A DNA stretch of 64,000 bases from Candidatus Aquiluna sp. UB-MaderosW2red (GTDB lineage Bacteria > Actinomycetota > Actinomycetes > Actinomycetales > Microbacteriaceae): contig NZ_LT627734.1 in the NCBI RefSeq assembly GCF_900100865.1, forward strand, positions 1,488,001 through 1,552,000, written 5' to 3'. Below the pieces are notes generated by a model. That model was not told the DNA's origin. It searched no databases and saw only the letters and a list, made by a program, of their open reading frames with translations. The position numbers and the translations under genes were made by a program. Below are positions 1 to 64,000 of the stretch, one piece after another (positions within the stretch are counted from its first letter, which is position 1; every line of letters begins with the position of its first letter).

Positions 1-575
1 CGGCCCTTGACAATGGTTGCCTGGCGAAACACCCCTTCAAAGGAGAATCCGAGCCGCATGGCGGCTTGGATAGAGGGCTGATTCAAGGCATTGCACTTCC
101 ACTCATACCTTCTGTAACCCAGCTCAAAGGCGTATTGCATCATGAGGAACATGGCCTCGGTAGCGATCGGCTTTTGCTGCATTAGAGGTGAAAAGGTGAT
201 CCAACCAACCTCAATCGAAGCAGCCCTTGGATCTATTCGAAGGTAGGCAGCTACTCCCACGGCCTTGCCGGTTTCAAGATCTATTAAGGCGTAAAACATT
301 GGGTCTTGCTGATTCTGAAATTTCAAGACCCAAGCTCGGTACTCGGCTTCATCCTGAAATGGCCCGTGGGGCATATAGATCCACAGGCTGCCCGATTGAT
401 TCAGACTAAAAGCTTGAAATAAATCTGCAGCATGCTTGGCATCATCAAGCGGCTCGAGCCTGCAAAGTTGGCCGAGCAATACCGATGTTAAGTCGGGAAG
501 CTCAGGCAAAGTGAAATCTTCAACCAGCTCGCCCACGGGATTACCCTGCGGATCAGATACGGAGTCAAGCCTCAT
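1..575 (-). CDS. GNAT-family N-acetyltransferase (RimJ/RimL type), C-terminus cut by window edge
   Basis: The reverse frame is open from an ATG at 573-575 to the window edge, so about 191 residues are visible and the C-terminus is missing. The fold pattern fits GNAT acetyltransferases of the RimJ/RimL group that use acetyl-CoA to acetylate a protein N-terminus or small molecule. Visible are an N-terminal segment with LEPLDDAKHAADLF, a central strand (VGVAAYLRIDP) followed by IEVGWITFSP, and the acetyl-CoA-binding helix region ATEAMFLMMQYAFELGYRR leading to WKCNALNQPSIQAAMRLGF, where an Asn-x2-Ser-x2-Ala pattern is typical of the family. The substrate cannot be told. The ATG is chosen because it is the first one in the frame and homologues begin close to this point. 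It is read on the same strand as the downstream copper ATPase, with 77 bases between them. Confidence 0.85.
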   Translation of the reverse strand, partial: MRLDSVSDPQGNPVGELVEDFTLPELPDLTSVLLGQLCRLEPLDDAKHAADLFQAFSLNQSGSLWIYMPHGPFQDEAEYRAWVLKFQNQQDPMFYALIDLETGKAVGVAAYLRIDPRAASIEVGWITFSPLMQQKPIATEAMFLMMQYAFELGYRRYEWKCNALNQPSIQAAMRLGFSFEGVFRQATIVKG

Positions 576-652
576 GGCCTAAGGGTATCTAGAAGAAACA
601 AGTGGAACAGCAGAACACACCAGAACCAGCTGCAACAGCGGATTACTAAAAG

Positions 653-2824
653 CTAATCTAAAACCGGGGGTGCTGACTCGGGCCTTAGATCAAGCTTCCT
701 CAATAGCTGAGCGTTTAGAGCGACAACTATCGTGGACATTGACATCAAAAGCGCTCCGATTGACATTGGCAAGATAAAGCCGATAGGCGCGAGAATTCCA
801 GCAGCTAAGGGAACCGAGATTAGGTTGTAACCGGCTGCCCACCAGAGGTTCTGCGTCATCTTTTTATAAGCCGCGTTGGATAGGTCGATCACCGAGATAA
901 CCGAGCGAGGATCATCGCTCACCAGGATCACCCCAGCCGAACCGATGGCGACATCGGTCCCTGCGCCAATGGCAATTCCAACATTCGCTTGAGCCAGAGC
1001 TGGGGCGTCATTCACGCCATCCCCCACCATTGCTAAGGTTCGGCCTTCAGCTTGCAGCTCTTTGACCTTCTGGGCCTTATCTTCAGGTTTCACGCCAGCA
1101 AAAAATCGCTCAATACCTAATTCCTTAGCCACGGTGGCGGCGATTGCTTCGGCATCCCCGGTGATCATCACTACTTCGATGTCCCTTTGGTTGAGGGCGG
1201 CAATAGCCGCCTTTGACTCTTCTCGAATCTCATCGGCAAGCGCTAGAGCTCCTGCAACCTGCCCGTCGATAAAAACGTGCAGGATGATCGCGCCTTCGCT
1301 TCGCCACTTATCGGCAATTGGTAACTCTGAACCAGATTCTTGGGTTAATAAATGTGGCCCACCCACTTGAATGACTTGGCTTCCCACCTTGGCCCTAACT
1401 CCCACCGCAGGTGAAGATTCAAAGTCCTTGGATTTTGGAACATCCAAATTTCTATTCTTGGCGGCGCTGACAATAGCCCTGGCCAGTGGATGCTCAGAAT
1501 CAGCTTCTGCCGCTGCGGCAAGAACCAAAAGCTCGTCCTGGCTCAGACCCGTCGCCGACTCGATTGCGGTGACAACCGGTGTTCCCTTGGTCAGGGTTCC
1601 AGTCTTGTCAAACAAAACAGTATCGACCTTGCGCATTGTTTCAAGAGCCAGGCGATCCTTGATCAGCACCCCAGCCTTAGCAGCTCGCTCGGTGGAGATT
1701 GAAACCACAAGCGGAATTGCTAGCCCCAGCGCATGCGGGCAAGCGATAACTAAAACGGTAATGCTGCGAATCACCGCAGCATCCGGCATCCCTAGGAGGC
1801 TCCAGGTAATAGCCGTGATTACGCCTGCCGACAGTGCAAACCAGAATAACCAGCCGGCAGCCTTGTCAGCTAAACGTTGAGCCTTTGAAGTTGAAGACTG
1901 AGCCTCGGCCACGAGCTTTTGAATTCCAGCCAGCGTCGTTCCTTCGCCAACCGCAGTGATTTCAACCCGAAGTCCGGAGTCCGTTGCCACGGTTCCGGCG
2001 ATAACCAAATCGCCTTCACCCCTTCGGACCGCGATCGATTCGCCAGTCAGCATGGATTCATCCATGCTGGCGGACCCTTGCAAAATCATGCCGTCAGCTG
2101 CGACTTGACCGCCTGGCCGCACCACAATGACATCGCCAATTTTTAGCATCGCCGGGGAGACCACCACAACCTTGTCGCCCTCCACTCGCTCGGCCTCATC
2201 CGGTAGCAGCGCGGCTAGTGAGTCAAGTGCTGAGGTAGTTTGAGCCAGCGAACTCATTTCGATCCAGTGCCCGAGCAGCATGATCACAATTAGAAGCGCT
2301 AATTCCCACCAAAAATCCAGGCGTTGATCGAGCAATCCGAGGCTTGAACCCCAAGAGGCTAAAAATGCGACGCTGATGGCAAGAGCAATCAGAAGCATCA
2401 TGCCGGGCTTTTTGACTCTTAATTCACTAACCGCCCCGGTTAGAAAAGGCCTTCCCCCAAAGACATACATCCCAGTTCCAAAAATTGGCGGCACCCATGC
2501 CAGCCAGCCAAGGCTCGGTAGCTGATAGCCAATCAAATTGGCAAACATAGGTGAGAGTGAAACCACGGGAACCGCCACTATGAGCATGATCCAGAACAAC
2601 CTGCGAAATTGAGCCACGTGATCGTGATGGCCAGAATGTTTTTTATGATCGTGATGATCACCCTTTGACGAGCCAGCATCAACTTTTGAGTTAGCTGCTG
2701 GGTCCCTCATATTGTGCTTGTCACTAGCGCCAGTGCTCCGAGTCTCACCCTTGGAACTCTCAATGTTATCTTGCTGATTCACAGCGGCCTTTCCTGGTGC
2801 AGCTTGGCTATCACTCTGGCACAC
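653..2824 (-). CDS. copB: CopB-type heavy-metal-translocating P1B-3 ATPase
   Basis: Membrane ATPase that exports copper (or silver) from the cytoplasm using ATP. The 723-residue protein has a His-rich N-terminus (about residues 57-69, HHDHKKHSGHHDH) instead of a Cys-x2-Cys metal-binding domain. It also has the actuator motif TGES (260-263), the transmembrane metal site CPH (362-364), the phosphorylation motif DKTGT with Asp406, SEHPLARA for nucleotide binding, and the hinge GDGVNDAP. CPH with a His-rich tail is the signature of the CopB/P1B-3 subgroup; CopA enzymes carry CPC. The called GTG start has no clear Shine-Dalgarno sequence, and an in-frame ATG at codon 39 is an alternative that keeps the His-rich stretch. 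No copper chaperone or CsoR-type regulator is next to it. Family is sure, the exact metal is inferred. Confidence 0.93.
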   Translation of the reverse strand: MCQSDSQAAPGKAAVNQQDNIESSKGETRSTGASDKHNMRDPAANSKVDAGSSKGDHHDHKKHSGHHDHVAQFRRLFWIMLIVAVPVVSLSPMFANLIGYQLPSLGWLAWVPPIFGTGMYVFGGRPFLTGAVSELRVKKPGMMLLIALAISVAFLASWGSSLGLLDQRLDFWWELALLIVIMLLGHWIEMSSLAQTTSALDSLAALLPDEAERVEGDKVVVVSPAMLKIGDVIVVRPGGQVAADGMILQGSASMDESMLTGESIAVRRGEGDLVIAGTVATDSGLRVEITAVGEGTTLAGIQKLVAEAQSSTSKAQRLADKAAGWLFWFALSAGVITAITWSLLGMPDAAVIRSITVLVIACPHALGLAIPLVVSISTERAAKAGVLIKDRLALETMRKVDTVLFDKTGTLTKGTPVVTAIESATGLSQDELLVLAAAAEADSEHPLARAIVSAAKNRNLDVPKSKDFESSPAVGVRAKVGSQVIQVGGPHLLTQESGSELPIADKWRSEGAIILHVFIDGQVAGALALADEIREESKAAIAALNQRDIEVVMITGDAEAIAATVAKELGIERFFAGVKPEDKAQKVKELQAEGRTLAMVGDGVNDAPALAQANVGIAIGAGTDVAIGSAGVILVSDDPRSVISVIDLSNAAYKKMTQNLWWAAGYNLISVPLAAGILAPIGFILPMSIGALLMSMSTIVVALNAQLLRKLDLRPESAPPVLD

Positions 2825-3389
2825 TTCGAAAAGATTAGAAATCTCAATCTAAGTGCGCCCAACTGGAAGGGCCGCTTTCAAGGGTAATAATCGGTCTCTA
2901 ATTAGTAGGAATACTCGTGACTGACATCAAGGGTGGGTGATTCGAGATTTCCGCATCAACGCCACTGATTGTGATTTTAGTCAACATGCCAAGCCGAGTG
3001 CCCAAAGTACTGAGCTCGCTGTCCTCAATCGGAGATTCTTGTGTTGGCTGTGGAAGTTGGAGTCGAATTGGATGAGGACGCCCTCCCGCTTGAGGTATTT
3101 GGGCCAAAACCTCCGTTCGCGTCACCCTGCATTTGGCCGAAATGATCGAACGGACAAGCCCCAACCTGTCCTTCAAAGAATGCCAATCGTGAGCCTTATT
3201 AAGAACAGCTCTCTTGCAGTCATTTCGGCTTTGGTTGCAGGTTATAAGGCAAGCGCCTATTTCGGCATAAAGCCGGCTCTGCATTATCCAGCAGAAATTT
3301 CGTGCATTCATAAAGCGTCGCTCATATGCGGAACTTGCAGATTCCCCAAGTTCCGCATAGCTTGAGAGCCAAGGACCCACCGGAGGAAA
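2825..3389. other. 565-bp gap without a convincing gene
   Basis: Open frames of 160 codons (reverse) and 142 codons (forward) overlap here antiparallel. Neither has a ribosome-binding site, a recognisable domain or low-complexity signature, so both look like chance frames. The only structure I see is a 13-bp inverted repeat near the right end, listed separately. Confidence 0.6.
3325..3359 (+). promoter_or_regulatory. 13-bp perfect inverted repeat upstream of the metzincin-like gene
   Basis: TATGCGGAACTTG (3325-3337) and its exact reverse complement CAAGTTCCGCATA (3347-3359) are separated by 9 bases. The right arm ends 30 bases before the TTG start of the next gene. There is no T-run after it, so it does not look like an intrinsic terminator. 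It could be an operator or an mRNA 5' hairpin; this is inference. Confidence 0.6.
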
Positions 3390-4817
3390 TTGAAAAAGTT
3401 TTTTACAGCGTTGGTCACAGCCCTTTTTCTAACTTCTATTTTTGGCCCAGGCGCCACCGCCCAAGAGGTCCCTCGAAGCGTGAATCAGTCGTGGTTGCCC
3501 GCGTTTCCGGTGAATTCAACCCAGCTAACTTCGGCCCAAAAAGCCAGCATCTTCACCAGAGTTGCAGAGTATTCGAGCGCCGATAAGTACATTTGCACGG
3601 GGGTGACCTCTCCAAAAGCATCTAGCAAGGAACGGCTCAAGATTCGGATTCGAGCAAAAGCTGCCTGTGAATATGCCGCTAGCCTGAACCCGTATCTTTC
3701 GACTTGGTTTCAATCCAAGAATTCCAACGCTAAGAGATATCAGGGTCGAGTGCTGATTTCAATAAAGACCCCCTTGCTAAATCAAGGTTCCGAGGCTGTG
3801 AGCCGAAGCAGTTTTGAAAGCCCCGACACTGTCGCAGGCTTTCAAATCAAACCGATTTATCTACTCCCCTCAGATGTGGCAGATGAGCGCCTTGATCTCA
3901 ATGGCACGATTGCCACATCCCTGCGCGAGGGAAATGACTTTTTGAAAAAAACCATAGGACTCGAATTTCCCCTGGACATGAACCAGCAAGGGGAAATAGA
4001 CATTGGATTCATCCAAAGCTCGATGTCAACCAACGACATTGAGCAACTTTTATCAGAGGGTGGCAGATTAGACGGATTGATCGCAGGCACAGGATTTGAG
4101 AAACCTTCCACTTCGAGAAAGCTCTATGTCTTATTCGCCCCGGTAAAAGATTCGGCGGATGTCTGCGGGCGTGGTGTCGTCTCTGGCACAATCTCTCTGG
4201 TCGCGATGAAGGGAAGTTGCGGCGCCAGCTCAAGTGAATTCGGTCGAGTGTTTTCTAAAGTGTGGATTCATGAGGCATTGCACAACTTGGGGGTCGAGCA
4301 TGTGCCCGAGAATTGTGATCTCATGAGTTCGAGGTCGGATTTCCCCGAAACAAGATGCTTCTCAAACCAGAGAACTGAAATGGACCCGAACGGGATTTAT
4401 TACCTGGGGTCTAACGCAGCCGGAGTAGACATATTGACTCAGAAAGCTTGGGTTGGAAACAATCTTCTAAGTGATCAAGACCGAGGGACCTGCAATCCGC
4501 TATTTGATCAAAATGGCCGATCGGTTAAGGGAACGTGGATTTGCTCTATCGGGCTGGTAGTGCTGGGGCCAAGAGACTTCTGCTGGAGCCAAATTAGTTC
4601 TTCAAAGATGCAAACCTGGTCCGGAGGTAAATGGACAACGCTGGGAAATGGAATTCCAACAAAACTCCCCTGGGGATCCAAAGATGTCTGGGAATGCAAG
4701 TCTGGAGGTGTGGCCCCGAGCCTGAAAATCAGAGTGGCGAAGGCTGATGAAAACTGGTATCGATGGCAGGTCAATGGCAAGACTCTCGATCCCTTCAGGG
4801 TCATCTTTCAGAACTAG
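3390..4817 (+). CDS. Secreted metzincin-like zinc metallopeptidase-type protein
   Basis: A 475-residue exported protein. Residues 1-25 form a Sec signal peptide (MKKFF, a hydrophobic core, then GATAQ with a likely cut after Ala-Gln or ATA). Residues about 50-128 resemble a small OmpA-like segment found in secreted actinobacterial proteins (TxxQKxxI, then ICTG, then a basic RIRAKAACEYA and RVLISIKT). Residues 294-304 read HEALHNLGVEH, matching the HExxHxxGxxH zinc motif of metzincins, and CDLMSS follows at 309-314 where a Met-turn is expected. The tail (about 385-475) is rich in Trp and Cys and may be a separate domain. The start is TTG with GGAGG only three bases upstream; the signal peptide fixes the start. 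The substrate is unknown. The zinc site is seen directly; peptidase activity is inferred. Confidence 0.8.
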   Translation: MKKFFTALVTALFLTSIFGPGATAQEVPRSVNQSWLPAFPVNSTQLTSAQKASIFTRVAEYSSADKYICTGVTSPKASSKERLKIRIRAKAACEYAASLNPYLSTWFQSKNSNAKRYQGRVLISIKTPLLNQGSEAVSRSSFESPDTVAGFQIKPIYLLPSDVADERLDLNGTIATSLREGNDFLKKTIGLEFPLDMNQQGEIDIGFIQSSMSTNDIEQLLSEGGRLDGLIAGTGFEKPSTSRKLYVLFAPVKDSADVCGRGVVSGTISLVAMKGSCGASSSEFGRVFSKVWIHEALHNLGVEHVPENCDLMSSRSDFPETRCFSNQRTEMDPNGIYYLGSNAAGVDILTQKAWVGNNLLSDQDRGTCNPLFDQNGRSVKGTWICSIGLVVLGPRDFCWSQISSSKMQTWSGGKWTTLGNGIPTKLPWGSKDVWECKSGGVAPSLKIRVAKADENWYRWQVNGKTLDPFRVIFQN

Positions 4818-4880
4818 CTCCGATTTTCGGGTCTCAATTACCTGCTGACCGCTCTTTGGCAAGCGAAAAATAAACAAGTC

Positions 4881-5978
4881 TCAAGAAGTGAAAACAACCA
4901 TGACAAATGCGCCAAAAATGCTCAGGTGCACGGCCCCCTGCAGGATTGAAGCCTTGCCTGGCAAAAGCGTCAGGGCGCTAACAAATAGCGCTAGAAATAA
5001 GAGGGATATTTCCGTTGCACCGAGACCCAGGTTCACCTGAAAACCAAACACCAATGAAATAACGGCAATCGTCGGGATCGTCATGCCTATGCTGGCAAGA
5101 GCCGAGCCGAGGGCTAAATTAATGCTGGTCTGAGTCCGGCCGTAATAAGCAGCCTTCAAAGCGGAAATTGATTCGGGTAACAACACCACGATTGCAATCG
5201 TGAAGGCCACTACCATCTGAGGCAGCCCGAGGCCGGAAACCGCCCCTTGAATAAGCGGACTGGTGACCTTTGCCAGGCCAACCACGGCCACCAAGGATCC
5301 CAGCAGTCCAAATACGCTCCAAAGTGCTTGCTTTTTACTCGGAGCCCTAACGTGAGCGGTTTGACTAGGGGGCATGTTCGCTCTGGGAGGCGGCAAGAAA
5401 TAATCACGATGTCTGACGGTCTGCATCGTTACGAATGTCAGATAGATAACAAGTGATGTGATGGCTGCAAAACCGAGTTGGGCTGGGCTAAAAGTTGGGC
5501 CCGGAGTTGATGTGGTGAAGTTCGGTATAACCAAGCTCAAGATGCTCAGGGATGCCAGTGCCGACAGCGCCGGCACTGCGCCCTCAGGCTTGAAGGTTGC
5601 GTACTTGAGCCTAAAAGACTTAATTAAGATCGAGCCGCCAATAATTAACCCGGTCGTGATCATTATGGCTGCAAACACGGTGTCGCGCGCAAGGTTCCTG
5701 GTGGCATCGGGGTCAGCTATGGTCAAAACCACAATCATCCCGACCTCGATGATTGTTACTGCAACCGCAAGAATGAGAGAACCAAAAGGCTCCCCCACCT
5801 TCAGAGCGATTACCTCAGCGTGAGAGACGGCAACAAAAACGGTGGCCACTAAAACTAAACCCAGCCCGGCAAGCAGCGCCAAGGGAATGGTCGCACTCCA
5901 AGAAATTGCCAATAAAACCAAGGCAACTACTGGAACGGCAAAATAGGGGACCTTGAGGTTGGAGAACTCGGTGGCCAA
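4881..5978 (-). CDS. chaA: Calcium/proton antiporter, ChaA (CaCA superfamily)
   Basis: Integral membrane exchanger that expels Ca2+ (and possibly Na+ or K+) in exchange for protons. The 365-residue protein consists of two homologous halves of about five membrane helices joined by a hydrophilic linker (about residues 190-218), as in the CaCA superfamily. The alpha-repeats are visible: GEPFGSLILAVAVTIIEVG at 62-80 with the ion-binding Glu78, and LLPESISALKAAYYGR at 266-281 with Glu269. Both glutamates are in the positions expected for transport. It converges with the metzincin-like gene, leaving 63 bases. The length matches ChaA homologues. The family is clear; the preferred ion is inferred from it. 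Confidence 0.92.
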   Translation of the reverse strand: MATEFSNLKVPYFAVPVVALVLLAISWSATIPLALLAGLGLVLVATVFVAVSHAEVIALKVGEPFGSLILAVAVTIIEVGMIVVLTIADPDATRNLARDTVFAAIMITTGLIIGGSILIKSFRLKYATFKPEGAVPALSALASLSILSLVIPNFTTSTPGPTFSPAQLGFAAITSLVIYLTFVTMQTVRHRDYFLPPPRANMPPSQTAHVRAPSKKQALWSVFGLLGSLVAVVGLAKVTSPLIQGAVSGLGLPQMVVAFTIAIVVLLPESISALKAAYYGRTQTSINLALGSALASIGMTIPTIAVISLVFGFQVNLGLGATEISLLFLALFVSALTLLPGKASILQGAVHLSIFGAFVMVVFTS

Positions 5979-6144
5979 AGTGCTCCCGTCCGGATTTGGT
6001 TCAAAAGGCTGGAGACTTTGTGAACGAATTCAAATATTACGACAGTTCTGAAAATGCGGAAGCGGCAATTATTTTTGAATGGGTCAATCAAAGTGCTAAT
6101 TCGGTTTTGGAGAATTAACCCAACTCCAACTAAGGAGACTTTGG

Positions 6145-6438
6145 CTAGTTCAGGCCAAACTTTTTAGAATCGACCTGATCAAAAAAGAAGAGCAGCTTCT
6201 CGCCGTTCAGTGGCGCTCGGTAATAAAGGCTTACTGGACACAGGTTCAGTAGACCAGTACTGAACATCATCAGACCAAGTGGGATAAGCGCCAAAGCCCA
6301 GCCGCCAGAAAGAATGCTTCCAGCAATCAAAACCGGTCCGCCAACAATTCGGGCCCAGCGACCCGCGGGGGAAGAGACAGCCTTCATAACCGCGATACTT
6401 GATTTGGGGATTAATCTTGGGGTTGCGCTGCTGGTCAT
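6145..6438 (-). CDS. DUF2892 (YgaP-type transmembrane) inner-membrane protein
   Basis: A 97-residue membrane protein with two hydrophobic segments (about residues 29-45 and 47-64). The NxCP pattern (LLNLCPVSLYY) in the second half is typical of the DUF2892 domain found fused to or beside rhodanese sulfurtransferases such as YgaP. Its role is not established; the family is linked with sulfur-transfer and cyanide or persulfide handling. No rhodanese or persulfide dioxygenase is in the window. A CsoR/CstR-type palindrome lies 53 bases upstream of the ATG, which fits control by a persulfide- or copper-sensing repressor encoded elsewhere. The ATG is preceded by a good AAGGAG. Family assignment is good, function inferred. 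Confidence 0.85.
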   Translation of the reverse strand: MTSSATPRLIPKSSIAVMKAVSSPAGRWARIVGGPVLIAGSILSGGWALALIPLGLMMFSTGLLNLCPVSLYYRAPLNGEKLLFFFDQVDSKKFGLN

Positions 6439-6490
6439 TTGAATCTCCTTGCTCGGTGCAATGCGGCTTGTTGTTACCGCTGTCGTTAGT

Positions 6491-6506
6491 ATACCCCCTA
6501 GGGTAT
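6491..6506. promoter_or_regulatory. CsoR/CstR-type operator palindrome
   Basis: ATACCCCCTAGGGTAT has ATACCC and GGGTAT as matching arms around CCTA. This is the known GC-tract architecture recognised by the CsoR family (copper-sensing CsoR, persulfide-sensing CstR). It lies between the DUF2892 gene and the ABC exporter region and is placed where it could cover the DUF2892 promoter. The regulator itself is not in the window. Confidence 0.75.
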
Positions 6507-6824
6507 TTAGAGGATGACAGTTTTCTGACAGAGTTGCCTAGGGGAATTTAGACTTCGGCAACCATTCCAAGTCGCAGCCACATCTTATTCCTGGTCCCGG
6601 CCGCGATACCCCCGGCACCAGCAAGGCCTGGCAGATCGAGCGAAGTGCCTTGTCTCCGGGAAAAGCAAGAAAGTCACTAAGTGACGAGTTGGCATAAAAC
6701 AGCGCTGGGCTATGTTGTGTAAAAGCGGGCGAGGCTTTGCTGCACTGAAGATTTTAACAAAAGCTTGCTGGTACCGAAAAACTTTTAGCCCAGTTGCTTT
6801 TTCGAACAAAACAGGAGAACACCA
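6507..6824. other. 318-bp gap upstream of the ABC exporter operon, with a 13-bp palindrome
   Basis: No gene is convincing here; an 86-codon reverse frame has no recognisable features. A perfect palindrome GTCACTAAGTGAC lies at 6673-6685, about 140 bases before the drrA-like start. It may be an operator for the exporter operon, but nothing else supports this. Confidence 0.45.
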
Positions 6825-7793
6825 TTGAACTTCATTGAAGCGCATGACTTGAAAAAGTATTACAAGTCCAAATCAGGCGAAATAAAAGCTCTAGATGGTC
6901 TGTCGCTCTCAATCCCACAGGGAACAGTTAAGGGACTTCTTGGTCCCAACGGTGCCGGCAAGACCACTGCAGTCAAGATACTGACGACCTTGACTACTCC
7001 GACCTCAGGTGAAGCATTTATCGATGGAGTGAGCGTCACCTCGGAACCCGAGCGGATCCGCAGGATGATCGGGGTTTCGGGTCAGTATGCCGCGGTTGAT
7101 CAAAAGCTAACCGGCTTTGAGAACCTAGAGATGATCGGGCGGCTCTACCACCTTGGTGCCTCAGCAGCAAAAAAACGAGCCAATGAACTCATCGAGCTAT
7201 TCGATTTGGTTGAAGCCGCGAATCGGCCCGTAAAGGGATTTAGTGGCGGTATGCGCAGAAGAATTGACCTAGCTGGGGCTCTGATTATCAACCCGGCGGT
7301 TTTGTTCTTGGATGAGCCGACTACAGGATTAGACCCTAAGAGCCGGCTTGACCTTTGGAAGGTAATCAAAGACCTGGTCACCAACGGCACCACGGTACTC
7401 CTAACCACCCAGTACCTCGAGGAAGCCGACCGGCTAACCGATTCGATTGCGGTTATCGACCATGGTCAGGTAATCGCCGAGGGCACCAGCGACGAACTAA
7501 AGCGGCAAATTGGCGGGCAGTACATCGAGTTCGCTTTGGTGCGGCTCGAGGACATCGAACAAGGTAAAGGCCTTTTGCAATCTATTTCAAATGAAAAGGT
7601 GTTTATTGGAAACGATGGCAGAACCCTGTCGGTTGCCGCAGATTCCGCCCCTGAAAAACTTCAAAAAGCACTCAAGCTTTTCTCGGATGCAGGGATAGAG
7701 CTCAATGACGCGGGCATGAGAAGACCGACCCTAGACGATGTGTTTCTGAACCTAACCGGCCGCCAGGCTCAAGAAGATGAGGTTGCAAAATGA
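6825..7793 (+). CDS. ABC transporter ATP-binding protein, DrrA (daunorubicin-resistance) type
   Basis: Nucleotide-binding subunit of a two-gene ABC-2 exporter; it powers export of a drug, lipid or polyketide-like compound by the partner permease. The 322-residue protein shows Walker A GPNGAGKT (40-47), the ABC signature FSGGMRRR (139-146), Walker B LFLDEPT (160-166) and the switch His region following TTQYLEEAD. The C-terminal 80 residues with RRPTLDDVFLNLTG are typical of the DrrA subfamily. The start is TTG at 6825, chosen because AGGAGA sits at the right distance and the family normally begins with a short strand such as IEAHDLKK. It overlaps the permease gene by 4 bases (ATGA), so translation is probably coupled. 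The substrate cannot be told from sequence. Confidence 0.93.
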   Translation: MNFIEAHDLKKYYKSKSGEIKALDGLSLSIPQGTVKGLLGPNGAGKTTAVKILTTLTTPTSGEAFIDGVSVTSEPERIRRMIGVSGQYAAVDQKLTGFENLEMIGRLYHLGASAAKKRANELIELFDLVEAANRPVKGFSGGMRRRIDLAGALIINPAVLFLDEPTTGLDPKSRLDLWKVIKDLVTNGTTVLLTTQYLEEADRLTDSIAVIDHGQVIAEGTSDELKRQIGGQYIEFALVRLEDIEQGKGLLQSISNEKVFIGNDGRTLSVAADSAPEKLQKALKLFSDAGIELNDAGMRRPTLDDVFLNLTGRQAQEDEVAK

Positions 7794-8620
7794 CACTTTC
7801 ATATCAAGTAGATATAAAAGGACCCTTCACCCAGCTGATCTCCGACAGCTGGGTGACCACAAAGCGCAACATCATCAAACTTCGGCGTGATCCAGAGATT
7901 TTTGTTTTTACCCTGATCCAACCGATCATGTTCGTGCTGCTGTTCAACTACGTATTCGCTGGGGCAATCTCAATTGAGGGTGGCGACTATACCCAATTCT
8001 TAATGGCAGGCATTTTCGCTCAAACAATAGTGTTTGGCTCCACCTACTCGGGTTCCGCAATGGCGCAAGATCTAAAAGACGGCATCATTGACCGCTTTCG
8101 AACCCTGCCGATGAATACTGCAGCGCTATTGATCGGAAGGACCGCTGGAGATTTGGTTATAAACGCAGCCTCTATGGTCGCGATGCTTATTACCGGCTAC
8201 CTAGTCGGTTGGCGAGTAACAAGCTCCTTACCTGAAGCAATGCTTGCAGTGGGACTGTTGTTGGGCTTCAGCTACGCATTTAGCTGGGTAATGGTGCTAA
8301 TCGGGATGTCGGTCAAGTCACCTGAAATTATCAACAACGTTAGTTTCTTGGTTCTTTTCCCGCTGACATTCTTGTCCAATGCCTTTGTGCCATCAGACAC
8401 ACTTCCGGCCCCACTGCGCATATTTGCGGAGTGGAACCCCGTTAGTTCTCTAATTCAGGCCTGTCGCGAACTCTTTGGAAACATCCCGGCAGGGACTCCC
8501 GTGGGAGATAGCTTCGTGCAGCAAAATCCGCTGTTGATCGTGCTGGTGGGTATTGGGTTGCTATTAGCAATTTTCGTCCCGGCCAGCATTCTAAAATTCA
8601 AGGCTTTGTCCAGAGTTTAG
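7790..8620 (+). CDS. ABC-2 type permease, DrrB family
   Basis: Membrane subunit of the exporter encoded with the preceding ATPase. The 276-residue protein has six hydrophobic segments, beginning near residue 44 after a soluble N-terminus with the coupling region TKRNIIKLRRDPE. The patterns QPIMFVLLFNYVF, RFRTLPMN and FPLTFLSNAFVP are typical of ABC-2/DrrB permeases. Its ATG overlaps the stop of the ATPase gene, giving a strict stoichiometric pair. Nothing downstream shares the operon: a tRNA on the other strand follows. Confidence 0.92.
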   Translation: MTLSYQVDIKGPFTQLISDSWVTTKRNIIKLRRDPEIFVFTLIQPIMFVLLFNYVFAGAISIEGGDYTQFLMAGIFAQTIVFGSTYSGSAMAQDLKDGIIDRFRTLPMNTAALLIGRTAGDLVINAASMVAMLITGYLVGWRVTSSLPEAMLAVGLLLGFSYAFSWVMVLIGMSVKSPEIINNVSFLVLFPLTFLSNAFVPSDTLPAPLRIFAEWNPVSSLIQACRELFGNIPAGTPVGDSFVQQNPLLIVLVGIGLLLAIFVPASILKFKALSRV

Positions 8621-8688
8621 GTGCGGCTTGATTCGATGGACTTGTCGAATTCGGATGTGAAGCTAACCTTGGCAATCCTCTTGCACTT

Positions 8689-8764
8689 TGGAGCCACCCA
8701 GCGGAATCGAACCGCTGACCTGCTCTTTACGAGGGAGCTGCTCTACCAACTGAGCTAGGGTGGC
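8689..8764 (-). tRNA. tRNA-Thr (anticodon CGT)
   Basis: The reverse strand folds as a complete cloverleaf of 76 bases including an encoded CCA. The acceptor stem is GCCACCC paired with GGGTGGC, the D-arm is GCTC-AGTTGGTA-GAGC, the anticodon loop is CTCGTAA with anticodon CGT (reads ACG), and the T-arm is GTTCGATTC-containing. The last anticodon-stem pair next to the loop is a C-A mismatch. Confidence 0.95.
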
Positions 8765-8833
8765 GAAAAATGCCCTTGGGCACTTGCAAAAGTTTAGCGC
8801 CAATCACTTTTGACGCCAGACCCCAACTAATTG

Positions 8834-9742
8834 TTAGGAAATGACTCCGGCTCTTTTGAGTCTCGCCACAGCGGCGTCTTCGATTGCCGACTCTGGTCCG
8901 ATTGCCTTTCGCATGATTGCCAAAAGGTTTGTGGTGATGGGGCGCAAAATCCAAAGCGGATAGGAGCGCATGCCAATGCGTTCCTGATAGACCTTTGGCA
9001 GCGACGCCAAGGCTGAGTGAAACAGCAGGGCGTAAATTGGCTTGGTCGCCAAGGGTAAGGGCACCTTGCGAATCCACTTGATCACATCGGTGGTTGCTGG
9101 AGTGACCACTAGCTGAGAATCAAAACCCTGCAGGGTCTCTAGAAGTTCGGCTTCTGACATTGGGGCTGTGTTTAGGCCCAGCGGCTCGACAGACTTGGCC
9201 CAAAGCCTCACGTAATCGTCCGCCCCACCGGGGATTGGCTTTCTTGAATAGTTCTGGTGGGCGCGCAAAAAAGAATCCATGAATGCTACATGCACCCAAA
9301 GCAATAAATCGGGGTCAGCGGCCTTATAGGGCCTGACCTCTTTAGCTGCAGTCTCATACTCACCGGTAACGCGAGTGTGCATTTTATTTACCCTGGAGGC
9401 CTCACCAAAGACTGCGTCGGTTGAACCAAAGGTTGTGACTGTCAGCCAACGGATTGTGCCGGAGAGTCGACCCAGTGGATCTTTTTCATACCTCGAGTGC
9501 TGAGCCACGCCAGTGAGTGACCCTGGGTGAAGGGCCTGCATTAAAAGCGCCCTTACTCCACCGACCAAAGTGGCAAAATCTCCATGCACAACCCACGGAG
9601 CATCACTTGGAAGATAAAGTCCAGGCTTGTCTCCGGCCTCAACAACCTTGAGCCAGGGTGGCACGCCATCGCTGGCGCCAGATAGGAGTTTGCGGAATCG
9701 CTTGGATAAATTCTCCTGAAGAGCGTTGTTTTTCAACCGCAA
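8834..9742 (-). CDS. Oxygenase MpaB family protein (DUF2236)
   Basis: A protein of about 302 residues with the DUF2236/MpaB fold. The family is related to the latex-clearing protein Lcp and the fungal mycophenolic-acid cleavage enzyme MpaB, which bind haem and cleave C=C bonds; many bacterial members have no assigned substrate. Visible family marks are WVVHGDF, LLMQALHPGSLTGVAQHS with conserved histidines, RVNKMH, and LLLWVHVAFMDSFL. The open frame extends to a TTG at 9793, but that start would run 12 bases into the divergently transcribed next gene. I therefore prefer the TTG at 9742, which has a weak AAGG ahead of it; the exact start is uncertain. It lies between tRNA-Thr and the divergent small membrane protein gene. 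Confidence 0.85.
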   Translation of the reverse strand: MRLKNNALQENLSKRFRKLLSGASDGVPPWLKVVEAGDKPGLYLPSDAPWVVHGDFATLVGGVRALLMQALHPGSLTGVAQHSRYEKDPLGRLSGTIRWLTVTTFGSTDAVFGEASRVNKMHTRVTGEYETAAKEVRPYKAADPDLLLWVHVAFMDSFLRAHQNYSRKPIPGGADDYVRLWAKSVEPLGLNTAPMSEAELLETLQGFDSQLVVTPATTDVIKWIRKVPLPLATKPIYALLFHSALASLPKVYQERIGMRSYPLWILRPITTNLLAIMRKAIGPESAIEDAAVARLKRAGVIS

Positions 9743-9781
9743 CTGCCTAACCTTGAATAAGACCTTCGAAAAAGGATAACA

Positions 9782-10150
9782 ATGACCGAACAAGAACTAA
9801 TCCAAGACTTCAATAAAAACCGACTGCACGTAATTCTGGCTCAGCTGGCTCCAACGGCACTTTTGGCCTTTGCCGCCTTTGCCACTCCAGAAATTGCCAC
9901 TTACAGCAACTACCTGAAAGCGGCTTTTGCTTTGATCTTGTTAGCTTCTGGCATTCTAGGCGCACTGGCTGAGTATTCGGCTGCTTCCCAAGCCCAGGCG
10001 GCCATTGACGACCTTAGGGTCCTACCTGGAAAATCTGCACTGCGGAGCCGCATAATATCCTTCAGACCCTGGCTCGATGTCATAAAGTTTGTTACCCCTA
10101 CGATCTTTATCGCTATATTCGCGACAATTCTTTTAGGGCTCTACTACTAA
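9782..10150 (+). CDS. Small hypothetical membrane protein with three membrane segments
   Basis: A 122-residue protein that I do not recognise. It has a short polar N-terminus (MTEQELIQDFNKNR), three hydrophobic segments (about residues 20-34, 42-63 and 99-121) and a basic loop between the second and third (LPGKSALRSR). The third segment runs to the very C-terminus. AAAAAGGAT ahead of the ATG is an acceptable ribosome-binding site. The gene is divergent from the MpaB-family gene and converges with the TAP-like hydrolase, so it is probably a single-gene transcript. Confidence 0.65.
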   Translation: MTEQELIQDFNKNRLHVILAQLAPTALLAFAAFATPEIATYSNYLKAAFALILLASGILGALAEYSAASQAQAAIDDLRVLPGKSALRSRIISFRPWLDVIKFVTPTIFIAIFATILLGLYY

Positions 10151-10173
10151 AACATATTCTCCACCGACCAGCT

Positions 10174-11646
10174 TCAGCCGCAAGTGAGCTCTTCTTGGTC
10201 ATAAACCTGGCCATCAAAGTATGCATCAACCAGTGCGTCCACACACTGGTTGCCACCATAAGCGGTGTGACCCTCACCCACAAAGGTCAAAAGCGTAGCT
10301 CCATCCAGCAGCTTTGCCAAAGCCACGGCTTGCGAATAGGGAGTTGCCGGGTCACCAGTTGTGCCAACCACTAGTGGTGCATTGGCTAACGGGATACCGA
10401 AATCAAGCTCTTGCTTACCAATCCCATCCGGCCAGCTCTCGCAAGAGACATGGGGAGCCGAAAAGTACTTGCCGAAGACTTTGGAGGCCTGTGCAATTTG
10501 AGGCTCCAGCTCGGTTACTTCGTCCTCAGTGATTCGAGTATCGGCGCAAGTGATGGCCAGATTCGCTTCATTCACATTCGAAAGATAGCCGCCAGTCACA
10601 TTTCTATCGTTGTAGAAATCGGCCAAAAGCAGCATCGTAGTGCCATCTCCGTCAAAGGATTCAGTAAAGGCTTGCGATAAAAACGGCCAAGATTCTTGGG
10701 AATATAAAGCCGCGATAATGCCCGATATTGCAGGGCCAATTCCGAGTTCACGATCGACCTGAGTAGGCAATGTCGATGATTCCCGATCAGTTAGGAAGCT
10801 CGCTATTTTGGCAATCCCCTGGTCAACAGTTCCAGAAAAAGGGCAACCCCGCTGAGTCAAGCAGTCGGCCAGGTAGCCCCGAAGAGCATTATCAAAACCG
10901 GCTATCTGACCGATCAGGTTTTTACCCTCCGTGGTGGTGGGGTCGATTGCACCATCTAAAACCATGCGCCCAACTCGGTCAGGAAATAGCGCCGCGTAAA
11001 CCGCGCCAAGCTCGGTTCCGTAGCTATAGCCAAGGTAATCAAGTTGCTCCATGCCCATCAAGGCTCTGATTAGTTCAAGATCCCTGGCCGCCTGCTGAGT
11101 AGTGAAGTAGCCGGTGTCAAAACCGACCTCTTGGCAACTTTGAGCAAATTCCGTCAGCAACTTTCTTGACCAGTCCAAATCCGCTTCTGAACCGTAGGGA
11201 AATTCTGACTGGCTGTAGTAAACCCGATCTTTGAGATCCACATCAAGGCATTCCACCGGGCTCGAGCCGCCAGTACCGCGCGGATCAAAACCCAAAAGCT
11301 GAAACTTGGAGCGAAGGGCAGCTGTGCCAATCGACTGATAGCCCTCCTGGAGCCACTTCACACCACTGACACCCGGACCACCCGGGTTCACCAAAAGCGG
11401 GGGTAGGTCTTTTGTGGCCGAATTTCTGGTAAGAGCTATTTCAATGAACTCACCGGTCTCGGTCACCCAATCAAGTGGGGCCGCGATAACAGCGCATTCG
11501 AAACCGGTTTCGCAGTCGATCCAGTCGATAACCTGATCAAAGACAGGTAAGCCTTTCTCGACCTGAGTGATTGAACTATCTGAAACTACTGGGGCACAGC
11601 CTGTGAGTAGCAATACCGATAGAGCCAATAGGCCTCTAACTCGCAA
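10174..11646 (-). CDS. Secreted alpha/beta hydrolase lipoprotein, tripeptidyl-aminopeptidase (TAP)-like
   Basis: Exported serine hydrolase that probably removes short peptides from the N-terminus of substrates outside the cell, by analogy with Streptomyces TAP-type enzymes. The 490-residue protein starts with a lipoprotein signal (MRVRGLLALSVLLLTGCA) whose lipobox LLTGC puts the acylated Cys at 17. The oxyanion segment NPGGPG lies at 87-92, the nucleophile elbow GYSYG has Ser208, the acid residue is likely in TTGDPATPY near 437, and the catalytic His is in EGEGH near 460. The C-terminal part is the TAP-like domain with conserved cysteines. The ATG overlaps the end of holB by 11 bases, so it may be read from the topA-tmk-holB transcript. 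Family is sure; peptide specificity is inferred. Confidence 0.9.
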   Translation of the reverse strand: MRVRGLLALSVLLLTGCAPVVSDSSITQVEKGLPVFDQVIDWIDCETGFECAVIAAPLDWVTETGEFIEIALTRNSATKDLPPLLVNPGGPGVSGVKWLQEGYQSIGTAALRSKFQLLGFDPRGTGGSSPVECLDVDLKDRVYYSQSEFPYGSEADLDWSRKLLTEFAQSCQEVGFDTGYFTTQQAARDLELIRALMGMEQLDYLGYSYGTELGAVYAALFPDRVGRMVLDGAIDPTTTEGKNLIGQIAGFDNALRGYLADCLTQRGCPFSGTVDQGIAKIASFLTDRESSTLPTQVDRELGIGPAISGIIAALYSQESWPFLSQAFTESFDGDGTTMLLLADFYNDRNVTGGYLSNVNEANLAITCADTRITEDEVTELEPQIAQASKVFGKYFSAPHVSCESWPDGIGKQELDFGIPLANAPLVVGTTGDPATPYSQAVALAKLLDGATLLTFVGEGHTAYGGNQCVDALVDAYFDGQVYDQEELTCG

Positions 11647-12793
11647 TTTTCTCCCTAAAAATCATTTGCACGCACAGCGACTCCAAGACCAGCAGATCCC
11701 TGACGTTGGAAGCCAAACGAGCCCTGGATTTGGTAATGGCATCCAGAATCTCAATCGTATCCTTGGCCTTGGTTCCCTGGGCTCTTTCGATAATCCCCTG
11801 CTGAAACTCTTGATTGACTAGCTCCTGCTCGCCACCAAGTTGGATGGCCATGATGTCTCGATGGAGGGATTCTAAATCGGTGAAAATTCGATCGATTCCG
11901 TCTCTCAGCGCTCTGGTCTGACGACGTTTTTGATTCTCTTCGAGTTCCTTGAATTGGACCCTGAGGTTTGGCGGCACCTTTTCGGATTCCTCCAGACCAT
12001 AGGCTCTCATCAGTGCCAAGCGCTCTTTATCGTCGCGCTCTTGGGCAACCGCCTCGGCATCGCGTTTGGCCACCCCCAAAAGCTTCTCAGCTGCGAGCAT
12101 GGCTTGAGATAAATTGCCCACTGACAAAGCGACCCTCAGAGTCTCTTGTCTTCTCGCCCTGGCCTCCGATGAGGTCGCCAGCCTTCTTGCCATGCCCACG
12201 TGGTTCTGAGCCTGCAACGCAGCTCTTCTGGCTAGTGACTCTTCGACACCATCGCGTTGCATTATTAAAGCTGTCACCTCAGCCACCGAGGGCAGCCTGA
12301 GGTTTAGGTTTCTGGTTCTAGATCGGATGGTTGGCAAAAGGTCAGACACCGATGGGGCGCAGAGAATCCAAATGGTGTTTGCCTCTGGTTCCTCTAAGAC
12401 TTTCAGTAAAACGTTTGAGGTGCGCTCGCCCATTCGATCGGCATCTTCAATAATGATGATTCGGTACTTTCCTACCGAGGTGGCAAGCGAGGCTCTTGAA
12501 ACAACACTCCTCACCTCATCGATGTTGATAACCACTCGGTCAGTTTTCAAAATTGTGACATCGGGGTGAGCATCTGCCATTGCCAAGCGGCACTGCTGAC
12601 AGGACCCGCAGCCGTCTAGCTCGCACTCAATCGCCGCTGCGAAAGATCTTGCGAGGTTACTTCTTCCAGAACCTGCGGGGCCCGTGAAGAGCCAAGCGTG
12701 CTGTAACCCGGCTTGCTTGGTCCCTATCGCACGCTGCAACTGCTCGATTGCCTCTGGCTGCCCCAGCAGTTCATCCCAAACAGGGTGGCTCAA
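11636..12793 (-). CDS. holB: DNA polymerase III subunit delta'
   Basis: Component of the clamp loader that places the sliding clamp on DNA at the replication fork. The 385-residue protein begins with an AAA+ domain: the P-loop reads GPAGSGRSN (38-46), with Arg where an active ATPase has Lys, as is usual for delta' subunits, which do not hydrolyse ATP. A zinc-binding cluster follows at Cys57, Cys62, Cys65 and Cys68, then a Walker B-like region IIIIEDADRM and the sensor RSRTRN. The C-terminal half is helical. Its start overlaps the tmk stop by 4 bases (12790-12793), and the tmk-holB pairing is a common bacterial arrangement. Regulation is likely shared with topA and tmk. Confidence 0.93.
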   Translation of the reverse strand: MSHPVWDELLGQPEAIEQLQRAIGTKQAGLQHAWLFTGPAGSGRSNLARSFAAAIECELDGCGSCQQCRLAMADAHPDVTILKTDRVVINIDEVRSVVSRASLATSVGKYRIIIIEDADRMGERTSNVLLKVLEEPEANTIWILCAPSVSDLLPTIRSRTRNLNLRLPSVAEVTALIMQRDGVEESLARRAALQAQNHVGMARRLATSSEARARRQETLRVALSVGNLSQAMLAAEKLLGVAKRDAEAVAQERDDKERLALMRAYGLEESEKVPPNLRVQFKELEENQKRRQTRALRDGIDRIFTDLESLHRDIMAIQLGGEQELVNQEFQQGIIERAQGTKAKDTIEILDAITKSRARLASNVRDLLVLESLCVQMIFREKIAS

Positions 12794-13407
12794 CTAGAAC
12801 CCGCAGCACTCAACTGACTGACCCGCGTCCGAATCAGCGCTTGAATCTCATGAACTGCCAATTTCGCGTCGATGACTAAAAACCTGGGCTCTTCGGCCCG
12901 ACGAAGGTACTCGTCTCGGGCGCGCTCAAAAAAAGCCACCTCTTCACGCTCTAGGCGATCCGGCTCGGTCCCCTTTTTGTTCCTGCGCAAGATTGCCTGG
13001 TCGGCGGGTAGATCTAACAAAATAGTGAGGTCGGGCATCAGGTGATCAACTGCCCAAAGTGAAATGTTTTTGACTTCATCAACCTCGAGATCCCTGGCAG
13101 CACCCTGATAGGCCACCGAAGAATCAAAGTAGCGATCAGACAGCACGGTTTTACCCTGAGTCAAACTTGGCTTGATCTTGGTGGCAACATGGTGAGCTCG
13201 GTCTGCCGCGTATAAAAGAGCCTCGGCCCTTGGAGAAACATCACCTTTTCGATGGAGCAAAAGGTGCCTAATTTCCTTGCCAAGCTCGGTGCCGCCCGGT
13301 TCAAGCGTTCTGACCACATCGTGGCCCAGGTCTTTGAGCCAGGTTTCCAATAGATCCAACTGGGTTGATTTACCAACCCCGTCAATGCCCTCGAAGGTAA
13401 TAAACAC
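12790..13407 (-). CDS. tmk: Thymidylate kinase
   Basis: Phosphorylates dTMP to dTDP with ATP in the cytoplasm, an essential step for DNA synthesis. At 205 residues it has standard length. The P-loop FEGIDGVGKST occupies 5-15, the DRx motif is in SDRYFDSSVAYQG (about 89-101), and a LID region with RRNKKGTEPDRLE follows near 145. The gene lies two bases after topA and overlaps holB by 4 bases, forming a replication-related operon topA-tmk-holB on the reverse strand. The ATG fits the family N-terminus exactly (MFITFEG). Confidence 0.96.
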   Translation of the reverse strand: MFITFEGIDGVGKSTQLDLLETWLKDLGHDVVRTLEPGGTELGKEIRHLLLHRKGDVSPRAEALLYAADRAHHVATKIKPSLTQGKTVLSDRYFDSSVAYQGAARDLEVDEVKNISLWAVDHLMPDLTILLDLPADQAILRRNKKGTEPDRLEREEVAFFERARDEYLRRAEEPRFLVIDAKLAVHEIQALIRTRVSQLSAAGSS

Positions 13408-13409
13408 GG

Positions 13410-16028
13410 CTAGGCCTTTTTCTTTGCCTTGGGCTTAGCTTTTGGTTTTACCGTCTTCGGCTTCGCCCTCGAGGTCTTCGAAGTCTTTGGCGCTTCGCCT
13501 GGTTCAACGCCGAGCTTTTCGCGCCTGATGGCTAAAAGTTCAAATGCGCGATCGTTGGAGAGCTCATCAAGAGCCTCGTCTTTTGGCACCGTGGCATTTA
13601 TAACGCCGTCGGTGACGTAGTCCCCAAACTGACCACCCTTAGCGACCACATTCAGCTTCGAGGCCGGATCTTCACCGAACTCCCTAAGCGGGGTTGCCGC
13701 AGTTCTGCGAGCGCCGTACTTTGGTTGCTTGTAGATTTCGATTGCTTCTTCAAGCGTTAGCGCAAATATTTGTTCTTCAGTGGTGAGCGACCTAGAGTCG
13801 GTGCCGCGCTTGAGATAGGGGCCATACTTTCCGTTCTGCGCTGTGATTACAGCTTGGGATTCTGGGTCAATTCCAATTTCGCGCGGTAGCGACATCAGCA
13901 TTACGGCATCCTCATAGCTAATGGTAGCCGGGGCCATGCTCTTGAATAAAGATGCAGTTTTAGGCTTGGGGTTACCCTCATCAACCAAGGTGACAAAGGG
14001 GCCATAGCGACCGTCCTTGACAATTATGTCCAAGCCGCTATCGGGGTCCTGGCCCAAGATTCTATTTTCAACCGGTGGGGCGTTGATTAGCTCTACGGCT
14101 TTTTCGTGGGTGAGCTCATCCGGTGTTAGTCCCTCAGGGATATTTACAATTCGACGCTCTTCGTTTTCGGTTACCTCTATGTAAGGTCCGTACTTACCAG
14201 TTCTCAACAAGATGCCATCGCCGAGCTCGAAGGAGTTTATGAGCCTCGGGTCAGACTCCCCCAGGCTCTCCACGGTTAGCTTTAGGCCCTCGTCGCCAAA
14301 GTAGAAATCGGTCAGCCACTTCGAGCGATCCAGTTTGCCAAGCGCAATCTGGTCCAAGTCATTCTCCATCTTGGCGGTGAAGGCGTAATCGACCAGGTCG
14401 CCGAAATTATCTTCCAAAAACCTGGTAACCGTAAACGCAATCCACTCTGGAACCAGCGCGCTGCCCTGCTTTCGAACATAGCCCTTATTCAAGATGGTGG
14501 AGATAATTGCGGCATAGGTCGATGGTCGCCCAATCCCCTGTTCTTCTAAGGCTTTTACTAAGGATGCCTCTGTGTACCTAGCTGGCGGCTGAGTTTTGTG
14601 GTCTTTGGCTAGCGCATTAGCGCAATCCACCGACTGACCCTCTGAAAGAATCGGCAGCTTGGCGGATTCTGCGGAGTTGTCTTCTTCTCGAGTCTCGTCA
14701 TAGACCGCGAGAAAGCCCTTGACCAGCACCGTGGTTCCAGAGCTAGATAGCTCAAGGTCTTGGTTCTGAATATTGGTAGCGAACTTCACGGTGGTGGTGG
14801 AGAGTTTGGCATCGGCCATCTGAGAGGCCACGGTCCTTCGCCAAATCAATTCGTAAAGAGCGAGCGATCTGGCGTGCACGAGCTTTGTCAATTCACTCGG
14901 ATGCTTAAAAACATCTCCTGATGGCCTCACCGCCTCGTGCGCCTCCTGGGCGTTTTTAGATTTCGCCCCGTAAAGCCTTGGAGTCGCTGATACTGAATCC
15001 ATACCGAAGAGCTCACTGGCAGCCGCTCGCGCCGCGGTCATCGCTTGCTGAGAAAGATTGGGTGAATCGGTTCTCATGTAGGTGATGTAACCCTCTTGAT
15101 AGAGCTGCTGTGCGGTGTCCATCGCTTGCTTCGCGCTCATGCCCAGTTTCCTCGAGGCCTCTTGCTGGAGTGTTGAAGTTGTGAATGGCGCATAAGGCTT
15201 GCGGCTTGATGGCTTTGCTTCAACAGAGCTGATACTGAGTGTCGCATCCTTGAGACCAAGAGCCAAGGATTCCGCTTTTTCAAGTGGTAAAACTAAAACA
15301 TCCGAGTTGAGCTTGCCATCGGCATCAAAGCTTTTCCCGGTGGCCAAGCGCTTGGAGTCAATCGACTGCAGCTTCGCCTCAAACTCAATGCCGGCTTCTT
15401 TGAGCTCAGCGATGACCGAGGAGTAGCCGGCGCTCACGTGCGCCATTCGCTCGCGCTCGCGTTGGACAACCATTCGCATTGCTGGGGATTGAACTCGGCC
15501 AGCGGATAGGCCGCGGTTGATTTTGCGCCACAAAACTGGAGAAATTTCATAGCCGACCAATCGGTCGACCACGCGCCGGGTTTCCTGCGCTTGCACTAAA
15601 TCCTCATCCAAAGCCCGGGTGTTATCCACCGCCGCTTGAATTGCATCCTTGGTGATCTCGTTAAAGACCATCCGCTTAACCGGGACCTTGGGCTTCAAGA
15701 CCTCCAGAAGGTGCCAAGCAATTGCCTCACCCTCACGGTCCTCATCGGTTGCGAGATAGAGCTCATCGCAGCCCTTCAGAGCGGACTTGAGTTCGCTGAC
15801 GGTTTTCGACTTACCCGCCGAGATTACGTAATATGGCTGGAAGTCGTTCTCGATGTCGATTGAGAACTTTGCCAGAGATCCCTTCTTTTTCTCAGCGGGG
15901 ATCTCTTTGGGGTCCGCTAGATCCCTGATATGTCCAACCGAAGCCAAAACCTCAAAGTCTTTACCCAAATACTTGGCAATGGTCTTCGCCTTTGCCGGCG
16001 ACTCCACGATTACCAACTTCTTTGGCAC
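13410..16028 (-). CDS. topA: DNA topoisomerase I (type IA)
   Basis: Relaxes negative supercoils by cutting and rejoining one DNA strand. The protein (872 residues from the chosen start) opens with the Toprim domain (KLVIVESPAKAKTIAKYLG, later TDEDREGEAIAWHL) and carries the active-site tyrosine in GYITYMRTDSP at about residue 315. Toward the C-terminus there are four topoisomerase C-terminal repeats marked by GKYGPY or GRYGPF motifs, then a Lys/Ala/Pro-rich tail that ends the protein, as in other actinobacterial enzymes; there are no Cys zinc fingers. Two GTG codons are possible: the first (16034) overlaps the AAGGAG itself, whereas the second (16028) has it at proper spacing, so the second is preferred. 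First gene of topA-tmk-holB. Confidence 0.96.
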   Translation of the reverse strand: MPKKLVIVESPAKAKTIAKYLGKDFEVLASVGHIRDLADPKEIPAEKKKGSLAKFSIDIENDFQPYYVISAGKSKTVSELKSALKGCDELYLATDEDREGEAIAWHLLEVLKPKVPVKRMVFNEITKDAIQAAVDNTRALDEDLVQAQETRRVVDRLVGYEISPVLWRKINRGLSAGRVQSPAMRMVVQRERERMAHVSAGYSSVIAELKEAGIEFEAKLQSIDSKRLATGKSFDADGKLNSDVLVLPLEKAESLALGLKDATLSISSVEAKPSSRKPYAPFTTSTLQQEASRKLGMSAKQAMDTAQQLYQEGYITYMRTDSPNLSQQAMTAARAAASELFGMDSVSATPRLYGAKSKNAQEAHEAVRPSGDVFKHPSELTKLVHARSLALYELIWRRTVASQMADAKLSTTTVKFATNIQNQDLELSSSGTTVLVKGFLAVYDETREEDNSAESAKLPILSEGQSVDCANALAKDHKTQPPARYTEASLVKALEEQGIGRPSTYAAIISTILNKGYVRKQGSALVPEWIAFTVTRFLEDNFGDLVDYAFTAKMENDLDQIALGKLDRSKWLTDFYFGDEGLKLTVESLGESDPRLINSFELGDGILLRTGKYGPYIEVTENEERRIVNIPEGLTPDELTHEKAVELINAPPVENRILGQDPDSGLDIIVKDGRYGPFVTLVDEGNPKPKTASLFKSMAPATISYEDAVMLMSLPREIGIDPESQAVITAQNGKYGPYLKRGTDSRSLTTEEQIFALTLEEAIEIYKQPKYGARRTAATPLREFGEDPASKLNVVAKGGQFGDYVTDGVINATVPKDEALDELSNDRAFELLAIRREKLGVEPGEAPKTSKTSRAKPKTVKPKAKPKAKKKA

Positions 16029-16045
16029 GGGCACTCCTTATATAG

Positions 16046-16402
16046 CTATTGAACCGAGTCAAGCACGGCGGCCTCAGCGATTGCTGACAGGCGCCATAAT
16101 CCGATGTTTTTCTCAACCTCGAGCATGGCGCCGAATCCGACAATACGACATGAAATCACTGTCGCACCGTTGGTTTGGGATATTTGCACGGCATTTTCAC
16201 ATGGAAGCCCACTTATGTTCCCTGCCAGAGTGTCTGCGGCCGCGACCGCAGCGGCATCGGCTGCCTGCTGCACCACAATCTTGCCGAGGGTGACTTCAAA
16301 GCCCAAACTCAGCGCCAAAAAGAGACTAGACAGCGCAGCTATCAAGCCAATTACAAGCGCTGAGGCGGAGCCTTTTTCTAGTAGCCGAGAATCAATTGGC
16401 AT
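16046..16402 (-). CDS. TadE-like pseudopilin, Rv3654c-type (helicase/secretion-neighbourhood family)
   Basis: A 118-residue single-pass protein of the compact actinobacterial Tad (tight adherence) locus. After the polar leader MPIDSRLLEKGSAS there is one long hydrophobic helix (about residues 13-36), and then an Ala-rich amphipathic segment (KIVVQQAADAAAVAAADTLAG) characteristic of the Rv3654c/TadE-like family, in which Gly and the helix mimic a class III prepilin signal. Two cysteines (about residues 68 and 85) could form a disulfide outside the membrane. It overlaps the end of the upstream TadE gene by 25 bases and is the last gene of the Tad operon, followed by topA. Likely a minor pilin or assembly factor; the function is inferred from family and context. 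Confidence 0.82.
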   Translation of the reverse strand: MPIDSRLLEKGSASALVIGLIAALSSLFLALSLGFEVTLGKIVVQQAADAAAVAAADTLAGNISGLPCENAVQISQTNGATVISCRIVGFGAMLEVEKNIGLWRLSAIAEAAVLDSVQ

Positions 16403-16683
16403 GATTTTGCTCGAATCGGAAGCGGATTTGATTTCAATAGGTGAACACAGCTAATCCGCTCGATGCGCTCAATTGTGTAGGTGGCGCCCTCGAGCTCGGG
16501 AAGCTCTAACCCGAGGGCGTCTGCTCTGGCCATCGACCAGCTCATGGTCTGTAGCTCTAGCCGCTCGAACCCCAAACTCACGGCCCCTAGGGTTAGAGAC
16601 ACTCCCAGCACCAGCACCGGCATCAACATCATAAACTCAGCCGTCACGGCACCTCCGTCGTTTTTATTCGATACCAAGCGCAT
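16378..16683 (-). CDS. TadE-family minor pseudopilin
   Basis: Small membrane protein of the Tad pilus system. From the ATG at 16683 it is 101 residues: a short charged leader (MRLVSNKNDGG) followed by AVTAEFMMLMPVLVLGVSL, the typical TadE start in which the Gly before the hydrophobic helix is the prepilin cleavage point and the Glu five residues on is conserved. The frame is open 12 codons further up to 16719, but that longer version adds a Cys-rich stretch not seen in the family, so I prefer the inner ATG. There is no good ribosome-binding site; the gene overlaps the DUF4244 pilin gene by 20 bases and may depend on coupled translation. Two cysteines lie in the C-terminal third. Confidence 0.8.
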   Translation of the reverse strand: MRLVSNKNDGGAVTAEFMMLMPVLVLGVSLTLGAVSLGFERLELQTMSWSMARADALGLELPELEGATYTIERIERISCVHLLKSNPLPIRAKSCQLILGY

Positions 16684-16825
16684 TTGCGACCAGCTGAAAC
16701 AGCATTTGGCGCACCTCATCGCTTCTAAGCACGATCACTAAAAGGCCTGCGAACGCAACCGCAGCCATGGTCGCGATGGCGTATTCAGCAGTGATTGCGC
16801 CCTTATCGGATTTAATGATGGTCAT
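16664..16825 (-). CDS. DUF4244 Flp-like pilin (53 residues)
   Basis: A very short gene on the reverse strand whose product begins MTIIKSDKGAITAEYAIAT. The Gly before AITAEYA and the Glu at +5 match class III (Flp/Tad) prepilins, followed by one hydrophobic helix and a short helical tail ending ANALGIE. This matches the DUF4244 family, the probable major pilin of actinobacterial Tad loci (Rv3656c in Mycobacterium). A strong AAGGAG precedes the ATG. It sits between the TadC-like gene and TadE, the same order as the mycobacterial locus. The length alone hides it in gene-finding. Pilin role is inferred from family and context. Confidence 0.88.
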   Translation of the reverse strand: MTIIKSDKGAITAEYAIATMAAVAFAGLLVIVLRSDEVRQMLFQLVANALGIE

Positions 16826-16840
16826 TTTGTCTCCTTCTTT

Positions 16841-17575
16841 TTAGTTTGCGATGCCAATCAGCATCGGGATTGTTGTGAGAATCAAAAAAGCGGGCAATAC
16901 GGTCAACCCGAGGGGAATCAATAAGCGAACCGAAAGCGCTCTCGCGCTAACCAGTGCCTGGGTGCGACCCGAAAGAATCAAGCCCTTGATGCGCGCCTCA
17001 ATCAAGAAAATAAGACCAACGCCAGTTTCCATTGAAAGTGAAATAAGGTCTTGAATTGCCTGCTCGTCAACCCCTGATTCAAGCGCCAGTCTTTTCGCTT
17101 CAAAAAGCCCAACCCCCGATGAGATGGCCAGCTGAAATGCCAGTAGGTCATTAGCCGGTTTCAAAAAAGACCCCTTGGTGCCAGCGAGCATCTTTTGGCT
17201 CCAACGGGCTCCTAGATAAATCAAGCCTCCAGCAATCGCAAAGGAGGCGATGCCAAAACCGCTCCCAAGACTCGCCAATGGATCTAGCCCGACGAGTTGA
17301 CCCAGTGCTAACGCAAATGCTGGGAGCCACAGCAGGAGCGTTCTAGTTGCCCTGGGTACCGCTTGGCTGCTTTCTATTTCAGCTTCGAAATCCGCTTTGG
17401 CATTCTCGAATTGCTCAAGTATTTTTAGTGCCGGGCCCAGTGGAGCTCCAAATTGTTGGCCTTTTTTTATTAGCTCTTGCTGCTCCGGACTGAGCTGGTC
17501 AAAACGATTTGCGAGCGCCGACTTGCTGGATAGTCCGGCGGACAGTAGCGCCGAGATTTCGATTAGAGCGCTCAT
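16841..17575 (-). CDS. Type II secretion F/TadC-like inner-membrane protein of the Tad pilus
   Basis: Inner-membrane platform protein thought to couple the Tad ATPase to pilin assembly. The 244-residue protein has a soluble N-terminal helical part, two membrane helices around residues 80-125, a cytoplasmic four-helix-like region (ANDLLAFQLAISSGVGLFEAKRLALE, a T2SSF pattern) and a C-terminal hydrophobic helix (LLIPLGLTVLPAFLILTTIPML). Most Tad loci encode both TadB and TadC; here only this single protein is present, so it may serve both roles. Its start overlaps the ATPase stop by 4 bases. The function is inferred from family and operon. Confidence 0.85.
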   Translation of the reverse strand: MSALIEISALLSAGLSSKSALANRFDQLSPEQQELIKKGQQFGAPLGPALKILEQFENAKADFEAEIESSQAVPRATRTLLLWLPAFALALGQLVGLDPLASLGSGFGIASFAIAGGLIYLGARWSQKMLAGTKGSFLKPANDLLAFQLAISSGVGLFEAKRLALESGVDEQAIQDLISLSMETGVGLIFLIEARIKGLILSGRTQALVSARALSVRLLIPLGLTVLPAFLILTTIPMLIGIAN

Positions 17576-18531
17576 GCCTGCGCCATCAGGTTTAACGGCT
17601 CGATTTCAAGATTCTTCTTGCCATTGCTGAGTTTTCCAATCGCCACCACCTTGCGTATTCGATTCACGATGCCGACCTGAATCACTAGATCGATTGAGGT
17701 CCCGGCCAGGTTGCTGACGAGCTTTTGGCTGAGTCCCGCAAGCATGCCTAATGATATGAGTCGATTGGGCACTTCATGAAGGCTCCGAGCATGAAGGGTC
17801 GCCATGGTCCCGCTATGGCCATTATTCATGGCCTGAAGCATCTGGCCAAGCTCCGCGCCCCTTACTTCGCCAACCACAATGCGGTCTGGACGCATTCTTA
17901 GAGAGTGGGTCAAAAGGTGCTGCATTGATATTTCACCTAGGCCCTCTTGATTAGCCTCGCGCTCAAATATCCGAATCGCAGGCCAGCGGATCTGAAGCTC
18001 GGGCATTTGCTCAATGCAGATCACACGTTCGCGAAGCTCTGCGATCAAAGCAGAAAGTAGCGTGGTCTTACCCGCCGAGGTCGGCCCGCTGATTATTAGG
18101 TTGGATCGATTTGCGAGAGCCTGTTCGAGGATTTCTCGCTGCGTTAAATCAATAAAGCCGGTAGTTGCAAGCTCGGCCAGTGAGATCTGATTTACCGGGT
18201 GGACTCTGATGCTCACCAGGGTTGAGGCTGAAATGCCGAATGGCAGTATCGCGTGAAAACGGATCCTGCCGATCATGAAATCAGCCGCTGGTTTCGCAAG
18301 ATCAAGGCGAGCCCCAGCATCAAAGGCGAGCTGCCGAATAGCACTAACCAGCTCTTGCTCGGACTCAAAGGGGTTTGGGGCTTGCTCTAGGCCGCGACCA
18401 ACATCTACCAGGCAGTTCTTCGCACCATCAACCAGAATGTCTGTGACGCCGGGTAACTCCAGGAGCCGTTTCAGGGCTTGGGGTATCAGGTCTTTTTCAC
18501 TCATTGACCTATGTTGCGAGGTTTCGAGCAT
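17572..18531 (-). CDS. tadA: TadA/CpaF-family secretion ATPase
   Basis: Hexameric cytoplasmic ATPase that drives assembly of the Tad (Flp) pilus. The 319-residue protein is at the short end for the family. Walker A GPTSAGKTT is at 149-157; an Asp-box-like stretch, Walker B RPDRIVVGEVRG (near 213-224) and a His-box (GHSGTMATLHA) follow in order. It is the first gene of the operon tadA-tadC-pilin-tadE-tadE-like. The CpaE-like protein and prepilin peptidase found in many Tad systems are absent here and must be elsewhere or missing. An inner ATG at 18504 is an alternative start. A 6C-type RNA ending in an intrinsic terminator lies 33 bases upstream on the same strand and may control this operon. 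Confidence 0.92.
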   Translation of the reverse strand: MLETSQHRSMSEKDLIPQALKRLLELPGVTDILVDGAKNCLVDVGRGLEQAPNPFESEQELVSAIRQLAFDAGARLDLAKPAADFMIGRIRFHAILPFGISASTLVSIRVHPVNQISLAELATTGFIDLTQREILEQALANRSNLIISGPTSAGKTTLLSALIAELRERVICIEQMPELQIRWPAIRIFEREANQEGLGEISMQHLLTHSLRMRPDRIVVGEVRGAELGQMLQAMNNGHSGTMATLHARSLHEVPNRLISLGMLAGLSQKLVSNLAGTSIDLVIQVGIVNRIRKVVAIGKLSNGKKNLEIEPLNLMAQA

Positions 18532-18563
18532 GAATAATTGCCAAAAACAATATCTGTGGAAAA

Positions 18564-18600
18564 CAAAAAGGGGCGACAGGTTTGGGGGAAACCTGCCGCC
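18564..18600 (-). terminator. Intrinsic terminator formed by 6C RNA hairpin 2
   Basis: A 12-base stem with one mismatch and a five-C loop, followed in the reverse-strand transcript by CCTTTTTGTTT. It lies 33 bases before the tadA start, so read-through would enter the Tad operon. Confidence 0.8.
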
Positions 18601-18636
18601 AGCGGTGCCAGCATGGGGGGACGCTTAGCACCGCAA
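18564..18636 (-). ncRNA. 6C RNA (actinobacterial C-loop RNA, B11-like)
   Basis: On the reverse strand two stem-loops follow each other, each with a run of cytosines in its loop, which defines the 6C RNA family. Hairpin 1 has an outer stem GCGGTGC with GCACCGC (18634-18628 with 18608-18602) and an inner stem AGCGT with ATGCT closing a CCCCCC loop. Hairpin 2 has GGCGGCAGGTTT, a CCCCC loop and AAACCTGTCGCC, with one mismatch, followed by a T-rich tract. In Mycobacterium tuberculosis the homologue B11 lies beside the Rv3654c-Rv3660c Tad locus, the same context as here. B11-type RNAs act as trans-acting regulators through their C-loops. The 5' end is not known and may lie further right, up to about 18700. 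Confidence 0.85.
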
Positions 18637-18692
18637 ACTAACCGAAGTTAGCACTTTCAAGTGTAGGCGATATTGGCCACGAAGCGTCCCCC
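18616..18692 (-). promoter_or_regulatory. Upstream G5 element complementary to the 6C hairpin-1 loop
   Basis: GGGGGACGCTT on the reverse strand (18692-18682) is exactly complementary over 11 bases to AAGCGTCCCCC (18626-18616), which includes the left inner stem and C-loop of 6C hairpin 1. Between them lie two small perfect hairpins (CACTT-GA-AAGTG and CTAAC-TTCG-GTTAG). If the transcript includes this part, the pairing would compete with hairpin 1. Whether it is transcribed is not known. Confidence 0.5.
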
Positions 18693-18839
18693 AATTTGGG
18701 ATTTTCAGGAAGTTCAAATAATTTATTTATTTACACCGAATCCTCTCGGGCCAGTCCCTAGACTCACAACCAGAACAAGGGCTGCCTGAGATGTTTTCTA
18801 ATCAAAGGCTTGCAAGTCAAAGAAAACGGGAGGGCCAAG

Positions 18840-20813
18840 TTGTCCCAAAATCAAGAGTTCGAGAATCTAGCGAATGAAACCAGAAGCTTTCCACCCACGC
18901 CGGCTTTCACGAACGCCGCCATCGCAAAGCCTGAGCTTTACGAATCGGCCCGGGCAGACCGCTTGGGTTTTTGGGCCGATCAAGCGAATCAACTCCACTG
19001 GCACAAGTCTTTTACCAAGGTTTTAGATTGGTCCAACCCACCTTTTGCCAAATGGTTTGAAGATGGCGAACTAAACATCAGCTATAACTGCCTCGATCGT
19101 CATGTTGAGGCAGGTTTTGGCAAAAGGGTCGCTTTGTTTTTTGAGGGTGAGCCTGGTGACACCAAGGTGTTTACCTATCGCGATCTTCTCAATGAGGTCA
19201 AAAAGGCCGCGAACCTGCTTTTGAAACTCGGTGTCAGTCCTGGCGATCGGGTGGCGATTTATATGCCAATGATTCCTGAAGCAATCATTGCGATGCAAGC
19301 GGTGGCTAGGGTCGGTGCGGTGCACTCGGTTATCTTCGGTGGATTCTCAGCCGACTCATTGGCATCAAGAATTCAAGACGCCGAGGCAAAGATAGTTATC
19401 ACAGCTGATGGAGGTTTTCGCAAGGGCAAGGCTAGTGCTCTAAAACCCGCGGTCGATGAGGCTCTAGCAAATCAAAATTGCCCGAGCGTGGAGCACGTGT
19501 TGGTCGTGCAGCGAACCAAGGGGGAAGTGGCCTGGAATCCGGTCACCGATCTTTGGTGGCACGAAGAGATGCAGGTGGTCTCAAATCAGCACGAAGCCTT
19601 GGGCTTTGGTGCCGAGCACCCGCTATTTATTCTTTATACCTCTGGTACCACCGGAAAGCCCAAAGGCATCATGCACACTACCGGTGGCTATCTCACCCAG
19701 GCCAGCTATACCCATAAAAACGTTTTTGATTTGCAGCCCGCTCAAGACATTTACTGGTGCACGGCGGATGTCGGCTGGATAACCGGGCACACATATGTGG
19801 CTTACGGGCCGTTGGCAAATGGTTCAACTCAGGTCATTTACGAAGGCACCCCCGACACTCCCGACTGGGGCCGCTGGTGGGACATCATTCAGAAGTATCA
19901 CGTTTCGATTTTCTACACTGCACCAACAGCGATTAGAAGCTTTATGAAGCTCGGCCGCAAAGTGGTGCAGCATTACGACCTGAGCTCAATCAGAGTCTTG
20001 GGTTCGGTTGGCGAGCCAATAAACCCCGAGGCTTGGATGTGGTACCGCGAAGTTATTGGTTCAAACCTTGCCCCAATAGTCGACACCTGGTGGCAAACCG
20101 AAACCGGCGCAATCATGATTTCGCCACTCCCCGGCATAACTCACACAAAGCCGGGCAGCGCCCAGGTTGCAGTGCCAGGCATTGAGCTGGCAATCCTCGA
20201 TGAAGCGGGAGCACCTGTTGGCCCGGGCCACGGTGGCTACCTCACCATCTCAGAGCCCTGGCCCGCGATGCTGCGGGGTATTTGGAAAGACCCTGAGCGT
20301 TTCCAAGAAACCTACTGGGACAGATTCCCCGGCAGCTATTTTGCGGGAGACGGCGCCAAATTTGACCTAGATGGCGATCTTTGGCTTCTGGGTCGAGTGG
20401 ATGATGTGATGAACGTCTCCGGCCATAGGCTTTCAACTGCCGAAATTGAATCGGCGCTTGTGTCTCACCCCTTTGTTGCCGAAGCTGCGGTGGTGGGAGC
20501 CAAAGATGAAACTACGGGTCAAGCAATTGTTGCCTTTGTGATTTTGCGCAGCAGCCAACTCAATGATCTGGGTAGCGAGGCTGACACCTCCAAGATCTTG
20601 CGCGATCATGTTGCAAAAGAAATCGGGGCAATTGCGAGGCCAAGAACCATCATCGTGGTGAGTGAATTACCCAAGACTCGTTCCGGCAAGATCATGCGCA
20701 GGCTCCTTAGGGATGTCGCTGAGGATCGCCCGGTGGGAGACATCACCACTTTGACCGACACCTCGGTAATGGACACAATCACCGGCAAGATTAATGCCGG
20801 CCATAGCGAGTAA
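18840..20813 (+). CDS. acsA: Acetyl-coenzyme A synthetase
   Basis: Activates acetate to acetyl-CoA through an acetyl-AMP intermediate, using ATP. From the chosen start it has 657 residues, the normal length. The ATP-binding P-loop-like motif YTSGTTGKPKG lies near residue 272, the WWQTETG motif near 420, and the C-terminal domain ends with the Lys acylation site in PKTRSGKIMRRLLR, the target of Pat-type acetylation. The open frame extends ten codons upstream, but GGGAGGG at 18828-18834 sits six bases before the TTG at 18840, which gives MSQNQEFENL. The GNAT gene begins three bases after the stop, so the two are probably one transcript. That GNAT protein might be the acetyltransferase that modifies Acs, but this is speculation. 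Confidence 0.95.
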   Translation: MSQNQEFENLANETRSFPPTPAFTNAAIAKPELYESARADRLGFWADQANQLHWHKSFTKVLDWSNPPFAKWFEDGELNISYNCLDRHVEAGFGKRVALFFEGEPGDTKVFTYRDLLNEVKKAANLLLKLGVSPGDRVAIYMPMIPEAIIAMQAVARVGAVHSVIFGGFSADSLASRIQDAEAKIVITADGGFRKGKASALKPAVDEALANQNCPSVEHVLVVQRTKGEVAWNPVTDLWWHEEMQVVSNQHEALGFGAEHPLFILYTSGTTGKPKGIMHTTGGYLTQASYTHKNVFDLQPAQDIYWCTADVGWITGHTYVAYGPLANGSTQVIYEGTPDTPDWGRWWDIIQKYHVSIFYTAPTAIRSFMKLGRKVVQHYDLSSIRVLGSVGEPINPEAWMWYREVIGSNLAPIVDTWWQTETGAIMISPLPGITHTKPGSAQVAVPGIELAILDEAGAPVGPGHGGYLTISEPWPAMLRGIWKDPERFQETYWDRFPGSYFAGDGAKFDLDGDLWLLGRVDDVMNVSGHRLSTAEIESALVSHPFVAEAAVVGAKDETTGQAIVAFVILRSSQLNDLGSEADTSKILRDHVAKEIGAIARPRTIIVVSELPKTRSGKIMRRLLRDVAEDRPVGDITTLTDTSVMDTITGKINAGHSE

Positions 20814-20815
20814 GC

Positions 20816-21253
20816 ATGCGGCTACGAAGGGCCGAGCCTAAGGATCTAGCTAATTTGACCCAGCTAATGTTGGAGTTCAGCACTGAGGCCCTGAGTCCTT
20901 TAGAAAAAAATCACATCGAAGCGGCGGTCGAACCATTACTGACTGAAAACCCGCACGGTGTGATCTTGGTGGCCCAAGATCAAGAGCTCTTGGGATATTT
21001 AGTTATGAGCTTTGGCTGGGGCATCGAATCTGGCGGCAAAGAAGCGCTCATCGACGAGGTTTATATCTCCCCCGATGCCAGAAATCAGGGTCTAGGGCGC
21101 TCCCTTGCCGAGCTGGCAATTGAGCATGCCAAAGCCAATGGTGTGAGGGTGATTTTTTTAGAAACCGAAAAGCCAAACGATCGGGTGCGAAAGCTATATC
21201 ACCGGATCGGTTTTGAGCAAGAGGATTCTGTCTGGCTCAGAAAAAAGCTTTAG
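20816..21253 (+). CDS. GNAT-family N-acetyltransferase
   Basis: A 145-residue single-domain acetyltransferase using acetyl-CoA. The order of elements is typical: LRRAEPKDLANLTQLMLEF (first strand and helix), GVILVAQDQELLGYLVMSF, EALIDEVYISPDARNQGLGRSLAELAIEHA with the acetyl-CoA-binding Q/RxxGxG/A (RNQGLG), and VRVIFLETEKPNDRVRKLYHRIGF. The gene follows acsA with two bases between stop and ATG, so it is almost certainly co-transcribed. The substrate is unknown; co-expression with acetyl-CoA synthetase makes a role in acetate or Acs regulation possible but unproved. Confidence 0.88.
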   Translation: MRLRRAEPKDLANLTQLMLEFSTEALSPLEKNHIEAAVEPLLTENPHGVILVAQDQELLGYLVMSFGWGIESGGKEALIDEVYISPDARNQGLGRSLAELAIEHAKANGVRVIFLETEKPNDRVRKLYHRIGFEQEDSVWLRKKL

Positions 21254-21712
21254 CTATAAAAATTCAATAATCAGTTCAATTTCCACCGGGGAGTCGAGCG
21301 GCAAGGATGCCACCCCAACTGAACTTCGGGCATGCCTGCCAAGCTCACCAAAAATGCTCTCCAGTAACTCAGAAGCCCCATTGATCACGCTCGGCTGGGC
21401 CGTGAAATCCGGGGTTGAGGCAACAAAACCGACCACCTTGACAATCTTGGTAATGCGATCAAGGTTGCCGATTACCCCCTTGGTCGCAGCAAGGGCATTT
21501 AGCAAACACCTTGCAGCCATTGCCTTTGCCTGCTCGGGCTCAATGCCAGCACCGAGCTTGCCGGTGGCCATGAGCTGTCCATCGATTAGAGGCAGCTGGC
21601 CAGCGGTGAAAACTAGGTTGCCAGAAACAATGGCTGGCAAATAGGCACCTGCCGGGGCTGCAACATTCGGAAGCTCTAGACCGAGGTCAAGGATTCTTTG
21701 TTCAACACTCAT
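21254..21712 (-). CDS. RidA-family protein (reactive imine/enamine deaminase)
   Basis: Small trimeric enzyme of the YjgF/YER057c/UK114 family; RidA members hydrolyse reactive 2-aminoacrylate imines formed by PLP enzymes. The 152-residue protein has the family marks NLVFTAGQLPLIDG, AARCLLNALAA, DRITKIVKVVGFVAS and the C-terminal PLDSPVEIELIIEF. Classic RidA carries a catalytic Arg in a C-terminal SRxxV-type motif; here the corresponding region reads HARSSVGVASLP, which holds the Arg. The start lies directly against the DUF4177 mini-gene (stop at 21713), and the two are one transcript. The gene converges tail to tail with the GNAT gene with no spacer. Confidence 0.9.
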   Translation of the reverse strand: MSVEQRILDLGLELPNVAAPAGAYLPAIVSGNLVFTAGQLPLIDGQLMATGKLGAGIEPEQAKAMAARCLLNALAATKGVIGNLDRITKIVKVVGFVASTPDFTAQPSVINGASELLESIFGELGRHARSSVGVASLPLDSPVEIELIIEFL

Positions 21713-21865
21713 TTACTCGGCAGCTTTTTTGAAGAACGCGATTAGGCCGCCCTGTGGGCCGGTGGTTATCTGGACCAGCTCCCAGCCCTGGTTGCCCCAG
21801 GTGTTCAAAATTTGGGTTTCTTTGTGAAGCAAAAGCGGTGTTGTGATGTACTCCCACTTGGTCAT
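21713..21865 (-). CDS. DUF4177 mini-protein (50 residues)
   Basis: A short reverse-strand gene reading MTKWEYITTPLLLHKET and later WGNQGWELVQITTGPQGGLIAFFKK. The WEY start, the GxxGWELV motif and the closing FFKK stretch are typical of DUF4177 proteins, which often sit directly before ridA in Actinobacteria. Its stop is adjacent to the ridA ATG, and AGGAGC precedes its own ATG, which supports a real coupled gene. The function of the family is unknown. It is 36 codons or so from the divergent penicillin-binding protein gene, with a shared promoter gap of 41 bases. Confidence 0.88.
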   Translation of the reverse strand: MTKWEYITTPLLLHKETQILNTWGNQGWELVQITTGPQGGLIAFFKKAAE

Positions 21866-21906
21866 TTACAGCTCCTAATCAGCAAGTCTTCGATAACCTA
21901 GAGTCT

Positions 21907-24456
21907 ATGTCCGGAAAGTCAAAAGGTTCGGCGCTCACAACTTTTCTAAAGTTTGGTCTGTTCAGCGCTGTAGCGGGAGTCTTATCTGTCGCACTCCTAG
22001 CACCTGCAGTCGCAGTTGCCGGAGTTGCGGCCTCTACCGGCATAGGCATGTTCGAAGGACTTCCAAGTTATATTCGCCCGGTTAATTCGGCCGAGTCATC
22101 CACGGTCTACGCGCTAAAAAATGGCGTGCCGGTCAAGATGGCGACCTTCTTCCACGAGAACCGGGTTGAAGTTCCATTTGAGGACATCTCCCCGAACCTG
22201 GTCAACGCGGTAATCGCGACAGAGGACCCAAGATTTTATGAGCACGGCGGCGTAGACATTATTTCGCTGGTGCGCGCGGCACTTACCAATCTCGCAACCT
22301 TTGGTGATGGTCCGGGAGCTTCCACAATCACAATGCAATACGTGCGGCAGTCTCTAGTTGAAGCCGCCAACCTCTCGGGAGACGCGAGCGCAATCGCAGC
22401 CGCTACCGAGGTGACTATCGAGCGAAAGCTGCGAGAAATCAGGCTTTCAATTGCGCTTGAACAGCAATTCAGCAAAAAAGACATTCTTGCCGGCTACCTG
22501 AACTTGGTTTTTTTGGGCAATCAGATTAACGGTGTTGAGACTGCTTCGCAGTACTACTTCGGAATAAGCGCCAAGGACCTGAACATTCCGCAGGCTGCCT
22601 ACCTTGCCGCCATGCTGAAATCTCCGAACGATTACAAACCCGATGAAGCAGCCAACCTTGAGCGCGGCATAGGGCGTCGCAACTACGTGCTCCAGCAAAT
22701 GGCAGACGCTGGGTATATCTCCTTTGAGCAAGCCGAGTCCTATAAGACCTCTCCAATTCAGACCAAAATCACTAAAACCAGGCAGGGTTGCCAGGAGAAC
22801 CAGGTAACCGCTTTTTTCTGCGACTTCACCGTGTGGACAATTCGAAACTCGCCCGAGTTCGGTGTCACCCCGGAGGAGCGTGAGATTCTGCTTCGCCGCG
22901 GCGGCCTGGAGATTTACACCAGTTTAGATTTGTCGGTTCAGCAGGTGGCCTGGGACACCACAATGGAAGACCTACCTCCCGAGAACGAGTGGGGCTTTGG
23001 CACCGCGTCAGTCTCGGTTGAAGTTGGAACCGGAAGAATAATTTCGATGGCCCAGAACAGATATTTTGATCAATCCACCGAGCCGGTACTTGGCGGCACG
23101 AGCGTGAACTACAACACCGATAAAAACTACGGCGGCTCATCTGGATTCCAGCCCGGATCTACCTATAAGGTCTTCACCTTGGCCCAGTGGCTAAAAGATG
23201 GTCACACCCTGGGTGAACACGTGGATGGTCGAATCTTCACCGGTGAAGATGTCGACCTCGATGGCAAACCCGACCCGGTGAAAATCTGGAATGTTGAAAA
23301 GGATTTCCGTGCCAGCTGTGGCGGGGTGGCAGGGCTTTGGGAGGTCAATAACTCAGGTGATAAGACCGTAGATGACATAAGCGTTTTTCAAGCGGTTGTG
23401 ACTTCCCAGAACACCGCCTTTGCGGCAATGGCAGCTCAGCTGGATCTTTGTGCGATTAGGGACACTGCAGCAGCATTTGGTGTCCATCGCGCCGATGGTG
23501 CTGAGCTTGAATACTTCCCCGCATCAATTTTGGGCACTAACGAAATCTCGCCTCTAGCTATGGCTGCGGCTTACGCCGGAATCTCCAATGCCGGCCTTTA
23601 CTGCTCACCAGTAGCGATTGATAAGGTGCTACTAAGAAGAACAAAGGAAGAACTTCCGGTTCCAAAGACCCAGTGCTCTCAAGCTGTAACTCCTGAAATT
23701 GCGGCAGCAATGACCCAGGTTATGCGCTCGGTAGTTTCGGGTGGTACCGGTGCGGCGGCGAACCCGGGTGATGGCACCCCGCTAGCCGGTAAAACTGGAA
23801 CAACCGACCGAAGAATCCACACCTGGATGACCGGCTTCTCATCAAAGGTTGCCACCGCAACCTGGGTAGGTAACGTAGTGGGCCTCACATCGCAATCTTC
23901 TAAGAGCATCAATGGCAGGGCCGTGTCGACGATTCGCCACTCGATCTGGAAAGAGATCATGCGAGAGGTCGATAAGCACTATGAAGGTGAAGCCTTCCCA
24001 AGCCCAGACCCAAAGTATGTTATTGCTCCCATGGTCACGGTCCCAGAGGTTACCGGTTTTGAATTAGAGAGCGCGAAGGTTCAGTTAGTCACTGCAGGCC
24101 TGAGCATGCAGGTTATTACCAGAGAAGTTGCCTCCAGCCAGCCGGTTGGCGCAATTGCCTACACAACCCCAGAATTTGGAACCCCAGTTCCCAAGGGCTC
24201 GATTGTCAAAGTCTTCATTTCCTCCGGTGGAAAAATAGTGGTTCCGAACATTGCGGGTATGGATTACACGAATGCCTTTGCCACTTTGCAGGAACTCGGC
24301 CTGACCCCCTCTTTCCCACAACCAAGTCAGTTAAGCCTGAATTCAAGGTGTGATCCAATCTGGCCAAACGATCTAGCAATTGGAACTTCGCCCGCCGTGG
24401 GGACCGAGGTTTCCAATGCCAGTGCAATCTTGGTCATACCAAATAAATGTGGCTAG
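21907..24456 (+). CDS. ponA: Class A penicillin-binding protein with PASTA domains (transglycosylase/transpeptidase)
   Basis: Bifunctional cell-wall enzyme that polymerises lipid II into glycan strands and cross-links peptides. The 849-residue protein has a short cytoplasmic tail and one membrane anchor (about residues 16-44). The GT51 transglycosylase domain shows ATEDPRFYEHGGVD with the catalytic Glu and ASTITMQYVRQ. The transpeptidase domain shows the SxxK motif PGSTYKVF near residue 420, the SxN motif SQN near 500 and KTGTTD near 634. Two PASTA repeats (VPEVTGFELESAKVQL and VPNIAGMDYTNAF) close the protein. PASTA domains bind muropeptides or beta-lactams in related proteins. The start is ATG immediately after a probable short leader. 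It overlaps the phosphoesterase gene by 10 bases. Confidence 0.94.
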   Translation: MSGKSKGSALTTFLKFGLFSAVAGVLSVALLAPAVAVAGVAASTGIGMFEGLPSYIRPVNSAESSTVYALKNGVPVKMATFFHENRVEVPFEDISPNLVNAVIATEDPRFYEHGGVDIISLVRAALTNLATFGDGPGASTITMQYVRQSLVEAANLSGDASAIAAATEVTIERKLREIRLSIALEQQFSKKDILAGYLNLVFLGNQINGVETASQYYFGISAKDLNIPQAAYLAAMLKSPNDYKPDEAANLERGIGRRNYVLQQMADAGYISFEQAESYKTSPIQTKITKTRQGCQENQVTAFFCDFTVWTIRNSPEFGVTPEEREILLRRGGLEIYTSLDLSVQQVAWDTTMEDLPPENEWGFGTASVSVEVGTGRIISMAQNRYFDQSTEPVLGGTSVNYNTDKNYGGSSGFQPGSTYKVFTLAQWLKDGHTLGEHVDGRIFTGEDVDLDGKPDPVKIWNVEKDFRASCGGVAGLWEVNNSGDKTVDDISVFQAVVTSQNTAFAAMAAQLDLCAIRDTAAAFGVHRADGAELEYFPASILGTNEISPLAMAAAYAGISNAGLYCSPVAIDKVLLRRTKEELPVPKTQCSQAVTPEIAAAMTQVMRSVVSGGTGAAANPGDGTPLAGKTGTTDRRIHTWMTGFSSKVATATWVGNVVGLTSQSSKSINGRAVSTIRHSIWKEIMREVDKHYEGEAFPSPDPKYVIAPMVTVPEVTGFELESAKVQLVTAGLSMQVITREVASSQPVGAIAYTTPEFGTPVPKGSIVKVFISSGGKIVVPNIAGMDYTNAFATLQELGLTPSFPQPSQLSLNSRCDPIWPNDLAIGTSPAVGTEVSNASAILVIPNKCG

Positions 24457-25274
24457 CCGGCAATAGTGGGCCCTTTCAGCTGATTGAAAAATCCGTCGAA
24501 ATCGGAGTCAAATCCGCATTCACCATCCTGCATATTTCAGATTTACACTTCGCCCCGGGTCAAAACAAAAAAGCCCACTACCTAAAAGAACTCGCCGAAC
24601 TTGAGCCCGACCTTGTAATCAACACCGGTGATAACCTCGGACACTCTCAGGCCATCAATCCAACACTTAGCGCGCTGGCACCGCTATTGGATCTTCCAGG
24701 GGTGTTTGTGAATGGTTCAAACGACTACCGAGCGCCGAAGCCAAGAAATCCTCTGAAATACTTCCAAGGGCCCTCTCAGGCTAATAACGCAAATACCCTT
24801 GACACCAACCGATTTACTCGAGAGCTTGAAACAGCTGGCTGGCTTAATCTCAATAATCGAGCTGGCTCGATAGATATCAAAGGATCAAGGCTGGGCTTTT
24901 TGGGACTGGATGACCCTCATGAAGATCTGGATAATCTTCAGGGTCTCACAAAGCAGCGCCTCAGCGTTGATTCGGCCGAAGTCATATTCGGTATAGCTCA
25001 CGCCCCCTATCTTCGAGTAATTGAGAGCTTCACCAAGCTTGACGCGAGCTTGATCTTTGCCGGCCACACCCACGGCGGTCAGATTTGCCTGCCCGGTCAA
25101 AGCGCTCTGGTGACAAACTGCGATTTGCCAACCCAACACGCTTCTGGGCTCTCGGCCTGGGAGTTTGGCGATAAGCAGTCAATACTTCACGTGTCCCAAG
25201 GGCTGGGCTGTTCGATTTACGCTCCAGTGAGGCTCTTCTGCCCCCCGAGCGCGACGCTCTTGACTATTTCTTAG
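24447..25274 (+). CDS. Metallophosphoesterase (calcineurin-like, YkuE/LpxH-type)
   Basis: A 275-residue phosphoesterase with the five-motif binuclear metal site: DLHF ([10 protein letters not shown]), GDN (NTGDNLGHS), GNDY variant (NGSNDYRAP), an H in FGIAHAP, and GHTHGGQ. These bind two divalent metals and hydrolyse phosphoester bonds. The typical GNH(E/D) motif reads GSNDY here, so the His of motif III is replaced by Asp, as in the YkuE-like branch. No signal peptide is obvious, so it is likely cytoplasmic or membrane-associated. It overlaps the PBP gene by 10 bases; pairing of a PBP gene with this phosphoesterase is common in Actinobacteria. The substrate is unknown. The true start may be a few codons downstream of the overlap. 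Confidence 0.88.
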
Positions 25275-26338
25275 CCAAGCTCCTGGGCAACTAGTTCTGC
25301 TATTTCATAGGTGTTCAGAGCCGCGCCTTTTCGAAGATTATCTCCCACTACGAATAAGTCAATTGAGTTCTCAAAGTCCTCGGATTGCCTGATTCGGCCG
25401 ACAAAGGTCGGGTCCTGCCCTGCAACATGAACCGGGGTTGGGAAAATGCCTTTTTCGGGATCATCCATCACCACGATGGTGGGCTGAAGCTCTAGCTCAG
25501 CACGAACCTGGTCCGCGGTTAGCTTGTTTTTGAAAGTCGCGTGAACCGCTAGGGAGTGAGCAACCTGCACCGGCACCCTCACGCAGGTGGCAGAAACCTT
25601 GAGATCTTTAATTCCAAGAATCTTGCGGGACTCGTTTCTGACCTTTAGCTCTTCAGATGTGTGGCCGCCAGCCTGGAAGCCGCCAGCTGCTGGAATGACA
25701 TTTAGCGCAATTGGGTTTCCCCAAGGTGAGTCAGCCTGGCTGATTCCGGCCTTAGCGATAATCTCGGACACATTATCTGACCTCAGTCCCGCGTCCAAGT
25801 TCCCTGCTACAGCAGCTATCTCCCTGGCCAGCTGGTCAATACCGACACTGCCTGCACCGGATACCGCCTGATAACTAGAAACTACCAACTCGGTGAGCTG
25901 CCACTTTTTATGCAACGCGCCAAGAGCAGCCATCATCGTCAAAGTGGTGCAATTTGGGTTAGAAATAATGCCTAGTGGTCTCGACTTTGCAGCAAAAGGG
26001 TTCACCTCGGGGACCACCAGTGGCACCTCAGGGTTCATCCGAAACGCGCCAGAATTATCAATTGCAACAACGCCCTTGCCAGCGGCAATGGGGGCCCAGA
26101 TCTCAGAAACCTCGTCTGGCACGTCAAACATTGCTATGTCGATGCCATCGAAAGCCGCTTCGGTGAGTTCCACCACAACGTGCTTAGAGCCGTGGACCAT
26201 GATTTCTTTGCCTGCGGAGCGCTTGGAAGCAATTAGCCTGATTTCGCCCCAGATGTTTTCGCGAGCATTGATGATCTCAATCATCACCGAGCCGACGGCT
26301 CCAGTTGCTCCGACTAGTGCGAGGTTTGGCTTGGACAT
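25271..26338 (-). CDS. asd: Aspartate-semialdehyde dehydrogenase
   Basis: Reduces aspartyl-4-phosphate to aspartate semialdehyde with NADPH, the branch step toward lysine/diaminopimelate, threonine and methionine. The 355-residue protein starts with the nucleotide-binding GATGAVGS (10-17) and carries the active-site Cys130 in SNPNCTT. The proton-acceptor His is in GHTSEELK. The gene lies 3 bases after the ask stop, in the classical actinobacterial ask-asd pair, so both are made together. ATG start matches the family N-terminus. Confidence 0.96.
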
Positions 26339-26341
26339 TAT

Positions 26342-27607
26342 TTACCTTCCGGTTCCTGCGTAGATGATTGCGGTGTCAGCGGCATCCAATTCGAATGCAG
26401 TGTGCACCGCTCGAGTGGCATCCTTTAGCTGGCTAGCGCGGGTGATAACCGAAACCCGAATCTCCGAGGTGGAGATCATTTCAATATTGATTCCAGCTCG
26501 AGCCAAAGCTCCAAAAAGCTTGGCCGAGACTCCCGAAGAAGTCTTCATGCCGGCCCCAACTATCGAAAGCTTGCCAATTTCGTCATCGTAGCTAACACCC
26601 TCAAAACCAACCTCGGCTTGCTTGGAGCGCAGTGCTTCAACCACCTTGGGCCGCTCCGAATGGGGAAGTGTGATTGAAATATCGCTGAGCTGAGTGTCTT
26701 GGGAGGAAGAGTTCTGCACGATCATGTCGATGTTCACCCCAGCCTCCGCAACTATCTGGAACACCTCCGCTGCCTTGCCGGGGATATCTGGCAGGCCAAT
26801 GATGGTGATCTTGGATTGAGTATCGTCGGTTGTGACACCTGAAACAACTGGTTCTTCCATTTCATCTCCTGGCTTTGTCGTGTAAACAAGGGTTCCTGAA
26901 TCGGCGCTAAAGGTTGATCTCACGCGAAGCGGCACGCCGTGTCTTCTTGCAAATTCAACCGCGCGTATGTACAAAATCTTGGCCCCCGAAGAGGAAAGCT
27001 CGAGCATTGACTCAATATCTATCTGAGCGAGTTTCCTGGCCCTTGGGACAATCCGAGGATCGGCGGTATAGACACCATCGACATCCGAGTAGATCTCACA
27101 GACATCAGCATTCAATGCCGAAGCCAGAGCCACTGCCGTTGTGTCAGAACCCCCGCGACCCAAAGTCGTGACATCGCCAGTTTCAAAACTGAAGCCTTGA
27201 AACCCTGCAACAATCGCAACCTCCCCGGCTTTTAGAGCCTCTCGAATGCGCACGGGCTCAATCTTCCAGATTCGGGCCGAGCCGTGATCGGAATCTGTCG
27301 AAATGCCCGCCTGATATCCGGTGAAAGACTTTGCCTTGCCGCCTTGTTCCTGGATTGCCATAGCGAGTACGGACATTGAAATCCGTTCACCCGCAGTGAG
27401 CAACATGTCCATCTCACGACTATCTCGCTTTGAAGACACCGAATCCGCCAAATCAACTAGATCGTCGGTGGTGTCCCCCATCGCCGAGACCACAACGCAA
27501 ACGTCGTTGCCTTGGGCCTGGGTTTGCAAGATGCGCGCGGCAACGTGCTTGATCTTCTCAGCGTCTGAGACGGAAGATCCTCCGAATTTTTGCACGATTA
27601 GTGCCAA
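26342..27607 (-). CDS. lysC: Aspartate kinase
   Basis: Phosphorylates aspartate to open the aspartate amino-acid family. The 421-residue protein has the KFGGSSV start (residues 7-13), TAGERIS and GRGGSDTTAVALA (ATP and substrate binding) in the catalytic domain, and two C-terminal ACT domains (ITIIGLPDIPGKAAEVF and LSIVGAGMKTSSGVSAKLF) that usually give feedback inhibition by lysine plus threonine. Start TTG at 27607 with AAGGAG at the correct spacing upstream. In related actinobacteria an internal start produces a separate beta subunit; I see no decisive site for one here. The pair with asd gives an operon. Confidence 0.95.
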   Translation of the reverse strand: MALIVQKFGGSSVSDAEKIKHVAARILQTQAQGNDVCVVVSAMGDTTDDLVDLADSVSSKRDSREMDMLLTAGERISMSVLAMAIQEQGGKAKSFTGYQAGISTDSDHGSARIWKIEPVRIREALKAGEVAIVAGFQGFSFETGDVTTLGRGGSDTTAVALASALNADVCEIYSDVDGVYTADPRIVPRARKLAQIDIESMLELSSSGAKILYIRAVEFARRHGVPLRVRSTFSADSGTLVYTTKPGDEMEEPVVSGVTTDDTQSKITIIGLPDIPGKAAEVFQIVAEAGVNIDMIVQNSSSQDTQLSDISITLPHSERPKVVEALRSKQAEVGFEGVSYDDEIGKLSIVGAGMKTSSGVSAKLFGALARAGINIEMISTSEIRVSVITRASQLKDATRAVHTAFELDAADTAIIYAGTGR

Positions 27608-27663
27608 GGGGGGCTCCTTGGAAAATTAGGGATGAGGTGCCTGCATTGGCATAGCCACATAGT

Positions 27664-28260
27664 CTAGTTGACTCTGCGCCTACCCTCAAAGGCTCGGCCA
27701 AGTGTCATGTCATCGGCGTATTCCAAATCCCCACCAACAGGCAAGCCAGAAGCAAGTTTGGTGACAGATATTTCCATCGAACCGAGTAACCGAGCCAAAT
27801 AGGTGGCGGTGGCTTCTCCCTCTAGGTTTGGGTTGGTAGCCAAAATAACCTCGCGAATATCGGGATCGGCCAATCGCTTTAAGAGGTCTTTTATTCTGAG
27901 CTGGTCTGGGCCAATCCCCGAGATTGGGGAAATCGCTCCACCCAGCACGTGATAGCGGCCACGATATTCTCGAGTGCGTTCTATCGCATTGATGTCTTTG
28001 GACTCTTCTACAACGCAAATCAGACCCATGTCACGCTTTTGATCCAGGCAGATTCCACAGGTGTCGCTCTCGGTCACATTGCCGCAAATCCCGCAAAAGC
28101 GAACTTTTTCTTTGACCTCGCGCAAGATGTCTGAAAGTTTATGGGCGACATCGATATCTGCCTCAATTAGATAAAACGCAATCCGCTGAGCGGATTTCGG
28201 ACCAACACCCGGGAGCCTTCCAAGTTCATCCATCAGTTCTTGCACTACGCCGTCATACAT
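27664..28260 (-). CDS. recR: Recombination protein RecR
   Basis: Works with RecF and RecO to load RecA at gapped DNA. The 198-residue protein has the helix-hairpin-helix [16 protein letters not shown] (15-30), a four-cysteine zinc finger [16 protein letters not shown] (57-72), and a Toprim domain ([16 protein letters not shown], then the [15 protein letters not shown] motif). It begins one base into the dnaX stop (TAATG overlap), which is the widely conserved dnaX-recR arrangement. The ATG is fixed by the standard [18 protein letters not shown] start. Confidence 0.96.
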
Positions 28261-29975
28261 TATTTATCTTCACTTTTGATTGGTGTGGCCCCGAGAACTT
28301 CTCGAAGAATGAACTCTCCGGATCGCTCCGGATCTTTTTTAGGCTCTGGGAAGGTGTTCAAAACTTCAGTGAGAGGCTCTTCGTGATCCTCTGGTTCGGT
28401 GAATTCCTCTGGCGCAGTTGGTTCGATAATCGGGGCCAGTGGTTTTTGTTCTGGAGCCTCCGCAACCTTGGCCTTATATTTAACCTTCACGCCAAAGCGC
28501 TCGGCGATAGCGGTGCGAAGCACCTCAGCGGCCCCCTGCTGATTCTTGAAGGCGTCTACGTCTTTTTGGCTCTGGAACAAAAGGGTTAGCACATCATCAC
28601 TAAAGTCAAGAACCTTGGTGGTGAAGGCAACCGCCCAAGCTGACCTGGACTTTTTTGCGACCTGCTCCATAATCTCTGGCCAACCATCCCTAAATGCAGA
28701 AGAAGAAAGGTTCGCCACTGCCGCTGCTGGTCGGGTCTGCTGAGGCTCGGCGGTTTTTGCTGGGGCCTGCTCGAAAGGCTTTGCTTGCGCCTTGAGCACG
28801 ACTGGCTCCTGAACGATTGCTTCGGGTATTGACACGGTCGTGGCTTTGATCAGTGGGGTGCGGGGGGTGGCATCAATCGCTGGGGCGAGCACTCTGGCGC
28901 AGAGCAGCTCCAATTGAAGCCTTGGGTTTGAGGCGGCGCTTGTGTCACTCAGCGCTTTGGCGGTTGCCTCGGCGGCTTGGGTCAATTGATTCAAACCAAA
29001 GCGGTTGGCTTGAATAGTTAGGACTTCGAACTGTTCGGGACCTAAGCCGCGCAAGATTGCCTTGGCGGAGTCACCCAGTGAATTAACCAACATCAGGTCT
29101 CTGATGCGCTCGAGGAGGTCCTCTAGAAACCTTCTGGCATCTTGACCGGACTGAATTACTTTGTCCACCGCGCTAAAAGCCTTGGCCGCATCAATCTCAG
29201 CAAAGGCGTCAATCACCTCGGACATGAGCTGGTCATGGGTGAAGCCCAATAGGTTCACCGCACGCTCATACTCAATCTCTTTGGATTCGGTGCCGGCGAT
29301 CAGCTGATCTAAAAGCGATAAAGCATCGCGCACCGAGCCACCGGAGGCCCTAACCACCAGTGGCATAACCCCGCCCTGAGCGGTGTAGTCCTCGGATTCT
29401 AAGACCTGAGTCAGGTACTCCAATAGTTCCCCCGGTGGAACTAAGCGAAACGGGTAGTGGTGGGTGCGAGAGCGGATTGTGCCAATAACTTTTTCGGGTT
29501 CGGTGGTCGCAAAAATGAACTTCACGTGGGCCGGTGGTTCTTCAACAATCTTTAGCAGCGCATTGAATCCTTGGGGGGTGACCATGTGAGCCTCATCGAG
29601 GATGAAAATCTTATATCTATCGCGAGCCGGGGCGAAGATTGCTCGCTCGCGAAGGTCTCTTGCATCATCAACGCCGTTGTGACTCGCGGCATCAATCTCA
29701 ACTACATCCAAAGAACCCGAACCGCCATTTGCTAGCTCGATACAACTTGGGCACTTGCCGCAAGGGGTGTCGGTTGGGCCCTCAGCGCAGTTCAAACACC
29801 GGGCCAGGATTCTGGCAGAGGTCGTCTTACCGCAACCTCTTGGGCCAGAGAATAAATAAGCGTGATTCACGCGGTCTGCGCGGAGCGCAGTCATTAGAGG
29901 TTCAGTGACCTGGGTTTGGCCAATCAACTCGGCAAAAGACTCCGGGCGGTATCGACGATATAGGGCTGTGGTCAC
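28260..29975 (-). CDS. dnaX: DNA polymerase III gamma/tau subunit
   Basis: ATPase of the clamp loader. The 571-residue protein has Walker [11 protein letters not shown] (43-52), a zinc cluster with Cys60, Cys72, Cys75 and Cys78 in the usual positions, Walker B ILDEAH and the sensor SRTHHY. The C-terminal third is Pro/Glu/Ala-rich and carries the tau-like domain ([18 protein letters not shown]). No slippery frameshift site producing a short gamma form is apparent. Its stop overlaps the recR ATG by one base; SRP RNA lies upstream on the same strand, so all may be read in one direction. Start ATG or GTG close to 29975 matches [14 protein letters not shown]. Confidence 0.95.
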
Positions 29976-30035
29976 GATGCAAGCCTAACTTGCCCAAGGA
30001 ACATTGAGTGCTTTGGCTAGCGCTGCTGTGGAGAA

Positions 30036-30125
30036 AAAGCGACTCCCCGTGCACCCGTCAGAGCTCAGTTACCCTTGCTACCTTTCGGTCCTGGGGGATT
30101 AGCCAAGATGACGCCACACGAGGAG
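30036..30125 (-). ncRNA. ffs: Bacterial SRP RNA (4.5S, small type)
   Basis: On the reverse strand CAGGACCGAAAGGTAGCAAGGG matches the conserved apical loop of signal recognition particle RNA in parts (GACC-GAAA-GGTAGCA; the Ffh-binding asymmetric loop and tetraloop). The 5' arm CTCCTCGTGT (from 30125) pairs with the 3' arm GCACGGGGAG ending near 30043, and a T-run follows at 30038-30034. A TAGAAT box at 30140-30135 is a suitable -10, giving a start near 30128. The RNA sits directly upstream of dnaX as in many bacteria. Confidence 0.9.
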
Positions 30126-30169
30126 TCATTCAAAATTCTATCTTGCCCATTTGGGTGTTTGGAATTTGG

Positions 30170-31261
30170 TTAGGAAAACAAGCCGGTTACCGCTTGCCCG
30201 GGGCGGTAACTCCTGGCGTTATTCTCACCAATCGGCTCGAGAAGTTGATTTTCACAAAGTAGCGCCAGGTCTCTTGAGGCGGTCAATAAACCAACCCGAT
30301 CCCCAGCCTCCAATAAAAGCTGGCGGTAAATCGAATTGGTTAGTCGATTCTGCGATTGCGCGTGAACCAGGGCTGGGACGCAGCGTTCATTTATACCCAA
30401 ACTCTCAACCAGTTTCGAAATTAATACCCATTTTTTGGTCAAGTCTGCAGAATGCTGTTTGACAAAGTGAAGCTGTTCTAGGTGTGCCGAAAGCATGAAA
30501 TTTAGCCAGGGTGAAGCATCGACCTTCGGATTCCATTGACCTTGACCGACGCCCGCCAACACTCGGTAATAGGCATCTGTGTTCATACCCAAATACTCCT
30601 CGACCGATAAAAATAGCGGGCTTGGCTTTTCCTCCTGCGCTAAAAGTGAGCTCTGCAAAACCCTTGCCAAGCGGCCATTGCCATCCGAGTAGGGATGAAT
30701 GAGCAAAAGGTTCAGGTGCGCCATGGCGGCGTCGATGATCGCAATGCGATCCGGCCTTGGCGAATACCGCTTTATGAATTCACCCATTAGCTTTGGCAAC
30801 TCTGCAGGCTCGGCCCCTTGATGAACTCTCAGACCGCTTCTTTGATCAACTACAGATATGTCTTTTTCCCGAAGGCTTGCAGAGTCACTGGAAGCCTGAC
30901 CACCAAGAATCATGAAGTGAATTGCGTTCAGATAGTTCTGCTCTATCTTAAAATCTGGCGCTGCAGCCACGCGCAACAAAAAGCTCATCGCATCGCGATA
31001 GCCCGAAAGTGCCACCAAGGTTTCATCACTCAGATCTGCTGGCCCCTGATTCAAAAGCACCGAGTTCACAACCGAACTGGTGGCCTCGTAGCCCTCAATA
31101 CCGGCAGAGAAACGAACCACTCGAGCCAGCGCCTGCCTTCTGAGGGTTCCGGTCCAAATCTTGGGCTCATTTAAGCTCGGCGCCAACTCTGCCTGCAATA
31201 ACCAAATATCCTCGAGCATCAAAAGCTGAGCCCTAGTCAAACTTGGCGTTGCAACAAGCAC
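30170..31261 (-). CDS. Fic-family AMPylase, class II (self-inhibited)
   Basis: Fic enzymes transfer AMP (or a related group) from a nucleotide to a hydroxyl side chain of a target protein. The 363-residue protein has the Fic signature HPYSDGNGR at 189-197 (His189 catalytic, Asp/Asn/Gly/Arg for nucleotide) and, ahead of the Fic core at 52-57, SAGIEG, the (S/T)xxxE(G/N) inhibitory motif of class II proteins; the Glu blocks ATP binding until displaced. A C-terminal winged-helix-like region follows and may bind DNA. The start is GTG with GGAGG five bases away. A 33-bp palindrome lies upstream and may be an autoregulatory operator. The target is unknown, and there is no adjacent antitoxin gene. 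Confidence 0.92.
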   Translation of the reverse strand: MLVATPSLTRAQLLMLEDIWLLQAELAPSLNEPKIWTGTLRRQALARVVRFSAGIEGYEATSSVVNSVLLNQGPADLSDETLVALSGYRDAMSFLLRVAAAPDFKIEQNYLNAIHFMILGGQASSDSASLREKDISVVDQRSGLRVHQGAEPAELPKLMGEFIKRYSPRPDRIAIIDAAMAHLNLLLIHPYSDGNGRLARVLQSSLLAQEEKPSPLFLSVEEYLGMNTDAYYRVLAGVGQGQWNPKVDASPWLNFMLSAHLEQLHFVKQHSADLTKKWVLISKLVESLGINERCVPALVHAQSQNRLTNSIYRQLLLEAGDRVGLLTASRDLALLCENQLLEPIGENNARSYRPGQAVTGLFS

Positions 31262-31270
31262 CTAAGCCTC

Positions 31271-31303
31271 CAATGATAAATTGATAAATTCAATTTATCA
31301 TTG
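31271..31303. promoter_or_regulatory. 33-bp AT-rich perfect palindrome before the Fic gene
   Basis: CAATGATAAATTG (31271-31283) and CAATTTATCATTG (31291-31303) are exact reverse complements with a 7-base spacer. The left end touches the GGAGG ribosome-binding site of the Fic gene. The arms and spacer also repeat GATAAATT. It is well placed for a repressor that would block transcription or translation of the Fic gene. Confidence 0.75.
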
Positions 31304-31317
31304 ATTCAGAATCTTTA

Positions 31318-32817
31318 CTAGTTCTGCGGGAAACCTAAGTTAATGCCGCCGTGAGAAGGATCTGGCCAACGCGAGGTGACCACCTTGGTCTGAGTGAAGA
31401 ACCTAAAGCCCTCTTCACCGTGAGCCCGGGAGTCTCCAAACAAAGAGTGCTTCCACCCGCCAAAGCTCTGATAGGCCACTGGCACCGGAATTGGCACGTT
31501 GATGCCGATCATCCCGACCTCTACCTCATTCTGAAAGCGCCTAGCAGCGCCGCCATCCGAGGTGAAGATGGCGGTGCCATTGCCGAACTCGGAAGAGTTG
31601 ATCAAATTCAGCCCCTCGTCAAAGCTCTTCACTCGGACAATCGAGAGCACTGGCCCAAAGATCTCTTCGGTGTAAACCTTTGAAGTCAAAGGAACCTTGT
31701 CAATCAGAGTTGGGCCCAGCCAAAAACCATTTGCATCGCCATCGGGGTTTACCCCGCGGCCATCCACCAATACGTCAGCGCCATCTTGAATGGCGATGTC
31801 GATGTAGCTGGCGACTTTATCGCGGTGCTGCCTAGTTACTAATGGACCCATGTCACAGGAGCGACGACCATCGCCAACTCTAATTTTGGCGATGCGCTCA
31901 GTAATCTTTTGAATCATCTGATCGGCAATTGGCTCAACGGCCACAATGACCGAAATTGCCATGCAGCGCTCCCCCGCAGAGCCAAAGCCTGCATTAATCG
32001 CAGAGTCTGCCACCAGCTCAAGATCTGCGTCTGGCAGGACCAACATGTGGTTTTTGGCTCCACCAAGGGCCTGCACGCGCTTGCCGTTTTTGGCTGCGGT
32101 TTCATAGATATACCTGGCGATTGGCGTGGAGCCAACAAAGCTGATGGCTGAGACATCCGGGTGGTTTAGCAGCCCGTCCACGGCCTCCTTATCACCCTGC
32201 AAAACATTGAATACCCCGTTTGGCAACCCGGCCTCAGTCCAAAGCCGGGCCATCCAAATCGCGGCCGATGGGTCTTTCTCACTTGGCTTCAGAATCACGG
32301 CATTGCCAGCGGCAATAGCCACTGGGAAAAACCACATCGGCACCATTGCCGGAAAGTTGAAGGGGCTGATGATCCCCACCACACCAAGTGGCTGCTTGAT
32401 TGAATAAACATCGACGGAGGTTGACGCATTCTCGGAGAACTCCCCCTTCAAAAGATGCGGCATGCCGCAGGCAAACTCCACCACCTCTTGGCCACGAGTA
32501 ATCTCACCCAGGGCATCAGACAAAACCTTGCCGTGCTCCATTGTGATTAGCTCAGCCAGCTCGCCCTTTTTGGCCTCGAGCAACTCTCGGAACTTAAAAA
32601 TGATTGCTTGGCGCTTAGCCAATGATTGGTTTTTCCAGTCCACCGAAGCCTTTTTGGCGTTCGCCACCGCCAGCTCGATTTCCGCCTGGTTGGCAAAGCC
32701 AACCTGGCTAATCTCCACCCCGAGAGCCGGGTTGAACACCGGACCGTGACGGCCGGATTGTGAATTTAGAATCTGACCATTTACGTAGTGACCGATAAGG
32801 CTCATCTTTGAAACCAA
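31318..32817 (-). CDS. mmsA: CoA-acylating methylmalonate-semialdehyde dehydrogenase
   Basis: Oxidises methylmalonate or malonate semialdehyde to propionyl-CoA or acetyl-CoA with NAD+ and CoA, in valine, beta-alanine or inositol breakdown. The 499-residue protein has the aldehyde dehydrogenase fold: cofactor binding FVGSTPIARYIYE, catalytic Cys in GSAGERCMA near residue 285, and the diagnostic C-terminal QSFGGWKHSLFGDSRAHG of the MmsA/IolA group. The start is a TTG at 32817; an inner ATG four codons on is equally possible. No other valine- or inositol-catabolic genes are adjacent. The Fic gene upstream of its terminator end is separate. Confidence 0.93.
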   Translation of the reverse strand: MVSKMSLIGHYVNGQILNSQSGRHGPVFNPALGVEISQVGFANQAEIELAVANAKKASVDWKNQSLAKRQAIIFKFRELLEAKKGELAELITMEHGKVLSDALGEITRGQEVVEFACGMPHLLKGEFSENASTSVDVYSIKQPLGVVGIISPFNFPAMVPMWFFPVAIAAGNAVILKPSEKDPSAAIWMARLWTEAGLPNGVFNVLQGDKEAVDGLLNHPDVSAISFVGSTPIARYIYETAAKNGKRVQALGGAKNHMLVLPDADLELVADSAINAGFGSAGERCMAISVIVAVEPIADQMIQKITERIAKIRVGDGRRSCDMGPLVTRQHRDKVASYIDIAIQDGADVLVDGRGVNPDGDANGFWLGPTLIDKVPLTSKVYTEEIFGPVLSIVRVKSFDEGLNLINSSEFGNGTAIFTSDGGAARRFQNEVEVGMIGINVPIPVPVAYQSFGGWKHSLFGDSRAHGEEGFRFFTQTKVVTSRWPDPSHGGINLGFPQN

Positions 32818-32850
32818 CTAACTGTTTTAGATACCTTTTATGCTAACCAA

Positions 32851-33681
32851 TTACACCCTGGCATTTAGCCAATCAATCAGGTCTTTTGTGGCTTGGTCTT
32901 TATCTAGGTCATTTAGTAGCTCGTGAAAACCGCCAGGGTAAATCTTGAGCTCCTTATCAACCGATGAGATTTGCTCAAAGAGCGCCCTGGAGGAATTCAC
33001 ATCGGTTGAAGTGTCTTGGTCCCCGTGCATAATCAAGGTCGGAACTTTCCACTCCCCCACCTTTTGCCAAATCTCATCTGAGAGTTCAATCACCGTTTTA
33101 GCAACCAGGTTTTTAGCCTTGCCCGGGTAAAACATCGGGTCGTTCTCGGCATCGGTAATGATTTGCAGGTCTCGGCTAAGCGCCTCAAGCCCCGGCCTTG
33201 GCACTGCCACATCGGCATTGGGGGCAATTCTGCCCATGATGCCACCTAAGGCTCGCTCCCAAAGCTTTGAGGGCAAGTGAAGGGCTGAGCTTCCAATTAC
33301 AGCCGCAGTGATGCCAGAGGGGTTTGCCATCACGCTTGCGGCCGTAACTAGGCCGCCCAGCGAATGCCCATAAAGAAAAGTCGGCAACCCTGAATTTGGC
33401 AGCAAACTGCGAGCCATCAGGTGATATTTCAAGCCCTCGTGCAGATCCACGAGGCCACGCTCACCATCACTTCTGCCGTGACCCGGAAGGTCAATGGCAT
33501 AAACATCAAAATCGTTTTCTAAAAGCTTTGGAATCAGCTCGTTGTATTTGGCTACGTAGCGCTCGGAGTATTCGCCAAGGCCATGTTGCAATAAAAGCTG
33601 GGCCTTGGCCTTCTTGGAAGGCCAATGAAAGCCAGCAATTCCTTTTTTGATAGTCCAGGGAGTCGGTTTCAGTTCGTCCAT
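32851..33681 (-). CDS. Alpha/beta hydrolase, monoacylglycerol-lipase type
   Basis: Serine hydrolase of 276 residues resembling monoacylglycerol lipase and lysophospholipase. The nucleophile elbow GHSLGG is near residue 107, the acid Asp is in MHGDQDTSTD near 220 and the catalytic His in GGFHELLND near 250. The central segment FDVYAIDLPGHGRSDG is the strand-turn that carries the oxyanion hole region. It reads on the same strand as mmsA with 33 bases between, so it may be co-transcribed. There is no signal peptide, suggesting a cytoplasmic lipid or ester substrate. Substrate is inferred from family only. Confidence 0.88.
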   Translation of the reverse strand: MDELKPTPWTIKKGIAGFHWPSKKAKAQLLLQHGLGEYSERYVAKYNELIPKLLENDFDVYAIDLPGHGRSDGERGLVDLHEGLKYHLMARSLLPNSGLPTFLYGHSLGGLVTAASVMANPSGITAAVIGSSALHLPSKLWERALGGIMGRIAPNADVAVPRPGLEALSRDLQIITDAENDPMFYPGKAKNLVAKTVIELSDEIWQKVGEWKVPTLIMHGDQDTSTDVNSSRALFEQISSVDKELKIYPGGFHELLNDLDKDQATKDLIDWLNARV

Positions 33682-33836
33682 TTACCTAGATTAGAGCTAG
33701 CGCAACCCTGTCGCTGAATCCAAATTGAAAAAAATATAACGGTTTCGATTTAGGGCAATACATATCTCCCGAGTCACTCAAGAAATCCTGCTCTGGCTAT
33801 CAGTATCCGTGGGCCGAGTCTTCTGGCCGCGCAGTT

Positions 33837-35234
33837 TTATAAAGATTTTAGAATGTCTTCAACCCGGTCCTTGGCATCGCCGAAGAGCATCCTGGTGTTT
33901 TCCTTATAAAACAACGGGTTTGCTACACCGGCGTAGCCAGAGGCCATTGAGCGCTTAAACACGATCACGTTCTCAGCTTCCCAAACCTTTAGAACCGGCA
34001 TGCCCGCGATAGGACTACCCGGGTTTTCTGTGGCTGCCGGGTTCACGGTGTCGTTAGCACCAATCACCAGAACCACCGAAGTCTTAGATAGCTCATCATT
34101 GATTTCATCCATCTCAAAGACGATGTCGTAGGGCACTTTTGCCTCTGCCAAAAGGACGTTCATGTGTCCTGGCAGACGGCCAGCCACCGGATGAATCCCA
34201 AAGCTGACATTCACGCCCTTGTCCCGCAGCCGCTTTGCTAGCTCTGCTACCGGATACTGGGCTTGAGCTACCGCCATGCCGTAACCCGGAGTGATAACCA
34301 CGCTGCTGGCATTTCTGAGGAGCTCGGCTGCAGAGCCGGCATCGATCTCGGTGTGAACACCGGTCTCTTCTTCGGCCGAGCCTGGTGCCTCAATACCAAA
34401 ACCACCTGCGATAACCGATATAAACGAGCGGTTCATGGCTCGACACATAATGTATGAAAGGTAAGCACCAGAAGAGCCAACAAGTGCGCCAGTCACGATC
34501 AGCAAGTTGTTGCTCAATAAAAAGCCCGTTGCCGCAGCTGCCCAACCTGAATAGCTGTTTAGCATAGATACAACCACCGGCATGTCCCCGCCGCCAATCG
34601 ATGCAACTAGATGCCAACCAAGAGCCAGTGCTAACAGAGTTACGGCTATCAAAAGACCCAACTCCGGAGTCACCACATACCAAACCGTTAGCGCGACAAA
34701 TGCAATAAGCGCCGAGAGGTTAAGTAGATTCTTCCCGGGGAGCATCAACGGTCTAGACGAAATCTTCGCTGAGAGTTTTAGGTAGGCGACGATCGAGCCA
34801 GTGAAGGTGACCGCACCGATAAAGACACCGATAAAAATCTCACCCCGGTGCACCCCGACCATGTCAGAAGCTAAATCTTGACTGTGAAGAGCTCCGTTCC
34901 AGCCGACTAACACTGCCGTCAGGCCTACGAAGCTGTGGAAAAGCGCGATTAGTTCCGGCATCCCCGTCATTGCGACAACTCTTGCGCGCCAGAGCCCAAT
35001 GATCGCCCCTACCGCAAGTGCAATAATCAGAAGGACTAGTCCCAGTGAGGTCGACTCGTTCCACTCCCCAGAAAATGTGAGCCAGACCGTAGCGACCATA
35101 GCAACCGCCATCCCGGAAATTCCATAGGCAACGCCGGTCCTAGCGGTCTCGTGCTTGCTTAGGCCCGCAAGGCTCATGATGAACAAGATTGCGGCTGCAA
35201 TATAGGCAGAATTTGCCAGTGCCAGAGCGTTCAT
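33837..35234 (-). CDS. pntB: NAD(P) transhydrogenase subunit beta
   Basis: Beta subunit of the membrane transhydrogenase that uses the proton gradient to make NADPH from NADH. The 465-residue protein has about eight N-terminal membrane helices and a soluble NADP-binding domain at the C-terminus with [38 protein letters not shown], and [12 protein letters not shown], all typical of PntB. The start overlaps the pntA stop by 4 bases (35231-35234), giving a coupled pntA-pntB operon. This is the standard partner of the fused PntA upstream. The ATG agrees with the family start. Confidence 0.96.
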
Positions 35235-36766
35235 CGGGTTTCCCCCTTCGAGAACATGTTGAGCATTCGACGGGTTACTGCGAAGCCTCCAAAGACGTTG
35301 ATGCTCGCGAGCAGCACACCGATTGCCGCAAGAATTTGAATCAGCAGGCTAGGGTCTTTGATTTGCAGGATGGCAGCCAAAACCACAATGCCAGAGATTG
35401 CATTGGTAACGCTCATCAGTGGAGTGTGCAGTGCGTGATGCACCTTGCCAATAACGTAAAAGCCTACAACCGTCGAAAGCGTGAGAACCAAAAAGTGCTG
35501 CTGCAGTATCGGGGGCGCAAATGAAATAACTGCGGCCAACAAAACAATACCCAGACCGATCAGAACACTCTTGGTTGAAGCCGACATCTTTTTCTTCTCA
35601 GCCACCACTGGCTTCTCGGCCACGGCCGTGGCCGCGGCTGAGACTTGAATTGGGGGCGGTGGCCAAGTAACTTTGCCGGCATTGACTACCGTTACCGCAC
35701 GCTGAACCACGTCATCAAGGTCCAACTCGAGCTTCCCTGCGGAGCCTGGGGTAAGAAGTTTTAGCAGGTTGAATAAGTTGGTTCCATAAAGCTGCGAAGA
35801 CTGGGCTGGCAAGCGGCTCGGCAAATCGGTGTAGCCAAGAATGGTCACGCCGTTTTTGGTGACGATCTTTTTTCCAGCTACTGAACCCTCCACGTTGCCA
35901 CCCTGAGCCGCGGCCATGTCCACAATTACGCTTCCAGACTTCATCAGCGCAACATCTTTTGCGGTGATTAGTTTCGGTGCCGGTCTACCCGGAATCAACG
36001 CGGTGGTAATAATAATGTCCACATCCATTGCCTGCTCGGTGTAAATCTCAGCAGCGCGTTTGTTATAGGCCTCAGATGTTGCCTTGGCATAGCCATCACC
36101 GGTTTGCATCTGCTCGTCAATCTCAACCGGCAGGTAAGAACCCCCGATGGACTTAACCTGCTCCGCGACCTCCGGTCTTGGATCAGTTGCCCTCACGATA
36201 GCCCCGAGACTAGAAGCCGAACCGATTGCCGCAAGTCCGGCGACCCCCGCTCCCGCAATCAAGACCTTGGCTGGGGGAACTTTTCCTGCGGCCGTGATTT
36301 GGCCCGTGAAAAAGCGACCAAATTCGTGCGCCGCCTCCACGACAGCTCGATAACCGGCGATATTCGCCATTGAACTGAGCACATCCATCGACTGGGCTCT
36401 GGAAATTCTTGGGACGGCGTCCATGGCAAGTGCAGTAACGCCCTGCTTTGCAAGTGCCTTCAATAACGCCGGCTTGAATGCAGGGCTCAGCATCCCCACC
36501 AGGGTAACTCCTGCTCGCATGTATTTAACCTCGGCCAAACTCGGAGCGTCGACCTTTAGAAGGACATCGCAGTTCCAGACTTTGGCCTTAGTGACAATCT
36601 TGGCTCCCGCGGCAACATAAGCCGCATCAGGAAAAGAAGCCCTAATCCCGGCTCCCTTTTCAACCTGGACCTCATAGCCCAAAGTTATGATCTTTTTTAC
36701 GGTCTCCGGGGTAGCGGCAACTCTAGCCTCGCCCGGTGCTTCGGCAACAATTCCAATTACTGACAT
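35231..36766 (-). CDS. pntA: NAD(P) transhydrogenase subunit alpha (fused form)
   Basis: Alpha subunit of proton-translocating transhydrogenase. Residues 1 to about 370 form the NAD-binding domain ([15 protein letters not shown] at the start, [14 protein letters not shown] for the Rossmann loop), and the last 140 residues carry about four membrane helices, so PntAA and PntAB are fused into one chain of 511 residues, as in E. coli. The open frame goes up to 36895, but the ATG at 36766 has CGAGGAAG at the right distance and gives [16 protein letters not shown], so the 43 extra residues are rejected. A Pro/Ala/Val linker joins the two domains. Confidence 0.96.
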
Positions 36767-37105
36767 AAAGACTTCCTCGCTGAATCCCTTTGGCAACTCA
36801 CCCAAGGCGCCTTGTATTCCAGAACACTCTATAGATTGTCTTTCTGCTAATCGGTCAACACGCCAAATGAATAATCTGACTCGAAAAAAACTCAAAATCC
36901 TTGGCTTCTAAAAATTAGAAAACACAGTCATAAAAACCCCTCAAAAAAACACTTGCCTAAGGCCGATCATTAGCTGGGCTACGAACTTTCACCTTTAGAG
37001 AATGACGGGGCTTATGTCTAGTTTCGGAGTTCCAATTGGCTGCGAGGTTTGAGCTTTGGCCTGATTTAGCAAAGAGCCACATATTCAAGTAGAGTGTTGG
37101 CTCCT
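36767..37105. other. 339-bp gap between pntA and tRNA-Ser
   Basis: An AT-richer stretch with no supported gene. It must hold the pntAB promoter at its left end and the tRNA promoter at its right end, but I cannot point to clear -35 and -10 boxes for either. Confidence 0.5.
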
Positions 37106-37193
37106 GGAGAATTCGCCTAGTGGCCTATGGCGCACGCTTGGAAAGCGTGTTGGGTGCAAGCCCTCGGGGGTTCGAATCCCCCATTCTCCGCCA
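37106..37193 (+). tRNA. tRNA-Ser (anticodon GGA)
   Basis: An 88-base cloverleaf with encoded CCA. The acceptor stem is GGAGAAT paired with ATTCTCC, the anticodon stem is CACGC-TTGGAAA-GCGTG with anticodon GGA (reads TCC/TCT), the T-arm is GGGGGTTCGAATCCCCC, and the long variable arm (TTGGGTGCAAGCCCTC) marks a class II tRNA. A terminator follows five bases later. Confidence 0.96.
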
Positions 37194-37197
37194 GCAG

Positions 37198-37231
37198 AAA
37201 ACCCGCCAATCTTATGATTTGGCGGGTTTTT
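37198..37231 (+). terminator. Intrinsic terminator after tRNA-Ser
   Basis: A 12-bp stem AAAACCCGCCAA with TTGGCGGGTTTT, a 9-base loop with a small inner TC/GA pair, and a T-tail. An almost identical hairpin occurs at 44252-44284. Confidence 0.9.
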
Positions 37232-37287
37232 CACTACTCAAACATCAAGGTGGCGCAGCCGCTGTGTTCTAAATAACAGGCAAGAAC

Positions 37288-37316
37288 TTGACTATTATTT
37301 AGTTAATTAGTTAACT
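37288..37316 (+). promoter_or_regulatory. Promoter with overlapping inverted repeat before the MarR gene
   Basis: TTGACT (37288-37293) and TTAACT (37311-37316) are separated by 17 bases, as -35 and -10 boxes. GTTAA-TTAG-TTAAC (37302-37315) lies in the spacer and -10, a suitable site for the MarR-type repressor encoded next. The -10 ends only six bases before the ATG at 37323 and there is no ribosome-binding site, so the mRNA is probably leaderless. Confidence 0.65.
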
Positions 37317-37322
37317 TTATCC

Positions 37323-37769
37323 ATGGCTACCAACCGAATAACCTTTACCCTCAATGAACTAGTTTCCGTTCTAAATGGAGCTGCTGATCGACTCCTTCGG
37401 GCAAACTTCTCACTGACCTACAGTCAGTTCCTGTTCATAGTCACCTTAGAAGGCCTTGGGAGATCGACAGCTGCTCACCTGGCCGAAAGCCTCGGTGTTT
37501 CAAGGGCTGCAGTGAGTCAAAGATTGACCTGGTTTGAACAGCGGAATCTGATAGATATTTCTAGGCCAAAGGGGAACCACAAAAATTTGTCACTAGCACT
37601 CACGGATGTCGGGCGTTCACTTGCGGTTAGTTCGGCAGATTTTCTAGAAAAAGAGTTCCGGACACTTTTCCAAGGCCTGCCTGAAGTAAACCTTGGCGAA
37701 CTAGATAGCACCCTCAAGAAGATAACCTCGCAGCTCTTAGCCGATCAAGGGAACAAAATTGCTGCTTAG
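37323..37769 (+). CDS. MarR-family transcriptional regulator
   Basis: A 148-residue winged-helix regulator of the MarR type, which binds as a dimer to palindromic operators and is released by small ligands or oxidation. The recognition-helix region is STAAHLAESLGVSRAAVSQRLTWFEQRNLIDISR (in parts), followed by the wing with the usual basic residues (PKGNHKNLSLALTDVGRSL). The N-terminal and C-terminal helices for dimerisation are present. The gene overlaps the next one, an integral membrane protein, by 11 bases, so it probably controls its own operon through the repeat at 37302-37315. The ligand is unknown. Confidence 0.9.
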   Translation: MATNRITFTLNELVSVLNGAADRLLRANFSLTYSQFLFIVTLEGLGRSTAAHLAESLGVSRAAVSQRLTWFEQRNLIDISRPKGNHKNLSLALTDVGRSLAVSSADFLEKEFRTLFQGLPEVNLGELDSTLKKITSQLLADQGNKIAA

Positions 37770-38673
37770 GGACCTGGTCAAGCCAGCTAGATTTCGATTT
37801 AGCAGGCCGCTTTACTGGATGGGGATTGCTTCACTAGTTTTATTCATCGCGCTGATTCCACTGTGGCTGATTGATCCAAGGACTGTTCAAGGGGTCTCCA
37901 CTTGGGAAAAACCTCTTAAGTTCTTTATCTCAACTGTGATATTTTCAATGACCTATTCCTGGCTTAGCTCTTTTATCACCCGCGGGCAGAGACTTGTCAA
38001 GTGGGCTGGCTGGGTAATATTTATCGCTTTTTCGTTCGAACTTATCCTCATCACCGCAGTGGCGGCGTTCGCCAAAACGAGTCACTTCAACGTCTCGTCT
38101 CCCCTGGAAATTGTCATCTGGTCGCTGATGGCTATTTTCATTTCAGCAGTCCTTATTGCGACAGTGGTCCTCAGTTTGCTGATTCTCGGGGGTAGAAAAC
38201 AAAATTACCTGGTTCGATTGGGTCTAGGACTCGGCAGCCTAAACACCGCAATCGGCATGGCACTGGCATTTTTGATGACCAGCCCAACGGCCAATCAGCT
38301 GGCAAATTTTCAGGGCATTGCCGGGGCTCATGGCGTGGGGGCTAAGGATGGGGGGCCGGGTTTACCCTTTCTTGGCTGGAGCACCGTTGCTGGCGACCTT
38401 AGGGTTGGGCACTTCTTTGGATTGCACTCAATTCAAGTTGCAATAGCCCTTGTGGCCATTGCCCTGATTTTGCCGATTGCGGCACGGACTCCCCTACTGG
38501 TTATAGGAAATTTTGCCTATTTGGGTTTTGTGATTATTACCGTAGTTCAAGCCCTGAGGGCAGAGTCATTCTCGAGCCCAAGCGAAACCACAATCACAAG
38601 CTTCATCGCACTTGGGAGCATTTCAGCTTTAGCCTTTGGGGGCTGGAACCTTGCGGCTCGCCGCAAGGCGTAG
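37759..38673 (+). CDS. Hypothetical polytopic membrane protein under MarR control
   Basis: A 304-residue membrane protein I cannot assign to a named family. It has about eight hydrophobic segments starting near residue 19 (GIASLVLFIALIPLWLI) and a conserved-looking loop GIAGAHGVGAKDGGPGLPFLGWS between segments (about residues 186-208, quoted in part). A possible signature is WEKPLKFFIST after the first segment. The start is a TTG within the end of the MarR gene (11-base overlap), so translation is coupled. By context it may carry the compound sensed by the regulator, but that is inference. Confidence 0.75.
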   Translation: MLLRDLVKPARFRFSRPLYWMGIASLVLFIALIPLWLIDPRTVQGVSTWEKPLKFFISTVIFSMTYSWLSSFITRGQRLVKWAGWVIFIAFSFELILITAVAAFAKTSHFNVSSPLEIVIWSLMAIFISAVLIATVVLSLLILGGRKQNYLVRLGLGLGSLNTAIGMALAFLMTSPTANQLANFQGIAGAHGVGAKDGGPGLPFLGWSTVAGDLRVGHFFGLHSIQVAIALVAIALILPIAARTPLLVIGNFAYLGFVIITVVQALRAESFSSPSETTITSFIALGSISALAFGGWNLAARRKA

Positions 38674-38944
38674 CTTCGACCTCCTAGATCCAACTGTTCG
38701 CTTGAAAAGTTCCTGTGATTTTTCTGATCGAGCACGGTTTTGAGCTTGATTGGTCGGCACATTTCGAAGAGGTGGCAAAGAGGTTACTGAAGCTGGCTGT
38801 GATTCTCGAACTTATTGAGCCGCCTCGATTAGTACCAGAATTTCCCTAATCATTGGTTCGTCTTAGGCCCGTCTCCCTAGTGAGACAAGCACGAACTTCG
38901 GGTTCCCTTATCTTCACCTAGAGCTACAGAAAGTCAGGCAAGTT

Positions 38945-39877
38945 TCATATTGTGGTGATTTTATAGCCAGCTTTGCCGTCAAATTTCACTTTATACATGG
39001 CTCGATCTGCGGCACCAAAAACATGTGACGCATCAGTTTTCGGATTCAGAACCAAAGCAACCCCAGCTGAAACAGTGACCTGACCATCAAATCCAGGAAC
39101 ACCCAAGGGCTGGCGCAAACGAAGCAACAAGGCTTCCATTAGATTCTCAACGCTGGATTTATTTTGGATCTTCGAACTTGCGATTGCAAACTCATCGCCA
39201 CTTATTCGAGCCACCTCTCCACTTGTGTCCATGACTTCTTCAAGAATTCTTCCAATACCGATAAGTACTTGATCGCCCATTGCGTGCCCAAAATTATCGT
39301 TGATTGACTTGAAGTCATCGACGTCTAGAAATCCGAAAATAAAAGGAACTCCCTGAAGCTGAGATTCCTCTAGATGTCTCGTAACTCTTGCCTCCATTGC
39401 AGAACGACTCAACAGGCCAGTGAGTTGATCGTGCCGAATTAGGCCCTCAAGGCGCTCCACCTCAGATACGAACTGGCTCACATCACGAAACGCAGCGACA
39501 ACTGTGTCCTGAGAAAGAGCCGAGACTTTATTCTCAAATGCCCCCACCCAGCCGTTTTCTCCATTTATCTCAACCACTAAGATTTGGGGCTCAGTGGACT
39601 GAAGTGCATTGTCGAATAACTTAGCTAATACATGCGACTCGTCCCTGGCTAAAGTCTCGCCAAGACTAACTCCGACTAATTCATCCGGTGTTTTGCCCGT
39701 GGGAGCCGCGGCCACAGGGTTCATATAGACAAGTTTGTATTCGGATTCGGACTCACTGGACTGCTCAACCCGCTTCCAAATTGCGAAACCGTCGCTTGAG
39801 GCATTTAATGCTTGGGCCAAAACATCCAATTGATTAGGAACAAGACCGCTCAAATCGCCCCTGCTTGGTAAAGCCAC
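38945..39877 (-). CDS. Diguanylate cyclase with N-terminal PAS-like sensor
   Basis: Makes the second messenger cyclic di-GMP from two GTP. The open frame reaches a TTG at 39949, but AGGGGG lies four bases before the GTG at 39877, so I start there (310 residues). Residues about 15-135 look like a PAS sensor (LDVLAQALNASSDGFAIW, YKLVYMNPVAAAPTGKTPDELVG). The GGDEF domain begins near 148 with HDQLTGLLSR, has the metal-binding FLDVDDFKSINDNFGH, and the signature reads SGDEF (226-230) in place of GGDEF, a substitution seen in active enzymes. The RxxD inhibitory site is absent. It is divergent from the EAL-GAF pair 314 bases away. Confidence 0.92.
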   Translation of the reverse strand: MALPSRGDLSGLVPNQLDVLAQALNASSDGFAIWKRVEQSSESESEYKLVYMNPVAAAPTGKTPDELVGVSLGETLARDESHVLAKLFDNALQSTEPQILVVEINGENGWVGAFENKVSALSQDTVVAAFRDVSQFVSEVERLEGLIRHDQLTGLLSRSAMEARVTRHLEESQLQGVPFIFGFLDVDDFKSINDNFGHAMGDQVLIGIGRILEEVMDTSGEVARISGDEFAIASSKIQNKSSVENLMEALLLRLRQPLGVPGFDGQVTVSAGVALVLNPKTDASHVFGAADRAMYKVKFDGKAGYKITTI

Positions 39878-40191
39878 TATTCCCCCTTGAAATACCCCAG
39901 CTGGTAGAGTGCCGTAGGAGGCAATTATTCCATGGCCACTACATAACAATCAAATGCCAAATGAGCGAATCTAAAAAATATATTCCACCGGCTGGGGCCA
40001 CAAGACCACTTCAAACCTTGCGGATGGCCAGAAACTCGATTAGGGATTCGATGTGGGGAATGCGAATGACCACAGAAAACAACGACTCTGATTATTAGGG
40101 AGTGTTGGCATCCGAATCGCATCCTGGATCGTTGCAAAGATGCAACGACGAAATCTGACTATCGGGAGAAATTTTTGATTATAGTGAATCT
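39878..40191. other. 314-bp gap between diguanylate cyclase and EAL genes
   Basis: Divergent promoter region between the two c-di-GMP genes. Small open frames here show nothing recognisable. No clear riboswitch (GEMM-type) or palindrome was found by eye. Confidence 0.5.
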
Positions 40192-40911
40192 GTGGGTCAG
40201 GAAAATTTCAAACTTCGGGGGGTTCGGCTAGAGCCCTATTTTCAGCTGTATAAAAATCTTGATGACGAAGACGCTCGTGAGGGGGAAATCCTTACTCGGC
40301 TCGAATCAGGCCAAAGTGCATTTGAGTTTATTGCACAATTGGATTCCTTTGAGCACTTCCTATTACTCGAGTGGCTGATAGAGCAATCAGAGTTTTTGAA
40401 GGAAGAGTTCAACTTGCAATCCTCGATCAATGTCGACAACAGTGCAATCTTCTCACCAATGGGTCAAGCGCAATTTTTGAGGATTAGTGAAAAAGGGGTT
40501 CCTGGTACCACTTTTGAATTTACAGAAACCAATGCATTGCCACCCTCTGGTGAGATAAATAAGTTGTTTTTGGGCCTGCGCCAGAATGGTCACGTAACCG
40601 CTTTAGACGATTTCGGGTCCGGATTAAATGGCATGACCATGCTCACTGACTACGATTTTGACGTGGTGAAAATTGACCGCATGCTGACGATGGACCTGGG
40701 TCAGCGAACTGCAAAAGTGAAAGTGCTATCGCTGCTTTTTGAAATGCTAACTGCACTCAATAAATCCCATGTGGTCGAAGTTTACGAGTCGAGCGAGTCT
40801 TTTGAATTGATGGCAAATGCGGGCTATCGCGTGTTCCAAAGTTTCCAATTTTACAAACCCGTTCCATTTTCCGAACTAGGTCAAGTGCTAATCAGGAAGG
40901 TTAAGCAATGA
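40192..40911 (+). CDS. EAL-domain protein (c-di-GMP phosphodiesterase-type)
   Basis: A 239-residue EAL domain, the fold that hydrolyses cyclic di-GMP to pGpG. Reading the family motifs in order: EPYFQLY at the start, EGEILTR (EIL in place of EAL), INVDNSAI with Asn for metal, EFTETNAL, DDFGSG, and VKIDRM, then VYESSES (AEGVE position) and QSFQFYKP (QG position). The metal-binding Glu, Asn, Glu, Asp-Asp and Lys residues are kept, so activity is plausible, but AEG and QG are changed and it could be a weak or non-catalytic c-di-GMP receptor. The GTG at 40192 is the start used; its GAF neighbour overlaps by 4 bases. Confidence 0.85.
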   Translation: MGQENFKLRGVRLEPYFQLYKNLDDEDAREGEILTRLESGQSAFEFIAQLDSFEHFLLLEWLIEQSEFLKEEFNLQSSINVDNSAIFSPMGQAQFLRISEKGVPGTTFEFTETNALPPSGEINKLFLGLRQNGHVTALDDFGSGLNGMTMLTDYDFDVVKIDRMLTMDLGQRTAKVKVLSLLFEMLTALNKSHVVEVYESSESFELMANAGYRVFQSFQFYKPVPFSELGQVLIRKVKQ

Positions 40912-41507
40912 ATGAGTCCAATAGAAAATCAGATGCGGAGAGAGTTGAATTCTTACATTCGCTCGCCATTTTAGACACCGCACCTGATGAAAACTTGGAA
41001 CGCATTGTAGAACTCTGTCGATTGATATTTGACGTACCGATCTCTGACATCTCACTGATTGACGGCGACCGACAGTGGTTCAAAAGCATGCAAGGTTTGA
41101 ACCTAACCGAAAGTCCAAGACAAGATGCCATTTGCAACTTGACCATCGGGCAAGACGAGGTTTTCGAAATCCCAGACACCACCTTGCACGAGGTTGTGAG
41201 GGAAAACGTATTTGTGAAAGGCGACCCTGGCATCCGTTTTTACACTGGTGCCACCGTAACTATTTCCGGCCATAACATTGGGGCGTTGTGCGTTATGGAT
41301 CTCAGGCCGCACGAACCAATGACTCAAGCGCAGCGTCAAATTCTTGATTTACTATCCAAAATTGTCGCCAGGGAAATTCAGGTGCAAAGCCTGCTTCGAA
41401 AAGCGCTGCCCGTCGTGATTAGTGCAGCCGAGACTTCAGGTCTGGCTTCCTTTCTTGGAACTGCTGAGACTGAAGACCTAGCCCAGAAGGATAATCCGGG
41501 TGCTTGA
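40908..41507 (+). CDS. GAF-domain sensory protein
   Basis: A 199-residue protein made of one GAF domain of the type found in front of kinases and c-di-GMP enzymes. Family marks are the start LHSLAILDTAPDENLERIV, ISLIDGDRQWFKSMQGL, RQDAICNLTI, IRFYTGATVTI and IGALCVMDLRPHE. Most such domains bind a small ligand or sense redox or light through a bound cofactor; Cys43, Cys84 and Cys132-type positions are worth noting as possible ligands. No enzymatic domain follows, so it may act on the EAL protein, with which it overlaps by 4 bases (ATGA). It is followed by the glycosyltransferase 100 bases downstream. Confidence 0.85.
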   Translation: MNESNRKSDAERVEFLHSLAILDTAPDENLERIVELCRLIFDVPISDISLIDGDRQWFKSMQGLNLTESPRQDAICNLTIGQDEVFEIPDTTLHEVVRENVFVKGDPGIRFYTGATVTISGHNIGALCVMDLRPHEPMTQAQRQILDLLSKIVAREIQVQSLLRKALPVVISAAETSGLASFLGTAETEDLAQKDNPGA

Positions 41508-41595
41508 CCGTGTCCAGCGGCTATTTTTAGTAATTGGTTTTGTTATGAAACCTTGCAGCAAGCCGGCTTTTTTTTAGTTACTAACCTCTAAAAAA

Positions 41596-41603
41596 GGGGG
41601 GGG
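41596..41603 (+). repeat. G8 homopolymer run in the ribosome-binding region of the glycosyltransferase
   Basis: Eight guanines in a row preceded by five to six adenines lie four bases before the ATG at 41608. The run takes the place of the Shine-Dalgarno sequence. Length changes by slippage could alter translation. Confidence 0.8.
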
Positions 41604-41607
41604 ATTT

Positions 41608-43083
41608 ATGCGCAACAATGAAGGCTTGATACGGGGCACCGTGGGGATTCTTTTTTTCACTGTGACCCTGTTTGGTTTGGCGATTTTTCTTGATCTTCAA
41701 ATTGCACCAAACTTCACTGACTTATCACTCACGAATACTTGGAATGGCATCACCTATAGCAATCAGATTCCAGTGATTTTCGTTATTTGGATCGCCGTGG
41801 CAGTTGCACTATTCGCCGCGGGAAGTTTCGCGCTTATCGAAAAACGCTCCTCAAATAACTCTCGCCGCTCTTTGCTGCCTTCGACGCTCCCGCTTTCTCC
41901 ACGGGTTCAAATGGCTAGGACTCGAGGAGTTTTTGACGGTGAAATAACGGTCACCGTTTTGATTCCAGCTCATAATGAAGCGGGGATGTTAGGACAGACA
42001 ATACCCGCTCTTCAGCGACAAGGACGAGCGCCGGAACGCATCATTGTTGTTGCCGACAACTGCACGGATAAGACAATTGAGGTAGCCGAGGGTTTGGGCG
42101 TTGAAATTTTTGAAACACAAAATAATCAGAGTCAAAAAGGTGGCGCACTAAATCAAGTACTCAAGACTTTATTGCCCGGTCTTGGCAATAATGACATTGT
42201 GATGATTGTCGATGCCGACACCACTCTAGATGCTGGGTTCATTGAGGCTGCGGTCTTGCGATTCACTGCAGATCGGGGCCTGATGGCTGTTGGCGGAATC
42301 TTTAAGGGATATGCAGGCGGAGGCCTTCTCGGGGTCCTACAGCGCAATGAATACGATCGCTATGAACGTAAAATAAACCGACGGCGGGGACAAGTCTTTG
42401 TCCTAACCGGAACTTCTACGATGTTTCGATCGATTGCACTCAAAACTGTTGCTGAAAACCGCGGCGTCTTGATTGGTGGGTTCCAGGGCGACGTCTTTGA
42501 CACGGTTTCCCTAACTGAAGACAACGAACTGACTCTGGCGTTAAAAACTCTTGGGGCCCTAATGGAATCACCCAAAAATTGCGTAGTTCATACCGAACTG
42601 ATGCCCTCCTGGAGATACCTCTGGAAGCAAAGGATGAGGTGGCAGCGCGGTGCTATAGAAAACATCGGTAGCTATGGGATGACTCCCGCAACTTTTCGAT
42701 ACTGGGGACAGCAATTGGGTATCGGCTACGGCGTCATCGCACTCTCGTCATTTGTTGCGTTGCAGGGAATTGTGTTTTTATCCCTGGATTATTGGGTCTG
42801 GTATCCATTTTGGCTGGGGGTGGGAGCTATTTTTCTCTACGAGAGAGTTAAAACGGTGTGGCACTCGGGTTGGCGGGCGCGCCTATTGGCGGCGACAATG
42901 ATTCCAGAATTAATCTATGAGTTTTTCTTGCAAGCGGTGTTTCTCAATAGCATGCTGGACATCATTTTAAAGCGTGATGCCAATTGGGGGCACGTAGTCC
43001 ACGAACATGCCGGCACACAAGAGCGGCAGGCAGGCAGGCATGCCAGAACCGCTGGAGCCAACTCTAAAGGTGCAGAATTATGA
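41608..43083 (+). CDS. Processive family-2 glycosyltransferase (BcsA/PgaC-like), membrane-bound
   Basis: Likely polymerises a sugar chain (exopolysaccharide) across the membrane. The 491-residue protein has two N-terminal membrane helices (about 11-30 and 53-76), a cytoplasmic GT-A domain and about three C-terminal helices. The GT2 motifs are complete: IPAHNEA, VADNCTDKT (first Asp150), VDAD with Asp202/Asp204, TEDNEL (303-308, catalytic Asp305), and QRMRW (341-345; the Q/RxxRW motif of processive synthases). There is no PilZ domain, so any c-di-GMP control would be indirect. The product cannot be told; poly-N-acetylglucosamine, cellulose-like or hyaluronan-like chains all use this type. It follows the EAL and GAF genes and overlaps the small membrane gene by 4 bases. 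Confidence 0.9.
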   Translation: MRNNEGLIRGTVGILFFTVTLFGLAIFLDLQIAPNFTDLSLTNTWNGITYSNQIPVIFVIWIAVAVALFAAGSFALIEKRSSNNSRRSLLPSTLPLSPRVQMARTRGVFDGEITVTVLIPAHNEAGMLGQTIPALQRQGRAPERIIVVADNCTDKTIEVAEGLGVEIFETQNNQSQKGGALNQVLKTLLPGLGNNDIVMIVDADTTLDAGFIEAAVLRFTADRGLMAVGGIFKGYAGGGLLGVLQRNEYDRYERKINRRRGQVFVLTGTSTMFRSIALKTVAENRGVLIGGFQGDVFDTVSLTEDNELTLALKTLGALMESPKNCVVHTELMPSWRYLWKQRMRWQRGAIENIGSYGMTPATFRYWGQQLGIGYGVIALSSFVALQGIVFLSLDYWVWYPFWLGVGAIFLYERVKTVWHSGWRARLLAATMIPELIYEFFLQAVFLNSMLDIILKRDANWGHVVHEHAGTQERQAGRHARTAGANSKGAEL

Positions 43084-43286
43084 ATTGGTTCACTCCCGAA
43101 ACCCTAGAGTCAGCTTGGTTTCAAGTCCTATCCTCATTTGTCGCAGTCAACACCTTGATTTATGGAACTATTTCGCTCGCCTCGGTTTTACCAAGGCTCT
43201 ATCCAACCCAATGGTTTAGTAGCAGAAATACTCGTGCCGAATCTCGCAGTATTTATCCTGAGACTCTCGAAGGCAACCAGTCCTAA
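43080..43286 (+). CDS. Small single-pass membrane protein linked to the glycosyltransferase
   Basis: A 68-residue protein with one hydrophobic helix (about residues 14-38) and a polar, Ser/Arg-rich C-terminal tail. No family is recognised. The ATG overlaps the glycosyltransferase stop by 4 bases (ATGA), which supports a real, translationally coupled gene; small membrane partners accompany many synthases (for example PgaD-type). A partnership is inferred from position only. Confidence 0.65.
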   Translation: MNWFTPETLESAWFQVLSSFVAVNTLIYGTISLASVLPRLYPTQWFSSRNTRAESRSIYPETLEGNQS

Positions 43287-43386
43287 AAGTAACAGTTGCC
43301 AGCCAAAGAACGTTGTGTAGTTGGATTCTAAATACCGCTGTTGGCGCTCGTAAATCTGCGGTTGCACTGCCAGTTGCGGTGCCTGC

Positions 43387-43737
43387 CTAAACTCTCACCT
43401 TTGGCGAAGGGCCATATTTATTGTCACCGTCCGAAGAATCAGTCAGGGTGAATACGACGAGCACGATGGCTCCAACCACTGGCATAAAACCAATCAGTAT
43501 CCACCAACCACTTCGGTTGGTGTCATGAAGCCTGCGAGCTAGAACTGATAGGGCGGGAATGATTGTGGCGAAGATCCAGATCAGCCCCACAATGCCACCG
43601 CCGCCATTGGCGATGAACCGGTCCACGTCGCTACCTAAAAGGACAAAGTCAATAATTGCCACTGCCAGATTGGTCAGAAACAAGAACAGCGATATGAACC
43701 AGTACTCTGACCTGCGGGCTCTGCCCTTGAAATTCAC
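43387..43737 (-). CDS. DUF805 membrane protein
   Basis: A 116-residue membrane protein of the DUF805 family (YhaH type), function unknown. Family marks are the start NFKGRARRSEYW, three to four hydrophobic segments, the LARRLHDTNRSGWW motif in the middle and GDNKYGPSP at the C-terminus. Orientation is opposite to the glycosyltransferase operon. It may share a transcript with nothing: the PGPGW-family gene to its right is on the same strand but 84 bases upstream. Confidence 0.88.
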   Translation of the reverse strand: MNFKGRARRSEYWFISLFLFLTNLAVAIIDFVLLGSDVDRFIANGGGGIVGLIWIFATIIPALSVLARRLHDTNRSGWWILIGFMPVVGAIVLVVFTLTDSSDGDNKYGPSPKVRV

Positions 43738-43821
43738 GTAGTTGGACCAAAAAGACCTAACTGCTTCTCAAAAACCCATGCCCCATGCCCCTCTAATTGC
43801 TTATTAGCTAATGAACTCTTA

Positions 43822-44088
43822 CTACTTGTCCTTCTTGCCGATCTTAAACCAAACTTTTAGCTTGGCGACTATCTTTTCAAGCCCTTGCAAGCCCTGCTTA
43901 TTCATCTCCCTGGCCCACTCGAGCTCAAGAGCCAAGATCGAAAGCCCAAAGAATAAAAAGAGCAACCCGGGACCTGGCGTAACAAGCATTATCAAACCAA
44001 TTAGCAGTAGCGTGAACCCTACGAGCATTGACAGCGCCCAGCGAATCGGGTGCGGCAGCTTTGCCAGAAGCCTCTTTAATTTCTTCAA
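43822..44088 (-). CDS. PGPGW-family small transmembrane protein
   Basis: An 88-residue membrane protein with two hydrophobic segments (about 16-34 and 38-58) around the conserved TPGPGLLFLFFGLSILALE, which is the PGPGW/TIGR02611-like signature (PGPG followed by a hydrophobic run and Glu-Trp-Ala). N- and C-termini are Lys-rich. The function of the family is unknown. A terminator-like hairpin at 44252 separates it from the SDR gene upstream. Confidence 0.85.
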   Translation of the reverse strand: MKKLKRLLAKLPHPIRWALSMLVGFTLLLIGLIMLVTPGPGLLFLFFGLSILALELEWAREMNKQGLQGLEKIVAKLKVWFKIGKKDK

Positions 44089-44251
44089 CCGCGCCTCACC
44101 GAACTCAAGATTCTAGAATCCTAACTCAGCCAGATTCTTTTTACTGGCAAATTGGGCTGCCCCACAACCCAAGCTCAGCGGCAGTGTTTCGGGTTCGGAA
44201 AAGACCTCATTGTGGTTTCCCAGATGCTGAAACTTGGGCCACCGTAAATAG

Positions 44252-44284
44252 AAAACCCGCCAATCCGAAGATTTGGCGGGTTTT
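44252..44284 (-). terminator. Intrinsic terminator after the SDR gene
   Basis: Stem AAAACCCGCCAA with TTGGCGGGTTTT, 9-base loop with TC/GA inner pair, 30 bases after the SDR stop on the reverse strand. It nearly repeats the tRNA-Ser terminator at 37198; the two differ mainly in the tetraloop. Confidence 0.85.
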
Positions 44285-44314
44285 CCAACTTGCTATGGGA
44301 TTGGATTCCCGGGA

Positions 44315-45052
44315 CTAATTCACAGCACCTTCGCCTGCGAGGGTGCCACCGTCAATGATGAACTCTGAGCCTGTTGAGAAGCTCGCATCGTCGCTGGCCA
44401 AGAAAAGCACCATCTTGGTTACTTCTTCGGGCCGGCCAAGTCGGTTAATCGGGATTCCCGGAGTGTCGTTTCCGAGACCTTCGGTCATCGGGGTGGCAAT
44501 GCCACCGGGGTGAACGGAGTTCACTCGAACGCCCTGAGCGCCAAGTTCCATCGCGACCGACTTGGTGAGTCCGCGAAGGCCGAACTTAGAGGCCGTATAG
44601 CCATGCAGGGCTGCGTAGCCCTGCATGCCAGCAGTAGATGAAATATTCACGATGGCTGATGACTCATTTTTGATTAGCTCAGGCGTTGCCGCCTTGATTC
44701 CCAAAAATGCGCCGGTTAGGTTGATCCCAATGATGAGCGACCAGTCTTTTTCGGTATAAGTATCGATGGTGCCAAAGTTCACGATTCCTGCGTTATTGAT
44801 CAGCGCATGCAAGCCGCCAAATTCGTCCACGGCAAGCTTCACAGCTTTATTCCAATCCTCTTCCTTGGTGACATCAAGGTGAGTGAATACAGCGTTTTCT
44901 CCAAGCTCCTCGGCGAGCGCTTGACCTTCTTTATCGAGCACGTCAGAGATGACAACCTTGCCGCCCTCCGCAATGACTCCGCGGACGTGGGATTCGCCCA
45001 TTCCGCGGGCTCCGCCACTTACTAAAACAACTTTTCCATCGAATCTAGCCAT
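44315..45052 (-). CDS. Short-chain dehydrogenase/reductase (SDR), glucose-1-dehydrogenase/cyclohexanol type
   Basis: NAD(P)-dependent oxidoreductase of 245 residues. The cofactor motif is GGARGMG (13-19), followed by Asp60 region HLDVTKE, NNAG (87-89), the catalytic Ser138 or Ser139 in VNISSTAG, and YTASK (Tyr152, Lys156). The C-terminal GGTLAGEGA closes the classical family. The Asp after the second strand (ISDVLD) favours NAD over NADP. The substrate is unknown. ATG preceded by GGGAAA. It is followed by a hairpin terminator, so likely a single-gene transcript; 306 bases upstream to the MFS gene are empty. Confidence 0.9.
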   Translation of the reverse strand: MARFDGKVVLVSGGARGMGESHVRGVIAEGGKVVISDVLDKEGQALAEELGENAVFTHLDVTKEEDWNKAVKLAVDEFGGLHALINNAGIVNFGTIDTYTEKDWSLIIGINLTGAFLGIKAATPELIKNESSAIVNISSTAGMQGYAALHGYTASKFGLRGLTKSVAMELGAQGVRVNSVHPGGIATPMTEGLGNDTPGIPINRLGRPEEVTKMVLFLASDDASFSTGSEFIIDGGTLAGEGAVN

Positions 45053-45358
45053 TATTTTTCCCTTTCAGACCCAAATCGGTTTGACCCAGAAGAGGTATTC
45101 GGAAGAGTTATGAACGGTTCCATGTTTCGACCTAGTGAAGATTTTCTGAGTCTTATTTTGGATGTCCTTTGACTCTATGCACCGCGGACGGAGTCTGTCA
45201 ACTGGATCTGCGCGGGAACGCTTCTAACGAGTCTTATTTCTCTGCTGGGGTAATAATCCGGTGAATTAGGCCCCTAAAACAGCTTTGCTTAGCTATCGGA
45301 GGATCACACCGACAAGAAGTGTCGCAAAAGCGTCCCCATAAGACATTGGGCACTTTTA
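45053..45358. other. 306-bp gap upstream of the SDR gene
   Basis: No open frame with support. It should contain the SDR promoter. A short inverted pair CGACA-TGTCG around 45310-45324 is weak, and I see no other structure. Confidence 0.45.
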
Positions 45359-46615
45359 TTAGCCGCCGGTTCGAAGATCCGGGACCTTCCAGGGTCTGGT
45401 GATCAACATCAAGCTAGCCAATGACACCACGAACAACAGCCCGATCAAGATTCCGATATCCCTGGTGTCCTGGGTGTTCATGAAGCCATAAACAATTGAG
45501 ACCAGGCTGGCGGTTGCGAAGTTCACAACACCCAATAAAGAGGCGGCGGTGCCAGCCTCAGAACCGTGGTTATAAAGAGCGATAGTTGGGATAGTTGTGA
45601 TGCCAGCCCCAAATATAAATAGCTGAAGCATGAAAAATGCTTCGGCCACGACCAGCCCGGAGCCGGCGGTCAAAAATAGCCCAGCACCGATACACACTCC
45701 GATGCTTGAGTAAAGAGCCAGTAACCACTGGCCCTTTATGTGCCTGGCGGCATAGGCGCCAACTTGGACGCCTATGTATGAAGCTAGCGAATTCGCTGCT
45801 ATCCAGAATCCAAATTCACTCGGGCTCAAACCAAAACCATTTTGAAATAAAAATGGCACGTTGTTGAGATATGCAAAAAGAGCTGAAATCTGGAATGCCC
45901 CGTAAATCAAAAGCCCGATGTAGACCCGGTCCCGCAGGACCGCAAGGTAACCCCTGGCCAGCCCCAACGGGGTGCTACTTCTTCGCCTTGATACGGGAAG
46001 TGTCTCAATAAGCAGTCGGGATGAAAAAAGTGACAAGACGATTCCACCGAGTCCGAAGATTAGAAATATGGCCTGCCAGTTGCCCGCTTGAGTAACCTGT
46101 GCACCAACGATTGGTCCGATGATCGGCGAAAGAGATTGAATCAAAAAGATTTTTGCCAGCACGCTCTGCATGCGTTGACCACGATAAAGATCTCTTACGA
46201 TTGCGCGGCTGACCACATCGGCACCAGCTGCAAAAAACCCCATTGCGAACCTAAGGCCGAGAAAAGTTTCGAAGTTGGGTGCAAAAAAGGCCATTACTGC
46301 ACTCAAACCAAAGCCAACGGTTGCAAGCAAAATCAGAGGCCTTCGACCAAAGGCATCCGAGAGTGGCCCGATTATCAACTGGCCGAGCGCAAGACCGACT
46401 GTCACGCCAGTAAGGGAAGCTTGAACGGTTCCATTTGGCACGCCAAAGTAGGTCGAGATATCAGGGAAGGCAGGGAGAAAAGGGTCAATTGAGTAAGGCA
46501 CCAAGCTCATTGAGAGTGCCAAAATTACGATAAAGCTAAATAGTAATTTTTTGGAAAGCTGATCGCCGGAATCTATAACCCTGCCGCGAATGCGGTTTGG
46601 CTTGGGTTCTGACAC
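45359..46615 (-). CDS. Bcr/CflA-type drug efflux transporter (MFS)
   Basis: A 418-residue member of the major facilitator superfamily, DHA1 drug:proton antiporter subgroup. Twelve hydrophobic segments are visible. Motif A between helices 2 and 3 is GPLSDAFGRRPLIL (about 82-95), and motif C-like GxxxGPxxG is in SLSPIIGPIVGAQV. The N-terminal cytoplasmic tail is basic and longer than usual. The closest functional class is Bcr/CflA (bicyclomycin, chloramphenicol export). Substrate is inferred at class level. It is flanked by an accessory, GC-richer region on its upstream side. Confidence 0.9.
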   Translation of the reverse strand: MSEPKPNRIRGRVIDSGDQLSKKLLFSFIVILALSMSLVPYSIDPFLPAFPDISTYFGVPNGTVQASLTGVTVGLALGQLIIGPLSDAFGRRPLILLATVGFGLSAVMAFFAPNFETFLGLRFAMGFFAAGADVVSRAIVRDLYRGQRMQSVLAKIFLIQSLSPIIGPIVGAQVTQAGNWQAIFLIFGLGGIVLSLFSSRLLIETLPVSRRRSSTPLGLARGYLAVLRDRVYIGLLIYGAFQISALFAYLNNVPFLFQNGFGLSPSEFGFWIAANSLASYIGVQVGAYAARHIKGQWLLALYSSIGVCIGAGLFLTAGSGLVVAEAFFMLQLFIFGAGITTIPTIALYNHGSEAGTAASLLGVVNFATASLVSIVYGFMNTQDTRDIGILIGLLFVVSLASLMLITRPWKVPDLRTGG

Positions 46616-46873
46616 TCCAAGAGACTAGCGTCTCTCAAGATAACGGACCGGCCCTAATGCTTTCTTGAGTGCTGTGGCTTTGTTGCTCAACCTAAATTCC
46701 CGGTAAGTGCTTGAGCTTTAGATTTTTCGAATCCCCCATTTTATGCGCAATGAACAGCGATTTCTGCTCAAAATTGTGCTCAAAATGGTGTGCTATGTGA
46801 GCTCACAATAGTGTTTTATAAGCGCCCAAAAAAAATGAAGCCGCTGTTATCGAGAACCAGCAGAAATTGTAGC

Positions 46874-47343
46874 TACGACAGACGGATACTTGATGACTCT
46901 ATCGATGACCTAGTTCCTTCTTTCGCTGAAATATCAATAGATGGTGCTCACGCGATTGGAAGGGCCTCCACTGGAAGGCAGCGAGCGAAGACAATCCTCG
47001 ACTTGGACCTGACCTCGCACAGAAGCACTCTCTAGCCGATCCGGCACTGTCCGCGCGCCTTTTGAGCCTCAGCGAAGCCAATGACGCACAAGTGTCTCAC
47101 TTCCGCGACCATGACGGTAGGCATGAGATTGACTTCATTATTCACCGCGGAGACGCGGAGGCTGTTGGTATTGAAGTGAAGCTAAAGTCCGCCATCACCG
47201 ACCGCGACGTTAGGAAATTGCTCTGGCAGAAGAAGTCTCTCCCCGACCAAATCGTCGACCTCGTAGTCATTAACACGGGATCTCGCGCCTCTCGGAAAAA
47301 GGATGGTGTGGCGGTAATCCCACTCGCGTTACTCACCGCTTGA
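46874..47343 (+). pseudogene. Remnant of a DUF4143/AAA ATPase with an internal deletion
   Basis: Two short frames hold both ends of a DUF4143 ATPase. The left part (from about 46874) reads YDRRILDDSIDDLVPSF and GAHAIGRAST, which lines up with the N-terminus and a decayed Walker A (GAKGVGKT in intact members). The right part (47062-47343, extending upstream in frame to about 47000) reads SLADPALSARLL and GRHEIDFIIHRGD, EAVGIEVKLKSAITDRDV, GVAVIPLALL, matching the DUF4143 C-terminus. About 250 residues between them are missing and the frames disagree, so this is a degraded gene. It lies at the left end of the GC-richer block. Confidence 0.8.
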
Positions 47344-47669
47344 GTTTCTGCCAGATTCCTAAATTACAGCTTGTCCCCTTGCATCTTCATGTGGCGACCT
47401 GCAATAGAAATTGCACCTAAAAGCACCTTGAGCTGTTCGAATTCTGAAGGCCTAAATGGGCGACCGGATGTTTGCCCACCAAGCCCCGCAATATAAGAGC
47501 GACCGTGACTACCCTCTCGTTACCCCTCTAAACCAGAGTCGTCGACCCCTTCAAGGAGGCGGAATGTCCGGTCCATCGCGGCGAACATCGAGGGCACTTT
47601 GTCTCAGCAAGGCGATCAGGATCTCACACCACGATTACGTCAATCAAGCCGCGAACAACACGAGCCGGA
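47344..47669. other. 326-bp gap in the accessory block
   Basis: No supported gene. A 94-codon forward frame runs into the 3' end of the VIT gene antisense and has no recognisable domain. The segment looks like eroded coding DNA, but I cannot identify the source. Confidence 0.45.
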
Positions 47670-48758
47670 TTATGCCGCACCGGTCCCGAGAAGTAGGCCG
47701 AGTAGGTAGGTTGCTGCTGCGGCTCCGAAACCGATCATGAGTTGGCGAAGCCCGCGCTTGAGGGGTGAAGCGCCCGAAAGTAGTCCGACTATGGCACCGG
47801 TTCCGAGAAGTGCAACTCCCACCAGGGCTGCCGAAACAAGAACTGCGGATATCCCTTCCATCCCGAATAGGTAGGGCAACACGGGAATAGCTGCTCCGGA
47901 TGCGAAGAAGCAAAAGCTTGAGGTGGCCGCGGCATGTCCAGTTCCGACAGCTTCGTGCTGGTCAGGCTCCGAGGCCTCCGCTTCCAACTCGAGTCTTGAG
48001 TTTCCAGTGAGAACCTCGACGGCATGAATTTGCGCTTCTTCGGGACTCATGCCTCGGGCTCGGTAAAGCAAAGCGAGCTCGTTCGCGTCAATATCGAGAT
48101 GGGGAAGGGCGTTACGCATCTCGGGATCAGCCCTAGAGGATTCCAAGAGTTCACGCTGCGATCGCACGGAAACGTACTCACCCGCTCCCATGGAAAGCGC
48201 GCCGGCTAAGAGACCGGCCAGACCGGTGAGCAGGATGATGTTCGTGCCAACACCACTTGCGCCGACTCCCAGGATGAGAGAGAGGTTGCTGACAAGGCCA
48301 TCATTGGCGCCAAACACTGCGGCACGGAAGTTGCCGGAGAGCCGGTTGCGTCCCCGTGCGGCAAGGCCACGGACAACTTCACCGTGAATACGCTCATCGG
48401 CTGCCATTGTTGACGTGGCATCAGGATCTAATTCATAGGGTGATTTATCCTCGGCTCGCTGGGCCAAGGCAAGGACGAACACCGATCCGAAACGGCGAGC
48501 GAGTACACCAAGAAACAGGGTGCGGCTATCGCCGCGGCGAGGCTTGCCGACGTGACTTCCGAGCAGGTTCAACCAGTGAGCTTCATGCCGAGCCTCGGCC
48601 TCGGCGAGCTCTAGGAGAATCTCTCGTTCTTCACCGCTTCGACGACTCGCTAAGTCGCGATATACCGCAGCCTCAGCTCTTTCATTGGCCAGGTGTTGCC
48701 GCCAACGGCGGACCTGGGTTGGAGTTGGGCGCGCGGGCACGTGTGAATTCGTGGGCAT
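47670..48758 (-). CDS. VIT1/CCC1-family iron or manganese transporter with N-terminal ferritin-like domain
   Basis: The 362-residue protein (from the ATG at 48758, which has AAAGGATT upstream) joins two parts. Residues about 10-110 form a ferritin-like domain with Glu/His positions ANERAEAAVYRDLA, EEREILLELAEAEARHEAHW and ERIHGEVV. Residues about 145-360 form the VIT1/CCC1 transporter domain, with GANDGLVSNLSLILGVG and GALSMGAGEYVSVRSQRE, the conserved Glu/Asp metal-loading region, and four to five membrane helices. Such fusions store or export Fe2+ or Mn2+. Base composition is richer in GC than the surrounding genome, and it sits in the metal-resistance block. The open frame extends 24 codons further upstream without a ribosome-binding site. 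Confidence 0.9.
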   Translation of the reverse strand: MPTNSHVPARPTPTQVRRWRQHLANERAEAAVYRDLASRRSGEEREILLELAEAEARHEAHWLNLLGSHVGKPRRGDSRTLFLGVLARRFGSVFVLALAQRAEDKSPYELDPDATSTMAADERIHGEVVRGLAARGRNRLSGNFRAAVFGANDGLVSNLSLILGVGASGVGTNIILLTGLAGLLAGALSMGAGEYVSVRSQRELLESSRADPEMRNALPHLDIDANELALLYRARGMSPEEAQIHAVEVLTGNSRLELEAEASEPDQHEAVGTGHAAATSSFCFFASGAAIPVLPYLFGMEGISAVLVSAALVGVALLGTGAIVGLLSGASPLKRGLRQLMIGFGAAAATYLLGLLLGTGAA

Positions 48759-49189
48759 CGTAATCCTTTTGTCGGCTCCGACCAAAGAATCAGCACTGAA
48801 AGCTGGCGCTTCAGCCAGAGAATCGAGCACACCAAATGATGATCTCGTTGTTTATCCGGCTGAAGGTCTCGTTCGCCCATAATGGGTGATGCACCGGGCT
48901 TATTCAGCCAGCATGTCGACACATCTCCACCGGCTTGGCCAGTGTGAACTACTCCCCTTCGCCCCCAAGTCTAGCTAGGTAAAATATTCTGGGTCGGATC
49001 TTGTTGCGGGCAAGCGAGCAGCAAGCTTGAGCCAAAAATCGGATCACCGTCCTAGGGCGCACCGCAATCGAATGCGGATGCACCCTTCCCTTCAGCCCGC
49101 GCGTGGCGCTGGCCAAATGACCAACTTGTGTCAGCAAGACAATGTATGCAAGACCGTTCATATGTTCAATCAAACATTTATGGTTTAGC
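48759..49189. other. 431-bp divergent gap between VIT and CDF genes
   Basis: Holds the promoters of the VIT gene (left) and of the CDF-ArsR operon (right). A reverse frame at 48949-49191 has Arg-rich sequence but no identified family and may be debris. An inverted repeat ATGTT-CAATCA-AACAT (49162-49177), listed separately, lies just before the CDF start. Confidence 0.55.
49162..49177. promoter_or_regulatory. Probable ArsR/SmtB operator before the CDF exporter
   Basis: ATGTT and AACAT are reverse complements with a 6-base AT-rich spacer, within a TATG-rich stretch as in operators of metal-sensing ArsR proteins. It ends 12 bases before the chosen CDF start. The repressor is encoded two genes on. 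Confidence 0.5.
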
Positions 49190-50125
49190 ATGCCAAAAAA
49201 GACAGGGCATTCTCATTCGCTGTTGAGTTCCGGCGGGAAGCATCGCGGTCCACTGATCATCGCATTCGTATTGACCGGCAGCTACATGTTGGTCGAGTTC
49301 ATTGTCGGCTTCACCATCAACTCGCTCGCTCTAATCTCCGACGCTGCTCACATGGGCACTGATGTGCTCGGGATTGGGATGGCGCTGGCGGCGATCACTC
49401 TGGCGAATCGCCCGGCCACATCCCAGCGCACTTACGGGCTGTATCGTCTCGAGGTGCTGGCGCCCTTGGCGAACGGTATTCTCCTGTTCGCCGTTGCCGG
49501 CTACGTGCTTTTCGAGGCGATACAGCGGTTCAGCGAACCTACGGAGATCCCAGGCGTGCCGCTACTGATCGTCTCCTCTATCGGACTCGTCATCAATCTC
49601 GTTAGCTTCCGGCTACTCAGGGCCGGATCGAAGGAAAGCCTTAACGTGAAAGGCGCATATCTCGAAGTCCTCGCTGACCTAGTCGGGTCGGTGGGCGTGA
49701 TCGTGGCGGCGGTCGTTCTCCTTACTACCGGGTGGGTCTACGCTGATGCGATCGTCGGCGTCGGTATTGGCTTGTTTATCCTGCCGCGCACGTGGAAGAT
49801 GATCCGTCAGGCTTTGCGAATTCTCCTCGAGGTCGCCCCGTCCAACATAGACATGGATGAACTGCGGACCTCGGTGCTGACCGTGGACGGCGTGGTCGAA
49901 GTCCATGATTTTCACGTGTGGACGATCACCTCGGGTATGGAATCCGCCAGTGGGCATGTCGTAATCGCGGCTGATCATCACTATCAGAACGTCCTCGACT
50001 CGGTGCTAACCCTGCTCCGAGATAGTTACCAGATTGAGCACGCCACAATCCAGTGCGAGCGGGCGCACCTCGAAGACCGACCAACCCGGTGTAACTCGAA
50101 TGAGCAAGAAAGAAGAGAAGCATGA
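49190..50125 (+). CDS. Cation diffusion facilitator (CDF) heavy-metal exporter, CzcD/ZitB type
   Basis: Proton-coupled exporter for Zn2+, Co2+ or Cd2+. The product from the ATG at 49190 is 311 residues, starts with a His-bearing tail (KKTGHSHSL) and has six hydrophobic segments. The transport site residues are visible: DAAHMGTD (HxxxD) in the second helix and YADAIVG with Asp in the fifth; the C-terminal cytoplasmic domain has the VDGVVEVHDFHVWT pattern with the His residues that bind regulatory zinc. The frame is open 16 codons further upstream, but homologues start near the His tail. It overlaps the ArsR gene by 4 bases. GC content is higher than in the neighbouring core genes. Confidence 0.92.
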   Translation: MPKKTGHSHSLLSSGGKHRGPLIIAFVLTGSYMLVEFIVGFTINSLALISDAAHMGTDVLGIGMALAAITLANRPATSQRTYGLYRLEVLAPLANGILLFAVAGYVLFEAIQRFSEPTEIPGVPLLIVSSIGLVINLVSFRLLRAGSKESLNVKGAYLEVLADLVGSVGVIVAAVVLLTTGWVYADAIVGVGIGLFILPRTWKMIRQALRILLEVAPSNIDMDELRTSVLTVDGVVEVHDFHVWTITSGMESASGHVVIAADHHYQNVLDSVLTLLRDSYQIEHATIQCERAHLEDRPTRCNSNEQERREA

Positions 50126-50541
50126 ACGAGACAAGTTCACCAGAGCCCAACGGCAGGGGCCTAACGAGCGTTCACCCTCAACAAGTTGCCCAGGTCCGAG
50201 CGAGCATGCCTACTAATCGGGAGATCGTGGATTTGGCCGACGTATTCAGCCTGCTCGGTGACTCCGGCCGCGTCAGCATCCTGATCGCGTTGCTAGCCGG
50301 TCGGATGGCGGTAAAGGACATCTCCGCCGTGGTTGAACAGAGCGAGTCAGCCGTCTCACATGCGCTGCGTCTGCTGCGCGCACACCGTGTAGTGGACGTA
50401 GACCGCGAGGGCCGGTTTGCCTATTACGCCCTAGCCGACGCTCATGTTCGGGTTCTGATCGAGTTGGCGCTTGAGCACGTCGGTCACACTGTGCTTCCGC
50501 ATGCGGCGGGTGGAACCGAGCTGGATGACCGGCTGGGTTGA
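50122..50541 (+). CDS. ArsR/SmtB-family zinc/cadmium/cobalt-sensing repressor
   Basis: Dimeric winged-helix repressor that lets go of DNA on binding Zn2+, Cd2+ or Co2+. The 139-residue protein has the recognition region VVEQSESAVSHALRLLRAH and the last helix DAHVRVLIELALEHVGH. That helix has Asp-x-His, then ten residues, then His-x2-His, which is exactly the alpha-5 metal site of SmtB and CzrA (Asp84, His86, His97, His100 in CzrA numbering). There is no CxC alpha-3 site. The gene overlaps the CDF exporter by 4 bases and probably represses the pair through an operator just upstream of the exporter. The N-terminus is longer than usual and Gly/Ser-rich. Confidence 0.93.
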   Translation: MNETSSPEPNGRGLTSVHPQQVAQVRASMPTNREIVDLADVFSLLGDSGRVSILIALLAGRMAVKDISAVVEQSESAVSHALRLLRAHRVVDVDREGRFAYYALADAHVRVLIELALEHVGHTVLPHAAGGTELDDRLG

Positions 50542-50644
50542 GGCGTCGCGCCTTGACTCTGCCACAGGTAAAGTATTGCCGCGCCTTCAAAATGTTCGAG
50601 TGTGTTCGGCCTGATATGTCCCACGAGATTTAGAGAGAATCAGA

Positions 50645-51310
50645 ATGAAAATAAGCACCAAAATCGCCATCGGTCTCAGCGGCGCACTAGTCCTGATCGT
50701 GGTTGTCGTCATGGGAGTAATAAGCCTTCAAGCCCAACCGTCCAGCACCGCAGGTGAGGGCAACCCCGAGACTGGACTGGCATCCGCCATTCGAGAGGAC
50801 ACCCACATCCTGGATGACGCTGGGGAAGGTGCAGTGACGCTAGTGGAGTTCCTCGACTTCGAGTGTGAGGCCTGTGCCGCTTTTTATCCGGTGATAGCAG
50901 ATCTGCGTAAGGAGTTCGCCGGTGAGGTCACCTTCGCCCTGCGCTATTTCCCACTACCCGGTCACTTCAACTCGAAGAACGCCGCGTTGGCGGTTGAGGC
51001 AGCCGCCCAGCAGGGGCAACTCGAGGGGATGTACACCATGATGTTTCAGACGCAGCTTGAGTGGGGTGAGGCACAAGAAACCCGTGCTCCACTGTTTCGT
51101 CAATTCGCCGAAGACCTGAATTTGAATCTCGCTGAATACGATGCCACAGTGGCGAATCCCGCAACGCTGGCTCGAATTGAGTCCGACTTTGATGATGGCT
51201 TAGAGCTTGGAGTCGCGTCCACCCCGACGTTCTTTCTCAACAACCGGATGTTGCAGTTAACCTCTTTCGATGACCTTCGGCTTGCGATTGTTCAGGAACT
51301 AGGTCGCTAA
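50645..51310 (+). CDS. Membrane-anchored DsbA-family thioredoxin-fold protein
   Basis: A 221-residue thiol-disulfide oxidoreductase. Residues about 7-29 form an uncleaved membrane anchor (IAIGLSGALVLIVVVVMGVI), so the domain faces outside. The redox motif CEAC occurs in FLDFECEACAAFYP near residue 75, the cis-Pro loop is in ASTPTFFLN near 195, and the inserted helical domain between them matches DsbA (COG1651). Its high-GC composition and position 103 bases after the repressor place it in the metal-resistance block. It may maintain disulfides in exported proteins under metal stress; that role is inferred. Confidence 0.9.
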   Translation: MKISTKIAIGLSGALVLIVVVVMGVISLQAQPSSTAGEGNPETGLASAIREDTHILDDAGEGAVTLVEFLDFECEACAAFYPVIADLRKEFAGEVTFALRYFPLPGHFNSKNAALAVEAAAQQGQLEGMYTMMFQTQLEWGEAQETRAPLFRQFAEDLNLNLAEYDATVANPATLARIESDFDDGLELGVASTPTFFLNNRMLQLTSFDDLRLAIVQELGR

Positions 51311-51571
51311 CGTTGCTGTAGAGAATCTACTACTGAGGCGCGCAATCAAATGGGGCATTGCAAACCAAAACCAAAACCTCAGCGTGAGTGAATCCTTCGT
51401 CCGCTGCGCAGGGCCGAGTGAGCTCATGTGCGCAGCGAGGAACTCAAAATTCGATAATTAGGAATACGTTTTTACATGGAAACCCTCTCGCGCTTTCCAG
51501 ATGAAAACGTTCACCAATAATTTTCAAGATTTCTTCAGCTTAAATTCAGGAACTCAATCTAATTTCATCGC

Positions 51572-52366
51572 ATGACAAACCTATCTAGGCGTGAAATGAT
51601 CGCCAAAGTACCAGCCATCACCGCAGTGTTCTGGCTAATCAAGATCCTCTCCACAACAGTTGGAGAGACCTTCGCCGACTATTTGAATACGACCTTTGTC
51701 GATTCTCTAGGTCTGGCCGACTCGAGCGCATTCATTGCAGTTTTGACCATCACCCTGGTGGTACTTATTTCGCTCCTGGCGATGCAGTTCTTAAGTAGCG
51801 GTTATCGCCGCTGGCTCTATTGGCCGGCGATTGTTTTTGTGAGCATCGTTGGAACATTGGTAACCGACGGCCTGCACGATTTACTCGGGGTCGAACTCTG
51901 GATCACCACGGTTATTTTTGCAACCATGCTGATTGTGGTGCTGGGCCTTTGGTATTCATCCGAAAGAACACTGGCTATGAAGAGCATTAAGAGCCCTCGT
52001 CAGGAAATATTTTATTGGGTGACTGTTTTGGTGACTTTTGCCCTGGGAACCTCAGCCGGTGATCAGCTGGCTGAATCCATGAGCCTAGGTTACGCACTCT
52101 CCCTTGCAATATTTGCCGCCACGATTGCGATAATCGCAGCACTATGGAGGTTCGGTATCGCTGGGCCGGTCCTTGCTTTTTGGTTGGCTTACATCATGAC
52201 AAGGCCTCTTGGGGCTGCACTCGGTGACTTGTTATCACAGTCCTCAGATGTGGGAGGGCTCGGGCTGGGTACCGATTTGACTTCACTGGCTTTCCTGATT
52301 GCGATTGCAGTTGGAATTACTTACTTCGCTAGATCAAAAAAGGATCTTCTAGTACTCAAGCCTTGA
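51572..52366 (+). CDS. COG4705-type membrane protein with internal duplication
   Basis: A 264-residue integral membrane protein with seven or eight hydrophobic segments. The segment ITAVFWLIKILSTTVGETFADYL near residues 15-37 (quoted in part) and the related YWVTVLVTFALGTSAGDQLAES near 152-173 form two halves with the pattern (W)-K-x-L-x-T-T-x-G-E-x-x-A-D, the signature of COG4705 (uncharacterised membrane-anchored proteins). The function is unknown. Codon use and GC content return to the core-genome level here. The ATG has no strong ribosome-binding site; the gene is separated from the DsbA gene by 261 empty bases. Confidence 0.85.
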   Translation: MTNLSRREMIAKVPAITAVFWLIKILSTTVGETFADYLNTTFVDSLGLADSSAFIAVLTITLVVLISLLAMQFLSSGYRRWLYWPAIVFVSIVGTLVTDGLHDLLGVELWITTVIFATMLIVVLGLWYSSERTLAMKSIKSPRQEIFYWVTVLVTFALGTSAGDQLAESMSLGYALSLAIFAATIAIIAALWRFGIAGPVLAFWLAYIMTRPLGAALGDLLSQSSDVGGLGLGTDLTSLAFLIAIAVGITYFARSKKDLLVLKP

Positions 52367-52436
52367 AATCCTAGGTTCCCAGGCAAGCGTGCCCCTAAGT
52401 GAATCAATGAGATGCAAAAAGTTTGGGACCTCGGCC

Positions 52437-52913
52437 TCAGTTATTTGCCCGCTTTGAGCTAATCACTCCGGTATTGAAGCCGGCTAAATGAAGACCGCCG
52501 TGGAAGCGGGCATGTTCGATTTTGAGACAGCGATTCATGACAACGTTCAGGCCCGCTTTGCTTCCTCGCTCACCAACCTCATCATTTGAGACTCCAAGCT
52601 GAAGCCAGATGGTTTTGGCACCGATAGCAATTGCCTCATCCAAAATGCCCGGGGTTTCACTCGATTTTCTGAACACGTCGACAATGTCCGGCACCTCGGG
52701 CAGTTCTGCCAACGAGTTGTATACCCTCTGGTCGAATAGGGTGTCAATCATTGGATTCACAAAATAGACCTTGTAATAATCGCCGCCCTTGAGATAACTG
52801 GCCACAAAATAACTAGCCCGCGAGCGATTAGAGGAAACTCCAACTATTGCCACCGTTTTCGATGATTGCAAAATACCCAAGCGTTCCTTAGCGGTTGACT
52901 CCTGATAGCTCAT
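52437..52913 (-). CDS. CoA-binding domain protein (YccU family)
   Basis: A 158-residue protein (start at the ATG 52913, GGGAGGAAACG upstream) with the Rossmann-type CoA-binding fold: KTVAIVGVSSNRSRASYFVA at the N-terminus (quoted in part), then VYFVNPMID, DIVDVFRKSSETPGI and AKTIWLQLGVSN. The homologous E. coli YccU and related proteins have no proven role; they may sense acyl-CoA or nucleotides. The ATG overlaps the metY stop by 4 bases, so it is translated with metY, linking it to sulfur amino-acid synthesis. A conserved Cys near the end (RCLKIEHAR) is typical. Frame open 15 codons further upstream, without ribosome-binding site. Confidence 0.9.
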   Translation of the reverse strand: MSYQESTAKERLGILQSSKTVAIVGVSSNRSRASYFVASYLKGGDYYKVYFVNPMIDTLFDQRVYNSLAELPEVPDIVDVFRKSSETPGILDEAIAIGAKTIWLQLGVSNDEVGERGSKAGLNVVMNRCLKIEHARFHGGLHLAGFNTGVISSKRANN

Positions 52914-54205
52914 CGTTTCCTCCCGGTAGCAGCCTCTAGAGCCTGATCGAGGTCCCAAAGGATGTCTTCGATGTCCTCAATTCCCACACTGATTCGAACC
53001 AAATCCTCAGGCACTCCCGCTGCCGCCAGTTGGTCTGGTCCTAGCTGACGATAAAGAGTCGAGGCGGGGTGAATAATCAAACTTTTGGCGTCGCCAATGT
53101 TTGCCAGGTGGCTTATCAGTTGGACATTATTAATCAAACTCTCGCTCGCCCTGCGGCCGCCTTCGACTCCAAATGAAAACACCGATCCCGGACCCTCGGG
53201 CGCATATTTCTTGGCTAACTTGTAATCAGGATGGGATTTCAATCCCGAGTAGGAAATCCAGCTCACTCGTTTATCGCCATTGAGCCAATCGGCAACCGCC
53301 TTCGCGTTCGCCACGTGATCTTTCATTCGCTGCGGAAGCGTCTCGATGCCTTGGAGAAGCTGGAAGGCCGCAAAAGGAGAAAGTGTCGGGCCAATATCTC
53401 TGAGCTGTTCGCTTCGCAGTTTGGTCAAAAAACCATATTCTCCGAAGTTACCCCACCACTCAAGATCTCCATAAGCGGCAACCGGCTCGGTCATGGCTGG
53501 AAACTTACCGCCATCCCACTCAAAGTTTCCAGAGTCGATGACAACTCCCCCGAGGGTCGTCCCGTGACCACCTAGAAATTTCGTTGCAGAATGGATGACG
53601 ATGTCTGCCCCGTGTTCTATTGGCCGAACCAGGTAGGGCGAGGCCGTTGTCGAATCAACAACTAGAGGAATTCCGTTGCGATGTGCAAGCTCGGCCAAGC
53701 TCTCGATGTCTGCAATGGCAGTCGACGGATTTGCAATCATCTCTGTGAAAATCAGCTTGGTGTTGGGCCTGATAGCCGCCTCGTAATCTTTTGGGTCACT
53801 TGAATCAACAAAGGTGCTTTCGATGCCGAAGCGCCTAAGCGTCACCGTAATCTGGGTAATAGTTCCTCCATAGAGCCTTGAGGAAGAAACAATGTGGTCA
53901 CCCGCTGCGCAAAGTGCTGCAAAAGTAATGAATTCAGCCGATTGACCGCTGGCGGTTGCAACCGCACCAATGCCCCCCTCTAGGCTTGCGACTCGCTCCT
54001 CGAAGGCGGCGACCGTAGGGTTTCCGATGCGCGAGTAGATGTTGCCATATTTCTCGAGGGCAAATAGGTTCGCGGCGTCAGCAGTGTCCTTAAACACAAA
54101 TGATGTCGTTTGATAGATCGGCACCGCGCGAGCTCCGTAAACCGGATCGGGGATGTTGCCGGCATGAAGTGCTCGAGTCTTGAATCCAAAGCTGCGTTCT
54201 GACAT
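52910..54205 (-). CDS. metY: O-acetylhomoserine sulfhydrylase
   Basis: PLP enzyme that makes homocysteine from O-acetylhomoserine and sulfide (or a related thiol), the direct sulfhydrylation route to methionine. The 431-residue protein has the Cys/Met metabolism PLP-dependent signature with ALEKYGNIYSRIGNPT near residue 46, GQSAEF, the aspartate pocket VVDSTTASPYL, and the PLP lysine in HSATKFLGGHG near residue 210. The gene is 23 bases downstream of the permease of an SsuABC-type importer, so import and use of sulfur are probably co-expressed. Overlap with the CoA-binding gene is 4 bases. Assignment is strong. Confidence 0.94.
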   Translation of the reverse strand: MSERSFGFKTRALHAGNIPDPVYGARAVPIYQTTSFVFKDTADAANLFALEKYGNIYSRIGNPTVAAFEERVASLEGGIGAVATASGQSAEFITFAALCAAGDHIVSSSRLYGGTITQITVTLRRFGIESTFVDSSDPKDYEAAIRPNTKLIFTEMIANPSTAIADIESLAELAHRNGIPLVVDSTTASPYLVRPIEHGADIVIHSATKFLGGHGTTLGGVVIDSGNFEWDGGKFPAMTEPVAAYGDLEWWGNFGEYGFLTKLRSEQLRDIGPTLSPFAAFQLLQGIETLPQRMKDHVANAKAVADWLNGDKRVSWISYSGLKSHPDYKLAKKYAPEGPGSVFSFGVEGGRRASESLINNVQLISHLANIGDAKSLIIHPASTLYRQLGPDQLAAAGVPEDLVRISVGIEDIEDILWDLDQALEAATGRKR

Positions 54206-54228
54206 TTACTTCTCCTAATTAATTTTGG

Positions 54229-55035
54229 CTAAATCCAGCGCAATGAGCGCTTTTCGACTCTTGCAATTACCACGTCACTCAGTTTCCCCAATAGCGCCAG
54301 CAGAATGATTGCCATGAACAATACGTCCGTGCGAGCCGTGTTTTGGCTATCAAGTAGCAAAAACCCCAGCCCCTTAGAGCTTGCTATTAGCTCCGCAGCA
54401 ACCAAGAACAACCATGCTTGTGCCAGGCCGAGCCGCAGACCAGAAAAAATGATTGGTGCTGCGGCTGGCAAAAGAATTTTTGTCACCAAATTGATACCCG
54501 TGAGGCCATAAGCCCGGCCCACCTCGATAAGGTTTCGGTCCACTGCAGCCAAGCCCGAGGCCACCGTGGTGAAGACTGGAAAGAACGCCCCAATGGCTAT
54601 CAGTGTTATTTTTGGCTCTTCATAGATACCCATCCAAATCAAAAGTAATGGAACCCAAGCCAAGGAAGGCACCGCGCGAAGAGCACCGATGGTTGGCTGC
54701 AAAAGTTGCGAGACAATTTTGGAAAGACCAACCGCAGAGCCCAAGGCGATGCCTAAAAACGCGCCGATGGCAAAGCCTCCAAACACTCGCTGCAAACTAA
54801 TTGCAATGTGACCAAAAAGCGTCCCTCTTTCAATTAACCCCAAGGCTCCCTCAAAAACCTCGGCTGGAGGGGGGAGCTGACTAACTGAAAAAGAACCGCT
54901 GGTACTTAGGCCCTGCCAAAGCCCGAAAATAAGAATCGGCAGCAAGGCCCCGAGTGCGACTCGACGTGATTTCCCAAGTAGGGCAGCGCGACGCTGCTGT
55001 CTAGTACTTTGCTGTTCGACTCTAAATTCGGACAT
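54229..55035 (-). CDS. ssuC: ABC transporter permease, SsuC/TauC type
   Basis: Inner-membrane subunit of a sulfonate/nitrate/taurine-type importer. The 268-residue protein has six hydrophobic segments and the coupling EAA motif near residues 170-190 (EVGRAYGLTGINLVTKILLPAAAP). The 11-residue region HIAISLQRVFGGFAIGAFLGI is the typical start of the permease domain in this family. It is between the substrate-binding gene and metY on the reverse strand, with 5 and 23 base gaps. The actual substrate (alkanesulfonate, taurine or another organosulfur compound) is not decided by sequence; no sulfonate monooxygenase gene is next to it. Confidence 0.9.
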   Translation of the reverse strand: MSEFRVEQQSTRQQRRAALLGKSRRVALGALLPILIFGLWQGLSTSGSFSVSQLPPPAEVFEGALGLIERGTLFGHIAISLQRVFGGFAIGAFLGIALGSAVGLSKIVSQLLQPTIGALRAVPSLAWVPLLLIWMGIYEEPKITLIAIGAFFPVFTTVASGLAAVDRNLIEVGRAYGLTGINLVTKILLPAAAPIIFSGLRLGLAQAWLFLVAAELIASSKGLGFLLLDSQNTARTDVLFMAIILLALLGKLSDVVIARVEKRSLRWI

Positions 55036-55040
55036 TATCG

Positions 55041-56054
55041 TTAGCCAACCTTCTTGGCAATGCTGTCGTTGATTAGGGTCTGCAATGCAAGATCCGCAGC
55101 CTCCTGAGACTTAATTTTTCCTTCGGCAACTAATACTGGAGTAATAATGCGAAAAACAGCAAGCTGTGTTTCACCCGGGATAAGCGAGACATCCACGTTG
55201 GTTCTTTCGGTCAACACCTTGGTAGCAACATCCGCATCGAGCTGCGCTTCCCTAGCTAGAATCTCTGCTGCCTTAGTTGGATTTGCAAGAATCCACGCCC
55301 TGGCCTTTTGGTATTGCACAAGAACTATTTCCACCAACTCTGGGTTGCTCTCGAGAAATTCGGTACGCGCGTTTATTACGCCCCAGGAGTTAAAACTAGG
55401 GTTCGAGTAGATTATTTTTGTTCCAGCGTTTTTCTCGCTGGTTGCTGTTAGTGGGTCAAGGCCCGACCAAACATCGACGTCACCGTTCTCGAGAGCCTTC
55501 TGACCGTCGGCATGTGCCAAGTTGACTATCTCCACATCTGAGGCGGTTAGACCGACCTCATCAAGGGCCTGGAGCAAAAAGAAGTATGGGTCGGTTCCAC
55601 TAGTTGCAGCAATTTTCTTACCCGCGAGCTCGGATACTTTGGTAATTTCGCTATCTTTTGCCACTACCAGGCTGGCCCAGTTTGGCTGAGAAAAAACACC
55701 AATGGTATTGATTGCCACACCGTTAGCGTGGGCGGCAAACGCAGCCGAACCCGCCGAGGAGCCGATGTCAATGACTTTTGCGTTCAGGTTTTCAAGAGCT
55801 GCCCAAGACCCGGCCGAAAGAATCCACTCGACCTGGTAACCCTGCGCCGCCAACTCAGTTTCCAGCCAGCCTTGGTCGCGGATGACTAGAGATAATGGAT
55901 TCCAGTAGGCGTAGTCAAGCCTCAGGACTTTTGACGCCTCGGCTGAATCTGTTTGCTGCCCCTCGCCCGCAACACAGCCGGTTAGTGCGAGAAGTGAAAT
56001 CACGACCCCCACAAGTGAAGCGCGAAGACGGGTGGACTTTTTTGATTTTGACAT
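55041..56054 (-). CDS. ssuA: Sulfonate-type ABC transporter substrate-binding lipoprotein
   Basis: Lipid-anchored binding protein that captures the substrate for the importer. From the ATG at 56054 (AAGGAAAG upstream) it has 337 residues. The lipobox LLALTGC with acylated Cys near 27 follows a basic N-terminus and hydrophobic core. The mature part shows the SsuA/TauA fold: LRLDYAYWNPLSLV, then LENLNAKVIDIGSSAGSAAF, KKIAATSGTDPYFFLLQAL, and VDVWSGLDPL. The open frame continues 73 codons upstream into the ATPase gene; that stretch is rejected. It sits between ssuB and ssuC in the expected order of the operon. Confidence 0.9.
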   Translation of the reverse strand: MSKSKKSTRLRASLVGVVISLLALTGCVAGEGQQTDSAEASKVLRLDYAYWNPLSLVIRDQGWLETELAAQGYQVEWILSAGSWAALENLNAKVIDIGSSAGSAAFAAHANGVAINTIGVFSQPNWASLVVAKDSEITKVSELAGKKIAATSGTDPYFFLLQALDEVGLTASDVEIVNLAHADGQKALENGDVDVWSGLDPLTATSEKNAGTKIIYSNPSFNSWGVINARTEFLESNPELVEIVLVQYQKARAWILANPTKAAEILAREAQLDADVATKVLTERTNVDVSLIPGETQLAVFRIITPVLVAEGKIKSQEAADLALQTLINDSIAKKVG

Positions 56055-56076
56055 GGTTCTTTCCTTATTTATAGGT

Positions 56077-56856
56077 TTAGGTGTAAATGCCGAATTTGGA
56101 TAATAGTTCTGTTCTAAGGGGTGCAAGTCCGGGGTGAGAGCGGTCTCTGGGTCGCGGGTGATTGACTTTGACAATCTCATCGATACCTCGGCCCCTCTCG
56201 GCCAAGACCACAATTCGATCTGCCAAGTGAAGGGCCTCATCGATATCGTGGGTAACAAGAACAACTGTTGCACCCGAAACCCGGGTCACCTCGAGCAATA
56301 GATCCTGCATCCGCAAACGAGTCAACGCATCAAGTGCTGCGAATGGCTCATCTAGAAGAAGCACTCCCGGGTGGCCGGCAAGACCTCTTGCCAATGCGGC
56401 ACGCTGCGCCATGCCACCAGAAACCTGTCTGGGTAGGTACTTTTCGAATCCAACCAGCCCGACGGTTGCTAGCAGTTCTAGTATTTCCTGCTGACTACGC
56501 TTTGATCTTGCACCAATTGCCACGTTGTCCTGAAGGTTTAGCCAAGGAAGCAGCCTCGGCTCTTGGAACACGACTCCGCAGCGCTTGTCAACCCCCGCCA
56601 CCAGTTCCCCAGCTATTGCAACAAGACCCTCGCTTGGAGAATCGAGGCCCGCAATTAGTCGAAGCAAGGTGGATTTTCCGCAACCCGATGGGCCTAATAG
56701 GACCAGCACTTCTCCGGCTCGAATTTCAAGGTTTATGTCTCGGAGGACATCAACTCTGTTTCGACCCGATCCGAAGTGCTTATTCACTTCCGTTATTTTT
56801 ACGGACGCGGCTAAAACGCTTGGGGTTTCAGGCTTAATTGGTTCGGCTATAGCCAA
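56077..56856 (-). CDS. ssuB: ABC transporter ATP-binding protein, SsuB/TauB type
   Basis: ATPase of the importer above. The 259-residue protein has Walker A GPSGCGKST (56-64), the ABC signature VSGGMAQR (about 147-154), Walker B LLLDEPFAALD and the His-switch in LVTHDIDEAL. The start is a TTG at 56856 with AAAGGT upstream; the first gene of the ssuB-ssuA-ssuC-metY-CoA-binding operon. Its promoter must lie in the 627-base gap upstream; I see no cysteine- or SAM-type riboswitch there by eye. In standard bacterial operons the ATPase is usually not first; here it is. Confidence 0.92.
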   Translation of the reverse strand: MAIAEPIKPETPSVLAASVKITEVNKHFGSGRNRVDVLRDINLEIRAGEVLVLLGPSGCGKSTLLRLIAGLDSPSEGLVAIAGELVAGVDKRCGVVFQEPRLLPWLNLQDNVAIGARSKRSQQEILELLATVGLVGFEKYLPRQVSGGMAQRAALARGLAGHPGVLLLDEPFAALDALTRLRMQDLLLEVTRVSGATVVLVTHDIDEALHLADRIVVLAERGRGIDEIVKVNHPRPRDRSHPGLAPLRTELLSKFGIYT

Positions 56857-57483
56857 TTTGAGTGACCTTTTGATTTCTGAATCGATTCGATTAGGGGAAG
56901 GTTTGCGAGCTTTTACCCTCGCGGCTTAGTTCACCGTTTATTTCGAAACGCAGATACTAAGCGTCTAGAGCATTCGCTCCATAGACACCATGCGCATACC
57001 CACTTTAGAAACTACAGAGTGCAAAATGCGCAAATCTGACATGGTTTCCTTTACTAGGGGTTCGAGTGGACTAATGATAAGCACAGTTGCAGTGGGTCGG
57101 TGTTTGAACCTCGAGTATTTTTCGGGTCATTGCGTGTCCGTGTCTAAAAAAGAAATTTACGCTTGTTCATATTTTTCAATAGATTATTGGGCTCCAGAGG
57201 AGTGTGGCATCCCGAGCCATGCTCAAAAATGTATTTTTTCACTTCCTCAAGTGGCAGAAATACTCCGTAATAAATCTAAACACATGAAGTTTTGCCTTTC
57301 GCAAGCGAAGAAAATGTGGGCCTCTCGAGGAATTCACGCTGCCCCCGCTTTGGGCGAACCCGGTTAAGATTCGGAGTTGCACTCGATCCCAGCGATCTAA
57401 GACTCAGCTCTTTCTAATGCACGAAACTTGTGGATTTATTCCGAATGGGGAAGCAAATTGAAGGCTCGCGAATTCACTAATAG
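56857..57483. other. 627-bp gap between ssuB and psiE genes
   Basis: AT-richer DNA carrying the divergent promoters of the sulfur operon (left) and psiE (right). A 125-codon forward frame (56990-57367) has no ribosome-binding site, family or membrane signature and is probably chance. No riboswitch or palindrome was recognised. Confidence 0.5.
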
Positions 57484-57972
57484 ATGAAAGATGAAATGCA
57501 AATAGGGAAAAAGAGCCTTGTGCCTTCGCGCATGGTCGAAATCATGGAAGAGGTCTTCCATGTGGTTCTTGGAATTTTCCTCTTTGGAATCGCAGTTGCA
57601 GCTCTCATTTACTCTCTGATTCGAGTCTTCACCACTGAGCCTTTTTTCCCAACCGGCCTGATTCAGGCCATAAATGACATTCTGTTCATCATCATCATTT
57701 TGGAGATCCTTAGAACGGTAATAGCTAGATATACCGATGGTGTCTTCCAGCTACAGAACTTCTTGATTATTGGAGTTATCGCTGCGGTTAGACACATCCT
57801 CACCGTAGGCGCCTACATGACCCTGGGGTCAGGAAAGACTCGGGAACAATTCGACCGAGCAGTGATTGAGTTGGGTATAAGCACAATCATCGTCGTGGCA
57901 CTGGTGTTAGCAATCTTCTTATCGAAAGTTGCCGAGGCGGCGGTTGCGAAAGCCCTCAGCAAAAGGAGCTAG
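57484..57972 (+). CDS. PsiE-family (phosphate-starvation-inducible) membrane protein
   Basis: A 162-residue protein with four hydrophobic segments (about residues 26-48, 63-80, 91-112 and 131-150), matching the PsiE family pattern: EVFHVVLGIFLFGIAV, AINDILFIIIILEILRTV, and FLIIGVIAAVRHILTVG. E. coli psiE is induced by phosphate starvation, but its role is unknown. The ATG (ATGAAAG) follows an unusually Lys/Met-rich start; an inner ATG five codons later is possible. It converges with the Dps gene at a 47-base gap. Confidence 0.88.
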   Translation: MKDEMQIGKKSLVPSRMVEIMEEVFHVVLGIFLFGIAVAALIYSLIRVFTTEPFFPTGLIQAINDILFIIIILEILRTVIARYTDGVFQLQNFLIIGVIAAVRHILTVGAYMTLGSGKTREQFDRAVIELGISTIIVVALVLAIFLSKVAEAAVAKALSKRS

Positions 57973-58019
57973 ATCGGAATCAGACCCCGGCTCCGACTTC
58001 TTCCAAAAAAGCTCTCCAG

Positions 58020-58463
58020 CTAGCCGGCGAGCGCCGACTCAAGCTGCCAGCGCCACTTTTTTAGCATATCTTCGCGTTGAGCTAACAATCCAACGACCCC
58101 CTGTTCGCCCAGCTGGTTGGCTAGATCAAACGCGTGGTCGATGTCCTTCAGGGCGATCTCGATGGCGGTGTGGATTTCTTGAACCAACGCCCTCGAGGTG
58201 CTATCAATTCGAACCGGCTGGTCAATGTTGGAGAGCTCCGAGAACTCAGCGAGCCTAAAGGGTGCGCTTGCTCCAAGGGTTCGAATCTGCTCGGCTATTG
58301 GGTCAATGGCTGAGTCAACCTCAAGGTAGATCTCTTCGAAAAAGGCGTGGAACTGGTGGAAGTCAATTCCAACCACATTCCAGTGTGCTCCCTGGACTTT
58401 GTACTTCAGCACAACGGTGTCACTGAGGACAGTTGATAATGCACTGACTAGTTCTTTTTTCAT
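58020..58463 (-). CDS. dps: Dps-type ferritin (DNA protection during starvation)
   Basis: Mini-ferritin of 147 residues that stores iron and protects DNA in stationary phase or oxidative stress. The ferroxidase site residues between subunits are visible: KVQGAHWNVVG with His (27) and Trp, then DFHQFHAFFEEIYLEVDSAID with His and Asp/Glu, and DPIAEQIRTLG with Glu. The N-terminus is short, MKKELVSALSTVL, lacking the Lys-rich DNA-binding tail of E. coli Dps, so DNA binding is uncertain. The ATG with GGGAGC upstream. Iron sequestration fits with the haem genes nearby, though no shared transcript is seen. Confidence 0.92.
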   Translation of the reverse strand: MKKELVSALSTVLSDTVVLKYKVQGAHWNVVGIDFHQFHAFFEEIYLEVDSAIDPIAEQIRTLGASAPFRLAEFSELSNIDQPVRIDSTSRALVQEIHTAIEIALKDIDHAFDLANQLGEQGVVGLLAQREDMLKKWRWQLESALAG

Positions 58464-58616
58464 TCTTAGCTCCCTTAGATTGGTCGCGCTTTAAGTTTCG
58501 ATCCTGCATTGGTGCTGGATTCACCGCTAGTTTTTAGGCTACTCCTTTGAGCTGTGGATACGGAGAGAGTTTAGGCATGGCGCCTAGGGTTTCATTCAAA
58601 TTAGGATCTTGTCCGA

Positions 58617-59267
58617 TCAGACTTGACTCTCGCCAAAATCATTGCCGTCTTGCTGGGCAATCATTGCCCGCAGGGTTTCATCAGCAGTTTCGACAATTTC
58701 GTTAGTGCGGCTAAGCAGCTCGTCTGCGGTTTCTGATCCCAATAAGTCCATTTGATCCAAAACTCCCACCGGCAAAATTCCAGCCAGCTGCCAAGCAGCC
58801 GCCATGGGGTCATCGCTCAAAATGGTGTCCGAGCCATATTGCAAATCGGTGAACTCACTCGCAAAAGCCAAGAGCTTCCGCACCTTCACATCCAGCAGCT
58901 CTAGAAGCGGATTCAGGCTTTCATCCCAAACTAGATCTTCTATGAAATCGATGTCTGCCAGCGGATACGGCTCATCCGGCAGCCAGTTGTTTACCCTGAA
59001 CCTTTGAGCACCTATCGACTGAAGGCCATAAAACTCTTCGGTTGTGCCAATCTCGGTAACCGAGGCAATAGTTCCAAGGCCGAACCGCTTTTCTCCACCG
59101 CCAGATTCTCTTCCGCGCTCAATCGCAACCACCCCAAACTCAGGCTTGTCTTCAAGAACCAAGTCTCCCAAGAGCTTCAGGTAACGCTCCTCGAAGATGC
59201 GCAGATCCATCGGCATGTTTGGCATCAGCACTAGCCCAAGGGGAAACATCGGCATTACTGGCATCAT
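58617..59267 (-). CDS. LON peptidase substrate-binding (LonN) domain protein
   Basis: A 216-residue stand-alone ATP-dependent-protease N-domain (PF02190-type) without ATPase or peptidase parts. It starts MFPLGLVLMPNMPMDLRIFEERY, and the family motifs GVVAIERGRESGGG and GTIASVTEIG follow, with YGLQSIGAQRFRVNNW and a helical C-terminus. Such proteins are widespread in Actinobacteria; a role in protein quality control is assumed, not shown. It lies 140 bases downstream of hemH on the same strand and may be read through with it. Two ATGs at the start (MMPVMPMF); the first is used. Confidence 0.88.
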   Translation of the reverse strand: MMPVMPMFPLGLVLMPNMPMDLRIFEERYLKLLGDLVLEDKPEFGVVAIERGRESGGGEKRFGLGTIASVTEIGTTEEFYGLQSIGAQRFRVNNWLPDEPYPLADIDFIEDLVWDESLNPLLELLDVKVRKLLAFASEFTDLQYGSDTILSDDPMAAAWQLAGILPVGVLDQMDLLGSETADELLSRTNEIVETADETLRAMIAQQDGNDFGESQV

Positions 59268-59407
59268 TCACCTTCTTTTCATCTCAGGCAATAAGTAAAC
59301 CAGACGAACCGATTTGATTGAGAAACAGATCATCAAACCGGACTGCCGCAACTTTATTCAAAATGGCCGACTCAATGTAATTACAAGCCCTTGCGATAGT
59401 TCTATGT

Positions 59408-60496
59408 CTAACCTTCCGCGATGACTGGAAGAGGCTTTCGAAGATTGGGACAACAGTCCGGCTTGCAGAAGCTTGGCCATGGACCTAGCGGCGAAAGAGC
59501 TTTGGCTTCTAGGCCATCGGTTCTTTCCTTAATTAGGTCAATAATGCCTTCCACAAATGCACTGTGAGTTCCCGAGGTGGCGACCCGCTCAAACTCCAAA
59601 CCAAGCTCATCGCAGGTTTCTTTCGCCTCGTTGTCCAAGTCCCAAATAACCTCAACATGGTCACTAACAAAGCCAATTGGAACAATAACAATGGCTTTTT
59701 TGCCGGCATCCTTAGCAGTTCGGATCGCATCGTTCACATCCGGCTCAAGCCAGGGAACACTAGGCGATCCGCTGCGAGATTGGTAGACCAGTTCCCAGCT
59801 CGGTAAATTCTCTTGCTCGCTGAGCCCAGCCATCGCCAAAGTAGCTGCTGCTAGGTGCTGCGCGGCATAAGTCCCTCCCGGCTTCTCGAAGCCTTCTCGA
59901 ACACCCGGCGGGCCACTAGATTCGCCCATTGACTCGGGGATCGAATGGGTTGCGAACATAACAATGGTGTCTGCGGTCGCTATTCCTTTGGCGGCCAGTC
60001 GACCCATTGCTTTATTTAGGTCTTCGATAATGGGAGCCAAAAAGCCAGGGTGATCGAAGTAATGCCTCACTTTATCAATCGTCATCTTTCCCTCGAGCTC
60101 GGAGACCGTTAGCGCCTGGGCGAGGTTCTCGCGATACTGCCTGCAACCCGAATAAGACGAATAGGCGCTCGTGACCCAAGCCAAAACTTTGCTATGACCG
60201 TCGTTATGCATTTGGGTTAGGACATCGGCAAAATATGGCTCAGAGTTTCGATTACCTAAATAAATGGGAATCTCGACCCCGCGCTCGGGCAGTCGATCTT
60301 TCAGTGCCGCGAGTAGTGCCCGATTTTGGGAGTTGATGGGGCTCACTCCACCCAAGGCTAGGTAGTGGTGGGACACTTCAACTAGTCGCTCATGCGGAAC
60401 CCCTCGACCGGCTGTCACCCTTTCTAGGTAAGGCATCACTTCATCAGGGCCCTCGGGGCCTCCAAATGAAGTTAGTAAAATTGCGTCGTAACTCAT
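59408..60496 (-). CDS. hemH: Coproporphyrin ferrochelatase
   Basis: Inserts Fe2+ into coproporphyrin III (in Gram-positive bacteria CpfC acts before decarboxylation). The 362-residue protein has SFGGPEGPDEV at the N-terminus, the catalytic His in FATHSIPESMG near residue 183 and the Glu in VIWDLDNEAKE near 265, both in the standard positions of ferrochelatases. The C-terminus carries three cysteines (CKPDCCP) typical of the actinobacterial [2Fe-2S]-containing form. Its ATG overlaps the hemQ stop by 4 bases; it is the last of the four-gene haem operon. The symbol cpfC is equally used. Confidence 0.95.
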   Translation of the reverse strand: MSYDAILLTSFGGPEGPDEVMPYLERVTAGRGVPHERLVEVSHHYLALGGVSPINSQNRALLAALKDRLPERGVEIPIYLGNRNSEPYFADVLTQMHNDGHSKVLAWVTSAYSSYSGCRQYRENLAQALTVSELEGKMTIDKVRHYFDHPGFLAPIIEDLNKAMGRLAAKGIATADTIVMFATHSIPESMGESSGPPGVREGFEKPGGTYAAQHLAAATLAMAGLSEQENLPSWELVYQSRSGSPSVPWLEPDVNDAIRTAKDAGKKAIVIVPIGFVSDHVEVIWDLDNEAKETCDELGLEFERVATSGTHSAFVEGIIDLIKERTDGLEAKALSPLGPWPSFCKPDCCPNLRKPLPVIAEG

Positions 60497-61179
60497 GCGA
60501 ATAGACTCCCTGTGGTCTCTAGTGGAAAGCGCTTGCCTGTGTAAAACGGCACTTCCTCGCGAACGTGAAGCCGTGCCTTTGTGTAACGAAGTTCTCGCAT
60601 CATGTCTACGATTTCGTGGAGGTCATCTGACTCCAGGGCCAGTAGCCACTCATAGTCCCCCAGACCAAAAGAAGCGACGGTGTTGGACACGATCCCGGGA
60701 AATTTGCCGCCCGCAACCCCGTGCTCAATCAGCATTTCGCGGCGTTCGGGCTCCGGTAATAAGTACCAATCAAAAGATCGCACAAAAGGATAGAAACACA
60801 GCCAGTCTTTGGCAGGCTTTCCCAACATGAATCCCGGCACATGGCTCCGGTTGAATTCGGCCGGCCGATGGATTCCCATGCCCGACCAAGTGCTCTCAAA
60901 GCGTGAACCAACCGTGGTTCTTCTAAATTCGCGCAGCGCCAACTGAATCAACTCCGCCTTGGGGGCGTGCAGCCATAAAAGCAAATCAGCGTCACCACGC
61001 AATCCTCGGATATCGTAACTACCGCGTAGCTCAATATCATTTTCGGCCAGCATGGCCTCAAAAAGTGCTATTTCATTTCTAGATTGCGCAGAATCTTCAG
61101 TTGGTGCGCTGAGTTTCAGCGCAGTCCAGTTTGTATAGCGAATCTCGTCGTTGATGGCGTTAACAGCTTCTTGACTCAT
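60493..61179 (-). CDS. hemQ: Coproheme decarboxylase (HemQ/ChdC, chlorite-dismutase family)
   Basis: Converts coproheme to protoheme by two oxidative decarboxylations, the last step of the pathway. The 228-residue protein shows the essential Tyr in FDWYLLP near residue 132, the region PERREMLIEHG leading to the haem-ligand His, and the Clr-family pattern VASFGLGDYEWLLALE. It lies between hemY and hemH with 4-base overlaps on both sides, an operon specific to Gram-positive bacteria that use the coproporphyrin route. The ATG fits the family start (MSQEAVNAINDEIRYTNW). Confidence 0.95.
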   Translation of the reverse strand: MSQEAVNAINDEIRYTNWTALKLSAPTEDSAQSRNEIALFEAMLAENDIELRGSYDIRGLRGDADLLLWLHAPKAELIQLALREFRRTTVGSRFESTWSGMGIHRPAEFNRSHVPGFMLGKPAKDWLCFYPFVRSFDWYLLPEPERREMLIEHGVAGGKFPGIVSNTVASFGLGDYEWLLALESDDLHEIVDMMRELRYTKARLHVREEVPFYTGKRFPLETTGSLFA

Positions 61180-62525
61180 GAGTTCCTCCGTTTATTGTGT
61201 TGATTTACTAATCCGAGTAGCCCGTTCCCACTCAAAAATGCCCCGCAAAATTCGATGCCCATGGCTTCTAGATTTTCGGTTGCCTGCTGAAAATCACTAA
61301 TTACTTTTTGATTCGATTGCACCAGTGCTCCTGGCCAGAAAATGGAAACCGACTCAAGCACTTTGTGATCGGAAATTCCATAGATGAGCCCAAGCTCCGC
61401 CTTGGCCAAAGCCTCCAGGTCACCGTTCGGAATTTCACCATCGCGACCGTAGCTCAGTCGAATCAAGTGCTTATCTTTGGGCAACGATTCTTTGATCCAG
61501 GACCATTTGGCACTGGTGTGAGTAGTCGCCTTAGCCAAAAACCCTTGGTCTTTTGCAATCAGCGCGCCGGTTCCGAGCGGGTTGCTATTGAGCTGAGCGC
61601 TTTGCACCAAAACCCCGACAACTGCCACATCCACAACATTGAATCGCTCCGCGGCCAGGCCGACCGCTGATTTAAATAACTTTGAAACAGCAGCCGGGCC
61701 CGTGCAAACGCTCATCCTCTTAGCTAGAACGGAACCATTTTTAGTAGTGACCCGCCATTGATCTTCGACTCGAAATATCGACTCCACATTGCTACCCAGC
61801 TCGAAAACCACAGATTCTTTCGTCAGCCGCTCGACCAGAGCTTCAATCAGGGTGGTCATGCCCCCTAAAAGCCCCATGACGGCGCTTCCCGGCGCCATTG
61901 TGGAACCAGATTTTTCCAATTGCATTCTGTTGTGATTCACGGCTTCAACTAAGGAACCAAGTTCCAGGGCCTTTGGCAAGATGCTTGCGAATATAACTTC
62001 CGCATCTAAGTTTTGCGAGCTTGAGCCGTGAACTCCTGCGAGCACTGGCTCAACTAGTCTTGAATTAAAGGCTTCGCCTAGTCGGCTAGTAATCAAGTCA
62101 AAAACTGTTCCAGACTCGAAGCCAAAGGGAAGTGAATCCAATCTTTTGGCCTCGGCAATTTCCGACTCACTGAAAATTTCTCTAAGAACTGGGTCATCGA
62201 GATTCATTGGGACACCCAAATAACCTTTTGGAATCTCGATCCGGCTGCCGCTGGTGAGTAAATATGCACCCACCGAATTAGGGATTACTAGTTTTGATTC
62301 CAATTCGAGTTCGATCACCAGCGCCAGAAGATCGTCTTTTATGATGCTGAAGGACTCCGCACCCAAGTCAATCTGTGATTCGCCAATCGGAGCCTTTTTC
62401 ACCAGGCCGCCGAGATAATCATTTGCCTCAATAATTAGCACCCGTTGATCTATATCCGAAGCGCGCAGTGCCGCCAAAAGCCCTGAAAAGCCGCCGCCAA
62501 TGACTACGTGGTCAAATGTTTTCAT
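61176..62525 (-). CDS. hemY: Coproporphyrinogen III oxidase (HemY/CgoX type)
   Basis: FAD enzyme that oxidises coproporphyrinogen III to coproporphyrin III. The 449-residue protein begins with the FAD-binding VVIGGGFSGLLAA (about 7-19), EANDYLGGLV, and contains the family stretch PVLAGVHGSS in the substrate region; the C-terminus carries FCGAFLSGNGL. It is the second gene of the hemE-hemY-hemQ-hemH cluster with 4-base overlaps. Because the cluster holds HemQ, the enzyme is taken as the coproporphyrinogen form (CgoX) and not as protoporphyrinogen oxidase. Confidence 0.94.
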   Translation of the reverse strand: MKTFDHVVIGGGFSGLLAALRASDIDQRVLIIEANDYLGGLVKKAPIGESQIDLGAESFSIIKDDLLALVIELELESKLVIPNSVGAYLLTSGSRIEIPKGYLGVPMNLDDPVLREIFSESEIAEAKRLDSLPFGFESGTVFDLITSRLGEAFNSRLVEPVLAGVHGSSSQNLDAEVIFASILPKALELGSLVEAVNHNRMQLEKSGSTMAPGSAVMGLLGGMTTLIEALVERLTKESVVFELGSNVESIFRVEDQWRVTTKNGSVLAKRMSVCTGPAAVSKLFKSAVGLAAERFNVVDVAVVGVLVQSAQLNSNPLGTGALIAKDQGFLAKATTHTSAKWSWIKESLPKDKHLIRLSYGRDGEIPNGDLEALAKAELGLIYGISDHKVLESVSIFWPGALVQSNQKVISDFQQATENLEAMGIEFCGAFLSGNGLLGLVNQHNKRRNS

Positions 62526-63601
62526 GAGGTTATTTGATGGATGTATTCAACGAGTTTTGTTAAGACGATTGGGTCGGTGTCCTTGGGCACCCCGTGACCA
62601 AGGTTCACCACGTGACCGGGGGCCTTCTGACCGGCATCAATCACCGATTTGGTGTGCGCCTTTAGTTCTTCAAAATCCCCAGCTAGAAAGGCAGGGTCGA
62701 TGTTTCCCTGAAGCGGTACTTTGAAATCAAATTCGGCCGCAGTATCAGCCAAAGAGGTTAGATAATCCACCCCGAGTACCGTTGCTCCAACTTCCATCAT
62801 TTGCTTATGAATACCGGCGGTTCCCACCCCGAAGTGAATTCTTGGTACTGCGACACCGGAGTCGTCGCTCAGGTCTTTCAGCTGATCAAACAGGGTTTTT
62901 GTGTGTGGGGCGGCGAATGCAACATAATCCGCATGGCTCAGCTTGCCCGCCCAGGAATCAAATACTTGAAGCGCGCTAGCACCGGATAGCACTTGGGCGC
63001 GAATGAACGAAGCGGTAATTTTTGCGCACCAAGACAGAATGTCGTTCCACAGCTCTGGATCCTCTGCCATCAGCCTGCGCGATTGGGGAAGGTCTTTCGA
63101 AGGCCCTCCCTCAATTAGGTAGGAGGCCAATGTAAATGGCGCCCCGCCAAAACCAATTAGAGGAGTTTCTCCGAGTTCCTCGATCAACCGTCCAACAGAG
63201 ACGCGAATTGGCTCCAAGGCCTCATCGCTTAGGTCGCCAAGTTCTTCAAACGCCTTTCGAGTCGTCACTGGATTCGCAATTTGGGGACCAATGCCGGCGG
63301 TGATTTCCACTTTCACCCCTGCAAGGCGAAGTGGAATCACGATGTCTGAAAAAAGAATTGCTGCGTCAACGCCGTGGCGCCTGACCGGCTGCATGGTTAT
63401 CTCAACCACCAAATCCGGGGTTAGGCAGCTGTCGAGCATGCTGACGTTCTCGCGGAGCTTGCGATATTCCGGCAAGGAGCGGCCGGCTTGACGCATGAAC
63501 CAAACTGGCAAGGGGCTAGTTCGCTCCCCTCTGAGCGAGCGCACTAAATTCGACTGGCGGGTTCTTCCATCGTTGAGCGGGTGATTTGCATTTAGTTGCA
63601 T
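62522..63601 (-). CDS. hemE: Uroporphyrinogen decarboxylase
   Basis: Removes four acetate carboxyls from uroporphyrinogen III to give coproporphyrinogen III. The 359-residue protein has the signature PVWFMRQAGRSLPEYR (about 34-49), the catalytic Asp in ILFSDIVIPL, and GFGGAPFTLASYLIEG with GVPKDTDP at the C-terminus. It is the first gene of the operon hemE-hemY-hemQ-hemH and divergent from hemA. The 73-base gap between them holds a perfect palindrome, listed separately. Confidence 0.96.
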   Translation of the reverse strand: MQLNANHPLNDGRTRQSNLVRSLRGERTSPLPVWFMRQAGRSLPEYRKLRENVSMLDSCLTPDLVVEITMQPVRRHGVDAAILFSDIVIPLRLAGVKVEITAGIGPQIANPVTTRKAFEELGDLSDEALEPIRVSVGRLIEELGETPLIGFGGAPFTLASYLIEGGPSKDLPQSRRLMAEDPELWNDILSWCAKITASFIRAQVLSGASALQVFDSWAGKLSHADYVAFAAPHTKTLFDQLKDLSDDSGVAVPRIHFGVGTAGIHKQMMEVGATVLGVDYLTSLADTAAEFDFKVPLQGNIDPAFLAGDFEELKAHTKSVIDAGQKAPGHVVNLGHGVPKDTDPIVLTKLVEYIHQITS

Positions 63602-63632
63602 TGCACCATCTTTAGTTCAGGTCTAATAACTT

Positions 63633-63651
63633 TGCTGACATAGTGTCAGCA
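63633..63651. promoter_or_regulatory. Perfect 19-bp palindrome (TGCTGACA-TAG-TGTCAGCA) in the hemE/hemA gap
   Basis: The two 8-base arms are exact reverse complements with a 3-base centre. For hemA, TTGCAC (63601-63606) and TAATAA (63624-63629) 17 bases apart are suitable -35 and -10 boxes, which puts the start of transcription at the left arm, so a bound protein would block hemA. It is also close to the hemE start. It does not match known DtxR or Fur consensus sequences by eye. Confidence 0.75.
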
Positions 63652-63674
63652 GCCCCCTTGTTAGTTTTAGGTTT

Positions 63675-64000
63675 ATGGCGGTAGTTTTTCTTGGCACAGA
63701 TTTCCGAGAGGCACGGGCTCTGGACCTTGAACTTCTAGAGACCCACGCTAGCCAAATCCGGATCAATCTCGCAGCCAAGCTTGAATTGAGCGCCGGTGCG
63801 GTTGTCTTAGCCACGTGCAACCGCTTTGAGATGTATTTGGACTCCAAAAATTTGCCCGAGGCTGTAGCAATCGCGCACGCTGCGATCACTGAGGCTCTCG
63901 GCGAACCGGGGATAGAGATTGCTCACCGACTTGAGATTCGAACGGGGGATGATGTCGTTCAACACCTCTTCTCAGTGGCAGCCGGTCTTGAATCAATGGT
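63675..64000 (+). CDS. hemA: Glutamyl-tRNA reductase, N-terminal part (cut by window edge)
   Basis: Reduces glutamyl-tRNA to glutamate-1-semialdehyde, the first committed step of haem synthesis in most bacteria. Only 108 residues are visible from the ATG at 63675. The catalytic Cys lies in VVLATCNRFEMYLD near residue 48, and the segment VVQHLFSVAAGLESM matches the conserved HLFxVAAGLxSM of the family. It is transcribed away from the hemE operon. HemA is usually feedback-controlled by haem through its N-terminus; nothing here shows that directly. Confidence 0.96.
   Translation, partial: MAVVFLGTDFREARALDLELLETHASQIRINLAAKLELSAGAVVLATCNRFEMYLDSKNLPEAVAIAHAAITEALGEPGIEIAHRLEIRTGDDVVQHLFSVAAGLESM

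Follow-up and report, generated by a model that had tools for sequence, protein, structure and literature searches.

The 6C RNAs, collected in Rfam as RF01066, consist of two stem-loops with loops of five to six C, the second of which is a terminator, and are found beside Tad genes. Relatives of this RNA are described in mycobacteria as B11 and in Corynebacterium glutamicum as 6C RNA, the latter being visible on Northern blots (PMC4046766). According to a report on Mycobacterium marinum, B11 is encoded in the Rv3660-Rv3661 interval, and the C tract of its terminator loop is the seed of target recognition (PMC12395582); Rv3660c is in turn described as tadZ (PMC9531140). In M. abscessus, mutations of the loop and of the UTR, together with changes that restore complementarity, are reported to show a direct pairing (PMC10470900). 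The authors of the M. marinum study ask how B11 is maintained across species that differ in its targets (PMC12395582). For 6C RNA together with Tad or pilus genes, or with genera of the family considered here, no paper containing the term "6C RNA" was among the matches listed, and the link is not claimed to be unpublished.

The window, i.e., the whole stretch of 64,000 nucleotides analysed, carries on its reverse strand, beside a Tad operon, a divergent 6C RNA that is missed by the Rfam cut-off. It is probable that this locus is a single-copy gene of a divergent 6C/B11 small RNA, with its own promoter and terminator and likely acting in trans, and that tadA forms a separate transcription unit.

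Structure of the RNA at the window locus

Three hairpins are present on the reverse strand of 18555-18660 (Table 1), and the two that carry C-rich loops lie where the first-pass annotation had placed them. The folding energy of the 106-nt RNA is -45.9 kcal/mol, whereas its shuffles average -27.3 (z = -5.7) and none of 200 is equally stable. A terminator scan recovers a single terminator, which is exactly the stem of hairpin 2, in agreement with the earlier description of this hairpin and its T-run as an intrinsic terminator, although shuffled sequences average 0.6 terminators, so that chance matches are common.

Table 1. Features of the 6C-Tad region, with positions counted from the first letter of the window.
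Feature	Position	Strand	Basis or remark
TadE-like protein, Rv3654c family	16046..16402	-	TIGR03816 59.1 bits, above cut-off 50.95
Flp-pilin-like ORF, 53 aa	16664..16825	-	by eye
Tad-operon membrane protein, TadB/TadC-like	16841..17575	-	position and composition only
tadA (T2SSE / TadA-family ATPase)	17572..18504	-	PF00437 E 1.7e-31; start revised from 18531
-10-like hexamer CAACAT	18511..18516	-	6 nt before tadA start; leaderless geometry
conserved element TTTTCCACAG in terminator-tadA gap	18554..18563	-	overlaps T-tract end
T-tract TTTTTGTTTT	18560..18569	-	sequence and terminator scan
predicted 6C RNA	18562..18654	-	~92 nt; ends predicted from -10 position and terminator
C-loop hairpin 2 = intrinsic terminator stem, C5 loop 18584-18588	18572..18600	-	fold, helix 4, terminator scan
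C-loop hairpin 1, C6 loop 18615-18620	18602..18634	-	Rfam match, fold, helices 2 and 3
5' hairpin A, UUCG loop	18637..18652	-	fold; helix 1 covariation
-10 box TACACT of 6C gene	18660..18665	-	TAnnnT in genus loci
imperfect dyad AATCCC-AAAT-TGGGGGAC, candidate regulator site	18686..18703	-	centre ~-41 of 6C gene
acs, acetyl-CoA synthetase, divergent neighbour	18810..20813	+	PF00501, PF13193, PF16177; start codon uncertain

When 701 bases were compared with 4227 Rfam families by cmscan, 6C (RF01066) was found at 18568-18635 of the minus strand with 36.3 bits and E 0.0048, below the gathering score of 47 bits, which is a reporting rule of the database and no trait of the RNA itself; the C-rich loops also give a weak match to BjrC80 (24.4 bits). 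Consistent with this score, a scan of the whole window at gathering cut-offs reports two tRNAs and the SRP RNA only, without 6C, and a search of the own genome with RF01066 at E <= 0.001 gives no match. The SRP RNA is a Bacterial small SRP RNA at 30035-30130 on the minus strand (62.2 bits). A covariance score below threshold had been named beforehand as grounds to reject the 6C assignment, and formally the score is of this kind; it is overridden by the comparative evidence, i.e., the lineage model and the relatives described below, on which the 6C identity is based. Moreover, the C. glutamicum 6C RNA also falls below the cut-off and is nevertheless seen on Northern blots.

The C runs of both loops fall in loops when the 21 sequences of the genus are folded individually (21/21, with one C of L012 paired), so that the evidence for the C loops does not derive from the model-fitted alignment alone. 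In the predicted ensembles of all 21 genus loci, loop 2 is unpaired with a probability of 1.00 and loop 1 with one of 0.74-1.00. In six loci (L010, L011, L012, L014, L016, and L021) hairpin 1 has a G5 in its 5' arm, with which its own loop of six C might pair; the open loop is still favoured by folding. By eye, the T-tract after hairpin 2 is weak in six genus loci (L006, L009, and L017-L020), and in L017-L020 the terminator loop has only four C.

Occurrence, covariation and gene neighbourhood

A DNA search of 98 genomes detects the region in 21, the own one among them. All 21 belong to the genus, and of its 22 genomes only G013, which is 50% complete, is without the region. These 21 loci are related and a few are nearly identical (e.g., L010/L011, L008/L013, and L019/L020), hence they are not independent cases. 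With RF01066, matches are obtained in 50 of 199 family genomes (over the cut-off in 5/199) and in 81 of 148 class genomes (over the cut-off in 64/148), while among 14 control genomes the only match, below the cut-off, is that of C. glutamicum.

Hairpin 1 was missing from a first lineage model (R1), since its stem has diverged too far to be aligned by MAFFT alone; the second model (R2) was therefore derived from the family alignment, with 27 family loci and the window locus as its 28 training sequences. R2 scores 73.1 bits at the window locus, itself one of the 28, and matches all 51 loci of the comparison; in particular, the 20 other genus loci, none of which served for training, are all matched with 38-62 bits and E <= 1.5e-11. 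In the family, R2 matches 162 of 199 genomes, 28 of which supplied training sequences, and the 37 genomes without a match are not thereby shown to be devoid of 6C, as surveys of more than 40 genomes use stricter filters by which weak matches are lost. Among order-level genomes 16 of 149 are matched, nine of them in the family of the window and seven outside it, mostly weak. The series of relatives is continuous up to sequences above the Rfam cut-off that lie in the same neighbourhood. The curated cut-off is poorly suited to this bacterial family and misses 6C in most of the family genomes where the lineage model detects it. In the own genome 6C is single-copy, the second-best R2 score being 10.3 bits in the window and 10.4 bits genome-wide. 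Two R2 matches with E <= 0.001 occur in each of G134, G193, G208, G217, and G244, which may be second copies of 6C.

The alignment of the 51 sequences is biased towards the structure by having been fitted to the model; in it, two-sided changes are found in 24 of 29 pairs and 98.4% of the cells pair, a share that sliding the partners lowers to 51.1% or less, and none of 500 shuffles reaches any of the five covariation measures. Helix 1, which forms hairpin A, pairs in 96% of cells and shows two-sided changes in 5/5 pairs. The matches in the 20 untrained genus loci and this covariation bear out the 6C identity proposed by the first-pass annotation.

The product of tadA matches TIGR03819 with E 2.6e-80 and 270 bits, under the 373-bit cut-off, and the protein encoded at 16841..17575 has no Pfam or NCBIfam match. 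The comparison of relatives suggested by the first-pass annotation gives a consistent position of the RNA: of 51 loci, 48 have acs as the divergent neighbour of 6C and 45 have tadA downstream of it, on its own strand. These counts refer to L001-L051, with L054-L083, which partly repeat the genomes of L022-L051, left out. As regards the six loci without tadA (L014, L018, L027, L033, L035, and L049), the sequence ends soon after 6C in L018 and L027, the remaining contig of L014 (from a 64%-complete genome) has no downstream ORF of 100 aa, and in L033, L035, and L049 tadA is found ~1.4 to 4 kb off, behind other ORFs. Other ORFs are interposed between 6C and tadA in three genomes (G134, G111, and G100), and in a fourth (G119, locus L089) no tadA match is present within ~11 kb of 6C. 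At the expected place of tadA in L089, recombinase-like ORFs, probably of a mobile element, are recognized by eye. In other genera of the family the gap between 6C and tadA is estimated at ~40-900 nt.

At the class level, represented by the 30 best of the 81 class genomes with an RF01066 match, a ParA/MinD-like (TadZ/Ssd-like) gene follows 6C in 27 of 30 loci, counted as a same-strand match beyond 6C within the 1.5 kb flank; among the exceptions, L129 fails only by its short contig and L120 is without such a gene. A HAD-type gene is divergent and upstream of 6C in 22/30. The third exception is L114 (G409), where 6C appears reversed relative to the tadZ-like and HAD genes. Five ParA-like representatives were compared with Pfam; three correspond to CbiA (two above the cut-off) and two have no match. 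We take the ParA-like gene as a probable tadZ/ssd, by analogy with the position of B11 and the description of Rv3660c as tadZ. The location of 6C beside the Tad operon is an old, class-wide arrangement, as the first-pass annotation had supposed from the synteny in mycobacteria. In the family, six tadZ/ssd proteins gave no match at E <= 1e-6 within the 1.5 kb flanks of 60 loci, some of which come from the same genomes, and tadZ appears to have gone from between 6C and tadA. The neighbourhood of the window would be inherited from an old order 6C - tadZ - tadA, in which tadZ is no longer beside 6C in the family. The tie between 6C and Tad survives both gene loss and insertion, even though 6C is unlike a tad leader. 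A locus search of genome contigs with TadA returned two distant Verrucomicrobia loci only.

Promoter-like signals and the relation between 6C and tadA

A TAnnnT box precedes hairpin A by 6-8 nt in 21/21 genus loci. From the position of this box at the window locus, the start of the RNA is expected near 18654 and its length would be ~92 nt; the transcript, whose ends we infer in this way, would comprise three hairpins and terminate at its own intrinsic terminator. Of the extent 18564..18700 first assigned to the RNA, the 5' part (18660-18700) would be promoter. A scan of 18450-18900 with the sigma-70 consensus shows no promoter. The G-rich leader strand GGGGGACGCTT (18682-18692), complementary to AAGCGTCCCCC of hairpin 1, was considered as a partner of loop 1 and rejected, because it lies upstream of the -10 box and is not expected in the RNA; by eye, only its GGGG core is conserved.

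A dyad of the form GTNCYCC-N4/5-GGRGNAC precedes the -10 box and agrees in at least 10 of 12 positions in 17/21 genus loci, where shuffles give a mean of 0.34 and a maximum of 2; the copy in the window agrees in 9/12 positions, with the end of its right arm 20 nt from the -10 box. Among 20 measurable genus loci (L014 excluded), 19 have the right edge and the -10 box 19-20 nt apart and L003 has them 7 nt apart. The centre is thereby placed near -41, the position of class II activators. In the rest of the family 44 loci were chosen, L026, L028, L031, L036, and 12 of L054-L083 having been dropped beforehand as repeats or near repeats, and 16 of the 44 agree in at least 10/12 positions (1.64 on average and at most 5 in shuffles); 14 of these 16 dyads overlap the -10 box, so that the match is there partly the -10 box itself. 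The exact dyad YCCCCNNNNGGGGRACA occurs seven times in the 22 genus genomes, always at 6C, and is absent from the own genome, where the copy is imperfect. The half-site pattern gives 22 matches, 10 at 6C and 12 elsewhere, against seven for the backward control.

The aligned column of window position 18504 holds a start codon in 21/21 genus loci (ATG in 15, GTG in 6), which makes ATG 18504 more likely the start of tadA than ATG 18531; the count includes L014 and L018, where tadA itself was not detected. With the revised start, the terminator ends 60 bases before tadA and not 33 as first reported. A hexamer xAxxxT lies 6 nt before this start in 17/21 genus loci and 7 nt before it in 4/21, although its first base is never T, which makes the box atypical, and none of six types of Shine-Dalgarno-like tetramers is found at -20 to -5 of tadA in the 21 genus loci. 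The hexamer and the absent tetramer suggest a leaderless tadA transcript, so that tadA would be a separate transcription unit probably starting at its own ATG. Leaderless mRNAs are common in actinobacteria. In M. avium, they are reported for one third of the genes with mapped starts (PMC3774663).

In 21/21 genus loci, 72-75 nt (sd 0.7) separate the terminator stem from the start of tadA, whereas on the opposite side the interval between 6C and the beginning of the acs homology, which is measured less exactly, varies between 109 and 213 (sd 30.5). Within the gap only two elements are conserved, the hexamer and TTTTCC[A/C]CAG, separated by 37 columns at 36% identity. The latter, at TTTTCCACAG in the window, shows 95% pairwise identity across the 21 genus loci, is present in 20/21 (L006 differs), and ends 49-51 nt before the start of tadA; it resembles a DnaA box. 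This likeness is missing in six loci with TTTTCCCCAG, and L006 has TTTTTACACAG. In the own genome TTTTCC[A/C]CAG occurs in 15 copies, against 11 for the backward control, and the tadA copy is the only one followed at 49-51 nt by the start codon of an ORF of at least 80 aa, the near miss being L190 with TTG at 53 nt. In the simplest reading, the conserved elements of the gap would make up a tadA promoter together with a site for an activator, placed upstream and next to the 6C T-tract. The dyad, the tadA element, and the hexamer were chosen post hoc, the boxes having been noticed before they were counted, and the search for a regulon with the dyad (22 genus genomes) and the tadA element (own genome) found none.

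The earlier proposal that the RNA is a leader of the pilus operon has some points in its favour, as 6C is on the same strand with its terminator just ahead of tadA, the spacing is fixed towards tadA but variable on the other side of 6C, the type given to 6C by Rfam is Cis-reg, and the T-tract is by eye weak in a subclade. If 6C were the 5' leader of the tad mRNA, with hairpin 2 as a regulated terminator and a signal that leads to read-through into tadA, a competing antiterminator would be expected; on the contrary, in 21/21 loci 20.7-24.1 kcal/mol are lost even by the best fold that lacks the terminator. In addition, tadA has a putative leaderless-type signal of its own beyond the terminator, the gap varies over an estimated ~40-900 nt in other genera, other ORFs intervene in G134, G111, and G100, and the fourth genome has no tadA within ~11 kb. 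Attenuation is thus poorly supported and improbable, also considering that B11 is reported to act in trans (PMC10470900, PMC12395582). The stand-alone regulator, the other option of the first-pass annotation, is favoured by its own -10 box, its own terminator, and the reports on B11.

An intermediate solution, in which a stand-alone trans-acting RNA supplies part of the tadA transcription by leaky termination, is unlikely but less so than attenuation: the same observations speak against it, save that no antiterminator is needed. It would agree with the compact fixed spacing and the imperfect T-tract, and read-through would be easier in the six genus loci where the T-tract is weak; many intrinsic terminators leak. 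Chance hairpins or an unrelated terminator, to which the sub-threshold Rfam score and the weak BjrC80 match could point, have a negligible probability and are ruled out by the lineage-model matches in untrained genus loci and by the covariation, to which the occurrence in 21/22 genus and 162/199 family genomes and the neighbourhood are added. The separate small RNA gene remains the preferred reading; the fixed 6C-tadA spacing is unexplained by two independent units and leaves room for some coupling. It is conceivable, albeit speculative, that the two genes form a locked pair. In it, 6C would be driven through the dyad as activator site, a sequence that in its exact form is confined to 6C, and tadA would have a leaderless promoter with an upstream element (~-50 to -60) that shares bases with the end of the T-tract of 6C. 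The constant spacing would then result from a mutual influence of 6C termination and tadA initiation, for instance through polymerase release or occupancy near the tadA promoter. If this were true, the output of the small RNA and pilus expression would be coupled with no need of read-through. Both conserved elements on the promoter side offer handles on what switches on 6C and the pilus operon.

Possible targets and comparison with known systems

The function in trans of the 6C RNA of the window is one that we infer from its relatedness to mycobacterial B11. Its two C5-C6 loops, kept single-stranded, would most likely pair, as in mycobacterial B11, with ribosome-binding regions of mRNAs that are rich in G. 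The window contains 74 runs of G5 or longer on both strands, and in a raw count such a tract precedes a possible start in 3 of 58 ORFs, i.e., pntB, a GGDEF protein, and a family-2 glycosyltransferase. The best candidate of the window is pntB, whose start has a 10-nt complement to loop 2 (-21.1 kcal/mol); it was rejected as a conserved target, the G5 tract being present in the own genome alone (1/10 readable genus loci; 12 genomes with a match, 11 loci taken of which one is cut off, and the partial match L178 left out), so that no conserved trans target was found. A pairing of the 6C loops with the tadA start region was also discarded, as the duplexes of -4.9 and -8.1 kcal/mol are weaker than the window median of -9.25. 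The glycosyltransferase, with G8 directly ahead of its ATG, is matched in 2/22 genus genomes, own included, and its relative L166 has by eye a G4 at the corresponding place. The window also contains, at 38945-43083, a cluster of c-di-GMP type with the GGDEF protein (Pfam), EAL-like and GAF-like ORFs (by eye), and the family-2 glycosyltransferase.

The downstream genes resemble the M. tuberculosis Tad/Flp operon Rv3654c-Rv3660c in the TadA ATPase, the small pilin-like ORF (by eye), and the Rv3654c-type TadE-like protein, and differ from it in that tadZ/ssd is not matched in the flanks of the 60 family loci searched. Like mycobacterial B11, described as a 93-nt RNA whose third loop belongs to the terminator, with its own -10 and a location beside the Tad (Flp) operon (PMC12395582), the RNA of the window has three hairpins and a -10 box of its own, and its predicted ~92 nt come close to the length of B11; in mycobacteria tadZ (Rv3660c) precedes tadA (PMC9531140), whereas in the window tadA follows 6C directly, and the divergent neighbour is acs in place of the HAD gene that is usual in class-level loci. 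The C. glutamicum 6C RNA (cgb_03605), reported to be ~100 nt long and thus also near the predicted length, shares a 5' extension past the Rfam match, of 27 nt there (PMC4046766) and of a predicted ~19 nt in the window, and differs in its runs of eight C (PMC4046766). With respect to the Rfam model, the two stem-loops, the terminator, and the Tad neighbours are in common, while loop 2 of the window, with five C, is shorter than in the model and the 5' hairpin lies outside it. The locus is therefore ordinary in kind, being a 6C RNA, and it extends the range of this RNA.
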